Assembly (NCBI GenBank): GCA_027307405.1 | Contig: DAHUXA010000006.1 | Coordinates: 1 to 45,679, forward strand | DNA: 45,679 nt | Direction of reading: 5' to 3' | Origin: Hyphomicrobiales bacterium | Lineage (GTDB): Bacteria > Pseudomonadota > Alphaproteobacteria > Rhizobiales > Xanthobacteraceae | Part shown: in pieces, positions 1-45,679 of the stretch | Position numbering within the stretch: position 1 is the first letter of the stretch | Layout: the number at the start of each line of letters is the position of its first letter | Made by a program: the position numbers and the translations under genes | Notes under the pieces: generated by a model | The model's input: the letters and a program-made list of their open reading frames with translations, nothing else | Database searches by the model: none | Told to the model about the DNA's origin: nothing

Positions 1-470
1 ACTTCTTCCGCTTTGTTCAGCACCTCGCGCGCGGCCTGCATCATGTCCTGACTGGCGCTTGGATCGGCCTTCAGGGTCGGCGGCTCACCCTCTTCCCGTT
101 CGATCAGCGGCGTGGTCGGAGAGACGCCCTTGAGAGACACGGAGGCGACACCGGTCAAGCCCGCAAATTCAAGCCCCACTCGCGTGTCCGAACGAATTGG
201 CGTCGCCTTGTTGACGGCTAGCAATGCGATGACCTGCGACGGTTTATCCGGGTCGAGCCGCAGATTAGTGACCTCACCGACGCGGATGCCATTGAACAGA
301 ACGTTGCCGCCCACCTGCAATCCCGACACCGAACTGTCGAAGATCACGCGGTACATAACAGCCTGTTTTTTGCCCGATGAGTGATGCAGCCAGAAGATAA
401 AGCCAAACGCGCCCGCGACCACGGCGAACGTGAACAACCCGATGAGTGCGTAATGTGCTTTTCTCTCCAT
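1..470 (-). CDS. mlaD: MlaD/MCE-domain protein of a lipid ABC transporter, 3' end outside window
   Basis: About 156 N-terminal residues of a substrate-binding MCE protein. The start is ATG at 470 (MERKAHYALIG), followed by a hydrophobic segment at residues 7-27 that would anchor it in the inner membrane. The MCE domain follows: VMYRVIFDSSVSGLQVG, then NGIRVGEV, is the usual beginning. MlaD forms the periplasmic ring that passes phospholipids between the MlaFE ABC core and the outer membrane. It is the third gene of an mlaE-mlaF-mlaD operon, 12 bases after mlaF. The frame stays open to the window edge, so the length and any C-terminal helices cannot be judged. Confidence 0.9.
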   Translation of the reverse strand, partial: MERKAHYALIGLFTFAVVAGAFGFIFWLHHSSGKKQAVMYRVIFDSSVSGLQVGGNVLFNGIRVGEVTNLRLDPDKPSQVIALLAVNKATPIRSDTRVGLEFAGLTGVASVSLKGVSPTTPLIEREEGEPPTLKADPSASQDMMQAAREVLNKAEE

Positions 471-482
471 CCCTCTACTCCA

Positions 483-1259
483 TTAGTTCCTAGCCGCAGC
501 CTGCATACCTGCCCTGGCGCGCACACCGTGGAAGTAAGCCCTCAGCCAAGGATGCTGCGATGCCAGCATCGTATCCATGGTGCCGGCCTCGATGATCTTT
601 CCGTCACCGAGGACGGCGATCCGATCGCAGATCGTATGCAGGCTGTCGAGGTCATGGGTTACCATAAATACCGCCATCGACGAAACTTGTTGTAAAGTCA
701 GAATCAGCTGATCGAAATCGCCGGCGCTGATGGGGTCGAGGCCTGATGTTGGCTCGTCCAGGAAGAGAATTTCCGGGTCGAGCGCCAGTGCCCGCGCAAG
801 TGCGACGCGCTTGATCATGCCGCCGGAAAGTTCCGAAGGGAATTTCCGGTATACGTCCGGCTTCAAACCGACCATTTCCAGTTTCGTGATCGCTATTTCG
901 GTCATTAGCCGGTCCGAAACATCGAGATATTCGCGGATAGGAAATTCGATATTTTCGCCGACCGTCAGCGAAGAGAACAACGCACCTTGCTGGAACAAAA
1001 TGCCCCAGCGCCGCTCGATCTCCTGCCGCTGCATCTCGCCGGCCTCATCAAGATTGACGCCGAAGACGTCAATTCGCCCTGCCTGCTTCGGCAACAGGCC
1101 AAGGATCGTGCGCGTAAGTACCGACTTGCCTGCACCTGACGCACCGACGAAGCCCAGAATCTCGCCGCGATAGACGTCGAGCGTGACGCCGTTGAGAACC
1201 CGGTTGCCTTTCAGTTCGACGATGAGATCGCGCACCTCGATGACGGGATCGTTTGCCAT
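483..1259 (-). CDS. mlaF: MlaF-type ABC transporter ATP-binding protein
   Basis: 258-residue ATPase of the MCE/Mla lipid transporter. Walker A is GASGAGKS at residues 39-46, the signature is LSGGMIKR and Walker B reads ILFLDEPTSGLDP. The signature with M after SGG is characteristic of the MlaF branch. The ATG at 1259 is chosen because the preceding mlaE stop ends one base before it (TGACATG) and the protein then begins directly with the conserved EVRDLIVELKG strand. A longer open frame to 1397 lies inside mlaE and is not supported. It would energise retrograde or anterograde phospholipid movement at the inner membrane with the MlaE permease. Confidence 0.93.
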   Translation of the reverse strand: MANDPVIEVRDLIVELKGNRVLNGVTLDVYRGEILGFVGASGAGKSVLTRTILGLLPKQAGRIDVFGVNLDEAGEMQRQEIERRWGILFQQGALFSSLTVGENIEFPIREYLDVSDRLMTEIAITKLEMVGLKPDVYRKFPSELSGGMIKRVALARALALDPEILFLDEPTSGLDPISAGDFDQLILTLQQVSSMAVFMVTHDLDSLHTICDRIAVLGDGKIIEAGTMDTMLASQHPWLRAYFHGVRARAGMQAAARN

Positions 1260-1260
1260 G

Positions 1261-2508
1261 TCACATTCCGATCGAGGCGAAAAACATAGCGAAAACGCCA
1301 TCGAGCACGATAACCAGGAAGATGGACTTGACCACGGAATTGGTTGTTTTCTCGCCGAGTGACTCGGCGCTGCCCTGCACCTGCAATCCTTCGACACAGG
1401 CCACGACGCCGATGACCAGCGCCATAAATGGCGCCTTGATCATTCCAACCTCGAAGGTGGTGCTCGTCACCGCTTCACGAAGGCGTGCCAAAAAGACCTC
1501 TGGCTGGATTCCGCCGTAAAGCCAGGACACCAGACCGCCGCCATAGAGTGCCGCCATCGATCCGAGGAACGTGAGAATTGGCACTGCAATGATCAAGGCC
1601 AGGATGCGGGGCAGGACCAGGACTTCAATTGGATCAAAACCCATCGTGCGCAATGCGTCGATTTCCTCGCGCATGCGCATCGCGCCAAGCTCCGCCGTAT
1701 AGGAGCTCCCGGAGCGGCCGGCGACCATGATGCAAACTATCAGCACACCGATCTCACGCAGCACCAAGACGCCGACCATATCGATGACGTAGATGTCCGC
1801 TCCAAACTTGCGGAAATGGAAAATACCTTGTTGCGCGAGAATGGCACCGATCAATACCGTGATCAGGAGGATGATCGGTACCGCACGCCAGCCGACGCGT
1901 TCCAGCTGATGAACCATCGACGTGAACCGGAAAGTTGTCGGTCGCAATGCCACGCGCTTGAACGCGACCATCAGCGAGCCAAGCATTTGCGCCAACAACA
2001 TGAGATCGGTGCCCACCGTCGCCATGGTTCTTCCGACGCTTTCGAGCGTCGCAACAATGCTATTGGCTTTGGGAGGCGGTGCTGACAGCGTCTGTGTTCC
2101 GACATGAACCTTGTCGAAGAGACCGCGATAATCTTCGCGCAGCCCAACAAGACGCGCTTCGCGTCCCTGGTTTATCCAGTTTCGTAGCGTACGTTCGATG
2201 AGCCACGCGCCATACGTGTCGAGATAATCAATGCGGGCGATATTGATCGCGATGCTGCGCGCGGTAACGCCACGCGTCGCAGCGTCCACCTGTGGCTCGA
2301 TCGCGCTGGCATATTCAGCGGTCCACGATCCAGCAGCACTGAGTTCGACCCAATCGCCCCGCGTTTGGCTGCTGAGCAAGATTCCTGCCGTCACCGAGCC
2401 ACTCCTTGGTACACCACACAGCACCGCGCGCCCGCGCTTGATCCCTCGCAGGACGACGAGCTGAGACAGGACTGGATGCGTTGCGGCGGGACTTTGCGGT
2501 TGCGCCAC
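1261..2508 (-). CDS. mlaE: MlaE-type permease with N-terminal STAS/MlaB-like domain
   Basis: 415-residue fusion. Residues about 35-130 (GDWVELSAAGSWTAEYASAIE ... LDTYGAWLIERTL) resemble the STAS domain that is a separate MlaB protein in E. coli. Residues about 160-415 are the MlaE permease with several hydrophobic helices and the family loop around GSSYTAELGAMRMREEIDALRTMG. The fusion is common in alphaproteobacteria. It is the first gene of the mlaEFD operon and almost touches mlaF. The ATG at 2508 gives about 35 residues before the STAS fold, so a somewhat later start is possible. The 222-base region upstream carries a CtrA-type site. Confidence 0.88.
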   Translation of the reverse strand: MAQPQSPAATHPVLSQLVVLRGIKRGRAVLCGVPRSGSVTAGILLSSQTRGDWVELSAAGSWTAEYASAIEPQVDAATRGVTARSIAINIARIDYLDTYGAWLIERTLRNWINQGREARLVGLREDYRGLFDKVHVGTQTLSAPPPKANSIVATLESVGRTMATVGTDLMLLAQMLGSLMVAFKRVALRPTTFRFTSMVHQLERVGWRAVPIILLITVLIGAILAQQGIFHFRKFGADIYVIDMVGVLVLREIGVLIVCIMVAGRSGSSYTAELGAMRMREEIDALRTMGFDPIEVLVLPRILALIIAVPILTFLGSMAALYGGGLVSWLYGGIQPEVFLARLREAVTSTTFEVGMIKAPFMALVIGVVACVEGLQVQGSAESLGEKTTNSVVKSIFLVIVLDGVFAMFFASIGM

Positions 2509-2634
2509 AGACCGATCGGCGGGCGGTGGCTACAACTCAAGGGCCGCATTGAGCGCAGTCTTCCGCCCCGCCCCTCACACACCTAAAGGTTAACAAATCG
2601 GTAGTAATCGTTAAATCTCGTTTACCCTTTTAGG

Positions 2635-2649
2635 TTAACGATGGGTTAA
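2635..2649. promoter_or_regulatory. CtrA-type binding site (TTAA-N7-TTAA) upstream of mlaE
   Basis: TTAA at 2635-2638 and 2646-2649 separated by exactly seven bases, each followed by C, matches the alphaproteobacterial CtrA consensus TTAA-N7-TTAAC. Further TTAA half sites lie at 2590-2593 and 2611-2614. The GTTAAC blocks recur three times (around 2589, 2634 and 2645) in an AT-rich stretch unlike the flanking coding DNA. The site is 127 bases upstream of the mlaE start and just after the end of the RlpA-like gene, so mlaEFD is the likely target. Binding is inferred, not shown. Confidence 0.55.
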
Positions 2650-2730
2650 CTATAAATGCACCCTTTTTAGCGGTAATTCGAGCTGAATGCGGCTCAGGTG
2701 GCATTTGGACGCGGTGAGAGCCGCCACGGC

Positions 2731-3246
2731 CTAGCAGGCGGATACACCCGCACAGTTGGCATTCACGTCATTCACCGCAAACAGGCTTTCCACCACGGGC
2801 CGGCGCATGTTTTTTATCGGCGGGATCGACAGAACTTCCATGTAGACCGTACCCAGCCCCTGAAGCCCCAATAACGTGCCGGCACCAAGGCTGAGATCCA
2901 GATCGCGGTTCGCTACAAATGGGCCTCGATCGTTGATCGTCACGTTGATCGACCGGTGGTTCTTCGGATTCGAGACGCGGATCAGTGTGCCAATTGGCAA
3001 TGTCTTATGAGCGGCATGCCATCCGATCGGATTGAAGCTCTTGCCGGTCGAAACCAGCTTGTCTTCCCAATACATCGACGCGACAACCCACTCACCAGCT
3101 TGAATCCGGTCGAAGGTATTCTCGCTCGAGACGCTGAGCACTGGAACGGCCGACAGCACGCCGCCGCATGCCAAAACGAGGGCCACATGGGCCAGCGTCC
3201 TTTTGACCCATCTTACAACGGCATTCTTTTCGATGAGCTTCATCAA
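2731..3246 (-). CDS. RlpA-like double-psi beta-barrel exported protein
   Basis: 171 residues. A basic N-terminus and hydrophobic stretch at about residues 18-38 form a signal peptide or anchor. A double-psi beta-barrel follows at about 50-140, with ASMYWEDKL, AAHKTLPIGTLIRV and INDRGPF as the RlpA family landmarks. RlpA proteins act on peptidoglycan at the septum, some as lytic transglycosylases that need Glu, His and Asp. His80 and Asp106 are present, but the place of the catalytic Glu in the usual S/NGE motif is Lys69 (STGKSF). Activity may therefore be lost or altered. There is no SPOR domain. It stands alone, 145 bases after the Ldh2 gene on the same strand. Confidence 0.8.
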   Translation of the reverse strand: MMKLIEKNAVVRWVKRTLAHVALVLACGGVLSAVPVLSVSSENTFDRIQAGEWVVASMYWEDKLVSTGKSFNPIGWHAAHKTLPIGTLIRVSNPKNHRSINVTINDRGPFVANRDLDLSLGAGTLLGLQGLGTVYMEVLSIPPIKNMRRPVVESLFAVNDVNANCAGVSAC

Positions 3247-3391
3247 CTTGATTCGACAATTGATTTACGCCAATGCCGCATCGACGGCCTCGCACTTACC
3301 GAGAGCGGGCCGCGGAATGAACGGCGTTTTGTTCGATTTGTTCCCTTGAGCACCAGAAATAAGGCAGTTATGTGATTTGGTGACGTCGAGC

Positions 3392-4468
3392 CTAGCCGCG
3401 TTCACGAAGCGGCTTGATCGACAATTCAGCTGCAAGCTTGTCGAGTTGCGCCAGCAGTTCAGGCGCGAGCGGTAGTCCATTGCGCAGTCGGTCGGCGCGA
3501 CGTTGCGCGCGGCGTTCGCCCGGCAGCCGAACGCTTTGACCAGGCAATGCTTTCGTGTTGCGCAGCTCACGAATATGCCGGTCGACCTCTGCCTTGAAAT
3601 GATCGATTGGCTGGAATCGGCTCGGGTCGAGCGCGACCACGAACTGCCCGGTGTTGGTAATCTTGTCCGGCTCGGCATTGAAATCGACGCAATCGCGACC
3701 AAACAGCGCACCGTTAAGCGTGCCGGCAAGCAGGCCAAGGATAAGCGCAAGTCCCGCCCCCTTATAACCGGCCATTGGCAACAAGAGTGCCTCCGCACTC
3801 TTGTGCGGGTCAGTCACCGCTTCGCCGGTTTTTGGGTCGATCATCCAGTCGGCGTGCAGCGGCTTGTTTTGCAATCGGTGATTTTTGATCGTGCCATAGG
3901 AGACAATCGAAGTGGCGATATCGAGGACTACCGGCGCTTCTTTTCCGGCGGGAATCGCGATTGCCACCGGGTTGGTACCGAGTAATGGCTCGGCGCCACC
4001 AGCCAACGGCATGTGGTTGGCATTCGCCACCGCAGAATAGATGCCTACCATGTCAGCCTTGAGAGGCAGCGCGGCGTAGACACCGGCCGCGCCGGCGTGG
4101 CCCGACATGCGGCATCCGACCCAGGCGACCCCGCATTCGCGCGCGAGTTCGATGGCAGTCTGCGCGGCGCGCGCCACAACCAGATGGCCCATGCCGTTGT
4201 CACCGTAGACAAGTGCCGTCGCCGGAGCGGTTCGGTTGACAGTGATGTTGGGCCTCGGATTGGTCGAACCGAGTTTCAGCCGCTGCACATATTGCATCAA
4301 ACGGAACACACCATGTGCATCGGCGCCGATGAGATCCGCCTCCAGCATGAGCTCGGCGATTCTTACGGCGTCGTCCTTCGACACACCGGCCTTGCCCATC
4401 GCATCGACGATCAGACTCGTAATGGCAGCTGTCGGAATCCGTGCGGATTTGGCGGTCTGGACGTTCAT
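3392..4468 (-). CDS. Ldh2-family malate/L-lactate/ureidoglycolate-type dehydrogenase
   Basis: 358-residue NAD(P)-dependent 2-hydroxyacid dehydrogenase of the Ldh2/MDH2 fold, unrelated to classical Rossmann malate dehydrogenase. Landmarks are GADAHGVFRL (Asp50, His52), the catalytic-His segment SGHAGAAGVYA (His124), GTNPVAIAIP and the substrate loop GYKGAGLALILGLLAG. The ATG at 4468 overlaps the stop of the upstream amidohydrolase in an ATGA, which fixes the start and implies translational coupling. The family reduces or oxidises 2-oxoacids (malate, lactate, sulfolactate, ureidoglycolate). Which one is used here cannot be decided from sequence. Confidence 0.88.
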   Translation of the reverse strand: MNVQTAKSARIPTAAITSLIVDAMGKAGVSKDDAVRIAELMLEADLIGADAHGVFRLMQYVQRLKLGSTNPRPNITVNRTAPATALVYGDNGMGHLVVARAAQTAIELARECGVAWVGCRMSGHAGAAGVYAALPLKADMVGIYSAVANANHMPLAGGAEPLLGTNPVAIAIPAGKEAPVVLDIATSIVSYGTIKNHRLQNKPLHADWMIDPKTGEAVTDPHKSAEALLLPMAGYKGAGLALILGLLAGTLNGALFGRDCVDFNAEPDKITNTGQFVVALDPSRFQPIDHFKAEVDRHIRELRNTKALPGQSVRLPGERRAQRRADRLRNGLPLAPELLAQLDKLAAELSIKPLRERG

Positions 4469-5469
4469 GATTTCCCCGATAGCAAAATTTCGGCGCGCGC
4501 CCCCAAAATGGTCGCCTTGTCGGCATCGGAAATCTTCAATGACCGTACGTGTCTCACGCAATCCATCATGCCCATGTCATAAGGGTAGTCGCTACCAAGC
4601 ATAACGCGATCAGCACCGACATGCCCGATCATGAATTCCAGGACCGGCGCCGAATGAAGGATCGTGTCGTAGTAAAAGCGCTTTGCGATATTCGTCGGTT
4701 GCTTGGAAATATTCTTCTTTGGCTCCGGGCGCACCTGCCAGCCGTGCTCCCAGCGCGCAGCCTGATACGGCGTGAAGCCGCCGCCATGGGCGAGCACAAC
4801 GGCGAGCTTAGGATGACGATCAAGCACCCCGCCGAAATAGAGGCAGGCCGCGCCAATCGTCGTGTCGAGCGGATTGCCGATCAAGTTGTTCAGGTAATAA
4901 GACTTCATCCGGTCGGCGCCGGCGACATTGTTTGGATGCACGAACACGAACGCGCCCAACTCCTCGGCGGTTACCCATAGGGGTTCGAAACTCGGATCGT
5001 CGAGGTTTTTGCCCATGATGTTGGAGGCAAACATCGTCCCGCGCAGGCCGAGCTTGATCATTGCGCGCCTGAGTTCATCGGCAGCCTTTTCCGGCGCCTG
5101 CATCGGCAGGGTGGCAATGCCCATGAACCGCTGCGGATTTTCTCTGACCAGTTTCGCAATTTGATCGTTCTGGATTGCGGCGGTGGTAGCCGCAAGCGCC
5201 GCTTCCTGGTTGTAGAGATAGGTCTGCGGCGTGACTGAGAGCACGTGGACATCAACGCCGGCTTCATCCATGTCGCGCAAGCGGTGCGCAACATCGAAGC
5301 CGCCGCGCGGATAGGGCCTATATGCAACGCCGCCGACATCGAGCGTCGCCGACGCCGCGTCGATCGGAGTGATTGTCACCGGTACCTTGGGCGCTTCCTT
5401 GCGCAGCAGTGCGGCAGTCTCTTCGGTCAATACATGCGTATGAGTATCAATCGTTCGCACTTTGCTCAT
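4465..5469 (-). CDS. Amidohydrolase-2 family protein, ACMSD-like
   Basis: 334-residue TIM-barrel metal enzyme of the family containing aminocarboxymuconate-semialdehyde decarboxylase and related nonhydrolytic decarboxylases. The HxH metal motif is DTHTH (His10, His12). Further ligands are in VLAHGGGFTPYQ and the C-terminal Asp of MLGSDYPYDMG. The ATG at 5469 is preferred over the longer frame to 5577 because the conserved strand TIDTHTH begins at once and the extension is not domain-like. It lies divergent from the CoxL-type gene with 134 bases between. Coupling to the Ldh2 gene suggests decarboxylation or hydrolysis of a ring-cleavage-type acid followed by oxidation of a hydroxy acid. Confidence 0.85.
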   Translation of the reverse strand: MSKVRTIDTHTHVLTEETAALLRKEAPKVPVTITPIDAASATLDVGGVAYRPYPRGGFDVAHRLRDMDEAGVDVHVLSVTPQTYLYNQEAALAATTAAIQNDQIAKLVRENPQRFMGIATLPMQAPEKAADELRRAMIKLGLRGTMFASNIMGKNLDDPSFEPLWVTAEELGAFVFVHPNNVAGADRMKSYYLNNLIGNPLDTTIGAACLYFGGVLDRHPKLAVVLAHGGGFTPYQAARWEHGWQVRPEPKKNISKQPTNIAKRFYYDTILHSAPVLEFMIGHVGADRVMLGSDYPYDMGMMDCVRHVRSLKISDADKATILGARAEILLSGKS

Positions 5470-5603
5470 TTCACCACCCGAAAGACGCCACACTATGAGG
5501 GCAAGGAGCGCCTCAGTGCCGCAGCTGGCGCGTTGACGCAAGCCCCTGTCGTCGTCTTTCCTTTGAGCTATAAACAAGGCCCTACAGCCGTTTCGGACCT
5601 CCT

Positions 5604-7925
5604 ATGACCGCAAACCCCACCCTCACGAAACATACGCCGCGCGTAGAGGACGACGCCCTCGTCCGCGGTGCCGGCCGCTTCATGGACGACCCGCGCTTGC
5701 CTAATACGGCCTACGCAGTCTTCGTGCGCTCGCCACACGCGCACGCCCGCATCGTTTCGGTAAGCACCGAGGAAGCCCTCAAGGCAAAGAAGGTGCTGGC
5801 TGTCCTCACCGCCGGGGACATCAAGGCGGCTAATGTAGGTAGCGTGTCGCGACATCCCCCGATGGCGGGTCGTGGTGGCGCCAAGATGATCATGCCGTTC
5901 CGACCATCACTGGCGGGCGAAAAGGTGATGCACGTCGGGGATCCCGTCGCAATTGTGGTCGCAGAGACACCCGCGGCAGCTCAAGACGCCGCCGACCTCG
6001 TACAGGTCGAATACGAGGAGCTGCCGGCTGTCATCGATCTGCGCGACGCAATGAAAAAAGGCGGCACACAGCTCTATCCCGAAGCGCCTGGGAATCTTTG
6101 CGTAGACTGGCCTGGGCCTGTTCCCGATGAACAGAACGAGCGCGAGGTCGCCGAAATCTTCGCAAAGGCACCGCATGTGGCCAAGGTAAGTGTGACCAAC
6201 CAGCGCATGGTGGTCGCTTCCATGGAAACGCGCGGTGGAACCGGTGTCTACGACAAGGCCAACGACAGCTACACCCTCTACGTCTGTTCGCAGAGCGCCG
6301 ACTCGCTGCGCAACCTTTGTGCCGCTGTCATGGGCGTGCCCAACGAAAAGCTGCGTGTGATCACCGAGGATGTTGGTGGCGCCTTCGGCATGAAGACGCC
6401 GCCCTATCCGGAATATCCGGCGCTGCTGGTGGCGGCGCGCCAACTTGGCCGTCCGGTGCATTGGCAGTCGACACGCTCGGAAGCTTTCGTGACCGACACA
6501 CAGGCCCGCGATACCGTCACCGAGGCCGAGCTCGCAATCGACGACAAGGGGAAGTTCCTGGCCGTGCGTATGCGGCACCTGTGTAATCAGGGCGCCTATG
6601 TGAGCACCGCGGGTGTCAACATCAACACCAACAATTTCGCGCGCTGCGTGCCCGGTATGTACCGAATCCCCAAGGTCGACGTTTCGGTTGCCTGCTACTT
6701 CAGCAACACCAGTCCGATCGGTCCCTCTCGCGGCGCCGGGCGGCCAGAGGCGAACTACGCGCTCGAACGCGTGGTCGAGGAGGCCGCGCGAGTCACCGGC
6801 ATCGACCCCGTGAGGCTGCGCAAGAAGAACCTCATTCCGCCGTCAGCAATGCCATTCAAGACACCGATCAACACCTACGACAGCGGCGATTTCCCGGCGA
6901 TCGTCGACAAGGCGCTCGAACTCGCCGATTTCGACAACTTCAACAAGCGCCGGCGTGAGTCGGCCAAGCGAAGGAAACTGCGCGGCATTGGCGTGTCCTG
7001 CATGCTGGAGCATGCCGGCGCAATGCCGATGGAGCAGGCATCAGTATCGTTCCCTGGTGGAGATCAGCTCATTCTCGGCTGCAACGTGCAATCGACCGGC
7101 CAGGGCCACGCGACAGTGTTTCCGCACCTCCTTGCCGGCAGACTCGGTATCGATGCTGCGAAAATACAGCACCGCCATGGCGACACCGCACTGGGACTGA
7201 CCGGTTTTGCCTCTGTCGGCTCGCGCTCGGCGATGTGCGCGGGCAGCGCGATTGTGCGCACGGCGGATGTCATGCTGGCGAAGGGTAAGAAAGTGGCTTC
7301 AGCCCTGTTGGAAGCTTCCGAAGCCGATATCCAGTATCGCAACGGAAATTTCGAAGTGGTTGGCACTGACCGCAAGATCTCGCTGTTCGAAACCGCAAAA
7401 CGCGCAAAGGAGATTGGCGAAAGTCTTGATACGAAAGAAAAGACCGAGACGCCGCTGACGTTCCCGAACGGCTGCCATATCGCCGAGGTGGAAATCGATC
7501 CCGATACCGGCGCCGTCGATCTCGTCACCTACACCGCGGTCGATGATCCGGGCGTCATGCTCGATGCCATGATCGTGGAAGGACAGGTGCAGGGCTCAAT
7601 CGCGAATGGCCTCGGCCAGGCGCTGACAGAAAACGCAGTTTACGATTCCGGCAGCGGTCAATTAGTGGCGGGTTCATTCATGGACTATGGAATGCCGCGC
7701 GCCCACCATATGCCGGTCGAGCTGCGCGAGGCGGTTCATTCAGTACCGGCGAAGAGCAATCCACTCGGTGTTAAGGGCACCGGCGAAGCCGGGACCACGG
7801 CGGCGATTGCCGCAGTGATGAATGCGATTTCCAATGCGATCCCCAACGGAGCCGCTGATCACATGGACATGCCGGCTACGCCTGCGAAAGTGTGGGAAGC
7901 GTGCCAGAAGGGGATGGCCAAATAG
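5604..7925 (+). CDS. Molybdenum hydroxylase large subunit (CoxL/XdhB-like, form II type)
   Basis: 773-residue molybdopterin-cytosine-dinucleotide-binding subunit of the xanthine oxidase/CO dehydrogenase family. The N-terminal ald_Xan_dh_C domain (residues about 15-130) is followed by the Mo-binding domains with VGGAFGMK and the C-terminal GVKGTGEAGT, whose Glu728 is the expected general base. The active-site loop reads GPSRGAGRPEA. That is closer to the form II AYRGAGR loop than to the AYxCSFR loop of true CO dehydrogenase, so CO oxidation is unlikely. The FAD and [2Fe-2S] subunits normally beside it are absent from the window. It is the only plus-strand gene in a minus-strand catabolic block. 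Confidence 0.88.
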   Translation: MTANPTLTKHTPRVEDDALVRGAGRFMDDPRLPNTAYAVFVRSPHAHARIVSVSTEEALKAKKVLAVLTAGDIKAANVGSVSRHPPMAGRGGAKMIMPFRPSLAGEKVMHVGDPVAIVVAETPAAAQDAADLVQVEYEELPAVIDLRDAMKKGGTQLYPEAPGNLCVDWPGPVPDEQNEREVAEIFAKAPHVAKVSVTNQRMVVASMETRGGTGVYDKANDSYTLYVCSQSADSLRNLCAAVMGVPNEKLRVITEDVGGAFGMKTPPYPEYPALLVAARQLGRPVHWQSTRSEAFVTDTQARDTVTEAELAIDDKGKFLAVRMRHLCNQGAYVSTAGVNINTNNFARCVPGMYRIPKVDVSVACYFSNTSPIGPSRGAGRPEANYALERVVEEAARVTGIDPVRLRKKNLIPPSAMPFKTPINTYDSGDFPAIVDKALELADFDNFNKRRRESAKRRKLRGIGVSCMLEHAGAMPMEQASVSFPGGDQLILGCNVQSTGQGHATVFPHLLAGRLGIDAAKIQHRHGDTALGLTGFASVGSRSAMCAGSAIVRTADVMLAKGKKVASALLEASEADIQYRNGNFEVVGTDRKISLFETAKRAKEIGESLDTKEKTETPLTFPNGCHIAEVEIDPDTGAVDLVTYTAVDDPGVMLDAMIVEGQVQGSIANGLGQALTENAVYDSGSGQLVAGSFMDYGMPRAHHMPVELREAVHSVPAKSNPLGVKGTGEAGTTAAIAAVMNAISNAIPNGAADHMDMPATPAKVWEACQKGMAK

Positions 7926-7929
7926 CAGC

Positions 7930-8050
7930 GTCATGGCCGGGCATAGCCGTCCAAAGGACGGCGTGCTTTCGCGCGCCTGTGTCCGGCCACCACATTTGTT
8001 TAGTCGATAAAGTGAAAGGCTTGGATGCCCGGCACAAGGCCGGGCATGAC
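7930..8050. repeat. Composite palindromic intergenic repeat, may act as bidirectional terminator
   Basis: The outer arms gtcatggccgggcat (7930-7944) and gccgggcatgac (8039-8050) are mutually inverted. Inside are a perfect 7-bp hairpin gccgtcc-aaa-ggacggc (7946-7962) and a perfect 9-bp hairpin atgcccggc-acaag-gccgggcat (8025-8047). Repeats of this look, with CCGGGCATGAC ends, are scattered between genes in Bradyrhizobium and relatives; that is recollection, not a search result. It fills the space between the convergent ends of the CoxL-type and aldehyde dehydrogenase genes. Confidence 0.6.
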
Positions 8051-8057
8051 AAATCTC

Positions 8058-9485
8058 TTATGCCTGCGAGATGAATTTTGTATTCAGGTAGGCCTGCAGG
8101 CCTTCGATGCCGCCTTCTGAGCCGTAACCCGATTCCTTAATGCCGCCGAACGGTGTCTCCGGTGTCGAGATCGCGATGCTGTTGACGCCGACCATGCCGG
8201 ACTGGATGGAGTCACCGATTGCCGTTGCGGTCGCACCGGATGACGTGAAGGCATAAGCCGCAAGGCCAAATGGCAGCGAGTTTGCGCGCTCAACCACCTC
8301 CTCAAAGGTCTTGAACGGCACGATCGGGGCAACGGGACCGAACGGCTCCTCGGTCATGATCTTTGCATCGTCCGGGACATCGGTAATCACCGTCGGCTGG
8401 AAGAAAAAGCCTTGATTGCCGTGACGTGAGCCACCGGTAGCAATCTTGCCGCCGCGGCTCTTGGCGTCGTTGACGAAAGATTCCATGGCATCGAGCCGGC
8501 GCGGATTGGCGAGCGGCCCCATCCGCGTGTCCTTGTCGAGCCCGTTGCCGACCTTCATCCCCTTGGCCGCGGCGACGAACTTGTCGACGAACGGCTGGTA
8601 GACGCTTTCATGGACCAGAAACCGCGTCGGTGCGACGCAGACCTGGCCGGCGTTGCGGTATTTAAATGCGGCGATGGTGTCGGCCGCTTTCTCAGGGTCG
8701 GCATCCGCAAAGACAACGACCGGTGAGTGGCCGCCCAATTCCATGGTGGCCTTTTTCATGCCTTTGGCGGCGAGGCCGGCGAGATGCTTGCCGACTGGAA
8801 TCGAGCCCGTGAACGAGATCTTCTTCACGGCTTTCGCCGGAATCAAATGCTCAGAGACATTGGCCGGCACGCCAAACACCATATTGAGCACACCCGCCGG
8901 CAACCCAGCATCGGCGAAGCATTTCACGAGCTCGACGCAACCTCCCGGTGTTTCCTCCGAGGCCTTAATGATGATCGAGCAACCGGCGGCAAGCGCGCCG
9001 GCGATCTTGCGCACCGGAGTTAGCGTCGGGAAATTCCACGGCGTGAAAGCGGCAACCACGCCAACCGGCTCCTGCAACACAATCTGGCGCACGCCTTTCT
9101 GCCGGCCCGGCACGACGCGGCCGTAAGCCCTGCGGCCTTCTTCGGCGTACCAGTCGATGATGTCGGCACTAGTGAGAACCTCCGCCCGCGACTCCGGATA
9201 AACCTTGCCCTGTTCCTGGGTCATCACCTTGGAAACGTGATCGAAGCGTTCGCGCAGGAGGTCAGCGGCCTTGCGCATGATCTTGGCGCGGTCATAGGCC
9301 GTGGTCGCCCTCCATATTGCAAAGCCCTTTTCCGCGGCGGCGAGTGCTGCATCGAGATCCGCCTTGCTGGCGTGCGGCAGATGCGCCAGCGCCTTGCCAG
9401 TCGCGGGATTGATTACGTCCTCGCCCTTGCGGCCTTCGCCGTTGAGCCATTTGCCATCGATGTAAAGACCCAGCTCGGAATACAT
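8058..9485 (-). CDS. gabD: NAD(P)-dependent succinate-semialdehyde dehydrogenase-like aldehyde dehydrogenase
   Basis: 475-residue aldehyde dehydrogenase. The catalytic Glu249 is in MELGGHSPVVVF and the nucleophile Cys283 in NAGQVCVAPTRFL. The Rossmann segment is FTGSIPVGKHLAG. The C-terminus with GGIKESGYGSEGG and the ELGGHSP motif place it closest to GabD/succinate-semialdehyde dehydrogenases, but relatives act on other short semialdehydes. The ATG at 9485 is preceded by AGAGG and starts the conserved LYIDGKWL; the frame to 9533 adds no domain. It lies downstream of the SDR and MmgE/PrpD genes on the same strand, consistent with oxidation of an aldehyde intermediate in the same pathway. Confidence 0.85.
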   Translation of the reverse strand: MYSELGLYIDGKWLNGEGRKGEDVINPATGKALAHLPHASKADLDAALAAAEKGFAIWRATTAYDRAKIMRKAADLLRERFDHVSKVMTQEQGKVYPESRAEVLTSADIIDWYAEEGRRAYGRVVPGRQKGVRQIVLQEPVGVVAAFTPWNFPTLTPVRKIAGALAAGCSIIIKASEETPGGCVELVKCFADAGLPAGVLNMVFGVPANVSEHLIPAKAVKKISFTGSIPVGKHLAGLAAKGMKKATMELGGHSPVVVFADADPEKAADTIAAFKYRNAGQVCVAPTRFLVHESVYQPFVDKFVAAAKGMKVGNGLDKDTRMGPLANPRRLDAMESFVNDAKSRGGKIATGGSRHGNQGFFFQPTVITDVPDDAKIMTEEPFGPVAPIVPFKTFEEVVERANSLPFGLAAYAFTSSGATATAIGDSIQSGMVGVNSIAISTPETPFGGIKESGYGSEGGIEGLQAYLNTKFISQA

Positions 9486-9579
9486 AGGAACCTCTTTGTG
9501 ACCCGGAACAGTCGTCGGGCTATGGGTTAGCATTTATGCGCAGACGCGACCACCCCGCTCACCGCGCGAGGTATGCCCG

Positions 9580-10335
9580 CTATGAGCCGAGATAGGCGCC
9601 GCCGCTGACGTGAATAGTCTGCCCGGTGACATAACGGCCACCGGGACCACATAAATAGCGCACCATGGCTGCAACGTCCTCGGCCTTGCCCCGCTCTCCG
9701 GTGATGGTGCCGTGGGTCAGGTGACGCGCCGGCTTCTGCGCCGAGGCCGGCCGCGTCGTGTCGATCGCACCGGGCACCACGCAGTTGGCGGTGATTTTAT
9801 CGCTGGCCAGATCGTGGGCGAGCGCACGCGAAAATCCGACCAGCGCAGCCTTGGCGGCTATCACGTGAGCGCGGTCTTTCGAGCCGATGTGTGCACTCAT
9901 TCCGCCGATATTGATGATACTGCCGCCGTTCTTCTTCAATGCCGGCAAGCAAGCATGCACGCAATGGAAGGTCCCATCGAGGATAACATTCATCACTTCG
10001 CGCCACTCAGCGTAGCTCATATCGGCGATTGGTTTTTCGCGCCGAAGTGCCGCGTTGTTAACCAGAATGTCGATGCGGCCAAAGCGCTTGAGCGCCGTTT
10101 CCGCGAGCACGCCGGCGGTCTTTTCATCGCCAATATCGCCGAGGACAGCGACCGCCTTGCTGCCGGCCGCTTGGATCTCGCCCACGACGGCGTCGCCTTC
10201 CGTCTGGTTCGACCGCACGTTCACCACGACTGACGCACCGGCCCGCGCGAGCGCCAGCGCGATCGCGCGTCCGATGTTGCGCCCGGCACCGGTGACAATG
10301 GCAACCTTGCCTGCGAGTTCTTTATTTTCGGCCAT
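9580..10335 (-). CDS. SDR-fold oxidoreductase-like protein lacking the catalytic Ser and Tyr
   Basis: 251-residue short-chain dehydrogenase fold. The cofactor motif is TGAGRNIG (residues 15-22), LVNNAALR follows the NNAG pattern, and the C-terminal GGRYVTGQTIHVSGG is typical of FabG relatives. Aligned with FabG, the catalytic Ser position is Gly145 (NIGGMSAH) and the YxxxK Tyr is Val158 (HVIAAK); only Lys162 remains. It may bind NAD(P)H without classical SDR chemistry, or use His157 or Ser147 instead. The gene is 9 bases downstream of the MmgE/PrpD gene and so probably in the same transcript. Confidence 0.82.
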   Translation of the reverse strand: MAENKELAGKVAIVTGAGRNIGRAIALALARAGASVVVNVRSNQTEGDAVVGEIQAAGSKAVAVLGDIGDEKTAGVLAETALKRFGRIDILVNNAALRREKPIADMSYAEWREVMNVILDGTFHCVHACLPALKKNGGSIINIGGMSAHIGSKDRAHVIAAKAALVGFSRALAHDLASDKITANCVVPGAIDTTRPASAQKPARHLTHGTITGERGKAEDVAAMVRYLCGPGGRYVTGQTIHVSGGAYLGS

Positions 10336-10344
10336 GGCCCTGAC

Positions 10345-11724
10345 CTATCCCCGTAAGAACGTCAGATCAATCTTGCCGTCGTAGAGTTTCGCCAGCTGTT
10401 TAAGTGCCGACGTGGCACGTTTATCATCCCAGCCGCCGTGACGGACGTTCAGCACGAACTTCTCCTCGATGTCCGCCCGCGCCAGCGGCTCGTGCGCGCC
10501 GCCACGAAAATGGGGTTGCCGTTCCTCGACTACGCGGCCGTCATTGAGTACGGCGCGGATGTGACCGGTGAAATTATTGGGGTACGGATTATCAGGATCA
10601 ATGACGTAACGTACTTTCGACGCGAGCGTGAGTACCTCTTTGTCACGAACCGCTTGTTCGGTAAATGCATCGAGCCCAACACCGCCATGAACGAAGCCGG
10701 TGGCGAGCAGGAACGGCGTGGAAAACTTGGCCGCATAGCCGTTAGGCGGGCGTTGCTTGTCGGCAAGCGGCTCCCATAGACGGTGCACGGTACCTTCCGC
10801 CACTTCACAGATGAGCTCTTTTATCTCACCGGGCTTGATGCCGTGCGCGGCAAGACGTTTGGCGCAGTCTATGTAGGGATGCGCCATCGTTCCGCACGGA
10901 TAAGGTTTGAATGCCAATGTCTCGGTCACCCAATGTTTACCGAAGTCGCCGGTAAGCGCATCAAAGTCCCCTTGCGTCGTATGCGCAAAACCGTGAAACA
11001 GCCCATGCACGCCCTCGAAGACTGTGCGCGGGCCGAAAAAGCCGCCGCGCGCCAGTAATGCGGCACGGACACCGGACTGCGCAGCCCAACCGGGATGCAA
11101 TCGTTTGGTCCACGCGCCCTCGGCCAGATATTCGATGATGCCTCCCGCAAAGCTTGCCGCGATGCCGAGCGCATCGACGACCTGTTTGGCGTTGAGCCCA
11201 AGCGTGGCGCCGACACCGGCCGCCGCTCCCATCACGCCGAAGATGGCGGTCGGGTGGAAGCCGGCCTTGTGCACGGCCTTCGGCGCCACCGTGCTGAGGC
11301 GACACATGACTTCGGTCCCGACCGCAATGCCAAGCAACGCGGCAGATCCCTCAGGCCTGTGCCGCTCACAGGCCGCCAGCACCGCCGGCACAATGACTGC
11401 GCCGGCGTGGACAGGCCCACCTTCGAAGGTATCGTCGAAATCCTCGCCATGCGCTGCCGTGCCATTGATGAAGGCAGCGCTCGCCGCGCTGAAAGTGCGG
11501 GAATGGCCGAGGGCCGTGCAGGGACCCTCGTCGTCGCAGCCGGCGAGCGCGCTCTTGATGTAGTCTTCGTTGCGAGCGGTAACGCAGAGGCCGGCGACGT
11601 CGATCAGCAGATCCTCACATTTCTGTCGCACCGCTGCCGGCAACCGGTCGGCACGTTGCAACGCAATACGCTGCGCAAGTTGCTCGGCAACCGAGGTAGC
11701 AGGAAGCTTCGTTGTCATTGACAT
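10345..11724 (-). CDS. MmgE/PrpD family protein
   Basis: 459 residues of the MmgE/PrpD fold, which includes 2-methylcitrate dehydratase and cis-aconitate decarboxylase. Seen here are the family segments INGTAAHGEDFDDTFEGG, HPGWAAQSGVRAALLA and KPYPCGTMAHPYIDCA. In this fold the active site lies between the helical and lid domains. Members without a prp locus act on various tricarboxylates or are uncharacterised, so the exact reaction is open. The ATG at 11724 overlaps the stop of the ABC permease by one base (TGATG), so import and this reaction are translationally coupled; a second ATG lies at 11718. Confidence 0.85.
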   Translation of the reverse strand: MSMTTKLPATSVAEQLAQRIALQRADRLPAAVRQKCEDLLIDVAGLCVTARNEDYIKSALAGCDDEGPCTALGHSRTFSAASAAFINGTAAHGEDFDDTFEGGPVHAGAVIVPAVLAACERHRPEGSAALLGIAVGTEVMCRLSTVAPKAVHKAGFHPTAIFGVMGAAAGVGATLGLNAKQVVDALGIAASFAGGIIEYLAEGAWTKRLHPGWAAQSGVRAALLARGGFFGPRTVFEGVHGLFHGFAHTTQGDFDALTGDFGKHWVTETLAFKPYPCGTMAHPYIDCAKRLAAHGIKPGEIKELICEVAEGTVHRLWEPLADKQRPPNGYAAKFSTPFLLATGFVHGGVGLDAFTEQAVRDKEVLTLASKVRYVIDPDNPYPNNFTGHIRAVLNDGRVVEERQPHFRGGAHEPLARADIEEKFVLNVRHGGWDDKRATSALKQLAKLYDGKIDLTFLRG

Positions 11725-13439
11725 CAGGTGCGGAAACGCACGTTGCCGAAACCGGGAATCCGGTTCACCGCTATGACCACTGCAAAGGTGATCAACAGCA
11801 TGCCCAAGCCGATAACCGAGATGGCACCGAGATCTCCACTTTCATTGAGATCGTAAATCAGAACGGACACCACTTTGGTTTCCGACGTAAACAGGATGAT
11901 CGCCGCAGACAATTCACGCATTACACCCACGAAGATGAAGCACCATGTCGCGATCACTCCTGTGCGCAAAAGTGGCGCCGTGATCTGCCACAAAGAGCGC
12001 AAGCGTGTCGCGCCGAGAATGCGGCTTGCGTCTTCGAGCTCGGGATGAATGGTACGGAATGCTGCCTGAAGCTGCTGATAGGCCGACGGTAGCGCAATCG
12101 TGACAAAGGCGATCAGCAATATCCACAGTGTGCCGTAAAGGACGAAGGGCGGCCGCGTGTAGCTCAGAAAAAGTCCGACACCGAGCACAATGCCGGGAAC
12201 GGCGATCGGCGCGGTCGCAAGGAATCCCAAGGCACGCCAGCCAGTCACCGCCTGCCGTGCGGTCACATAAGCGATCACCAGCGCAATCGCGGTGCCGATC
12301 GTGGCGGTTGCAGTTCCCAAAATCACCGTGTTTTTCAGCGCGAGCGAAGCTGCCGACAACTCAAACAACACGAAATTAACATTGTGCAATGTGAAATTAT
12401 GCACGGTGAGAAATGTGGATGCCACCGGCGAGAAGGCTGCATTGAATAGCGCGGCGTACGGAAGAAATACCGGGTTAAGCAACACAAACAGGCACAACGC
12501 GAATGCGGGCCAGCGCCAGCGGTGCAACGGGATGAGCCGAGGCGCTCCGTATTTCCCGCCAACCACGGAATAGCCGCGTCGCCCCAGGATCATATGCTCG
12601 GCGCGCAACAAAATAACGGTGAGCACCAGCAGCGGCAACGAGGCGGCAGCGGCGAGTTCAGGCTTCGGCGGAAACTGGAAAAGGCTCCAGATCTTGGTCG
12701 TCATGGTGTGGAACCCGGCTGGCAGAGCCAAAATCGCCGGCGAACCGAATAATGTCATCGCCTGCAAAAAGGCGACCAACGCTCCTGCAAGCAAGGCAGG
12801 CAACACCAGCGGGATAGTGACCCGCCTGGCCGTGTACCAGCGGCCGCCGCCAAGAATCGAAGACGCATCTTCGAGCTCGCCCGGCGTGCGGTCGAGTGAA
12901 TTGGCGACCAACACGAATACGTAAGGGAACGTATAACAAGAGATCACGAAAATGATCCCGGGCAACGTGTAGATGTTGAACAGATGCTGGTCCGGTGCCA
13001 TGCCAAACCAATCTCGGGCTATTTTGTTCAACAGGCCACTGTTTGGCGCCGCAAGAAGCTCCCAGGCGATCGCGCCGAGAAATGGCGGCGTCACAAATGA
13101 CGCGGTGACAAGGGCGCGGATTATCGCGCTGAACGGCAGATCGGTGCGCGCCACCAGCCATCCCATAGGAGCTGCAACCGCACAGCAGATAAAAGCAGAC
13201 GACGTTGCGAGTATGAAAGTGGTGACCAGCGGATCGTAGAATGAGGATTCTGTAAACAGTCGATAAAAATTGTTCAGCGTGAAAGCGCCTTTGGCGTCGG
13301 TCACGCTGTAAAGCAGCAGCCACGACAGCGGCAGTACGATAAGCAAGCAGAGAATGACTGCAAACCCATAGAGCACCGGCTTCGAAACATCGATTCCGAA
13401 GCCGCGGCGCTCGGTGCGTGCAGGCAAAGCGATGGTCAT
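11724..13439 (-). CDS. ABC transporter permease, duplicated FbpB-type
   Basis: 571-residue inner-membrane permease built from two fused binding-protein-dependent transport domains, about twelve hydrophobic helices in all. Each half carries an EAA loop: ELEDASSILGGGRWYT in the first and ELEDASRILGATRLRS in the second. This architecture is that of FbpB/AfuB iron permeases and of related 2-aminoethylphosphonate or organic-anion importers. The start at 13439 removes 21 residues that look untranslated; the weak site GGTGAG lies just before it. Binding protein and ATPase genes lie immediately upstream on the same strand. Confidence 0.85.
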   Translation of the reverse strand: MTIALPARTERRGFGIDVSKPVLYGFAVILCLLIVLPLSWLLLYSVTDAKGAFTLNNFYRLFTESSFYDPLVTTFILATSSAFICCAVAAPMGWLVARTDLPFSAIIRALVTASFVTPPFLGAIAWELLAAPNSGLLNKIARDWFGMAPDQHLFNIYTLPGIIFVISCYTFPYVFVLVANSLDRTPGELEDASSILGGGRWYTARRVTIPLVLPALLAGALVAFLQAMTLFGSPAILALPAGFHTMTTKIWSLFQFPPKPELAAAASLPLLVLTVILLRAEHMILGRRGYSVVGGKYGAPRLIPLHRWRWPAFALCLFVLLNPVFLPYAALFNAAFSPVASTFLTVHNFTLHNVNFVLFELSAASLALKNTVILGTATATIGTAIALVIAYVTARQAVTGWRALGFLATAPIAVPGIVLGVGLFLSYTRPPFVLYGTLWILLIAFVTIALPSAYQQLQAAFRTIHPELEDASRILGATRLRSLWQITAPLLRTGVIATWCFIFVGVMRELSAAIILFTSETKVVSVLIYDLNESGDLGAISVIGLGMLLITFAVVIAVNRIPGFGNVRFRT

Positions 13440-13507
13440 CTCACCATAATTCCCTTCCGGGCGCGGCAGAGCGATGCCGCCGCACCCGGAATGCGCGGCC
13501 ACGTTAC

Positions 13508-14575
13508 TCAGACGTGAAAGATCTTGACGTAATGCTGCTTGATCTCGTCGCTCATTTTCTCAACGGCGGCAGGGTCGTCTTTCATGACTTTGATCTGCTT
13601 GAATGGCGTGCGGCCAGGCTTTTCCTTGGTATCGGGATGCATGGAGCGAAGGCCACCGACATCGATGATCAGCTGCTGGCACTCCGGCGTGAAACTGTAG
13701 GCCGTGAACAGCTTGGCAGCGTTCGGATTCGGGGCAGCCTTGAACATACCGGTTGGACCAACGATGAGCGGCGAGCCCTCGGTGGCATAGACCGGCGCGA
13801 CAGGGCCGCCCTTCTCGCTGATCTGGAAGATGTTGTACTCGTTGCCGTCAGCCATCACCGCGCGCTCGCCGAGCGCAAGCCGCTTCGGCGGATCGGCTGA
13901 CGACTGCACTTGCATGATGTTCTGTGCGGCGAGCTTCTCGAAGAAGCCCCAACCTAGATCGCGCTGCATCTGGTAGGTCGCGGTCATGATGGTGCCGCTG
14001 TAGCCCGGATGCGCCTTGACGATCTTGCCCTTCCATTTTGGATCAAGCAGATCGGCAAAGCTCTTGGGTGCCTCTTCACTTTTTACCAGATTGGTGTTGT
14101 AGGCGATGATGCAAACCCAGACGCGGAAGCTGGCGAACATGCCGTCCGGGTCCTTGTGCTCGGTCGGATAGAACTTGGCGACATCCTCCGGCACATACGC
14201 TTCCAGAAGCCCCTGCTTCTTCCAGACGATGAAATGCGCCGCATCAGACGAGTTTGCGACGTCAACTGCGTGGATATTGCTGCCGTATTCCTGACCGATA
14301 CGCTGAAACACGCGCTCGGCCCCAGTGCGTTCGACGCGTGCGGTGACGCCGGGAAATTTCGCTTCGAAGGATTTCGCGATCTTTTCGGCGAGCGGCAGGT
14401 CGACCGACGTGTACCAGACGACCTTTCCTTCCTTTTTCGCCGCCTCGATCAGTTGCGGCGTGATCGCACTCGCGGGAGGCGCGGCCGACATGACCTTGGT
14501 TGAGAAGGCGGTTCCTGCGGCGAGAGCGCTTGAACCGATCAGTACATCGCGACGTGAAATTCTTGAGTCCCTCAT
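13508..14575 (-). CDS. ABC transporter extracellular solute-binding protein, Tat-exported
   Basis: 355-residue periplasmic binding protein of family 1 (AfuA/FbpA/PotD-like). The N-terminus has a twin-arginine motif, SRRDVLIG, then a hydrophobic stretch, so folded export through Tat is expected. The mature protein begins near ASAITPQLIEAAKKEGKVVWYTS, the usual first strand of iron- or polyamine-type receptors. GGAGG eight bases before 14575 decides the ATG; a GTG at 14590 overlaps that ribosome site and is rejected. No pair of adjacent tyrosines typical of ferric-binding proteins stands out, and the gene context favours an organic acid rather than iron. Confidence 0.86.
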   Translation of the reverse strand: MRDSRISRRDVLIGSSALAAGTAFSTKVMSAAPPASAITPQLIEAAKKEGKVVWYTSVDLPLAEKIAKSFEAKFPGVTARVERTGAERVFQRIGQEYGSNIHAVDVANSSDAAHFIVWKKQGLLEAYVPEDVAKFYPTEHKDPDGMFASFRVWVCIIAYNTNLVKSEEAPKSFADLLDPKWKGKIVKAHPGYSGTIMTATYQMQRDLGWGFFEKLAAQNIMQVQSSADPPKRLALGERAVMADGNEYNIFQISEKGGPVAPVYATEGSPLIVGPTGMFKAAPNPNAAKLFTAYSFTPECQQLIIDVGGLRSMHPDTKEKPGRTPFKQIKVMKDDPAAVEKMSDEIKQHYVKIFHV

Positions 14576-14620
14576 CGACGTATCCTCCACGCTACCTTGT
14601 TGTTTTCGCCCCGCGATATG

Positions 14621-15679
14621 TTACCCGCTCAGTGCGCGGCATCGTTCGGGTGGCAAGTACAGCCAAACGGCGCTGCCTTGCGGAATGTTCTCGCCTGCAC
14701 CTGTGAGCACGCGCAGTTGCGTACCGTCCTTGGCCTCAACCATATAGTCCCGGCTACCACCGAGGAAGACCTGCCGCACGACGGTTGCCGGCACGATATT
14801 TTCGCCCTGCTTTTGAGCCGCGGAGATGGCGATGTCGTGCGGACGGATGGAAACCGGCGTCGCCGCCCCCGAATTGATTTTTTCGCCGCTGCATCGCAAC
14901 ACCGCGCCTGCAAAATCGATCCGGGAGGCGTCCAGACCCTTGCCTTTGATGACGTTGCTCGACCCGATGAAGCGCGCGACAAATTCAGAGCGGGGACGGT
15001 CATAAATTTCCTCAGGCGATCCTGCCTGTTCGATCTTGCCGCCATTCATCACGGCGATGAGATCCGCCGTTGTCATCGCCTCAGATTGGTCGTGCGTGAC
15101 GTAGACAGTCGTGTAGCGATAGGCGTCGTGCAGCCGACGTACCTCGAAGCGCATTTCCTCGCGTAAATTGGCATCGAGATTGGAAAGCGGTTCGTCGAGC
15201 AATAATGTTTCCGGCTCTACAATCAATGCGCGCGCCAGTGCCACGCGCTGCTGCTGACCGCCCGACAGCTCGCCCGGATAACGCTGGGCCAGCGGCGCAA
15301 GCCGTGTGGTGGTGAGAATGGTGTCGAGTTTCTTGGAGATTGTTGCGCGATCCATCTTCCGGAGCTTCAGCCCATAGATGATGTTTTCAGCTACCGTCAT
15401 ATGCGGCCAAAGTGCGTAGCTCTGGAAGATCATCGACATATTGCGCCGTTCGGGCGGCAACGTATGCGTCGGCGAGGAAACCAGCTTGTCGCCAACACGG
15501 ATTTCGCCTGCGCTGGGCTCGATGAACCCGGCGATCAGGCGCAGCGTCGTTGTTTTGCCGCAGCCGGATGGGCCCAACAGACAAACCAGGTGACCGTGTT
15601 CGATCGTGAGCGATATGTCGTCGACAACCGCGACAGTGCCATATCGCTTGGTCAAGTTTCGCAACTCGACAGACGCCAC
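14621..15679 (-). CDS. ABC transporter ATP-binding protein, FbpC/PotA-type
   Basis: 352-residue ATPase. Walker A is GPSGCGKT (36-43), the Q-loop is in MIFQSYALWPH, the signature is LSGGQQQR and Walker B is LLLDEPLSNLD, followed by the switch histidine in VTHDQSEA. A TOBE-like domain fills the C-terminal 110 residues. The WPHMTVAENI segment is common in PotA/FbpC ATPases. It is the first gene of the importer set (ATPase, binding protein, permease), 45 bases before the binding-protein gene. 96 bases separate it from the enoyl-CoA hydratase-like gene upstream. Confidence 0.9.
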   Translation of the reverse strand: MASVELRNLTKRYGTVAVVDDISLTIEHGHLVCLLGPSGCGKTTTLRLIAGFIEPSAGEIRVGDKLVSSPTHTLPPERRNMSMIFQSYALWPHMTVAENIIYGLKLRKMDRATISKKLDTILTTTRLAPLAQRYPGELSGGQQQRVALARALIVEPETLLLDEPLSNLDANLREEMRFEVRRLHDAYRYTTVYVTHDQSEAMTTADLIAVMNGGKIEQAGSPEEIYDRPRSEFVARFIGSSNVIKGKGLDASRIDFAGAVLRCSGEKINSGAATPVSIRPHDIAISAAQKQGENIVPATVVRQVFLGGSRDYMVEAKDGTQLRVLTGAGENIPQGSAVWLYLPPERCRALSG

Positions 15680-15775
15680 GCGCTCCTCCCCTGAACCCGC
15701 CGCTTGTCACGGCTGTATCATTTGGCACGTATTGTACCGACACCGCAGGCGATTTCCCTGCGTCGCCTTCTCGCG

Positions 15776-16564
15776 CTAGGACCCGGTGAATGCCGGCTTG
15801 CGCTTCTCCATGAAAGCCTTACGGCCTTCCGTGTAGTCATTGCTGGCAAAACAGGCCTGCACCAGCTCATCGCATTTCTTCAGATCGCGTTTGCTTTCAT
15901 CAGTGACCGCTTGGCCCACAATATATTTAATGGAGTCAACCGTCAGCGGCGCGTTGGCCGCGATAGTGTCGGCATAATCCTTCACATAGCTCTCGAGCTC
16001 CGAATCCGGCAGCACGCGATTGACCAGACCCATCATCTGCGCTTCAGCGGCCGTGAATTGGCGAGCGGTGAAGAAAATTTCCTTGGCAAAGGATGGACCG
16101 ACCAGATCGACGAGCTTTTTGAGGCCATCAAAACGATAGCCGAGGCCGAGCTTTGCGGCCGGCACGCCGAACTTCGAGCCTTCAGTGCAAATGCGCATGT
16201 CGCAGCACAGGGCGAGCCCCACTCCGCCGCCGATACAATAGCCGCGGATCATGGCGATGGTCGGCTTGGGAAAGCTGTAGAAGGCATTGTTTGCGCGATC
16301 GACAGCGGCGTTGTAGCGGTCAACACCTTCCTGGGTCGAGCGCTCCTTCTCGAATTTTGAGATATCGGCTCCCGAGATGAAGGCCTTGCCACCGGCGCCG
16401 GTAACGACGACGACGCGTATGTTCTTGTCGTTCTTGAAATCCTCGAGAAAGCCCGATGCCGCTTCCCACATTTCGAGCGAGACGGCGTTATGGCGCTCCG
16501 GATTGTTGAAGGTCAGGTAGCCGACCTTGCCTTCCTTGCGCGACAGCATCTTGTCGGTGGTCAT
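15776..16564 (-). CDS. Enoyl-CoA hydratase/isomerase-fold protein without the hydratase glutamates
   Basis: 262-residue crotonase-fold protein. The oxyanion-hole segments AFISGADISKF and GYCIGGGVGLALCCDMRI are intact. The two glutamates that hydrate enoyl-CoA are missing: the position in GGGxE is Gly116 and the one in FGxPE is Ala136. Isomerase, decarboxylase, dehalogenase or thioesterase members of the superfamily also lack one or both, so the reaction is unknown. GAGGAG nine bases before 16564 supports this ATG; the ATG at 16573 abuts that site. It starts just after the CaiB/BaiF gene stop, so a CoA thioester made there is the likely substrate. Confidence 0.85.
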   Translation of the reverse strand: MTTDKMLSRKEGKVGYLTFNNPERHNAVSLEMWEAASGFLEDFKNDKNIRVVVVTGAGGKAFISGADISKFEKERSTQEGVDRYNAAVDRANNAFYSFPKPTIAMIRGYCIGGGVGLALCCDMRICTEGSKFGVPAAKLGLGYRFDGLKKLVDLVGPSFAKEIFFTARQFTAAEAQMMGLVNRVLPDSELESYVKDYADTIAANAPLTVDSIKYIVGQAVTDESKRDLKKCDELVQACFASNDYTEGRKAFMEKRKPAFTGS

Positions 16565-16577
16565 TCCGCTCATCTCC

Positions 16578-17771
16578 TCAAACTGCCTTCACCGCGTGCA
16601 GCTCCGCGATGTCCTTGTCGGCGAAACCAAATTCCTTGAGCACCTCGTCGGTATGCTGGCCCTGCGCCGGTGGCGTTGCAACGATCTTGCTTGGCGTGCG
16701 TGACAGCTTCACCGGCTGGCCAACAAAAACCTGTTCGCTGCCATCCGGCCGCTTGGCGCTCTGGGCGATGCCGATGTGCTTCACCTGCTCGTCGGCGAAC
16801 ATTTGGTCGATCGTATAGATAGGTCCGCACGGGACGCCGATGTTATTGAAGGTGTCGATCCAATCGGCGCTTGTCTTGTGCGCGGTGCGCTTGTCAATCT
16901 CAGCATTGAGCGCGTCGCGATTCTTCGAGCGTAGGGCACCTGTGGCGTAGTCGGGATGCTTGATCAACTCCGGTGCCTCAATCGCGTTGCAAAGCCGCTC
17001 CCACATCACCTGCCCGGTAGAAGCAATGTTGATATGGCCGTCCTTGGTTTTGAATACGCCGGTGGGAATGCTGGTCGGGTGATTGTTGCCGGCCTGCTTG
17101 GCGACTTCATGCATCTGAAGCCAGCGCGCGGCCTGAAAGTCGAGCATGAATATCTGCGCCTGAAGCAACGACGTATTCACCCACTGACCTTCCCCGGACG
17201 TTTCGCGCTCCAGCAACGCAACCATGATGCCGAGCGCGCAGAACAACCCGGCGGAAAGATCGGCGATCGGAATGCCGACGCGCACGGGACCCTGCCCGGG
17301 CAGGCCGGTGATCGACATCAGCCCGCCCATGCCCTGAGCGATCTGGTCGAAGCCCGGTCGGTCGCGATAGGGGCCATCCTGGCCAAAGCCGGAAATACTG
17401 GCGAGTACGATGCGCTTGTTGATCTTGCGCAGGCTCTCATAATCGATGCCGAGCCGGTCCTTCACGTCCGGACGGAAGTTTTCGACCACCACATCGGCTT
17501 TCTCAACCATGCGCCTGAATGCCGCGAGTCCCTGTGGCGATTTGAGATCGAGCGTCATGCTGCGCTTGTTGCGATGCAGATTCTGGAAGTCCGCATTCTC
17601 GCGTGGTCCGCCTGGCCCTTCGCCTTTTTCCAGATGCGGGGGCGTCTCGATCTTGATGACATTGGCGCCCCAGTCGGCGAGCTGGCGGACGCAGGTCGGG
17701 CCTGAACGAACGCGGGTGAGATCGAGAACTGTGAAGCGGGAAAGGGCCTGGGAGGCCCTAGGAAACGGCAT
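16578..17771 (-). CDS. CaiB/BaiF (class III) CoA transferase
   Basis: 397-residue family III CoA transferase. The first strands read FTVLDLTRVRSGPTCVRQLADWGANVIKIE, and the nucleophilic aspartate expected after the GxP segment is Asp171 (GIPIADLSAG). NTSLLQAQIF and VPCGPIYTIDQMF are further family landmarks. The protein moves CoA from a donor acyl-CoA to a carboxylic acid. It is probably the first gene of the downstream enoyl-CoA hydratase-like and transporter cluster. The ATG at 17771 is the only well-placed start. Confidence 0.88.
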   Translation of the reverse strand: MPFPRASQALSRFTVLDLTRVRSGPTCVRQLADWGANVIKIETPPHLEKGEGPGGPRENADFQNLHRNKRSMTLDLKSPQGLAAFRRMVEKADVVVENFRPDVKDRLGIDYESLRKINKRIVLASISGFGQDGPYRDRPGFDQIAQGMGGLMSITGLPGQGPVRVGIPIADLSAGLFCALGIMVALLERETSGEGQWVNTSLLQAQIFMLDFQAARWLQMHEVAKQAGNNHPTSIPTGVFKTKDGHINIASTGQVMWERLCNAIEAPELIKHPDYATGALRSKNRDALNAEIDKRTAHKTSADWIDTFNNIGVPCGPIYTIDQMFADEQVKHIGIAQSAKRPDGSEQVFVGQPVKLSRTPSKIVATPPAQGQHTDEVLKEFGFADKDIAELHAVKAV

Positions 17772-18140
17772 TTCAACGCTCCGGAGTGTCGACTACGTCC
17801 CAAAACTGCATTTTCGCGCCGACATTCCCCGATCTCCGTTGCGTTGTCCATCGCTTGGAAGGGGCCCCTAGACCCACTTTATTCATCATTCGGCGGAATA
17901 AGAGGTGCGAGCGCCTTGAAAAGGACATGGCCAGCTGGCATATGAGCCTCAGCGGATGAAAGACCCGATTTCGGGTTTGCGGGCTGCGTGCACGAAACTC
18001 ACTAAAACGAATTTCGCCCCGCCTCTTCCGTTTCTCCAACGCAATCGACAACCCTGGTCACGCGGGATGTCTTCAAGAACCCGCGATCCCGCCGGCTGCA
18101 ATGGCAGCACGGCCGTTTCGCCGTATAAGAAAGAGACTCT
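17772..18140. other. Gene-free divergent region between CoA transferase and RNA helicase
   Basis: 369 bases between divergently transcribed genes. Small frames here have no recognisable product or ribosome site. The segment must hold both promoters and, for the helicase, a long 5' leader (the TTG start is at 18141). No clear -35/-10 pair, operator or structured RNA could be recognised by eye. Confidence 0.4.
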
Positions 18141-19565
18141 TTGACTTCATTTAACGAGTTCGGCCTCGCAGCGCCGATCCTTCGCGCCCTCGCCGAAGAG
18201 AAATACGTAACCCCTACCCCGATCCAAAATCAGACCATTCCGATCGCCATGCAAAACCGCGATGTCGTCGGCATCGCGCAAACCGGCACCGGTAAGACCG
18301 CGGCCTTCGCGCTGCCGATCCTGAATCATCTGTTCAACAAGCGGCAGCGTCCCGCGCAGAAATCCTGCCGCGTGCTGGTGCTTTCGCCGACACGCGAATT
18401 GTCCAGCCAGATCGCCGATAGCTTTCGCGCATATGGCCGGCATCTCCGCCCGCTCGAGATTGCACTCGCGATTGGTGGCGTGCCGATCAATCGGCAAATA
18501 CGCGCGCTGGCGCGTGGCGCCGAGGTCCTTGTCGCCACACCCGGCCGTCTGCTCGATTTGGTTCACAGCCGGGCGCTCCGTCTCGACCACATCGAAGTGC
18601 TGGTATTGGACGAAGCTGACCGCATGCTCGACATGGGCTTTATCCACGACATCAAGAAAATCGTCGCCATGCTGCCGAAAGCGCGACAGACGTTGTTTTT
18701 CTCAGCCACCATGCCGCAGGAAATCACCCGGCTCGTCGATGCGATGCTGCGCGATCCCGCCCGCGTCGCGGTCACGCCACAAGCCACAACCGTCGAGCGT
18801 ATCGAGCAGCGCGTTATCCTCACCGAAAAGGCTTCGAAGCCGTCGTTGCTGGTCGAGGTCCTCAAGACCGAAAAGACCGATCGCGTGCTGGTTTTCACCC
18901 GCACCAAACACGGCGCGGACAAGGTTGTACGCGGCCTGCAGAAAGCTGGCCACACTGCGGAAGCCATTCATGGCAACAAATCGCAGAATCAGCGTGAGCG
19001 CGTGCTTGCAGCCTTCCGTGACGGAAAGTTACGTACGCTTATCGCGACCGACATCGCCGCCCGCGGCATCGACGTCGACGGCGTCAGCCACGTGGTAAAC
19101 TACGATCTACCGAACATCCCCGAGAGCTACGTTCACCGCATCGGCCGCACCGCACGCGCAGGCGCCGAGGGTGTGGCGATCTCGTTCTGTGATCACGAGG
19201 AGCGGGCTTACCTCCGTGACATCGAGCGGTTGATCCGCATGGCAATCCCGGTAACCGACAGACGCACCGGCAAACCGCCGGCGCATCCGGCCCCGCAACA
19301 CGCGGAAGCCCGCCACGGTGGGCGGCCGCATCGCGGCAGCCGCCAACGTGGTCACGGTGGCGGCGATGGCCGTCCAGGCAACAATGGTCACCGTTCCCAT
19401 AATGGCGGCAAAGGCCATCACGGCCGCCCGACCCAGAATGGCCACCATGCTGCTGGCGCCCGGCAGGAAGCCCCCGCGGGGGAGCCAAGCGGCATTGGAA
19501 ATGTTACATTTATGCAGCGCCCCGGGGAGCCGCGCCGTAACGCTGGCTACCGCGCGCCGCGTTAA
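18141..19565 (+). CDS. rhlE: DEAD-box ATP-dependent RNA helicase, RhlE-like
   Basis: 474 residues. Motifs in order: Q motif TPTPIQ, Walker [39 protein letters not shown], and in the second domain [13 protein letters not shown] and [10 protein letters not shown]. The last 90 residues are a Gly/His/Arg/Asn-rich low-complexity tail likely to bind RNA. The start is TTG at 18141: the conserved first helix ([14 protein letters not shown]) needs it, there is no upstream in-frame ATG, and AAGAGA precedes it. Such helicases unwind structured RNA in cold adaptation and ribosome assembly. IF-1 follows 20 bases later. Confidence 0.9.
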
Positions 19566-19585
19566 CGCGACGAGGAGAGGATTGG

Positions 19586-19858
19586 ATGGCGAAGGAAGAA
19601 CTGCTGGAGTTCGACGGTACGGTGACCGAGGTTCTCCCGGACGGCAATTTCCGGGTGAAGCTCGACAACGAACACGAGGTGCTGGCCTACACGGCGGGCA
19701 AGATGCGCAAGTTCCGCATCCGGACCGGCGTCGGCGACCGCGTGATTGTGGAGATGTCGCCCTATGACTTGCAGCGCGGCCGCATCAGTTTTCGCCACAA
19801 AGGCGACGCGCCGTCTCCGTCTCCGCAGCAACGCCGACCGAACTTCCGTCGCCGTTGA
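19586..19858 (+). CDS. infA: Translation initiation factor IF-1 with Arg-rich tail
   Basis: 90 residues. The S1/OB fold covers residues 1-72 with the family landmarks [30 protein letters not shown] and [18 protein letters not shown]. Typical IF-1 ends near residue 72; here about 18 more residues, Pro/Ser/Arg-rich and ending in NFRRR, are appended. GAGGAGAGG lies upstream of the ATG. IF-1 blocks the ribosomal A site during initiation and can melt RNA. Placement just after a DEAD-box helicase suggests a joint cold or RNA-structure response. It may be a second infA paralogue rather than the housekeeping copy. Confidence 0.93.
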
Positions 19859-19925
19859 CGAGTTATAGCCGCCCGGGCGGGGCGTTGGGGGCACGTGTAT
19901 CGACTGCTGGAGTGCCGGGCGCGCC

Positions 19926-21419
19926 ATGAATCTCTCCATCATCATGCGTTTGGCGCTGGCGATTCTAATCGCCGGCGCCATTGGCTCGGCCACGGCGCAG
20001 GAGCAGCCGGGCCGTGGCGAGCAGCGCGACGCCAAAGGCGTGCTGCGGCTGTTGCCGGCCGACTCTGTCACTGAACATTCCATCGATACACCCAGCGGCA
20101 AGCTCGCTTACACGGCGACCGCCGGCACGCTCGCCTTTTTCGATCAATCCGGCGATCAAAGCGCCTCGGTGTTTTATACCGCTTATGTCGCGAAGAACGC
20201 CCCGCTCAACCGCCCATTGACGTTCGTTTTCAATGGCGGGCCCGGCGCGGCTTCCGCCTTCTTGCATCTCGGCCAAGTCGGCCCGCGCGTGCTCGATTTC
20301 GGGCCGGATGCCAATGACGCCGCGCGCGCAAGCTTACGTGACAACCCCGACACTTGGCTCGCTTTCACGGACCTTGTGCTCATCGACCCGATTGGCACCG
20401 GCTGGAGCCGCGCCGTCAAATCGGACGACGCCAAGCATTTCTGGAGCGTACGAAGCGATGCCGACGCTATGGCCAAGGCCATCGCGCTCTATGTCTCCAA
20501 GAACAATCGTGCTGGCTCACCGAAATATCTCTTTGGTGAGAGTTACGGCGGCCTCCGCGCAGCTAAAGTTGCGCGCGCACTGCAAGGCGACCAGGGCATC
20601 ATAATTTCCGGGATCGTCATGCTGTCGCCGCTGCTGGAGGGTTGGCTCACCTTTGGCGACGACCAATCCGCCCTGCACGCCGCGCTACAATTGCCGTCGT
20701 TGGCGGCCGCCGAACTCGAACACAGACATGCATTCAATCCTGACGCGCTCGCAGCAGCCGAAAAATTTGCGATGACAGACTATTTGACAACTTTGGCCGG
20801 AGCGCCGCCAAAAGGCGAGGCCGCCAAGGCATTTTATGAACGCGTTGCCAAAATATCCGGCCTGCCTCTGGATGCAGTGACACAAGCACGCGGCTTCGCC
20901 GCCAACGCTTACGTGAAAACGCTGCGCTCCGGCGAAAGCAAGGTCGTCAGCCACTACGACGCGACCTTCGCGGCGGATGATCCCTATCCTGAGCGCCGCT
21001 CGTCGCGCGCGCCGGATCCGATCCTCGATGCTGTCACTCGCGCCTATGGCGGCGCCATGGCCTCCTACGCGCGCAATGAGCTTGGATTCAAGACGGAGAT
21101 GACCTACGCCCTTCTCGCGAGCGACGTCACGAACCGCTGGGATTGGCAAGGCGGCCGCGTGCAGGCGAGCGCGGATGAAGATCTGCGTGTGTTGCTCGCC
21201 TATGGTCCGTCATTTCGTCTGATGATTGCCCACGGCTATTCAGACATGATCACGCCCTACGCCATGACTCGCTACATCCTCGATCACATGCCCACATTCG
21301 ATCCGCCCGGCCGCGTGCAGCTCAAGCTTTATCGCGGCGGGCATATGCTTTATCTCAATCCGCAATCGCGCCACGCTTTCAGCGCCGATGCCGCACTGTT
21401 CTATCGCTCGGGAGAGTGA
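19926..21419 (+). CDS. Peptidase S10 (serine carboxypeptidase-like), exported
   Basis: 497 residues with a signal peptide (residues 1-24, cleavage near ATA-QEQ). The alpha/beta-hydrolase fold has the S10 oxyanion segment FVFNGGPGAASAF, the nucleophile Ser206 in GESYGG, the acid in HGYSDMITP and the histidine in GGHMLYLN. In bacteria these enzymes are periplasmic carboxypeptidases of unclear substrate, often annotated peptidase S10 or septum formation-related. The gene is 67 bases after infA and may be read from it or from its own promoter. It converges with the LVIVD gene, 5 bases apart. Confidence 0.88.
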   Translation: MNLSIIMRLALAILIAGAIGSATAQEQPGRGEQRDAKGVLRLLPADSVTEHSIDTPSGKLAYTATAGTLAFFDQSGDQSASVFYTAYVAKNAPLNRPLTFVFNGGPGAASAFLHLGQVGPRVLDFGPDANDAARASLRDNPDTWLAFTDLVLIDPIGTGWSRAVKSDDAKHFWSVRSDADAMAKAIALYVSKNNRAGSPKYLFGESYGGLRAAKVARALQGDQGIIISGIVMLSPLLEGWLTFGDDQSALHAALQLPSLAAAELEHRHAFNPDALAAAEKFAMTDYLTTLAGAPPKGEAAKAFYERVAKISGLPLDAVTQARGFAANAYVKTLRSGESKVVSHYDATFAADDPYPERRSSRAPDPILDAVTRAYGGAMASYARNELGFKTEMTYALLASDVTNRWDWQGGRVQASADEDLRVLLAYGPSFRLMIAHGYSDMITPYAMTRYILDHMPTFDPPGRVQLKLYRGGHMLYLNPQSRHAFSADAALFYRSGE

Positions 21420-21424
21420 GTGGG

Positions 21425-22756
21425 TCAGGCGACCCGACCGCCGTCGAATTCGAGCACGTCAAAGCCGACATGACGATCGACGACATAGATCAGCCCGCGC
21501 TGATCGAGCACCACATCATTGCTCTGCGGCGCCGGACGTCCGCTCGCAGGCTCAGGGATAAAATAGCCAATTTCGTGCGGCGCCGAGGGATCGGCAACGT
21601 CGATGACGCGCAGGCCTGCGCCGAACCACACCGCAAAGACGAGCGTGCCGGCCATGCGCTCGTGGAATTGATGCGCGCCGAAGCGCGCCCCCGGCGTGCG
21701 GGCAAAAGGCGAATCGAGCTCGCTCACTTCAAATAGCGACAGTGGCTTCACCTGCGCATAATCACTGACATCGAATATGGACATGCCGGCATGCGGTCGG
21801 CCGCGCCGCGCCTGCTCTTCATTGGCACTCTGTGCCTGGTCCTCTTCATCGATGGTTATCGCAATACGCTTGTTGCCGAGTTTGACGGGAACCGGCATGA
21901 CCGTGTGCGTCGGCTCCGGGAATGGCGGGTGATAGTTGTAAGACGCTGATGTCTTTGGCTTTTTCAAATCGGTCACATCGACGATACGGAAGCCGCCGTG
22001 CCAGCAGCTCGCCCACATCTCGTCGCCGAAACGCAAGGCATGATGCAGGCGGTGTCGCTTGCCTGACCATGTCGGTTTTTCTCCGCCGGCGACGTGTTGC
22101 CCCGGGATCCACCAACGCGCGATTTCACTCGGTTTTTTCGGATCACGTAGATCGTAGATCACGAGAATGTTGCCGATAAAGCCGTCCATTTCAGTTGAGA
22201 TATAGGCGTAACGTTCGTCCATATCGAAACGATGGACGCCGATGCCGCCGGTCAATTGATGGTGGATCGGCTTTGGCGCCGCGGGATCGGCAACGTCGTA
22301 AATACGAAAACCGCCATTGCGATAGGGCTGCTTTTCTGCCGCCTCGATCGCAGCGAGATCAGCCTCCGTCACATTAAGCTTCTGCGCCAATTCGGCGCGG
22401 TTTGGTTCGCGGCCTAACGCATCGCGCAGTTCACTCCGGACGCCCGGCAATTGTTCGGCACGCCGGCCCACGGGCGTCGGATTGCGTTCGTGATTTACCA
22501 CCATCAGGTCGCCGACGACGCGCACCTTGTGGCTGTGCGAAGCCGGATCATCGAGCGTCACTGTCGCGACCAGGCGCGGATTGCCCGGATCGGAAATATC
22601 GACAATTGACGTGCCGAGGTTCTGCTTGTTTGGGATGTGGCCGACATAAGCATGTTGGCCAGCGACGGTAACCTGCCCCGCCCCCGGCAAATCGAGATGG
22701 CCCAGCCGCCGCACATTGCGGGCCAGCGCGCCGTTCGGCCGGTCTACCTTGTTCAT
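21425..22756 (-). CDS. LVIVD-repeat beta-propeller protein with a helical insertion
   Basis: 443 residues, no signal peptide. At least six blades show the repeat (S/R)I(V/Y/F)D(I/V)xDPxxP: around residues 50, 150, 199 and three more in the C-terminal half, the last RVIDVADPSAPHEIG. Histidines recur at blade ends (SHSHK, GVHRF, RLHHAL, PTHTV, GAHQFHER), which could build a central metal site as in other propellers. Residues about 98-143 interrupt the propeller with a charged helical segment (ALGREPNRAELAQKL, then NVTEADLAAIE) that resembles a helix-turn-helix of sigma-70 region 3. Function is unknown. The Bug receptor gene ends 3 bases upstream, so the two are co-transcribed. Confidence 0.8.
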   Translation of the reverse strand: MNKVDRPNGALARNVRRLGHLDLPGAGQVTVAGQHAYVGHIPNKQNLGTSIVDISDPGNPRLVATVTLDDPASHSHKVRVVGDLMVVNHERNPTPVGRRAEQLPGVRSELRDALGREPNRAELAQKLNVTEADLAAIEAAEKQPYRNGGFRIYDVADPAAPKPIHHQLTGGIGVHRFDMDERYAYISTEMDGFIGNILVIYDLRDPKKPSEIARWWIPGQHVAGGEKPTWSGKRHRLHHALRFGDEMWASCWHGGFRIVDVTDLKKPKTSASYNYHPPFPEPTHTVMPVPVKLGNKRIAITIDEEDQAQSANEEQARRGRPHAGMSIFDVSDYAQVKPLSLFEVSELDSPFARTPGARFGAHQFHERMAGTLVFAVWFGAGLRVIDVADPSAPHEIGYFIPEPASGRPAPQSNDVVLDQRGLIYVVDRHVGFDVLEFDGGRVA

Positions 22757-22759
22757 TCA

Positions 22760-23749
22760 CTACTTATCCAGTGTTGCACCGGAAGCCTTCACGATCGCCG
22801 TCCATTTCGGGATTTCGCTTTTGATGTAAGCCTGAAATTCCTGTGGCGTATCGCCGACGATATCAACACCCAGCTTGCCAAGCGAAGCCTGCACGCCCGG
22901 ATCGCGTAACGCCTTGACCGCCGCATCGTGCAGTATCGCAATCACTTGCGGCGGAGTACCAGCTGGCGCGACCAGCCCGTGCCATGTGCTTGCGTCAAAA
23001 CCTTTGAGACCGGCCTCATCCATGGTTGGTATGTCAGGCAGGGCCTGCGTGCGCTTGAGCGTCGTAACGGCCAATGCACGGACACGCCCGCCCTCAATGT
23101 GGCCGATCACGGAAGCGGCGGTGGCAAACATCATCTGGTCGTGGCCGGCAATGACATCCTGCAAGGCTGGTGCCGCGCCTTTGTAGGGCACGTGCACGAT
23201 GTTGATTTTTGCCTCGGACTTGAACAATTCGCCGGCGAGATGCGCTGCTGCTCCATATCCGGAGGATGCAAAATTAATTTTGCCTGGTTGCGCCTGCGCC
23301 AGCGCGATCAGCTCTTTCAGCGAACGCGCCGGAACGTTCGCATTGACCACCAGGATATTGGCCTGCGTGCCGATCAGAGTGATCGGTATGAAATCCCTCT
23401 CCGGGGTGTATTTGATGTGTTTGTACAGGCTTTCGTTGGTCGCAAGGATGCTGTTGTTGCCCATCAGCAGCGTGTAGCCATCCGGTGCCGCACGCGCGAC
23501 GCTTTCGGCTGCGATGTTGCCACCGGCGCCGGGACGGTTCTCGATCACGAACGGCGCGCCGAGCAACTCCTCCATTTTCTTGCCGACAATGCGTGCAAGC
23601 ACATCGCTGGGTCCGCCGGGCGGGAACGCCACGACCAGCATAATCGGACGAGTCGGGTAATCTGCCGCCCGCACGGGGGTGCTGACCGCAAGCAGTCCCG
23701 CAATAGCGGCAAGAAAAAGCGTCCTCATCCAGACTGACAGGAAAGACAT
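22760..23749 (-). CDS. Bug-type (tripartite tricarboxylate transporter family) solute-binding protein
   Basis: 329-residue periplasmic receptor. The signal peptide ends near TPVRA-ADYPTRPI. The mature start PTRPIMLVVAFPPGGPSDV, then FVIENRPGAGGNIAAESVARAAPDGYTLLMG, is the hallmark of Bug/TctC proteins. These bind carboxylates and usually lack a linked permease, as here. The start at 23749 is chosen to give a normal signal peptide; a later ATG at 23728 is also possible. It is the first gene of a pair with the LVIVD propeller protein. Confidence 0.87.
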   Translation of the reverse strand: MSFLSVWMRTLFLAAIAGLLAVSTPVRAADYPTRPIMLVVAFPPGGPSDVLARIVGKKMEELLGAPFVIENRPGAGGNIAAESVARAAPDGYTLLMGNNSILATNESLYKHIKYTPERDFIPITLIGTQANILVVNANVPARSLKELIALAQAQPGKINFASSGYGAAAHLAGELFKSEAKINIVHVPYKGAAPALQDVIAGHDQMMFATAASVIGHIEGGRVRALAVTTLKRTQALPDIPTMDEAGLKGFDASTWHGLVAPAGTPPQVIAILHDAAVKALRDPGVQASLGKLGVDIVGDTPQEFQAYIKSEIPKWTAIVKASGATLDK

Positions 23750-23880
23750 AAAACTGTTCCGCGTCGGTGCCCACATGGCGGTTCGGAAAGTCGTGCCACA
23801 GCATATCAATTTCAGAAACCTGGATTGTCAAACGGCTGCTAGCACGACCACGAGTGCTAAAGCATTTTGTATCAAGGAAA

Positions 23881-23906
23881 AGAGGCCGCCTTGGCAGGCG
23901 GCCTCT
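23881..23906 (-). terminator. Rho-independent terminator of the 24175-23936 gene
   Basis: Perfect 11-bp stem agaggccgcct / aggcggcctct with a 4-base loop. Read on the minus strand it is followed by a T-run (CTCTTTTCC). It lies 30 bases after the stop of the small secreted-protein gene. Confidence 0.75.
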
Positions 23907-23935
23907 TTGGCGGTCGAGCTAAGCCTTCTAGACAC

Positions 23936-24175
23936 CTAGCGCTGGCTGCCAATTCCGAAATCGCGGGAGTACCGGTCGCCGACATCGGCCGGCGCATAGG
24001 CCATGGAATCGAGCCCGCGGACCGCTCGAGCACTCTTGTCCATTGCATGTTGCACAGGCGCGCTCGTCGTACGGATTTGATTCGCGTTTTGCAGATAAGC
24101 GGCATGGGCAAACGTCGGCGCAACAACCGAAAGCGTTAGGGCGGAAGCAAAGATAATCTTGGTGGCGGTCTTCAT
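23936..24175 (-). CDS. Small exported protein of unknown function
   Basis: 79 residues. The first 25 are a clear signal peptide (MKTATKIIFASAL ... FAHA-AYL). The mature part of about 54 residues has no Cys, is polar and ends in the motif DRYSRDFGIGSQR, which I recall from small secreted proteins of Bradyrhizobium relatives. It has its own terminator at 23881-23906 and is divergent from the peroxiredoxin-like gene. No function can be assigned. Confidence 0.7.
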   Translation of the reverse strand: MKTATKIIFASALTLSVVAPTFAHAAYLQNANQIRTTSAPVQHAMDKSARAVRGLDSMAYAPADVGDRYSRDFGIGSQR

Positions 24176-24274
24176 CGTTCAGCTCCATCAGGTTGACGCA
24201 AGATTAATTTCTTGCTGGCCGCTGTTGTGGCGCGCCAATGCCTCACCCTCAATCCTCCAAATGACAATGAATTC

Positions 24275-24291
24275 GATAGCTCTTAGCTATC
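24275..24291. promoter_or_regulatory. Palindrome in divergent promoter region, candidate operator
   Basis: gatagct-ctt-agctatc is a perfect 7-bp inverted repeat with a 3-base centre. It sits about 100 bases upstream of the small exported protein gene (minus) and 59 bases upstream of the peroxiredoxin-like start (plus). The position suits an operator; the regulator is unknown. Confidence 0.35.
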
Positions 24292-24350
24292 CGCTCCCGT
24301 GCTATTGATTTGCACTGACAGAAACGATCGCCGGATCGGCCGAGGACAAA

Positions 24351-25085
24351 TTGAAAGATTTTAAATCATCCCCACGGTCGATGGCTGGGACGCGGGTTCA
24401 AGCTGAAAGTCCGAACATTTCGCTCGGTTCGAGGCTATCTGCGTATCGTAAAGAGAGTAGCAATCGGCGTCCCGATTTCGCTAAAGCGTACGATGAGCTG
24501 GTTCAGCGGCTGGACGTGATCGATCGTGGGCGGGTTGGCCCCGGGCTTGGCGAACTAATGCCTGAATTCGAACTGCCGGATGAAAACGGGCGGCTCATTT
24601 CGCTCTCATCCTTGCTTCGATTTGGGCCAGTGGTGATCAGCATCAACCGCGGCCATTGGTGCCCCTATTGCAAGCTCGAGCTCCGGTCGCTTGCAGCAAT
24701 TCACAGTGAAATCGCGCAGCTTGGAGCGGGGGTAATCTCGATCATGCCGGACAGCGCCCGATTCACGGGCTCGTATGTCGCGCAAAACGATTTGCCATTC
24801 CCAGTGCTGAGCGACATCGACCTTGGCTATTCGCTTTTGCTTGGCGTCATCTTCTGGGTCGGTCCTGAGATCCAGCAGCTATACCAAGAAGCTGGCGTGC
24901 AACTTGAAAAATACCACGGAAATCAGGGCTATTTCCTGCCAATGGCAGCGAAGTTTATCGTCGGACGCGACGGGCGGGTGAAGGCGCGGCAGGTGAATAT
25001 AGAATTCCGCGAGCGCATGGAGCCCGAGGCGCTCATCGCAACGTTGCAGCACCTTCGCTGGATGAAAATCGACCCTTCGGCATAG
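24351..25085 (+). CDS. Peroxiredoxin-like (AhpC/TSA) thioredoxin-fold protein
   Basis: 244 residues. The thioredoxin-fold AhpC/TSA domain starts near PGLGELMPEFELPDENG and carries RGHWCPYC with Cys104 and Cys107. An N-terminal helical extension of about 65 residues precedes it. CxxC rather than a lone peroxidatic Cys suggests disulfide exchange or peroxide reduction. There is no signal peptide, so it is cytoplasmic. The TTG at 24351 is preferred because GAGGA lies just before it; an ATG at 24381 has no such site. A paralogue with the same HWCPYC motif is encoded at 28620-29318. The bufferin operon starts 108 bases downstream. Confidence 0.82.
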   Translation: MKDFKSSPRSMAGTRVQAESPNISLGSRLSAYRKESSNRRPDFAKAYDELVQRLDVIDRGRVGPGLGELMPEFELPDENGRLISLSSLLRFGPVVISINRGHWCPYCKLELRSLAAIHSEIAQLGAGVISIMPDSARFTGSYVAQNDLPFPVLSDIDLGYSLLLGVIFWVGPEIQQLYQEAGVQLEKYHGNQGYFLPMAAKFIVGRDGRVKARQVNIEFRERMEPEALIATLQHLRWMKIDPSA

Positions 25086-25154
25086 CAGTCCGCTATCGGA
25101 ACCATCGGCGGACGATATTTCAGTGACACCACAAAAATCGGCAGTCTCTCGCTA

Positions 25155-25175
25155 ACGCTCAATGGCGAGCGTTTT
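25155..25175 (+). terminator. Short hairpin with T-run before bufA
   Basis: acgctc-aatggc-gagcgt followed by TTT. The 6-bp stem is weak. It could partly terminate transcription from the peroxiredoxin-like gene or act as a leader element for bufA, whose start is 18 bases later. Confidence 0.35.
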
Positions 25176-25193
25176 GCAAACGGGAGAATTCGG

Positions 25194-25478
25194 ATGTCAC
25201 ATAAGATCACCATGTCGCTGGCAATCGCGGCGGCTCTTAGTTCTGCACTTGCCACCGTCGCTGTCTCGCCGGCGCAAGCAGGTGCGAAAGAGAAGTGTTT
25301 TGGCGTCGCTCTGAAGGGCCAGAACGATTGCGCCGCAGGCGCTGGCACGACCTGCGCGGCAACTTCAAAGGTCGACTACCAGGGCAACGCCTGGAAGCTT
25401 GTCGATCAGGGCTCATGCGTCGCCACGCAGACCCCGCTTGGTCCCGGCTCGCTGACGGCTATCAAACGCCCATCCTGA
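25194..25478 (+). CDS. bufA: Bufferin precursor BufA (DUF2282)
   Basis: 94 residues with a long signal peptide (cleavage near PAQA-GAK, residue 29) and four cysteines at 35, 46, 54 and 75. The segment [16 protein letters not shown] is the DUF2282 landmark. Bufferins are recently described periplasmic copper-sequestering RiPPs whose cysteines are modified by the DUF692 and DUF2063 partners, both encoded directly downstream. GGGAGAA precedes the ATG. It would be exported after modification to buffer copper in the periplasm. Function rests on family and operon context. Confidence 0.88.
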
Positions 25479-25487
25479 TGCGTGATT

Positions 25488-25518
25488 TGGGCGGGAGCCG
25501 ACGACAGGCTTCCGCCCA
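25488..25518 (+). promoter_or_regulatory. Strong intergenic hairpin between bufA and bufB
   Basis: tgggcgggagcc (25488-25499) and ggcttccgccca (25507-25518) pair over 12 bases with one G-U, loop of 7. There is no T-run after it. It starts 9 bases after the bufA stop. It probably protects or processes the mRNA so that precursor is made in excess over the enzymes. Confidence 0.55.
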
Positions 25519-25550
25519 TCCGCCGCGATTATTCGCCCAAGGGAAACGCC

Positions 25551-26444
25551 ATGGCAAAGAGTTCACTGATACAAACCTGCCGTTCGTCCATGCCCAGACC
25601 GGCCGCCGGCGCTGGCCTTAAACCCGAACATTCCGACGATATTTTAGATCAACCTCGCCGGGTCGACTTTTTCGAGATCCACGCCGAAAACTATATGGGC
25701 GACGGCGGTCCCCCGCATTATCTGCTTAAGCGCGTCCGGGCGGACTATCCGCTTTCGATCCACGGCGTGGGTCTTTCCATCGGCGGCACCGCGCCACTCG
25801 ATCGCGAGCATCTCGCGCGTCTCAAGCGCCTCATCGAAATCTATCAGCCGGCGCTGTTCTCGGAGCATCTCGCCTGGTCCACTCACGATGGCGTCTTCCT
25901 CAACGACCTGCTGCCCCTGCCCTACAACGAAATTTCGCTAGCGCACGTTTGCGCCCACGTGAGCCAGGTTCAGGAGACCATCGGCATGAAGATGCTGTTG
26001 GAGAACCCCTCCACTTATGCCGCCTTCGGCGCCAGCTCAATGACCGAGATCGAGTTTCTGTCGGCGGTGGCGCAGCGCACGGGCTGCGGACTACTGCTCG
26101 ACGTCAACAACGTTCATATCTCGGCAGTCAATCACGAGTTCAGTGCCGTGGCCTATATCGACGCATTCCCGATGCAGCGTGTTGATGAATTTCATCTTGC
26201 CGGCTTCGCGGAGGATTGTGACAGCGAGGGCGCGCGGCTTTTGATTGACGATCACGGCCGACCGGTCAGCGATGTCGTATGGGACCTGTATGGCCGAGCG
26301 CTGGCGCGGCCGTGCCTCGCGCCGACGTTGATCGAATGGGACAACAATGTGCCGCCGTTTGCCGCTCTCGCAAGCGAGGTAGCACGCGCGCGCGCACTAA
26401 TGTCTGCGCAGACCGGCGCCACACCTGTCATGCAGGCGGCATAA
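25551..26444 (+). CDS. bufB: Bufferin maturation oxidase BufB (DUF692, MNIO family)
   Basis: 297-residue TIM-barrel protein of the multinuclear non-haem iron oxidase family that includes MbnB of methanobactin synthesis. Probable metal ligands are visible: Glu46 (HAENYM), His71 (SIHGVGLS), His106 (SEHLAWS), Glu151 (LLENPS), Asp184 and His189 (LLLDVNNVH), His215 (DEFHLAG), Glu262 (LIEWD). Such enzymes oxidise cysteines of a precursor to thiooxazole- or oxazolone-type groups. The ATG at 25551 follows GGGAAA; the longer frame from 25482 lies over the intergenic hairpin and is rejected. bufC follows 4 bases later. Confidence 0.9.
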   Translation: MAKSSLIQTCRSSMPRPAAGAGLKPEHSDDILDQPRRVDFFEIHAENYMGDGGPPHYLLKRVRADYPLSIHGVGLSIGGTAPLDREHLARLKRLIEIYQPALFSEHLAWSTHDGVFLNDLLPLPYNEISLAHVCAHVSQVQETIGMKMLLENPSTYAAFGASSMTEIEFLSAVAQRTGCGLLLDVNNVHISAVNHEFSAVAYIDAFPMQRVDEFHLAGFAEDCDSEGARLLIDDHGRPVSDVVWDLYGRALARPCLAPTLIEWDNNVPPFAALASEVARARALMSAQTGATPVMQAA

Positions 26445-26448
26445 CCCA

Positions 26449-27252
26449 ATGATTGCCCTCGCCGTGGAAAATGGATTGGAGCAGCTTCAGAGCGCTTTTG
26501 CTGACGCGATCTTCTTCGATCATGCGCCTATTCCTGCAACCATTCGCACTGGTTCAGGCCGGGCCCACGCTAGCCGTTTCTGCGTCTATCGAAACAACGT
26601 CATCGCCGGCCTGATAAAAGCTGTCGCCGCACGCTATCCGGTCGTGCGAAAGCTGCTCTGGGATGACAGTTTCGACCAGATTGCTCATCTTTACGTCACG
26701 GCGGAGCCACCGCGCTCGCCTGTCTTGCTTGCGTACGGCGACAGCTTTCCACAATTTCTCCGTAGCATCGGGCAAAGCACCTCTGCAGAATATCTCGCCG
26801 ACGTAGCCCAGCTCGAAGCCGCGCGCACGCGCGCCTATCACTCGGCCGATGCAACGCCGATCTCTCGAGATGCCTTCAGCACGTTGGCGCCTGAGCATGT
26901 GCCGGATTTGTGCCTCACGCTGCACCCTTCGATGCAGTTGCTCAAGTCACGATTCCCAGTCGTCAGCATTTGGGAAGCCAATCTGAACGACAGCAACAAT
27001 GCGCTAAGGCACTGGCAACCAGAATGCGCACTGATCGCGCGGCCGCACCTGCAGGTGGAAGTGAAGCGCGTGACGCCAGGCGTCTATGAGTTCTTGTCCG
27101 CACTAGCTGAAGGGTGCACGGTCGGCGAGGCGATCGGTCGTGGCACGGCGAATGCGTCGGACTTCGATCTTGTAGAATGCTTCAGCGCGCTGGTCTCTGC
27201 TGAAATTGTCGTCGATCTGGAGCATTCCGATATTTCGACGGCACGGTCATAG
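26449..27252 (+). CDS. bufC: Bufferin maturation partner BufC (DUF2063)
   Basis: 267 residues. The N-terminal DUF2063 domain has the landmarks RFCVYRNNVIAGLIKAVAAR, then YPVVRKLL, and the acidic motif EYLADVAQLEAARTRAYHS. The C-terminal part is a winged-helix-like domain (GVYEFLSALAEGCTVGEA). In the methanobactin and bufferin systems the MbnC/BufC-type partner docks the precursor leader and stimulates the DUF692 oxidase. It is the last gene of bufABC, and its start lies 4 bases after the bufB stop. Confidence 0.88.
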   Translation: MIALAVENGLEQLQSAFADAIFFDHAPIPATIRTGSGRAHASRFCVYRNNVIAGLIKAVAARYPVVRKLLWDDSFDQIAHLYVTAEPPRSPVLLAYGDSFPQFLRSIGQSTSAEYLADVAQLEAARTRAYHSADATPISRDAFSTLAPEHVPDLCLTLHPSMQLLKSRFPVVSIWEANLNDSNNALRHWQPECALIARPHLQVEVKRVTPGVYEFLSALAEGCTVGEAIGRGTANASDFDLVECFSALVSAEIVVDLEHSDISTARS

Positions 27253-27340
27253 CCTTGCGCTATCGACGACATAGGCACTGGAAGCTTGTCCCGCTGGCCA
27301 CCCCCTGTAGCAATGAGCCTCGAAACGCATGGAGCGGACC

Positions 27341-27703
27341 ATGAGCGATCCATCAACAGGGGCCAGACCCCGCGTAGTGATTGTCGGAGGAGACTTTGGC
27401 GGGCTCTCGGCTGCCAAGGACCTGGCTCGCGATTTAGGTTCGCTCGCGACGATCGGCCGTTCTCGGGCTGTCGCCCAATTCGGTAACATCCATCTATCGG
27501 GCTTTCCGGCCTGGATGCTGTGGAGCAGCGCCCACGTCTATTTTTTTATCGGATTCCGCAATCGCTTTGTGGTCGCCCTCAATTGGGCGTGGAGTTACGT
27601 TACCTTTCAACGCGGTAGTCGCCTTATCACTGGCCTGTACGCGCGCTTGGAGGATACGCGCAGCGCACCGAGCTTCGTTCGACGGCGAGCTAAAATATTA
27701 TGA
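27341..27703 (+). pseudogene. Type II NADH dehydrogenase remnant with large internal deletion
   Basis: About 120 codons. The N-terminus RVVIVGGDFGGLSAAKDL is the FAD-binding start of NDH-2 (its usual GGGFGG has become GGDFGG). It runs without a frameshift into the far C-terminus, ATIGRSRAVAQFG, then FPAWMLWSSAHVYF and FRNRFVVALNWAWSY, the membrane anchor of the same family. A normal NDH-2 has over 400 residues, so about 300 containing the NADH domain and most of the FAD domain are gone. Two gctcgcga repeats (27425-27432, 27442-27449) sit at the junction. It cannot be a working dehydrogenase. Confidence 0.8.
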
Positions 27704-27730
27704 TCTAGTGGTCGTCCAGGGGGACGCTCC

Positions 27731-28618
27731 ATGGAAATGCATCAGGTTCGATACTTCCTGGCCGTCGCGCGGACGCTAAATTTCACGCGCGCGGCCGAGG
27801 AGTGCCACGTGGCCCAGCCGTCGTTGACGCGCGCGATTAAGCTCTTGGAAGGCGAACTGGGCGGCGATCTTTTTCGGCGCGAACGGCCCCATGCGATGCT
27901 CACGCCCCTCGGCGAGCGAATGTTTCCGCTGCTGAAGCAGTGCTACGATAGCGCTCAGAGTGCACGTGCGCTGGCCGCCATGATCAACGACGGCGAGGTC
28001 GGCGCACTTAAGCTCGCGGTATCAGGCAGCATCGAGCTTGGCCTCATCTTGTCGCACGTCAACGAGCTGCGAAAGAGTTTCAGCGAAATTGAGCTGAGGA
28101 TCTTGCGTGGGACCGGCCCGCAAATTGTCGAGTACCTGAAAGCCGGCGATGCGGAGCTAGCCGTCGGGACCTCGATCGGCGAGACCTGGGACCGCCTCGA
28201 CAGTTGGAAGCTATTTGATGAATCCTTCGACATCGTGCTTAGTCGCTCGCATCGCCTCGGGGGCCAGGAAACGATCAGCCTTGAGGACCTCAAGCCCGAA
28301 CGTTTCCTCCTGCGCAATCACTGCGAGAAGTGTGGCGACCTCGCAGCGATGCTACGCGCCAAGGGGCTAAATGCCGATCATCGCCATGAAGTCTCATCGG
28401 ACCAGGATCTCATGGCCCTGCTCGAAGCCAATATTGGCGTCGGGTTTCTGCCGCGCACTGTGACCGCGCCGCAGAGTTTGGTACGCACAACGGTAAAAGA
28501 ACTCGAATTGAGCCGGGATGTATGCCTCTACGGTGTCGCGGGTCGGCAACGCACGCCTGTTGCTGCGACCTTTATGAAAATGTTGCGCGCCGCGAACTGG
28601 CAAAAAAGGACGAGCTGA
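27731..28618 (+). CDS. LysR-family transcriptional regulator with CxxC pair
   Basis: 295 residues. The N-terminal winged helix is typical: MHQVRYFLAVARTLNFTRAA, then HVAQPSLTRAIKLLE. The effector domain at about 92-290 carries RNHCEKCGD with Cys198 and Cys201, a possible thiol switch in the place where OxyR-type regulators sense peroxide, though the sequence is not OxyR itself. It converges with the peroxiredoxin-like gene, one base apart. Targets may include its neighbours; no T-N11-A site was pinned down. The start is ATG at 27731, with ATG at 27737 as an alternative. Confidence 0.87.
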   Translation: MEMHQVRYFLAVARTLNFTRAAEECHVAQPSLTRAIKLLEGELGGDLFRRERPHAMLTPLGERMFPLLKQCYDSAQSARALAAMINDGEVGALKLAVSGSIELGLILSHVNELRKSFSEIELRILRGTGPQIVEYLKAGDAELAVGTSIGETWDRLDSWKLFDESFDIVLSRSHRLGGQETISLEDLKPERFLLRNHCEKCGDLAAMLRAKGLNADHRHEVSSDQDLMALLEANIGVGFLPRTVTAPQSLVRTTVKELELSRDVCLYGVAGRQRTPVAATFMKMLRAANWQKRTS

Positions 28619-28619
28619 T

Positions 28620-29318
28620 TTATTTCAACGCACCGATCAACTCCTCGATCGTCATGCGTTTGCGATAGTCTGGATCGACGAAGCGTGATTTGATCCGGCC
28701 GTCCTTACCAACGACAAATGTCGCTGGGATCGGCAGCACCCAGGAGTCGTTGCCCTGATACTCCGGAAGCATACGGCCGATTTTTGTCATGTATTCCTTC
28801 ATTTCGGCGCCAACCCAGATCGCCAGATTTAGCGACATCGCGTACCCGTTATCCATGTCGGACAAAATCGGAAAGTTCACATTGCAGTCCTGGCGCATCT
28901 CAGCGGCAAACTGCGCGCGGTCAGGCACGATGGCTACCATTCGCGCGCCTAGCGCCTCGATGCGTGGTTGCGCCTTTACCAGAGTACTGATGCTGATGCG
29001 GCAATACGGGCACCAGTGCCCGCGATGAAATGTGACCACGGCGGGCCCCTGCGTCAGCAGATCTTTCAAACTCACCAGCCGGCCGGTTTCGTCGGGGAGC
29101 ACAAACGGCGGCATTACGTCGCCGGGCTTCGGCGCATCCTTGCCCGCGTCATGTTGCTTCAGTCGGGTGACGAGCCGATCGACAATGGCCGCCGTGGACG
29201 GGTGAAGCTTCCGCGTGGCGTCAGCGAATACATCGAGCCGCTCAGCCATCGAGCCGTCCAGCTCGCGTGCTTGTTCGAACGCTTGCCTGAGGTCTTTCAC
29301 CAGGATTTCCGTGGCCAT
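28620..29318 (-). CDS. Second peroxiredoxin-like protein with HWCPYC motif
   Basis: 232 residues, paralogous to the protein at 24351. It shares PxFVLPDETGRLVSLKDLL, RGHWCPYC (Cys103, Cys106) and the C-terminal FVVGKDGRIKSRF. The N-terminal 60 residues form a helical extension. It has no signal peptide. The ATG at 29318 follows AGGAA at normal distance; the frame to 29669 overlaps the cupin gene and terminator and is rejected. It probably reduces peroxides or disulfides in the cytoplasm. It is convergent with the LysR gene. Confidence 0.85.
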   Translation of the reverse strand: MATEILVKDLRQAFEQARELDGSMAERLDVFADATRKLHPSTAAIVDRLVTRLKQHDAGKDAPKPGDVMPPFVLPDETGRLVSLKDLLTQGPAVVTFHRGHWCPYCRISISTLVKAQPRIEALGARMVAIVPDRAQFAAEMRQDCNVNFPILSDMDNGYAMSLNLAIWVGAEMKEYMTKIGRMLPEYQGNDSWVLPIPATFVVGKDGRIKSRFVDPDYRKRMTIEELIGALK

Positions 29319-29445
29319 TGCGGAGTTCCTTAGCCGCGAGCGGACGGGTCGGTGCAATAAGTCATAGGCGATTGGCGTTCCAAAATGCCACAAATTTCCA
29401 AGTTTTTTCGATAGCCGCACTCTATGAAGTTGGCTGTGACGCCTG

Positions 29446-29479
29446 AAAAAGTGACGCCCCGTTCGGGGACAACGGGGCG
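29446..29479 (-). terminator. Terminator after the cupin gene
   Basis: Perfect 9-bp stem cgccccgtt / aacggggcg with a 7-base loop. Read on the minus strand it is followed by TCACTTTTTC. It lies 36 bases after the cupin stop and isolates it from the peroxiredoxin-like gene. Confidence 0.7.
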
Positions 29480-29514
29480 CCAGGATGCGACGGGCTGGGG
29501 GGAGGCAGGGGCCG

Positions 29515-29997
29515 TCACATATTATGATCGCGTTCGTCGTGGCGGACGTCGCCAACGTACAGAACCACCGGGACGTCTCCGAGATTTTTCCACCAATGCG
29601 ACGTGCCGTTGGTTTCGGCACGGATCTCGCCGGCCTTGTGAACGATCGGTCCGGCGCAATTGCTGGCATATTCGATGATTTCGCCTTGCTCGACGAAGAT
29701 CAGCGCTGGGCGGTCATCATGGCTGTGCCAAGGGACTATGCCACCCGGCTGAATCACGAGTTTGCGGAATCGCAGCTCACGGTTGGCGATCTTCGCTTTC
29801 TCTTTGCCGAGATCGATCGAGCCGAGCGTAGTGTCGGTTACGCCGACGGCCTTGAAATCGACTGGCTGCCGCGCATTTGCCATACGCTTGTCGGCCGGGC
29901 ATTCGCCAGCCTGCGCGTTGGATGCAAAGCCCGCCGTAGTGACGAAGGCTGCGGCAGCGACGGTGCGGAGCAAGCTTTTGCTGATTGAAGTGTACAT
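29515..29997 (-). CDS. Exported cupin-domain protein
   Basis: 160 residues with a signal peptide (cleavage near NAQA-GEC). A single cupin barrel at about 65-150 shows VPWHSHDDRPALIFVEQGE and the second motif around HKAGEIRAE; the His pair and Glu could bind a metal ion. GAGGAG six bases before 29997 fixes the ATG; a longer frame to 30054 is not supported. Two Cys (GECPA and SNCAG) could form a disulfide in the periplasm. Substrate unknown. Confidence 0.85.
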   Translation of the reverse strand: MYTSISKSLLRTVAAAAFVTTAGFASNAQAGECPADKRMANARQPVDFKAVGVTDTTLGSIDLGKEKAKIANRELRFRKLVIQPGGIVPWHSHDDRPALIFVEQGEIIEYASNCAGPIVHKAGEIRAETNGTSHWWKNLGDVPVVLYVGDVRHDERDHNM

Positions 29998-30134
29998 CCC
30001 TATCTCCTCTCTGTTTCGCCGCGGCCTCGGTATGAGCCGCCGCTGTGATTGCAATGATGAAGCGCGACGGATCGCGAAGGAAATGCCGGGTTGCTCTAAT
30101 CGCGATAGCGGGGCGCTATTCGGTAATCGGTCAG

Positions 30135-30168
30135 AAAAATGGCTCCGGCCGCGATGGCACCGGAGCCA
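30135..30168 (-). terminator. Terminator after the DUF302 gene
   Basis: 9-bp perfect stem (30140-30148 with 30160-30168) around an 11-base loop. On the minus strand it is followed by TTTTTC. It begins 18 bases after the DUF302 stop. Confidence 0.75.
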
Positions 30169-30186
30169 ATTTGGAATCCTGCGGCT

Positions 30187-30660
30187 TTAGGCCTTTACAC
30201 TCGATGTTATAGAAGCGATCACCATCGAGGCCATCTTGAACTGCTCGTTGCGATTAACGATGCCGTGCCGTGCGGCAATCCATGCAAAGTCAGTATAAAT
30301 TGTCCACACCGCGCCGGTGCTGTCCTGAATCACCAGAAGCCGTACCGGCCAATCGAGGCCCGCATTGGGATTTGCCGTCATAAATTGCGTGCCGAGCGGG
30401 GGGTTGCCGAACACCAAGAGCGTCGACGGATTGAGCTTGATACCGGCGTCGGCGGCGAGCTTGGACTGGTCGATTTCGCTGAAAAACCGGATGCCCTTCG
30501 CGGCGATATCCTTTTTGAGCCGCTCGACTGTTTCTCGGAAGCCGTAGACGCTTTTAACGCGGACAACACCGTCGTTCGATTTTGGCAAGGCCTCTGGTGC
30601 CACGGCTAGCGCCGCAGCGGTCAAGCCCGACAAGCGTAGAAATTTTGCTCTGGTCAACAT
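30187..30660 (-). CDS. DUF302-family exported protein
   Basis: 157 residues. The hydrophobic N-terminus (AKFLRLSGLTAAALAVAP) looks like a signal peptide. The DUF302 fold follows: GFRETVERLKKDIAAKGIRF, LVFGNPPLGTQFM and PVRLLVIQDSTGAVW are family landmarks. The family is widespread and uncharacterised; a small-ligand or redox role is suggested by frequent fusion to other domains. The ATG at 30660 is preceded by AGAGG. It sits with DoxX and the cupin on the same strand, but each has its own terminator. Confidence 0.82.
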   Translation of the reverse strand: MLTRAKFLRLSGLTAAALAVAPEALPKSNDGVVRVKSVYGFRETVERLKKDIAAKGIRFFSEIDQSKLAADAGIKLNPSTLLVFGNPPLGTQFMTANPNAGLDWPVRLLVIQDSTGAVWTIYTDFAWIAARHGIVNRNEQFKMASMVIASITSSVKA

Positions 30661-30799
30661 GGGATCATCCCTCTGAGTTTGACTCGCGCATGATTGCGCC
30701 AGCCCTCGCATCACCATGCAGCGGGACGATCGATGACAAAAATTACAATTACTCTCTCGATCCGATAGCAAACAAGCATCGGGCTTCTAGACACTGAAA

Positions 30800-30830
30800 G
30801 ACCGCCAGCTCCCGCGGGATCGGCGGCCTT
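30800..30830 (-). terminator. Probable terminator after the DoxX gene
   Basis: ccgcc (30802-30806) pairs with ggcgg (30822-30826) and encloses the palindrome tcccgcggga. On the minus strand it is followed by TCTTTC. It is about 25 bases after the DoxX stop. The stem is interrupted, so strength is uncertain. Confidence 0.5.
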
Positions 30831-30853
30831 GCTGCTGAAGGAAAAAGAAAGAG

Positions 30854-31315
30854 TCAGGCTCGAGCGATCGCCAGCAACGGCAGCCGGTCATTCCAGATCA
30901 AATGGTCGAGTGACACTGCGCCGGGACCCCGCCCGATAATCAAGGTGAGCAGCGAGAGCCATAAGATATGCTCAGGCCAACCGCCTGGTACCACGAACAG
31001 CTGAATAACCATGGTCATCCCGAACAGTCCGAGCGCTGAGAGCCTGGAGGCCAGACCGAAGAATAGCAGAATTGGGAAGACGTGCTCGCCGATGGTGCTG
31101 AGGTACGCCGCCAGGTCGGGTGGCAGCAGGGGTACTTTGTATTCCTCGCGAAATAGATAGAACGTCTCCTCCCGGATCGAGAACCCGCTCACCTTAGTCT
31201 GGCCCGAGCGCCAGAAGACGTCAGCGACGGCCAACCGCGATGCAAGCGCGATCACGCTATAGGGGATTCGTTCGGCCAGGTTACGGCCCTTTTCGAGGTA
31301 TTCGTGCGTGCCCAT
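30854..31315 (-). CDS. DoxX-family membrane protein
   Basis: 153 residues, four hydrophobic helices. The family landmarks are SRLAVADVFWRSGQTKVSGF near residue 27 and YLSTIGEHVFPILLFFGLASRLSALGL. DoxX proteins are small quinone- or thiol-linked membrane proteins and are often found with bufferin genes, here 3.6 kb away on the other strand. The ATG at 31315 lies 6 bases after AGGAGG, and that site can be masked by an upstream inverted repeat. Confidence 0.87.
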   Translation of the reverse strand: MGTHEYLEKGRNLAERIPYSVIALASRLAVADVFWRSGQTKVSGFSIREETFYLFREEYKVPLLPPDLAAYLSTIGEHVFPILLFFGLASRLSALGLFGMTMVIQLFVVPGGWPEHILWLSLLTLIIGRGPGAVSLDHLIWNDRLPLLAIARA

Positions 31316-31321
31316 GTGGTA

Positions 31322-31347
31322 CCTCCTGTGAACTGATCTGTCAGGAG
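31322..31347 (-). promoter_or_regulatory. Inverted repeat sequestering the DoxX ribosome-binding site
   Basis: On the minus-strand RNA, CTCCUG (from 31347) pairs perfectly with CAGGAG (31328-31323) across 13 bases, covering most of the AGGAGG Shine-Dalgarno. Six G/C-rich pairs could hold translation back until melted or bound. Confidence 0.4.
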
Positions 31348-31537
31348 AGAAAAGCGCACGCGCAGCCCTTTTAAAAATACCGAATGGCGATATGCGCCAT
31401 AGCCGCCGTCTATCTGCATACCAAAGCCGCTCGCTATCGTTACTTTAGCCAACCGGCATTTCCCGCCGATCACTCCACCGTGCAAATTCGCCACAACGAC
31501 GGCGCTCCGCGCCGCGTGCAACGGAGAGGATCAGGCC

Positions 31538-32362
31538 ATGAACATCCAAGCGCCGCTTCGCCTTGAACAGAGCTTCCGCTCTCTGGAAGGCCGCGTATCC
31601 CTCGTCACAGGTTCAACCAGTGGCATCGGGCTGGGAATCGCTCGCGCGCTGGCAGCAGCGGGCTCCGCGGTCATGCTGAACGGTTTTGGCAAGCCGGAAG
31701 ATATCGTGGAAACTCAAGCCAAAATCGTCACCGAGTTCGGAGTGAAAGTCCGATACTCACCAGCGGACATGTCAAAAGCCGCGCCTATCGCCGATATGAT
31801 CGCGATGGCGTTGGACACGTTCGGCCGCCTCGACGTCCTGGTGAACAACGCCGGCATCCAGCACGTCGCACCGCTAGAGCAATTTCCGATCGAGAAGTGG
31901 GACGCGATCCTGGCCATCAACCTTTCTTCGGCGTTCCATACCACGCGTGCGGCGTTGCCTTCGATGCGCAAGAACAAGTTCGGCCGCATCATCAACATCG
32001 CTTCAGCACATGGACTCGTCGCTTCGCCTTTCAAGGCAGCCTATGTGGCGGCAAAGCACGGCATCGTCGGCTTGACCAAAGTCACCGCGTTGGAGACAGC
32101 CGAAGCCAACATCACCTGCAATGCGATCTGTCCTGGCTATGTCTACACGCCACTGGTTGAAGCGCAGATTGATGGTCAGGCCAAATCACACGGCATCCCA
32201 CGCGAGCAGGTCATTCGTGACGTGCTGCTCGCCCAACAACCAAACAAGCGCTTCGCCACAGTCGAAGAGCTCGGCGCTCTCTCGGTGTTTCTCGCAAGTG
32301 ATGCGGGCGCCTCGATTACCGGAACGGCGTTGCCAGTGGACGGCGGCTGGACCGCACATTGA
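31538..32362 (+). CDS. bdhA: D-3-hydroxybutyrate dehydrogenase
   Basis: 274-residue SDR enzyme that oxidises 3-hydroxybutyrate to acetoacetate in polyhydroxybutyrate turnover. The cofactor motif is TGSTSGIG (24-31), the NNAG variant NNAGIQHVAPLEQFP is a hallmark of bacterial BDH, and the triad is complete: Ser156, Tyr169 and Lys173 (YVAAKHG). GGAGAGGA precedes the ATG. It starts a plus-strand series with a patatin-like lipase 51 bases downstream, a pairing compatible with storage polymer or lipid breakdown. Confidence 0.92.
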   Translation: MNIQAPLRLEQSFRSLEGRVSLVTGSTSGIGLGIARALAAAGSAVMLNGFGKPEDIVETQAKIVTEFGVKVRYSPADMSKAAPIADMIAMALDTFGRLDVLVNNAGIQHVAPLEQFPIEKWDAILAINLSSAFHTTRAALPSMRKNKFGRIINIASAHGLVASPFKAAYVAAKHGIVGLTKVTALETAEANITCNAICPGYVYTPLVEAQIDGQAKSHGIPREQVIRDVLLAQQPNKRFATVEELGALSVFLASDAGASITGTALPVDGGWTAH

Positions 32363-32413
32363 GACGCAGAGAGAATCCCGAATACCAGACAACTAGGATT
32401 TAGGGAGGAAAAA

Positions 32414-33577
32414 ATGGACAACAAGTCATCAACCCGAGTGGCGAAGCTTGCGGATACAAAACACACTCAACAGAAAGATCGCCAGATCGTCCTGGTCCTG
32501 CAAGGCGGAGGTGCGCTCGGCGCCTACCAAGCTGGCGTCTATCACGCGCTGCACGAACACGGCATTGAACCGGACTGGATCGTCGGCACGTCGATCGGCG
32601 CGATCAATGCAAGCCTGATCGCCGGCAATCCACACGGAAATCGCCTCGAAGCACTGAAAGAATTTTGGACCCGAATGGCATATCGGCCGCCGTTCGGCAC
32701 CCCGGCGTGGACCGGATTGCCTGACATGATTTCTTACTGGAAGACGGTCCTTCGCGGCATTCCTGATTTTTTTGAGCCCAACGCGGGGGCGTTCCTCGGG
32801 ACGCACGTTCCCCTTGGGCCCGACGCAGCCGGCTTCTACTCCACCGCACCGCTCGAAAAGACGCTGCTCGAACTGGTCGACTTTTCACTGGTGAATAAAT
32901 GCAATCCGCGGCTCACCGTTGGCGCCGCCCACGTGCGCACTAGTGAGATGCGCTATTTCGATAGCCGCGACGGCGAGATCGGCGTCAAGCACATCATGGC
33001 ATCGGGCGCCTTGCCGCCTGCCTTTCCGGGAGTGCGCATCGACGGCGAGCTTTACTGGGACGGCGGCATTCTTTCCAACACGCCAACTGAGGTGATCTTC
33101 GACGACAATCCACGCAGAAATTCACTGATCTTTGCGGTCCACTTGTGGAACCCAATGGGCGATGAGCCGCGAACTATCTGGGAGGTCCTCAACCGTCAAA
33201 AGGACATCCAGTACTCCAGCCGAGTCGCAAGCCACATCGCGCGGCAGCGTCAGATGCACAACATGCGGCATATCATCCGTGACATCACCAAGCTGCTGCC
33301 GGACGAGATCCGCAGGACACAGCAGGTGCAAGCACTCGCCGCTTTCGGTTGTCATACGACCATGCATGTCGTGCGACTGTTAGCACCGCAACTCGAGAAC
33401 GAGAACCACACCAAGGATGTCGATTTTAGCCCCTCCAGCATCCGTATGCGGTGGGAGGCCGGCTACACGAAGACCATTCGGGCGCTCGAACAAGCGCCCT
33501 GGGACGGCGATTTCGATCCGCAGGAGGGCGTGATTCTGCACGAACCGAGGTCCCACGTAATGGAGGCCGCGGAATAG
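32414..33577 (+). CDS. Patatin-like phospholipase
   Basis: 387 residues. The oxyanion loop is QGGGALGAYQAG (residues 30-41), the nucleophile Ser60 lies in GTSIGA and the catalytic Asp216 in YWDGG. The last 100 residues form the DUF3734 region found on bacterial patatins of this branch. No signal peptide, so the activity (lipid or polyhydroxybutyrate-granule surface hydrolysis) would be cytoplasmic. GGGAGGAAAAA precedes the ATG. The upstream partner is bdhA. Confidence 0.9.
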   Translation: MDNKSSTRVAKLADTKHTQQKDRQIVLVLQGGGALGAYQAGVYHALHEHGIEPDWIVGTSIGAINASLIAGNPHGNRLEALKEFWTRMAYRPPFGTPAWTGLPDMISYWKTVLRGIPDFFEPNAGAFLGTHVPLGPDAAGFYSTAPLEKTLLELVDFSLVNKCNPRLTVGAAHVRTSEMRYFDSRDGEIGVKHIMASGALPPAFPGVRIDGELYWDGGILSNTPTEVIFDDNPRRNSLIFAVHLWNPMGDEPRTIWEVLNRQKDIQYSSRVASHIARQRQMHNMRHIIRDITKLLPDEIRRTQQVQALAAFGCHTTMHVVRLLAPQLENENHTKDVDFSPSSIRMRWEAGYTKTIRALEQAPWDGDFDPQEGVILHEPRSHVMEAAE

Positions 33578-33618
33578 AGCAGCTATCCCACAGCCACTAA
33601 CGACCGACGAGTTACCCA

Positions 33619-34995
33619 ATGCAAAACTACGATGCCATCATCATCGGAACTGGACAGGCGGGCCCCGCGCTCGCGCATCGCCTGGCTGCGGCGGGCCATG
33701 CCGTCGCCGTGGTCGAGCGCAAGTTCTTTGGCGGGACTTGCGTTAACACCGGCTGCACGCCGACCAAAACGCTGGTGGCCAGCGCCTACGTCGCGCACAT
33801 GGCGCGTCGCGCTGCCGATTTCGGTGTGAAAATCCCATGCGAGATCGCTGTAGATATGAAGGCGGTGAAGGCTCGAAAGGATCAAGTATCCGCTTTGTCG
33901 CGCGACGGCGTTGAGCAGTCGTTGAAAAACCTCAAGGGGTGCACGGTTTACCAGGGTCATGCCCGATTTGTCGGGCCGAATTCGGTTGAGATCGAAGGCG
34001 AAGTCCTGGAAGCCAAATGGATATTCATCAATGTCGGAGGGCGGGCACTGACTCCACCTATTCCCGGTCTTGCTGACGTCGATTATTTCACCAACAGCTC
34101 GATCATGGACGTCGATTTTCTCCCGCCGCACTTGATCATTCTCGGCGGCAGCTACATCGGACTTGAATTTGCACAAAGCTATCGACGTTTCGGGAGCGAA
34201 GTATCTGTGATCGAGCTCGCGCCGCACCTCATCGCGCGCGAAGACGAGGATGTCTCTTTGGCGGTCGAGGACATCCTGCACGGCGAAGGCATCAAGATAT
34301 ACGTCAACAGCCGGGTTATGGGTGTGGCACGACAGGGCAATGGCATCGCCGTTCAGATCGTCCGAGATGGAATTGCCTCGCGAATCGTCGGATCGCACCT
34401 GCTCGCGGCCGTCGGACGGCGTCCGAACACAGATGATCTCGGATTAGACATCGCCGGTATCGCGGTGGATGACCGCGGCTTCATCAAGGTGGATGATGAG
34501 TTGCGCACAAACGTGCCGGGAGTCTGGGCGCTCGGAGACTGCAACGGCCGGGGCGCCTTCACCCATACGTCTTACAACGACTTTGAAATCGTCGCCGCCA
34601 ACATCCTCGATCACGAGCATCGGCGGGTGTCGGATCGCATTCCGGCCTACGCGCTCTATACCGATCCGCCGCTCGGCCGCGTCGGTATGACCGAGACGGA
34701 GGTTCGTCGGACGGGCCGCCCTGCCATGGTCGGGACCGTAGAGATGAAGAGAGTGGGTCGCGCTTTCGAAAAGGGCGAAACGCTCGGTTTCATGAAGATG
34801 CTGGTCGACAAGGCGAGCAAGCAAATCTTGGGCGCATCGTTCCTCGGTCTTTCGGGTGACGAGATCGTCCATTCAATTCTCGGTCTGATGTACGCAAATG
34901 CGCCTTACACGGTGTTGCAAAAGGCGGTGCATATCCATCCGACGGTGTCCGAATACATACCGGTGATGATTGGCAATCTCAAAGACCTCCGGTAG
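33619..34995 (+). CDS. Pyridine nucleotide-disulfide oxidoreductase, mercuric-reductase-like
   Basis: 458-residue FAD/NAD(P)H flavoprotein of class I. The FAD motif is IIIGTGQAGPALA, the redox-active disulfide Cys41-Cys46 in GGTCVNTGCTPTK, the NAD motif GGSYIGLEFAQ, and the second FAD motif VWALGDC. The C-terminal dimer domain has HIHPTVSEYIP, the active-site His/Glu of the family. There is no HMA domain or C-terminal Cys pair of true MerA, so the substrate is unknown. It follows the patatin gene by 41 bases and precedes an MFS gene by 27. Confidence 0.88.
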   Translation: MQNYDAIIIGTGQAGPALAHRLAAAGHAVAVVERKFFGGTCVNTGCTPTKTLVASAYVAHMARRAADFGVKIPCEIAVDMKAVKARKDQVSALSRDGVEQSLKNLKGCTVYQGHARFVGPNSVEIEGEVLEAKWIFINVGGRALTPPIPGLADVDYFTNSSIMDVDFLPPHLIILGGSYIGLEFAQSYRRFGSEVSVIELAPHLIAREDEDVSLAVEDILHGEGIKIYVNSRVMGVARQGNGIAVQIVRDGIASRIVGSHLLAAVGRRPNTDDLGLDIAGIAVDDRGFIKVDDELRTNVPGVWALGDCNGRGAFTHTSYNDFEIVAANILDHEHRRVSDRIPAYALYTDPPLGRVGMTETEVRRTGRPAMVGTVEMKRVGRAFEKGETLGFMKMLVDKASKQILGASFLGLSGDEIVHSILGLMYANAPYTVLQKAVHIHPTVSEYIPVMIGNLKDLR

Positions 34996-35022
34996 CGCCG
35001 CGGAAGGATAAGGAAAACGATC

Positions 35023-36249
35023 ATGTCGCAGATGTCATCCACGATAGATACGTTGCAAATAGGCGCCCATGGCGATACCGCGCGTGTACTCCGCCGAACC
35101 ATCATCATTGGGCTGACCGCATTCCTCACAGTGGTCGATCTTTTCGCGACCCAGGCGATTCTGCCGACTTTGGCGCAGGCCTATCGCGTAAGCCCTGCGG
35201 CCATGAGCTTTGCGGTCAACGCCAGCACGATGGGGATGGCAGTCGCGGGCCTCTTCGTCGCCTTCTTCAGCCGACAAATTAATCGGCGGTTCGGGATTCT
35301 GATTAGCCTCTGCGTGCTGGCAATCCCGACTGCGCTGCTCGCGAGCGCGCCGGATCTCACGACTTTCACGATTCTTCGCGTCACGCAGGGCCTCTGCATG
35401 GCGTCGGCCTTTACCCTAACGCTTGCCTATCTGGGTGAAGAATGTAGCGCCACGGACGCCGGCGGTGCATTTGCCGCATATATTACTGGCAATGTCGCGA
35501 GCAATCTGATCGGTCGGCTGATCTCCGCAGGCGTCGTCGATCACTTCGGGCTGGCAGCCAATTTCTATTTCTTCTCGGCACTCAACTTGGCTGGGGCAGT
35601 GCTCGTCTATTTTACAATCCGCACCACTATGCCAATCCTTCCGGCGCAAGGAACTTCGTCCACACCGTTTGCAATTTGGTCGAAGCACTTGCGCAACCCG
35701 CCACTGCTGGCGAGTTTTGGCATCGGATTTTGCATCCTGTTCGCATTTATAGGCACCTTTAGCTACGTGAACTTCGTGCTCGTGCGCGAGCCACTTTCGC
35801 TCGGGCGGATGGCACTGGGCTTTGTCTATTTTGTATTTCTGCCTTCGATCGTGACGACCCCATTTGCCGGTGCGGCCGTACAGCGGTTCGGCACGCGACC
35901 TACCTTTTGGAGTGCTTTAGCGCTGGCCGGCCTCGGACTGCCGCTTTTGCTGCTGCCGAGCCTCCCGGCAGTAATCGCTGGCTTGATGCTTGTGGGTGTC
36001 GGGACATTCTTCGCGCAGGCGGCGGCGACGGGTTTTGTCGGCCGCGCAGCAACCGTCGACCGCGGGTCGGCGAGCGGCATCTATCTTGCTTGCTATTTCT
36101 TTGGCGGATTGGTTGGCACCGCCGTACTTGGCCAGATTTTCGATCGGTTCGGCTGGCCCGCTTGCGTCGGTGGGATCGCGCTCGCTTTAGCCACGGCGGG
36201 ATATTTGGCCACTCACCTTCGGCTGAGTTCAGAGGAAAGTGCGGCTTAA
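35023..36249 (+). CDS. MFS transporter, putative drug/metabolite exporter
   Basis: 408 residues with about twelve hydrophobic helices. The helix 2-3 loop reads FSRQINRRFG and corresponds to the MFS motif GRRxGR in weakened form; TQGLCMASAFTLTLAYLGEE covers helices 4-5. This branch resembles YnfM-like drug exporters. AAGGATAAGGAAA precedes the ATG; an in-frame ATG lies at 35032. Last gene of the bdhA-patatin-flavoprotein-MFS series. Substrate unknown. Confidence 0.87.
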   Translation: MSQMSSTIDTLQIGAHGDTARVLRRTIIIGLTAFLTVVDLFATQAILPTLAQAYRVSPAAMSFAVNASTMGMAVAGLFVAFFSRQINRRFGILISLCVLAIPTALLASAPDLTTFTILRVTQGLCMASAFTLTLAYLGEECSATDAGGAFAAYITGNVASNLIGRLISAGVVDHFGLAANFYFFSALNLAGAVLVYFTIRTTMPILPAQGTSSTPFAIWSKHLRNPPLLASFGIGFCILFAFIGTFSYVNFVLVREPLSLGRMALGFVYFVFLPSIVTTPFAGAAVQRFGTRPTFWSALALAGLGLPLLLLPSLPAVIAGLMLVGVGTFFAQAAATGFVGRAATVDRGSASGIYLACYFFGGLVGTAVLGQIFDRFGWPACVGGIALALATAGYLATHLRLSSEESAA

Positions 36250-36292
36250 CCTGAATATTCACCACCACCGTATTGGCCACGTATCACTTTTA

Positions 36293-36322
36293 TTGGCACC
36301 GCGCGCAACAAGATTGTGCCAA
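36293..36322. promoter_or_regulatory. Inverted repeat TTGGCAC-N16-GTGCCAA upstream of the first small peptide gene
   Basis: Perfect 7-bp arms at 36293-36299 and 36316-36322. It sits 44 bases after the MFS stop and about 190 bases before the peptide start at 36508. It could be an operator or a weak terminator; there is no T-run, which argues against the latter. The rest of 36250-36507 shows nothing recognisable. Confidence 0.3.
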
Positions 36323-36507
36323 ACAAAGGCGAACAGTGCGAGCAGCAGCGCACCAATGCCTACCGGCAAAACCAACTGAGATTTATTCCCGGGCGGTCTT
36401 CGCAATCACGTTATCCAGAAGTGAAGCGTTGGCTTCAGGCTACCGGGAATAGCTCCGGCCGTCTTGCAGTCTTCTCCCACAGAGTTCTCAACCACAGGAG
36501 AAGCAAA

Positions 36508-36654
36508 ATGACCAAGGTTCTTAGCGCCTCGAAGGAAGAAAACCTCCTCGCTTACGAAGTATCCGATGAGGCACTGGAAGCTGCGGGAGGGACCGAAATC
36601 GCAGGGAACTACACGCTCGCTGCCTGTACTGGCCTGTCTGTTTGCCCCGGCTGA
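36508..36654 (+). CDS. Small RiPP-like peptide ending CTGLSVCPG
   Basis: 48 residues. AGGAG lies 7 bases before the ATG, so translation is well supported. Residues 11-28 (EENLLAYEVSDEALEAAGG) are acidic and end in Gly-Gly, like leader peptides of the nitrile-hydratase/Nif11 type whose cores are cut after the double glycine. The remaining 20 residues end YTLAACTGLSVCPG with two Cys five residues apart (40 and 46). A homologue with the same end is at 37864-38019 on the other strand. No lanthionine synthetase, YcaO, radical SAM or DUF692 gene is adjacent. A 59-residue gene follows 37 bases later. Function unknown. Confidence 0.75.
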   Translation: MTKVLSASKEENLLAYEVSDEALEAAGGTEIAGNYTLAACTGLSVCPG

Positions 36655-36691
36655 TCATCCAATTGATCAACTCCAAAGATTGGAGGCACCC

Positions 36692-36871
36692 GTGTCAAAC
36701 AGCTTCCTGAACTGGACCAGCCGGGTCGCGATCGAAGCACGGATAGCGCAATGGCGTCGCCCCCAAGACTGGAATGAGTTGACGATACCAGGTGATGATC
36801 ACCTGCCTTTCGGCAAGACCGAAGCAAAGGCAAAGGCTGCGAGGTGGCTCTGGCAGAGTTATCTCATCTGA
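36692..36871 (+). CDS. Small basic protein downstream of the peptide gene (GTG start)
   Basis: 59 residues starting at GTG 36692, with TGGAGG five bases before it; the longer frame from 36566 overlaps the peptide gene in another reading and lacks such a site. The sequence is soluble, with three Trp in RIAQWRRPQDWNEL and RWLWQSYLI and the segment LPFGKTEAKAKAAR. No family recognised. Shared direction, a 37-base gap and a joint terminator at 36881 make it the second gene of the peptide operon. Confidence 0.6.
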   Translation: MSNSFLNWTSRVAIEARIAQWRRPQDWNELTIPGDDHLPFGKTEAKAKAARWLWQSYLI

Positions 36872-36880
36872 CAAAAAGCA

Positions 36881-36914
36881 GAACCGCGCCTTTGACAGGG
36901 CGCGGCTCTTTTTT
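36881..36914 (+). terminator. Rho-independent terminator of the peptide operon
   Basis: ccgcgcc (36884-36890) and ggcgcgg (36899-36905) form a 7-bp stem with an 8-base loop, followed by CTCTTTTTT. It lies 10 bases after the 59-residue gene and ends just before the convergent lipoprotein gene. Confidence 0.8.
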
Positions 36915-36922
36915 GCTATGGA

Positions 36923-37183
36923 TCAGCAGCGCACGTAGTGACGACGGTGGTGCCGCCGATAATAGCACCAGCCTGGTCTCGTAGCGTCGGCGATTATTGC
37001 GCCAGCAGCAGCGCCAATCAGTCCGCCTGCAACCGCAGCGCCGGCCGTGCCGCCAGCCAGACCGCCGATAAGCGCGCCGCTGCCTCCACCAATCAATGCG
37101 CCGCCCAGAACGCGATCTTGCCGGCTATTCGCACACCCAGAAAGTACCAACGCCATCACAGCCACGACGAGTGCGTTGCGCAT
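36923..37183 (-). CDS. Small glycine-zipper lipoprotein
   Basis: 86 residues. The lipobox LSGC (Cys at about 17) follows a hydrophobic signal, so an outer- or inner-membrane lipoprotein is expected. The centre is a glycine-zipper repeat (GGALIGGGSGALIGGLAGG) that forms close-packed helices in membranes. The end is rich in Arg, His and Tyr with two Cys (WCYYRRHH ... VRC). The ATG at 37183 is preceded by AAGGA. Function unknown; osmotic or envelope stress lipoproteins look similar. Confidence 0.8.
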   Translation of the reverse strand: MRNALVVAVMALVLSGCANSRQDRVLGGALIGGGSGALIGGLAGGTAGAAVAGGLIGAAAGAIIADATRPGWCYYRRHHRRHYVRC

Positions 37184-37385
37184 CTGCTTTCCTTTCAGAT
37201 TGATATCCACCCGCCGCTAGAGGCTGATTTGCTTTCCGGCGTGGCAGCCCATGGATGATCAATGCAGCCCCAACGATCTTGGGTCGAGAAATAGCGTAAT
37301 CCGATCCCGCCCGGAGGCAGAACAATACCATTGCTGCTTGGGTGTGCTCGACTCTTGGCCGTCGTGGCAATCAAGTCACAAGAGG

Positions 37386-37664
37386 TTATACCTCCACGCC
37401 GGCGCGCGCTTCGGGGTGCTGATCGAGGAAATGCCGCAACGCCATGAAAAGCTCCTGCGCATGCCTGACACGGCCGGCATCAAGTGCCTTGTGGATGTCC
37501 TCAATGATCATGGTCCGGATCTTTTCGCCACCATGGGGCTGCTTCAGCAGATAGTCCGCTAAGGCGGTGGCTGCGATTTCAGGAATGTGCTCGTGCTCGC
37601 TGATGGCGGCGACTTCATCTTTGTCCAGTCCGCAAAAGGCGATGCAATCCTCCAAAGAGATCAT
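37386..37664 (-). CDS. Conserved helical protein of unknown function under a FixK-type promoter
   Basis: 92 residues, predicted largely helical. It begins MISLEDCIAFCGLDKDEVAAI and has KIRTMIIEDIHKALDAG and ELFMALRHFLDQHPEA. I recall close relatives in Bradyrhizobiaceae as conserved hypotheticals. GGAGG five bases before 37664 decides the ATG over one at 37715. Upstream at 37721-37773 lies a segment duplicated in front of the peptide gene at 38019, with a FixK/FNR-like box 83 bases before this start. That suggests expression at low oxygen with the peptide. Confidence 0.75.
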   Translation of the reverse strand: MISLEDCIAFCGLDKDEVAAISEHEHIPEIAATALADYLLKQPHGGEKIRTMIIEDIHKALDAGRVRHAQELFMALRHFLDQHPEARAGVEV

Positions 37665-37720
37665 AGCATCCTCCAATGCCCGTTTATCGGGCCAGGCCGC
37701 ATGCACATTACTCAAAAAAA

Positions 37721-37773
37721 GCAGATCATCTCAATCAGCATGCGTAATGATGCAGGTCAATTGGTCAGCGGTG
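37721..37773 (-). promoter_or_regulatory. Promoter repeat copy A with FNR/FixK-like box (37747-37760)
   Basis: 53 bases align without gaps to 38062-38114 with 42 identical positions. On the minus strand the core reads TTGACCTGCATCAT, one mismatch from the FixK2 consensus TTG(A/C)-N6-(T/G)CAA. The conserved GATTGAGATGATC that follows in both copies could hold the -10 region. Downstream gene: the 92-residue protein at 37664. Confidence 0.55.
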
Positions 37774-37820
37774 CTGTACGATCGCGCCAACCGGACGTGG
37801 TTGTTTCTCCTGAAACGGAA

Positions 37821-37840
37821 AGACCGCCTCGCGGCGGTCT
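37821..37840 (-). terminator. Hairpin after the second peptide gene
   Basis: Perfect 8-bp stem agaccgcc-tcgc-ggcggtct. On the minus strand it is followed by TTTCC, a short T-run. It lies 23 bases after the peptide stop and separates that gene from the next promoter. Confidence 0.6.
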
Positions 37841-37863
37841 CTCCGAAACCGATCGGGTGCAGT

Positions 37864-38019
37864 TCAGCCCGGACATACAGACAGGCCGCTGCAAGCCCCT
37901 AGGGTGAAGTTTGCTTTCTCTTTCGCCGAGCCCGCTGCGAGCTCCAAGGCCTCATCGCAAACTTCCAAAGCAAGGATCTCTTCGTCAGTCAGGTCATGTG
38001 TTATCGTCATGTTCTTCAT
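37864..38019 (-). CDS. Small RiPP-like peptide ending CSGLSVCPG
   Basis: 51 residues. The N-terminal part has LTDEEILALEVCDEALELAAG, acidic and helical like the leader of the first peptide (EENLLAYEVSDEALEAAGG). The end NFTLGACSGLSVCPG differs from its homologue at only a few positions, keeping both Cys five apart (43 and 49) and the PG terminus. AAGG nine bases upstream supports the ATG at 38019. A perfect TTGAT-N4-ATCAA box lies 69 bases before the start. Its own terminator follows. No modifying enzyme is adjacent. Possible RiPP, secreted signal or metal-binding peptide; none proven. Confidence 0.75.
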   Translation of the reverse strand: MKNMTITHDLTDEEILALEVCDEALELAAGSAKEKANFTLGACSGLSVCPG

Positions 38020-38061
38020 GGCAGTGAACCTTCTATTTCTTATTCTTGTTGCATTCGAAAA

Positions 38062-38114
38062 GTGGATCATCTCAATCGTCAGGCGCATTGATGCTGATCA
38101 ATGGGTCAGCGATG
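38062..38114 (-). promoter_or_regulatory. Promoter repeat copy B with perfect FixK/FNR box (38088-38101)
   Basis: TTGATCAGCATCAA on the minus strand matches the anaerobox TTGAT-N4-ATCAA exactly and is palindromic at its ends. Its centre is 75 bases before the peptide start, which suits class II activation at -41.5 with a start of transcription near 38053. The surrounding 53 bases are the second copy of the repeat at 37721-37773. Confidence 0.65.
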
Positions 38115-38156
38115 ATGATATAGTTTCGTGTAGCTTTGCTATGTGGGAACATCCAC

Positions 38157-39134
38157 TTATCGCTTCTTGATACCCGCTTTCTCGATCACCTCGGACCATT
38201 TGGCGACGTCGCTTTTGATGCGGTTGCGCAAGTCGTCGGGCGACATTCCGCGCGCATCCATACCGGCCGCATTTGAGAAGTTCTGCACCTCGGGTGACTT
38301 CAGTGCCTCGTCCACAGCGCGGTTGAGTTGCGTGACAATGTCCGAGGGCGCCCCCGTGGGGACAGCGAGACCATTCCAACTTGTCACTTCGTATCCGGTG
38401 AGGCCACTTTCGATCACGGTTGGGACGTTCGGCAGGTTGCTCGCGCGCTTAGGCGCTGTAGTGGCGAGGACGGTCATCTGGCCGTTGGTGATGGGCGACT
38501 GGAACCCGACGTAATATTCGAATGCGACGTCGACATCGCCGCGCAAAACGGCGCTCGCCAGATCCGGGGTCGTCTTGTACGGAACGATCGTAACGTCGAG
38601 GCCGGCCATGTTCCGGAACAACTCGGCGGAAAGGTTCTGTGCGCTGCCGGCATTGATGGTGCCCAAGTTCAACGTGCCGGGATGGGCCTTTGCGCTGGCG
38701 ATGACGTCCTTGATCGTCTTGTATGGCGAGCCTGCTTTGGTCGCGATAACGAGTCCGTATGACGCCGTCGTCGAGATCGGCGTGAAATCCGTCTCGATAT
38801 TATAGGGCAAGGACTTGAATAGAGCCTTGGCGATGGTGAGACCGCCGCCGACCATGACGAGCGTGTATCCGTCGGCCCGTGCCTCCCGGGCCGCTTGCAT
38901 GCCGACGATGCCGCCGGCACCCGGTCGGTTTTCGATAAAAAACTGCTGGCCGAACCGCTTACTGAGATCCTGCGCCACAAGCCGCATGGTCACGTCGGCG
39001 ATGCCACCGGGGCCGTAAGGCACAATGATGCGCACCGGTTTCGACGGGTAGGTATCGGCCCGTACCGGCGCGGAAATCATTGCGACGAACAACGCAAGCG
39101 ACATCCCGCAGACAACCGAAGTCGAGTATCTCAT
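38157..39134 (-). CDS. Bug-type solute-binding protein
   Basis: 325-residue periplasmic receptor. The signal peptide ends near APVRA-DTYPSKPV, and the mature start PSKPVRIIVPYGPGGIADVTMRLVAQ, then FFIENRPGAGGIVGMQAAREA, is diagnostic of the TctC/Bug family. Usual ligands are di- or tricarboxylates or aromatic acids. The ATG at 39134 begins a normal signal peptide; the frame to 39326 includes an unlikely 64-residue extension. It is divergent from the amidohydrolase/decarboxylase-like pair, which suggests that its ligand is their substrate. Confidence 0.87.
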   Translation of the reverse strand: MRYSTSVVCGMSLALFVAMISAPVRADTYPSKPVRIIVPYGPGGIADVTMRLVAQDLSKRFGQQFFIENRPGAGGIVGMQAAREARADGYTLVMVGGGLTIAKALFKSLPYNIETDFTPISTTASYGLVIATKAGSPYKTIKDVIASAKAHPGTLNLGTINAGSAQNLSAELFRNMAGLDVTIVPYKTTPDLASAVLRGDVDVAFEYYVGFQSPITNGQMTVLATTAPKRASNLPNVPTVIESGLTGYEVTSWNGLAVPTGAPSDIVTQLNRAVDEALKSPEVQNFSNAAGMDARGMSPDDLRNRIKSDVAKWSEVIEKAGIKKR

Positions 39135-39336
39135 GAGGTGCCTGACTGCGAGAGTGACAGGGGCAGCATTTTTGTTCCTGGCAAGGCGCGGAGAATAGGA
39201 AGGGGTGGAATGCCTGACAATGTTCGTCTTGCATAGCTGGAAGTAATGCAATGGCGCTTTACGGTGACGGGCCGTTGCCCTACGGAAGACGGTCGCTCGA
39301 GAGTTCGCGCAGAGCACCGCCTTCATAGACGCCGAG

Positions 39337-40191
39337 ATGCCAACGACTACGATTGATATTCATCCGCACATTATTGCCAGCGACACCAGACGCTACCCTT
39401 TGGCACCGCTGGGCGGCCACCAATCCGACTGGTCGCGCACGCGCCCGGTTTCGCTGGAACAGCTGGTTGCCGCCATGGATGCGGCCAGCGTGCAAAAGGC
39501 TGCGATCGTGCAGGCCTCGACCTGCTATGGCCACGACAACTCCTATGTGGCCGACGCCGTCGCTGCCTACCCGAAGCGCTTCACTGGCGTGTTCTCTGTC
39601 GACGTACTGGCGCCTGATGCCCCGGAACGTATGCGCCACTGGCACGGAAGGGGCTTAACCGGCATGCGGCTATTCACCTTCGGCAGCACCATGTCCGAGC
39701 AGGCCAACTGGCTCGACGATCCGAAGTCGTATCCTGCCTGGGCTTGCGCGAGCGAACTTGGCCTTTCGGTCTGCCTGCAGATGTCAGCCAAGGCGATACC
39801 GCAGGCGATCCGCATGGCCGAGGGTTTTGCGAATGTGCGCATCATACTCGATCACTGCGCCCGGCCGGAATTGCAGGACGGTCCGCCCTACAATGCCGCG
39901 GCCAGTCTGTTCGGGCTTGCGCGCCATTCCAATATCTACCTCAAACTCACGCCGCGAATTTTTGCCGAATCCCGCCGTGGCAAAGCAACGCCCGAAACCT
40001 TTTTTCCGCGCCTCGTCTCTGAATTCGGCGCGTCGCGGCTGGCATGGGGGTCGAACTACCCTTCCAGCGAAGGCAACCTGCCGGATATCTTGGCTATTGC
40101 ACGAGAGTCGCTCGCCTGCCTATCAAAGGCCGATCAAAATTGGATTTTCGCCAAGACTGCGCAAGTGCTCTACCCGGTGCTTGCAGACTAA
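39337..40191 (+). CDS. Amidohydrolase-2 family protein (TIM barrel)
   Basis: 284 residues. The HxH metal motif is DIHPH (His9, His11), with a later ligand in IILDHCARPEL and WGSNYPSSEGN in the place of the usual GSDYP, so the last Asp ligand is Asn. That favours the branch of lactonase/decarboxylase-like enzymes with an incomplete metal site. Start ATG 39337 begins directly with the first strand. It is followed by an AGGAG-led gene 11 bases on and divergent from a Bug receptor. Substrate probably a lactone or dicarboxylic acid. Confidence 0.8.
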   Translation: MPTTTIDIHPHIIASDTRRYPLAPLGGHQSDWSRTRPVSLEQLVAAMDAASVQKAAIVQASTCYGHDNSYVADAVAAYPKRFTGVFSVDVLAPDAPERMRHWHGRGLTGMRLFTFGSTMSEQANWLDDPKSYPAWACASELGLSVCLQMSAKAIPQAIRMAEGFANVRIILDHCARPELQDGPPYNAAASLFGLARHSNIYLKLTPRIFAESRRGKATPETFFPRLVSEFGASRLAWGSNYPSSEGNLPDILAIARESLACLSKADQNWIFAKTAQVLYPVLAD

Positions 40192-40202
40192 GGAGACAGT
40201 CA

Positions 40203-41099
40203 GTGACGTCGAGCGTTGAGAAAGCCAAATTATACACCTTGCTCGGAAATTATCCGAACACGATGGCGCTCAAGAAAGGCGAAGTGACTTCCAATATCAT
40301 CGACTTGGACTTCGCCGATGTGAAAGTTTCGAACACCGCATTCAAGCCGCTGGTACGCGAGGCGAAGTTCGATCTCGGTGAATTGGCGATCGTCACCTAT
40401 TTACAGGCGAAGGCCTATGGCAAGCCCTATGTGCTCATTCCAGCGACAGTGCTCGGCCGCGGCCAGCATCACACCATCGCTTACAATCCGCAGCGCGGCC
40501 CTTTAAATGCGTCCGACCTCATGGGCAAGCGGGTCGGTGTGCGCGCCTATACACAGACGACGGGTGCTTGGGTGCGCGGCTTTCTCGCCGACGATTACGG
40601 CATCGATCCGACGAAGGTCCACTGGGTTACATTCGAGGATCCACACCTCGCCGAATTCAAGGATCCCGGTTTCGTCACCCGCGCGCCCGAGAGCAAGACC
40701 TTGGTGCAGATGCTCCTCGATGGCGGGCTCGATGCCGCCATTGTAGGCGATAACCTGCCCGACCCGCGGTTAGCGCCGCTCATTCCCGATGCCGATGCAG
40801 TGGCGCGCAAGTGGGCTGAAATGCACGGCGGTGTCCCGATCAACCATATGATGGTGGTTCGAGGCACGATCTCAAAATCCCGGCCTGACCTCGTGAAAGA
40901 AATCTACCGCATGCTGCGCGAGAGCCGACGCGCGGTGCCGCCGCCGGACGGCGGTGTGTTCGATCCGTGGCGATTCGGGGTCGAGGCCAACCGCGCCTCT
41001 CTCGAGATCATCATCGACTACAGCTTTCGCCAGAAGCTGATCCCGCGAATATTTTCGGTCGACGAATTATTCGACGACTGCACACGCGCACTGGTTTGA
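40203..41099 (+). CDS. 4,5-dihydroxyphthalate decarboxylase-like periplasmic-binding-fold protein
   Basis: 298 residues, GTG start at 40203 with AGGAG seven bases before. The family landmarks are VGVRAYTQTTGAWVRGFL, then DDYGIDPTKVHWVTFED, typical of Pht5/dihydroxyphthalate decarboxylases and their relatives, which have a type 2 binding-protein fold but no signal peptide. Actual decarboxylation is shown for few members, so it may instead bind or convert a related carboxylic acid. The longer frame from 40044 overlaps the amidohydrolase gene and is rejected. Confidence 0.78.
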   Translation: MTSSVEKAKLYTLLGNYPNTMALKKGEVTSNIIDLDFADVKVSNTAFKPLVREAKFDLGELAIVTYLQAKAYGKPYVLIPATVLGRGQHHTIAYNPQRGPLNASDLMGKRVGVRAYTQTTGAWVRGFLADDYGIDPTKVHWVTFEDPHLAEFKDPGFVTRAPESKTLVQMLLDGGLDAAIVGDNLPDPRLAPLIPDADAVARKWAEMHGGVPINHMMVVRGTISKSRPDLVKEIYRMLRESRRAVPPPDGGVFDPWRFGVEANRASLEIIIDYSFRQKLIPRIFSVDELFDDCTRALV

Positions 41100-41113
41100 G
41101 TTTGGCCAGGCAC

Positions 41114-41482
41114 TCAGGCGCTGCGGGCAGCGAGAGCTTCATTTAAGCAGGCAATTAATCTTTGGTCGTTGAACGGCTTGGCCAAAAATCCGACCGCGCC
41201 GGCGGCAAGCGCTTGTGCTCGCGCCCTCATTTCTGGAAAGGCCGTAATGAAAATGACCGGTAGCCGATGCCCTTGCGCAATCAATCGGTCTTGCAATTCA
41301 ATTCCTGTCATGCCCGGCATCTGCACGTCAGTAATCAGGCAGTCAGTGTCATGGATATGGTCCGACTCCAAGAACGCTTCAGCGGAGTCAAACGCAGCCG
41401 TCCCATAGCCAAGCGATCGGACAAAGTTCGTTGTAGCTCGGCGGAACGATTCATCGTCGTCAACGATTGCGATCACGGGCAC
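41114..41482 (-). CDS. Single-domain response regulator receiver
   Basis: 122 residues, only a CheY-like receiver of the FixJ branch: VDDDESFRRA, the phosphoacceptor Asp52 in CLITDVQMPGM, and FLAKPFND at the C-terminal lysine. Start codons are GTG at 41482 or GTG at 41476. No output domain, so it may compete for phosphate or act by protein contact. It is the last gene after the kinase and the FixJ-like regulator on the same strand, 122 bases downstream of the regulator. Confidence 0.87.
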   Translation of the reverse strand: MPVIAIVDDDESFRRATTNFVRSLGYGTAAFDSAEAFLESDHIHDTDCLITDVQMPGMTGIELQDRLIAQGHRLPVIFITAFPEMRARAQALAAGAVGFLAKPFNDQRLIACLNEALAARSA

Positions 41483-41604
41483 CTACGACACGTTGGCTTC
41501 CTCGATGGGCAGACATCTAGGGCTTTGTGCGGGGGCATGCACGATGCCGAAGGTAACGATTAACTATCGCAATGGGTCGATGAATTACACCAAGGTATAC
41601 TTGC

Positions 41605-42243
41605 CTAAGATTTTGTGCGGCGAATTCCCAAAATATCCGCCATTTTCACCAGATCGGCCAAAGATTTCGCGCCCATCTTTCTTGTTACCTTGCCGCGATG
41701 CACCTTCACGGTGATCTCGGTTACCCCGATTTCGGCGGCGACCTGCTTGTTCAAGAGACCGCCGGTTACCCAGCCCATCACCTCTTGCTCGCGAGGTGTG
41801 AGCGTCGCGAATTTTGCTCTCAGCTCGGAAACCGCCTTTTCGTTTGCTTGGCTGGCTCGGGCACGTTCGAGCGCGACCTGAATGGCATCCAACAGATCCT
41901 GATCGCGAAATGGCTTGGTCAGGAATTCAACGGCTCCGGCCTTCATGGCCTTCACGGACATCGGAATATCGCCGTGACCGGTGATGAAAATGATGGGAAT
42001 CTGGATTTTGGCCTTCGTAAGTTCTGCCTGAAAATCCAGCCCACTCAACCCTGGCAGCCTGACATCGAGGATCAAGCAGCAAACGGCGTCAGGTCGCTTT
42101 GCTGCAAAGAATTCCTGCGCGGAAGCGAACGTTTCGATCCGCAATCCTATCGATCGAACTAAACTGCTAAGTGCCTCGCGCACGGACGCATCGTCATCAA
42201 CGACGAAAACGACCGGTAGTGCTGCGGATCGTTCGTTCTTCAT
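41605..42243 (-). CDS. FixJ/NodW-like two-component response regulator with LuxR HTH
   Basis: 212 residues. The receiver (10-125) has VDDDASVREAL, Asp60 in CLILDVRLPGLSG and FLTKPFRDQDLL. The LuxR-type HTH at about 145-200 reads LTPREQEVMGWVTGGLLNKQVAAEIG, then VTEITVKVHRG. It would be phosphorylated by the kinase 29 bases upstream. FixJ-like regulators in this order control oxygen, nodulation or aromatic-compound genes; the target here is unknown. Confidence 0.9.
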   Translation of the reverse strand: MKNERSAALPVVFVVDDDASVREALSSLVRSIGLRIETFASAQEFFAAKRPDAVCCLILDVRLPGLSGLDFQAELTKAKIQIPIIFITGHGDIPMSVKAMKAGAVEFLTKPFRDQDLLDAIQVALERARASQANEKAVSELRAKFATLTPREQEVMGWVTGGLLNKQVAAEIGVTEITVKVHRGKVTRKMGAKSLADLVKMADILGIRRTKS

Positions 42244-42272
42244 TCAACGGCCCGTTTCCCCGAGGCGTTGTA

Positions 42273-44267
42273 TCACTGAATACCGGGCAGGACGATGTGG
42301 AATACAGAACCGTGGGGTACGCCTTGTGAAACCGACAGGTTTCCACCGTGAGCTTCGACGATTGACCGGCATATTGCCAAGCCCATCCCCGTGCCGTTGG
42401 TCTTGGTGGTGAAAAAGGCGTCAAAGACACGGTCAATGTTTTTTGGGTCTATTCCGGTCCCGGAATCTTGTACTGATACTGCCACCCCATTCAAATCGAA
42501 GGACCTGGATCGCACACGCAACACCCGCGCCCGATCGTCGATAGTGCGCATTGCATCGGCGGCATTAGTAATGATGTTCAAGACGACCTGCTGAAGTTGG
42601 CCCCTGTGCGCAGAAATCAGGGGAAGTTGCTCGTGCAGCTCAAGATCAACGACGACTCGTGCCGCCTCCAGCTCATTGCTTGCTAGGGCGATTGTTTCCC
42701 GAATGAGTTCGTTCGTGTCAAGCGGGGTACCCGCATGATCACCCTTAGCGAACATCGCACGAACTGATTGAATCACTTCGCTGGCCCTATGACCGTCTGC
42801 AACAATGTGCGTGAGGGTATCGCGCACCTCATCGAGATCCGGTGCCGGCCGGTTCAGCCAGCGAAGGCCAGCATTGGCGTTCGTCACGATCGCCCCGAGG
42901 GGCTGCCGGATCTCGTGCGCGATTGCGCCCGACATTGCTGCCAACGTCGTGCGGCGGGCAACCTGTGAAAGCTCGCGCCGGGCCTCCATCAATTTATTCT
43001 CAGCATTCTTGAGTTCTGTGACATCGCGCGCCATGGCGTAGATTCGTCCCTGGTCTTGGACGGCTTTCCATGACAACCAACGATACGAGCCGTCCTTGTG
43101 ACGGAAACGGATCTCAAAACGTTGCGTCACGTGGCCTGCGGCCAGCTGGCTGGTCTCCGCGCGCGTCCGTTCGCGATCATCCGGATGCAGCAGCCATTGG
43201 GAAGTTTTGCCGAGCAGCTCTGCTTCCGACCAGCCGAGCAACACGGTCCAGGCCGGGTTCACGCTGAGAAATTTGCCGTCCGCATCGGTCACTACCAGCA
43301 AGTCCTGCGAGACGTTCCAGATTTGGAAACGTTCTCGCGTCTGCGCCTCGACGCGCTGCTCCAGCGTTTCATTGAGCTCGCGTAGTGCTTTCTCGGCTTC
43401 CATCTGCTCCGTGATGTCGGTATTGGTCCCGAACCAGCGGACGACCTCGCCGGCTTCGTTGCGGATCGGCAGAGCGCGCGCCAGGAACCAACGGTACTTG
43501 CCGTCTCGGCCGCGCAGCGGGAATGTGTCCTCCCAAGGCGCATCGCCTTTGAAACTTTTCCGGATTCCCTGGACGACGCGCTCGAGATGATCGGGATGGT
43601 GCAATTTCTGCCAGCCAAAGCCCTGCATTTCTTCGAGTGTGGTTCCGGCATAGTCATGCCAGCGTTTGTTGTACCAATATCTCCTGCCATCCGTATCGGC
43701 CGTCCAAGCAAACTGATCTATGTTGTCGGCAAGCTCGCGGAATCGCTTCTCGCTTTCGCGCAGCGCATTTTCACTGGCCGCGAGCACTGCTTCGGCGCGC
43801 TTGCGCTCGGTTATGTCCTCCGCAACCACATTAACGCCGACTATGCGCCCTTCGGGATCCTTCAAAGGATGCCAGTTTGTAATCCAGATGTGATCAGCGT
43901 TGAGTTTGTCGGCTCGCTGCCCACGAACCTCGACGCCAGTGATTGGCTCTCCAGTACGCACGATAGCTTGAATTAGCTTCTCGACCTGGTCCGCCACCTG
44001 CGGAACGGTTTCACGAACCGACCGCCCGATATGATCGGCAACTGAAATGCCGCAAATCTCCGTCAAACGCTGATTGATCTGAAGGTACCGGCAATCGAGA
44101 GTCAGGAATGCAAGCCCGACGGGTGCAGTATCGTAAATGAGCTGAAGTTCGGGTAGCCGCTCGTACAGCTGCTCGCTCGGCTGCTGCGCTTTCGAAATTT
44201 TGGCGGCCCTGCCGGAAGACGAAGGACGACCCGAGCCGATACGTTTTACCTTTGCCGGCTTTTGCAT
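42273..44267 (-). CDS. Sensor histidine kinase with three PAS domains
   Basis: 664 residues, no membrane helices. PAS1 about 35-155, PAS2 about 175-290 and PAS3 about 315-420, with PAC segments GVNVVAEDITERKRAE and WFGTNTDITEQ. The phosphoacceptor His451 is in AIAHEIRQPLGAI, followed by the ATPase with NIITNAADAM, DSGTGI and GTGMGLAI. A soluble multi-PAS kinase senses a cytoplasmic ligand or redox state. PAS3 and the others lack a clear FixL-type haem histidine context, so oxygen sensing is not shown. The ATG at 44267 is used; TTG/GTG codons just upstream are alternatives. Confidence 0.88.
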   Translation of the reverse strand: MQKPAKVKRIGSGRPSSSGRAAKISKAQQPSEQLYERLPELQLIYDTAPVGLAFLTLDCRYLQINQRLTEICGISVADHIGRSVRETVPQVADQVEKLIQAIVRTGEPITGVEVRGQRADKLNADHIWITNWHPLKDPEGRIVGVNVVAEDITERKRAEAVLAASENALRESEKRFRELADNIDQFAWTADTDGRRYWYNKRWHDYAGTTLEEMQGFGWQKLHHPDHLERVVQGIRKSFKGDAPWEDTFPLRGRDGKYRWFLARALPIRNEAGEVVRWFGTNTDITEQMEAEKALRELNETLEQRVEAQTRERFQIWNVSQDLLVVTDADGKFLSVNPAWTVLLGWSEAELLGKTSQWLLHPDDRERTRAETSQLAAGHVTQRFEIRFRHKDGSYRWLSWKAVQDQGRIYAMARDVTELKNAENKLMEARRELSQVARRTTLAAMSGAIAHEIRQPLGAIVTNANAGLRWLNRPAPDLDEVRDTLTHIVADGHRASEVIQSVRAMFAKGDHAGTPLDTNELIRETIALASNELEAARVVVDLELHEQLPLISAHRGQLQQVVLNIITNAADAMRTIDDRARVLRVRSRSFDLNGVAVSVQDSGTGIDPKNIDRVFDAFFTTKTNGTGMGLAICRSIVEAHGGNLSVSQGVPHGSVFHIVLPGIQ

Positions 44268-44517
44268 CACCAATGACTCGGCAAACGACGCGAATTACCG
44301 AACCGTACATGACAATTGCGGCCATTGGAATAAACATGCAGATCACCGATGATTGATGTCCTTTCGGCATGATTTGACCCGGCCGTTCGATACCTTCGTA
44401 TAGGTCGTCCTCTCTTTTCGATACTCGCCGTTAACCAGCGTACAGTGGCGCGATCAGGCGTCACCGCCATACGCTTCCTGCAATCAAAAAAGCCTGGTTC
44501 GTTGCAGGGAGCCCGAC

Positions 44518-44799
44518 ATGATCAAGACGTTTGTGATTGGTGGCATCGCAGTCGCGACTTTCGTCGGCGGCGTTGTGCTCTTTGTTGCGCCAAGCACAGA
44601 AGTGAAGGCGAGCGCCCCTTCAGCGAAGAGCGACAGGCTCGATATTCAACGGTCCGGGAACGAATGCTCTCAGCATGCTTGGCCTTATTACCCAAGCGAT
44701 TGCATTCGCGATTACCGCCGGTCTGCTGGCAAAGCCTCCGAAGTACGTTTTGTCTTGGCCGGCCAAATGCAAAATGCAGCGACCCACGCCGCGAAGTAA
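44518..44799 (+). CDS. Small exported or membrane-anchored protein of unknown function
   Basis: 93 residues. The N-terminal hydrophobic helix (about 4-24) is a signal peptide or anchor. The mature part has NECSQHAWPYYPSDCIRD, two Cys that could form a disulfide, a motif I recall in small Bradyrhizobium proteins. GGGAG precedes the ATG at 44518. It is 34 bases upstream of the L,D-transpeptidase, so envelope function is plausible. The 250 bases before it (44268-44517) must carry divergent promoters; none was resolved. Confidence 0.75.
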   Translation: MIKTFVIGGIAVATFVGGVVLFVAPSTEVKASAPSAKSDRLDIQRSGNECSQHAWPYYPSDCIRDYRRSAGKASEVRFVLAGQMQNAATHAAK

Positions 44800-44833
44800 G
44801 TCGTAGTTGCCGAGCTATTCGGGAGGTTTTGTC

Positions 44834-45574
44834 ATGTCGACCAGAAAAATCCACGGAATGAGCCTCACGTTCGCTGCGACCTTGGCGATAGTTGCATTGT
44901 TCCGCAGCGACGCGGTAGTCGCTGAACCGCTCGGGTACGCGGCACCATTCAACCCCGGCGCTTTCATATTCCAGCAGGCTTTGCAGCAGCCGAAGGAAGC
45001 CGACATCCAAGCACCCGCCGACGTTCCAGCACGCTTGCACCGTCACGTTGTCGATTATCCGACGCGTGAAACAGCCGGCACCATCGTTATCGATACGCCG
45101 AACACTTATCTCTACTATGTGCTCGGTTCGGGCAAAGCCATCCGCTACGGAATCGGAGTAGGCCGCGAAGGGTTTACGTGGTCGGGCGTGAAGGCAGTTG
45201 AGCGCAAAGCAGAATGGCCCGACTGGATTCCACCAGAGGAAATGCTCCAGCGCCAGCCGTACTTGCCACGCTTCATGGCGGGCGGTCCTGGAAATCCACT
45301 TGGCGCCCGCGCCATGTATCTCGGTGGCACGGTCTACCGCATCCACGGAACGAACGCCCCATCCACGATCGGCAAGCAAGTGTCGAGCGGATGCATTCGC
45401 ATGCTCAATGAAGATGTCATCGACCTGTATGCGCGAGTGAGTGTCGGAACGAAGGTTGTCGTCCTGCCGATGCAGCCGGCTCGCCCGCAGGCCGTAGCGA
45501 GCCAAAACCGCTCAATTCCGCGCGCAGCAGGAAGCACGGTCGCCAACATCGTTCGAGCGCACGGGGTCTACTGA
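44834..45574 (+). CDS. L,D-transpeptidase (YkuD domain)
   Basis: 246 residues with a signal peptide (cleavage near AVVA-EPL). The YkuD domain at about 78-210 has YRIHGTNAP with His171 and VSSGCIRM with Ser185, Cys187 and Arg189, the complete catalytic motif. These enzymes form 3-3 cross-links in peptidoglycan or link outer-membrane proteins to it. GGGAGG before 44834 decides the ATG; a frame from 44807 adds an unlikely nine residues. A Pro/Gln/Arg-rich tail of about 35 residues follows the domain. Confidence 0.92.
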   Translation: MSTRKIHGMSLTFAATLAIVALFRSDAVVAEPLGYAAPFNPGAFIFQQALQQPKEADIQAPADVPARLHRHVVDYPTRETAGTIVIDTPNTYLYYVLGSGKAIRYGIGVGREGFTWSGVKAVERKAEWPDWIPPEEMLQRQPYLPRFMAGGPGNPLGARAMYLGGTVYRIHGTNAPSTIGKQVSSGCIRMLNEDVIDLYARVSVGTKVVVLPMQPARPQAVASQNRSIPRAAGSTVANIVRAHGVY

Positions 45575-45604
45575 AGTACGCGAACCGATAACGGAGGACA
45601 TGTC

Positions 45605-45679
45605 ATGGACAGCTCACTCTGGTCTGCGGGGCAGTACACACACCTCAAGATCGTGGTTGTCTCTCTCATTGCCTCGATT
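45605..45679 (+). CDS. Start of a small membrane protein, truncated by the window
   Basis: 25 codons to the edge (MDSSLWSAGQYTHLKIVVV...), turning hydrophobic from residue 16. GGAGG seven bases before 45605 supports this ATG; another ATG at 45600 is in a different frame and gives a polar, arbitrary sequence. I recall similar short proteins in Bradyrhizobium. It follows the L,D-transpeptidase by 30 bases. Confidence 0.6.
   Translation, partial: MDSSLWSAGQYTHLKIVVVSLIASI

Follow-up and report, generated by a model that had tools for sequence, protein, structure and literature searches.

Two small peptide genes of a Xanthobacteraceae bacterium as probable dispersed precursors of a class II lanthipeptide synthetase

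Two short genes in the window, by which we mean the whole 45,679-nucleotide stretch of Hyphomicrobiales DNA analyzed here, most probably encode class II lanthipeptide precursors. In the reading that we favor, with a probability of roughly 0.87, both peptides are dispersed substrates of a single LanM synthetase encoded on another contig (C430), which would act on them in trans and form two (methyl)lanthionine rings in each. An earlier note on this DNA had proposed a pair of RiPP precursors, and that proposal is now strongly supported by a conserved leader, a variable core with Cys, Thr, and Ser, and a LanM gene beside a close paralogue. The note had mentioned neither the eight other copies of the family, nor the LanM on another contig, nor a 59-residue open reading frame (ORF) behind the first peptide gene.

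Both genes lie where they had originally been placed, on opposite strands: peptide 1 at 36508..36654 (+ strand, stop included; 48 residues, MTKVLSASKEENLLAYEVSDEALEAAGGTEIAGNYTLAACTGLSVCPG) and peptide 2 at 37864..38019 (− strand; 51 residues, MKNMTITHDLTDEEILALEVCDEALELAAGSAKEKANFTLGACSGLSVCPG), as read from the ORFs and recovered by a search of the genome itself, with the nearer contig end at least 7.6 kb away. Both have an acidic leader and terminate in CxGLSVCPG, as first noticed, and their resemblance is beyond chance (E 9.5e-10 with peptide 1 as the query in its own genome). The leader of peptide 1 is predicted to extend to ...EALEAAGG, leaving the core TEIAGNYTLAACTGLSVCPG, and that of peptide 2 to ...EALELAAG, leaving SAKEKANFTLGACSGLSVCPG; the predicted rings are T36-C40 and T41-C46 in peptide 1, with S44 as an alternative donor, and T39-C43 and S44-C49 in peptide 2. 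Purine-rich sequences ahead of the two starts (AGGAG and AGAAGG) could be the ribosome sites described before. Terminator-like hairpins were also located, one behind peptide 2 (37823..37835, − strand) and one with a T tail (36884..36905, + strand) that follows peptide 1 only after the 59-residue ORF; a hairpin scan found seven terminator-like sites, against a mean of 1.8 in shuffles.

This second small ORF (36692..36871, + strand, GTG start) begins 37 bases behind peptide 1 and has no Pfam or NCBIfam match. Peptide 1 and the ORF are duplicated as a unit on contig C452, with 76% DNA identity over 342 bases (second ORF copy at L014, 6262-6438, − strand), and the ORF was present in only one of 23 genomes searched, its own, at two places. 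Its copies differ by a dN of 0.19 and a dS of 0.97, which indicates that it evolves as a coding sequence; it is possibly a partner or immunity protein.

When queried with peptide 1 (E up to 10), the genome that encodes it (G000; 4.10 Mb in 459 contigs, 93% complete) yielded ten family matches on nine contigs, both window genes included. The other eight places matched at E values up to 0.25, the weakest being on C288, and the same ten were recovered by a ten-row profile and by a 36-row profile. Nine of these copies look intact, and one (L020 on C66, 17944-18174, − strand) is degenerate, without the start of the leader and the last Cys. Across 391 genomes of the bacterial family, 43 precursor matches were obtained; six without a locus were left unread. 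From these matches and those in G000 and the other relatives, 37 distinct peptides were read, plus one from G126. The 36-row alignment omits the degenerate C66 copy and one intact G273 peptide, and the latter is included in the Cys, Ser/Thr, and two-ring counts over 37 peptides given below.

Members of the family share the leader ..EVSDEALEAAAG (in aligned form ..EILxYEVSDEALEAAAG), followed by tails of varied Cys, Ser, and Thr that run from the window type, (Y/F)TLxxC(S/T)GLSVCPG, to others such as STPTAAGAAMSFPNAPTVSILVICCGNG. Mean pairwise identity among 36 peptides was 56% for the last 20 leader residues vs 29% for the cores. Every core Cys had a Ser or Thr 2–7 residues upstream (80/80 in 37 peptides, vs 64% in shuffled cores, with 0 of 1000 shuffles reaching this value), and the same was found for 14 non-redundant cores (34/34 vs 66%, 0 of 5000). 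Ser and Thr together were at least as numerous as Cys in all 37 cores, so that each peptide joins a leader to a ring-capable core, as a LanA does, and 23 of the 37 displayed the two-ring pattern T-x3-C-[S/T]-x3-5-C.

Neither window peptide matched a Pfam or NCBIfam family up to E 10, a range in which HMMER filters drop most matches above ~0.1. The likeness to Nif11/nitrile-hydratase leaders that had been seen in the earlier note is not confirmed. Six further members searched against NCBIfam gave no credible family either (for one of them, two matches at E 0.07-0.15 fell well short of the cut-offs), and the literature searched held no described function, consistent with what had been stated.

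A broader spread of the family was considered and rejected. One of 59 other relatives carries it, and in an order-wide profile search, none of 396 other genomes matched the 36-row profile among the candidates scored (at most 16 from a first look per listed genome), leaving precursors in 1/397 genomes, its own, with LanM in 7/397. A scan of a genome-contig collection gave at least six precursor loci. A phage origin was considered and rejected, as none of 69 pattern matches in viral contigs was a relative.

The LanM gene was found through an all-against-all neighborhood comparison, in which an ORF of ~1100 residues where complete stood beside precursors in 13 loci, a count that includes some contigs fetched twice. 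On C430, this open frame (C430:14694-17939) diverges from a precursor frame (14234-14413) at a distance of ~0.3 kb, and the core of that precursor ends in FTLGACTGLSVCDG, nearly equal to the ends of the window peptides. The product is a full-length class II enzyme (TIGR03897, 774 bits against a cut-off of 304; PF13575 and PF05147) and the only PF13575 match of the genome at E ≤ 1e-10. The earlier statement on the lack of a neighboring maturation enzyme is true of the surroundings of both genes, not of the genome. Contigs C426 and C430 are taken as one organism on the basis of binning; their tetranucleotide correlation (0.968) is non-discriminating, as C426 reaches 0.948-0.981 with contigs of other genomes.

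In CylM, phosphorylation has been assigned to K274, D347, H349, N352, and D364, and elimination to D252, H254, R506, and T512 (PMC4550811). All of these residues of CylM (5dzt) are matched in the LanM alignment (D252/H254, K274, D347/H349/N352, D364, R506/T512, positions counted by hand), so that the genome encoding the precursors also encodes a LanM with intact dehydratase and cyclase residues. The enzyme belongs to the same family as LicM2 (6st5) and CylM and has the same catalytic residues, but its zinc-site motifs read WCHG...LCCG, i.e., CCG where LicM2 and CylM have CHG. This CCG site was observed in 13 of 13 precursor-linked LanMs and also in six of the seven other LanMs of the bacterial family, and is thus not specific to the precursor-linked group. 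Close relatives of the enzyme on plasmids were sought and dismissed: all 28 records fell under 60% identity, the top-ranked being at 30.6% (Nostoc) and the maximum, from Azospirillum, at 33.0% across 40% of the query.

We next consider how precursors and LanM are associated across the bacterial family. Among the 391 genomes, 13 had precursors (E ≤ 0.001), 19 had LanM (E ≤ 1e-10), and 12 had both. LanM was present in 12 of 13 precursor carriers vs 7 of 378 other genomes (Fisher p 3e-17, a value that ignores kinship; the carriers fall in four of 47 genera). The sole carrier without a LanM match, G299, is 60% complete. No precursor was called in seven LanM genomes. One of these, G126, does have a weak precursor next to its LanM, and the remaining six encode LanMs that are 27-33% identical to that of C430 and lie outside its group. 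In a midpoint-rooted tree, for which G676 was left out of 25 sequences, the 13 precursor-linked LanMs form one side of a branch with support 100/99, against 11 others, with the places of G643, G250, G159, and G101 unsure because of their long branches. Identity to the C430 enzyme within the group is 58-73% (rounded down), except for G159 (36%). Separately, the LanM and precursor of G337 sit between two integrase genes (L100, G337:C46, 4339-17733), which suggests a mobile island.

This association also bears on two other explanations. The peptides might be unmodified small proteins with another role, their resemblance to LanM-adjacent genes being incidental; they match no curated family and have no known product, as such proteins might, yet the contrast between leader and core, the spacing of Cys and Ser/Thr, and the association with a single LanM group make this very improbable. 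We give an equally low probability to maturation by the MbnB (DUF692)/DUF2063 pair of a bufferin-type operon 10 kb away, which had been offered as a speculative partner. That operon is real (25194-27252, + strand; DUF2282, MbnB/DUF692, DUF2063), it constitutes a RiPP-type operon within the same window, and enzymes of the MbnB/DUF2063 type act on Cys-containing precursors. However, it has a DUF2282 precursor of its own, the window peptides have no Pfam match, to DUF2282 or otherwise, and family members stand beside LanM in 10 of 13 carrier genomes in addition to co-occurring with it. Since LanM adjoins close paralogues of the window peptides, it takes the place of the bufferin operon as the proposed partner.

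If the LanM of C430 is the maturation enzyme, it would have to reach most of its substrates at a distance. A LanM match was within 5 kb of ten of the 43 precursor matches, and the other 33 were on contigs devoid of one, unlike in other class II lanthipeptide systems such as those of LicM2 and CylM. The genome studied here has one LanM and ten precursor matches on nine contigs, only one of them adjacent, in a fragmented assembly that gives no inter-contig distances. These dispersal figures could be inflated by contig breaks, and in G341 and G273 the LanM is on a contig under 8 kb. In G061, however, a precursor (a weak match, E 8e-4) lies 40 kb into the 79-kb contig C107 and LanM on C9; its tail nearly equals that of the C288 copy.

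There is no guarantee that an orphan precursor is expressed or modified, and the window genes could be relics or silent duplicates of the LanM-adjacent precursor, no longer matured, with product made from the C430 copy alone. The degenerate C66 copy demonstrates that at least one member has decayed, neither window gene is near LanM, and a promoter scan found no sigma-70-like promoter (mean of 0.9 in shuffles). Decay of the window genes is nonetheless unlikely, though less so than the two explanations above, given a dN/dS of ~0.23 for peptide 1 against the C452 copy and likewise ~0.23 for peptide 2 against the C430 copy (and ~0.05 between the C430 and G341 precursors), all from short sequences with few sites. 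Plausible ribosome sites are present, the predicted ring residues are kept, a perfect FNR/FixK-type box precedes peptide 2, and copies away from LanM recur in other genomes (the 33 of 43 matches).

Under the favored reading of LanM acting in trans, the enzyme would bind the acidic leader (..EVSDEALEAAAG), phosphorylate and then eliminate core Thr and Ser, and add the cysteines, thereby closing two neighboring (methyl)lanthionine rings in the way that ProcM matures prochlorosins. A protease would then remove the leader near the GG/AG site, and the product would leave through a peptidase-less ABC exporter encoded near LanM. The corresponding cluster (L015 on C430, 6031-12009, + strand) comprises an ABC exporter, SPFH, coiled-coil-like, and ParA-like genes, and two DUF697 genes. 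Its exporter scores 329 bits with TIGR01194, the model for cyclic peptide export (the cut-off being 286), and has no peptidase domain in Pfam. ABC exporter, SPFH, coiled-coil-like, and DUF697 genes occur near LanM in G000, G034, G227, G214, and G061, and this set is a possible new export platform. As a fixed part of the system it was rejected, being present in five of 13 LanM loci only: those of G273, G186, G252, and G341 lie on short contigs, and the set is absent from the stretches fetched around LanM in G337, G396, G126, and G159, where the neighbors scanned included no peptidase-domain transporter (10 ORFs compared with Pfam and six with NCBIfam, one shared). Prochlorosin-like systems typically remove the leader with LanT, a bifunctional C39 peptidase-transporter. 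The C39 peptidase (PF03412) had no match in G000, G034, G214, or G227, matches above the curated cut-off in G061, G252, and G337, and one below it in G396; for G000, the absence is provisional, as the genome is 93% complete.

The closest likeness is to the prochlorosins, for which the literature describes one LanM (ProcM) with a CCG zinc motif and numerous precursors that share a leader, vary in the core, and in many cases are encoded far from the LanM gene (PMC10027976, PMC7268733, PMC10783134, PMC11667668). As in ProcA/ProcM of Prochlorococcus MIT9313 and SyncA/SyncM of Synechococcus, one CCG LanM is accompanied here by many scattered precursors with one leader, a comparison drawn from literature descriptions of ProcM. 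The present system differs in its host, an alphaproteobacterium (Hyphomicrobiales/Xanthobacteraceae), in having about ten copies rather than 30-80, in the single two-ring pattern kept by 23 of 37 cores, in the lack of a Nif11 leader match (Pfam and NCBIfam, up to E 10), and in an exporter without a peptidase domain, with no C39 found in its own genome. Because a Nif11 leader and a C39 transporter were sought and not found, we liken the system to the prochlorosins yet do not class it as a member.

The arrangement of many precursors and one enzyme is known mainly from marine cyanobacteria, and a 2023 paper regards prochlorosin-like clusters, in marine cyanobacteria, as the sole example to date of a CCG LanM that is highly promiscuous and serves diverse precursors (PMC10027976); the same paper adds freshwater cyanobacteria and notes CCG LanMs in archaea. 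According to a 2025 review, mining of genomes has pointed to homologous clusters in members of the alpha- and gamma-proteobacteria (PMC12328550, citing Arias-Orozco 2021), so that the kind is not new to the phylum. Our literature searches returned no paper on a Bradyrhizobium lanthipeptide LanM, none for peatland, and, for Xanthobacteraceae lanthipeptides, two papers, the one listed being on another subject by its title and abstract.

Tentatively, and with distinctly less than even confidence, we suggest that peat and soil Xanthobacteraceae may hold a combinatorial lanthipeptide repertoire outside cyanobacteria. It would consist of one LanM and fast-changing, independently placed precursors, each separately controlled (in one case through an FNR/FixK-type box), a leader outside Pfam and NCBIfam, a non-C39 leader protease, a new ABC/SPFH/coiled-coil/DUF697 export set, and, in the 59-residue ORF duplicated with peptide 1, a dedicated partner or immunity protein. 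Precursors far from the enzyme escape mining restricted to the surroundings of LanC proteins, for which one described search used a limit of seven genes (PMC7268733). As an alphaproteobacterial case, the family is concrete and open to testing; its leader could seed new search models, and its members are a natural set in which to ask what purpose scattered lanthipeptides serve, a question that also stands for prochlorosins (PMC10783134). Antagonism and signaling are functions considered for the products.

Control by oxygen is suggested for peptide 2. A palindrome, TTGATGCTGATCAA, at 38088..38101, 68 bases ahead of the start of peptide 2, is a perfect match to TTGAT-N4-ATCAA, an FNR/FixK-type box. 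It is the sole perfect match in the window, vs a mean of 0.04 in shuffles (four of 100-200 shuffles had one), and because of this box peptide 2 may be made under low oxygen. A box common to the whole precursor family is not supported: across 36 upstream regions, two of them shorter than 250 bases, the perfect box precedes peptide 2 alone, and the only further case is a one-mismatch box upstream of the C51 precursor, in a background where 43 of 3000 random 250-base stretches have a box with at most one mismatch. Peptide 2 also adjoins a 92-residue ORF (37386-37661, − strand) with only sub-threshold family matches in Pfam and NCBIfam. By eye, the region upstream of this ORF (37715-37785) resembles that upstream of peptide 2 (~38060-38115), as if the promoter region of one had been copied to the other.
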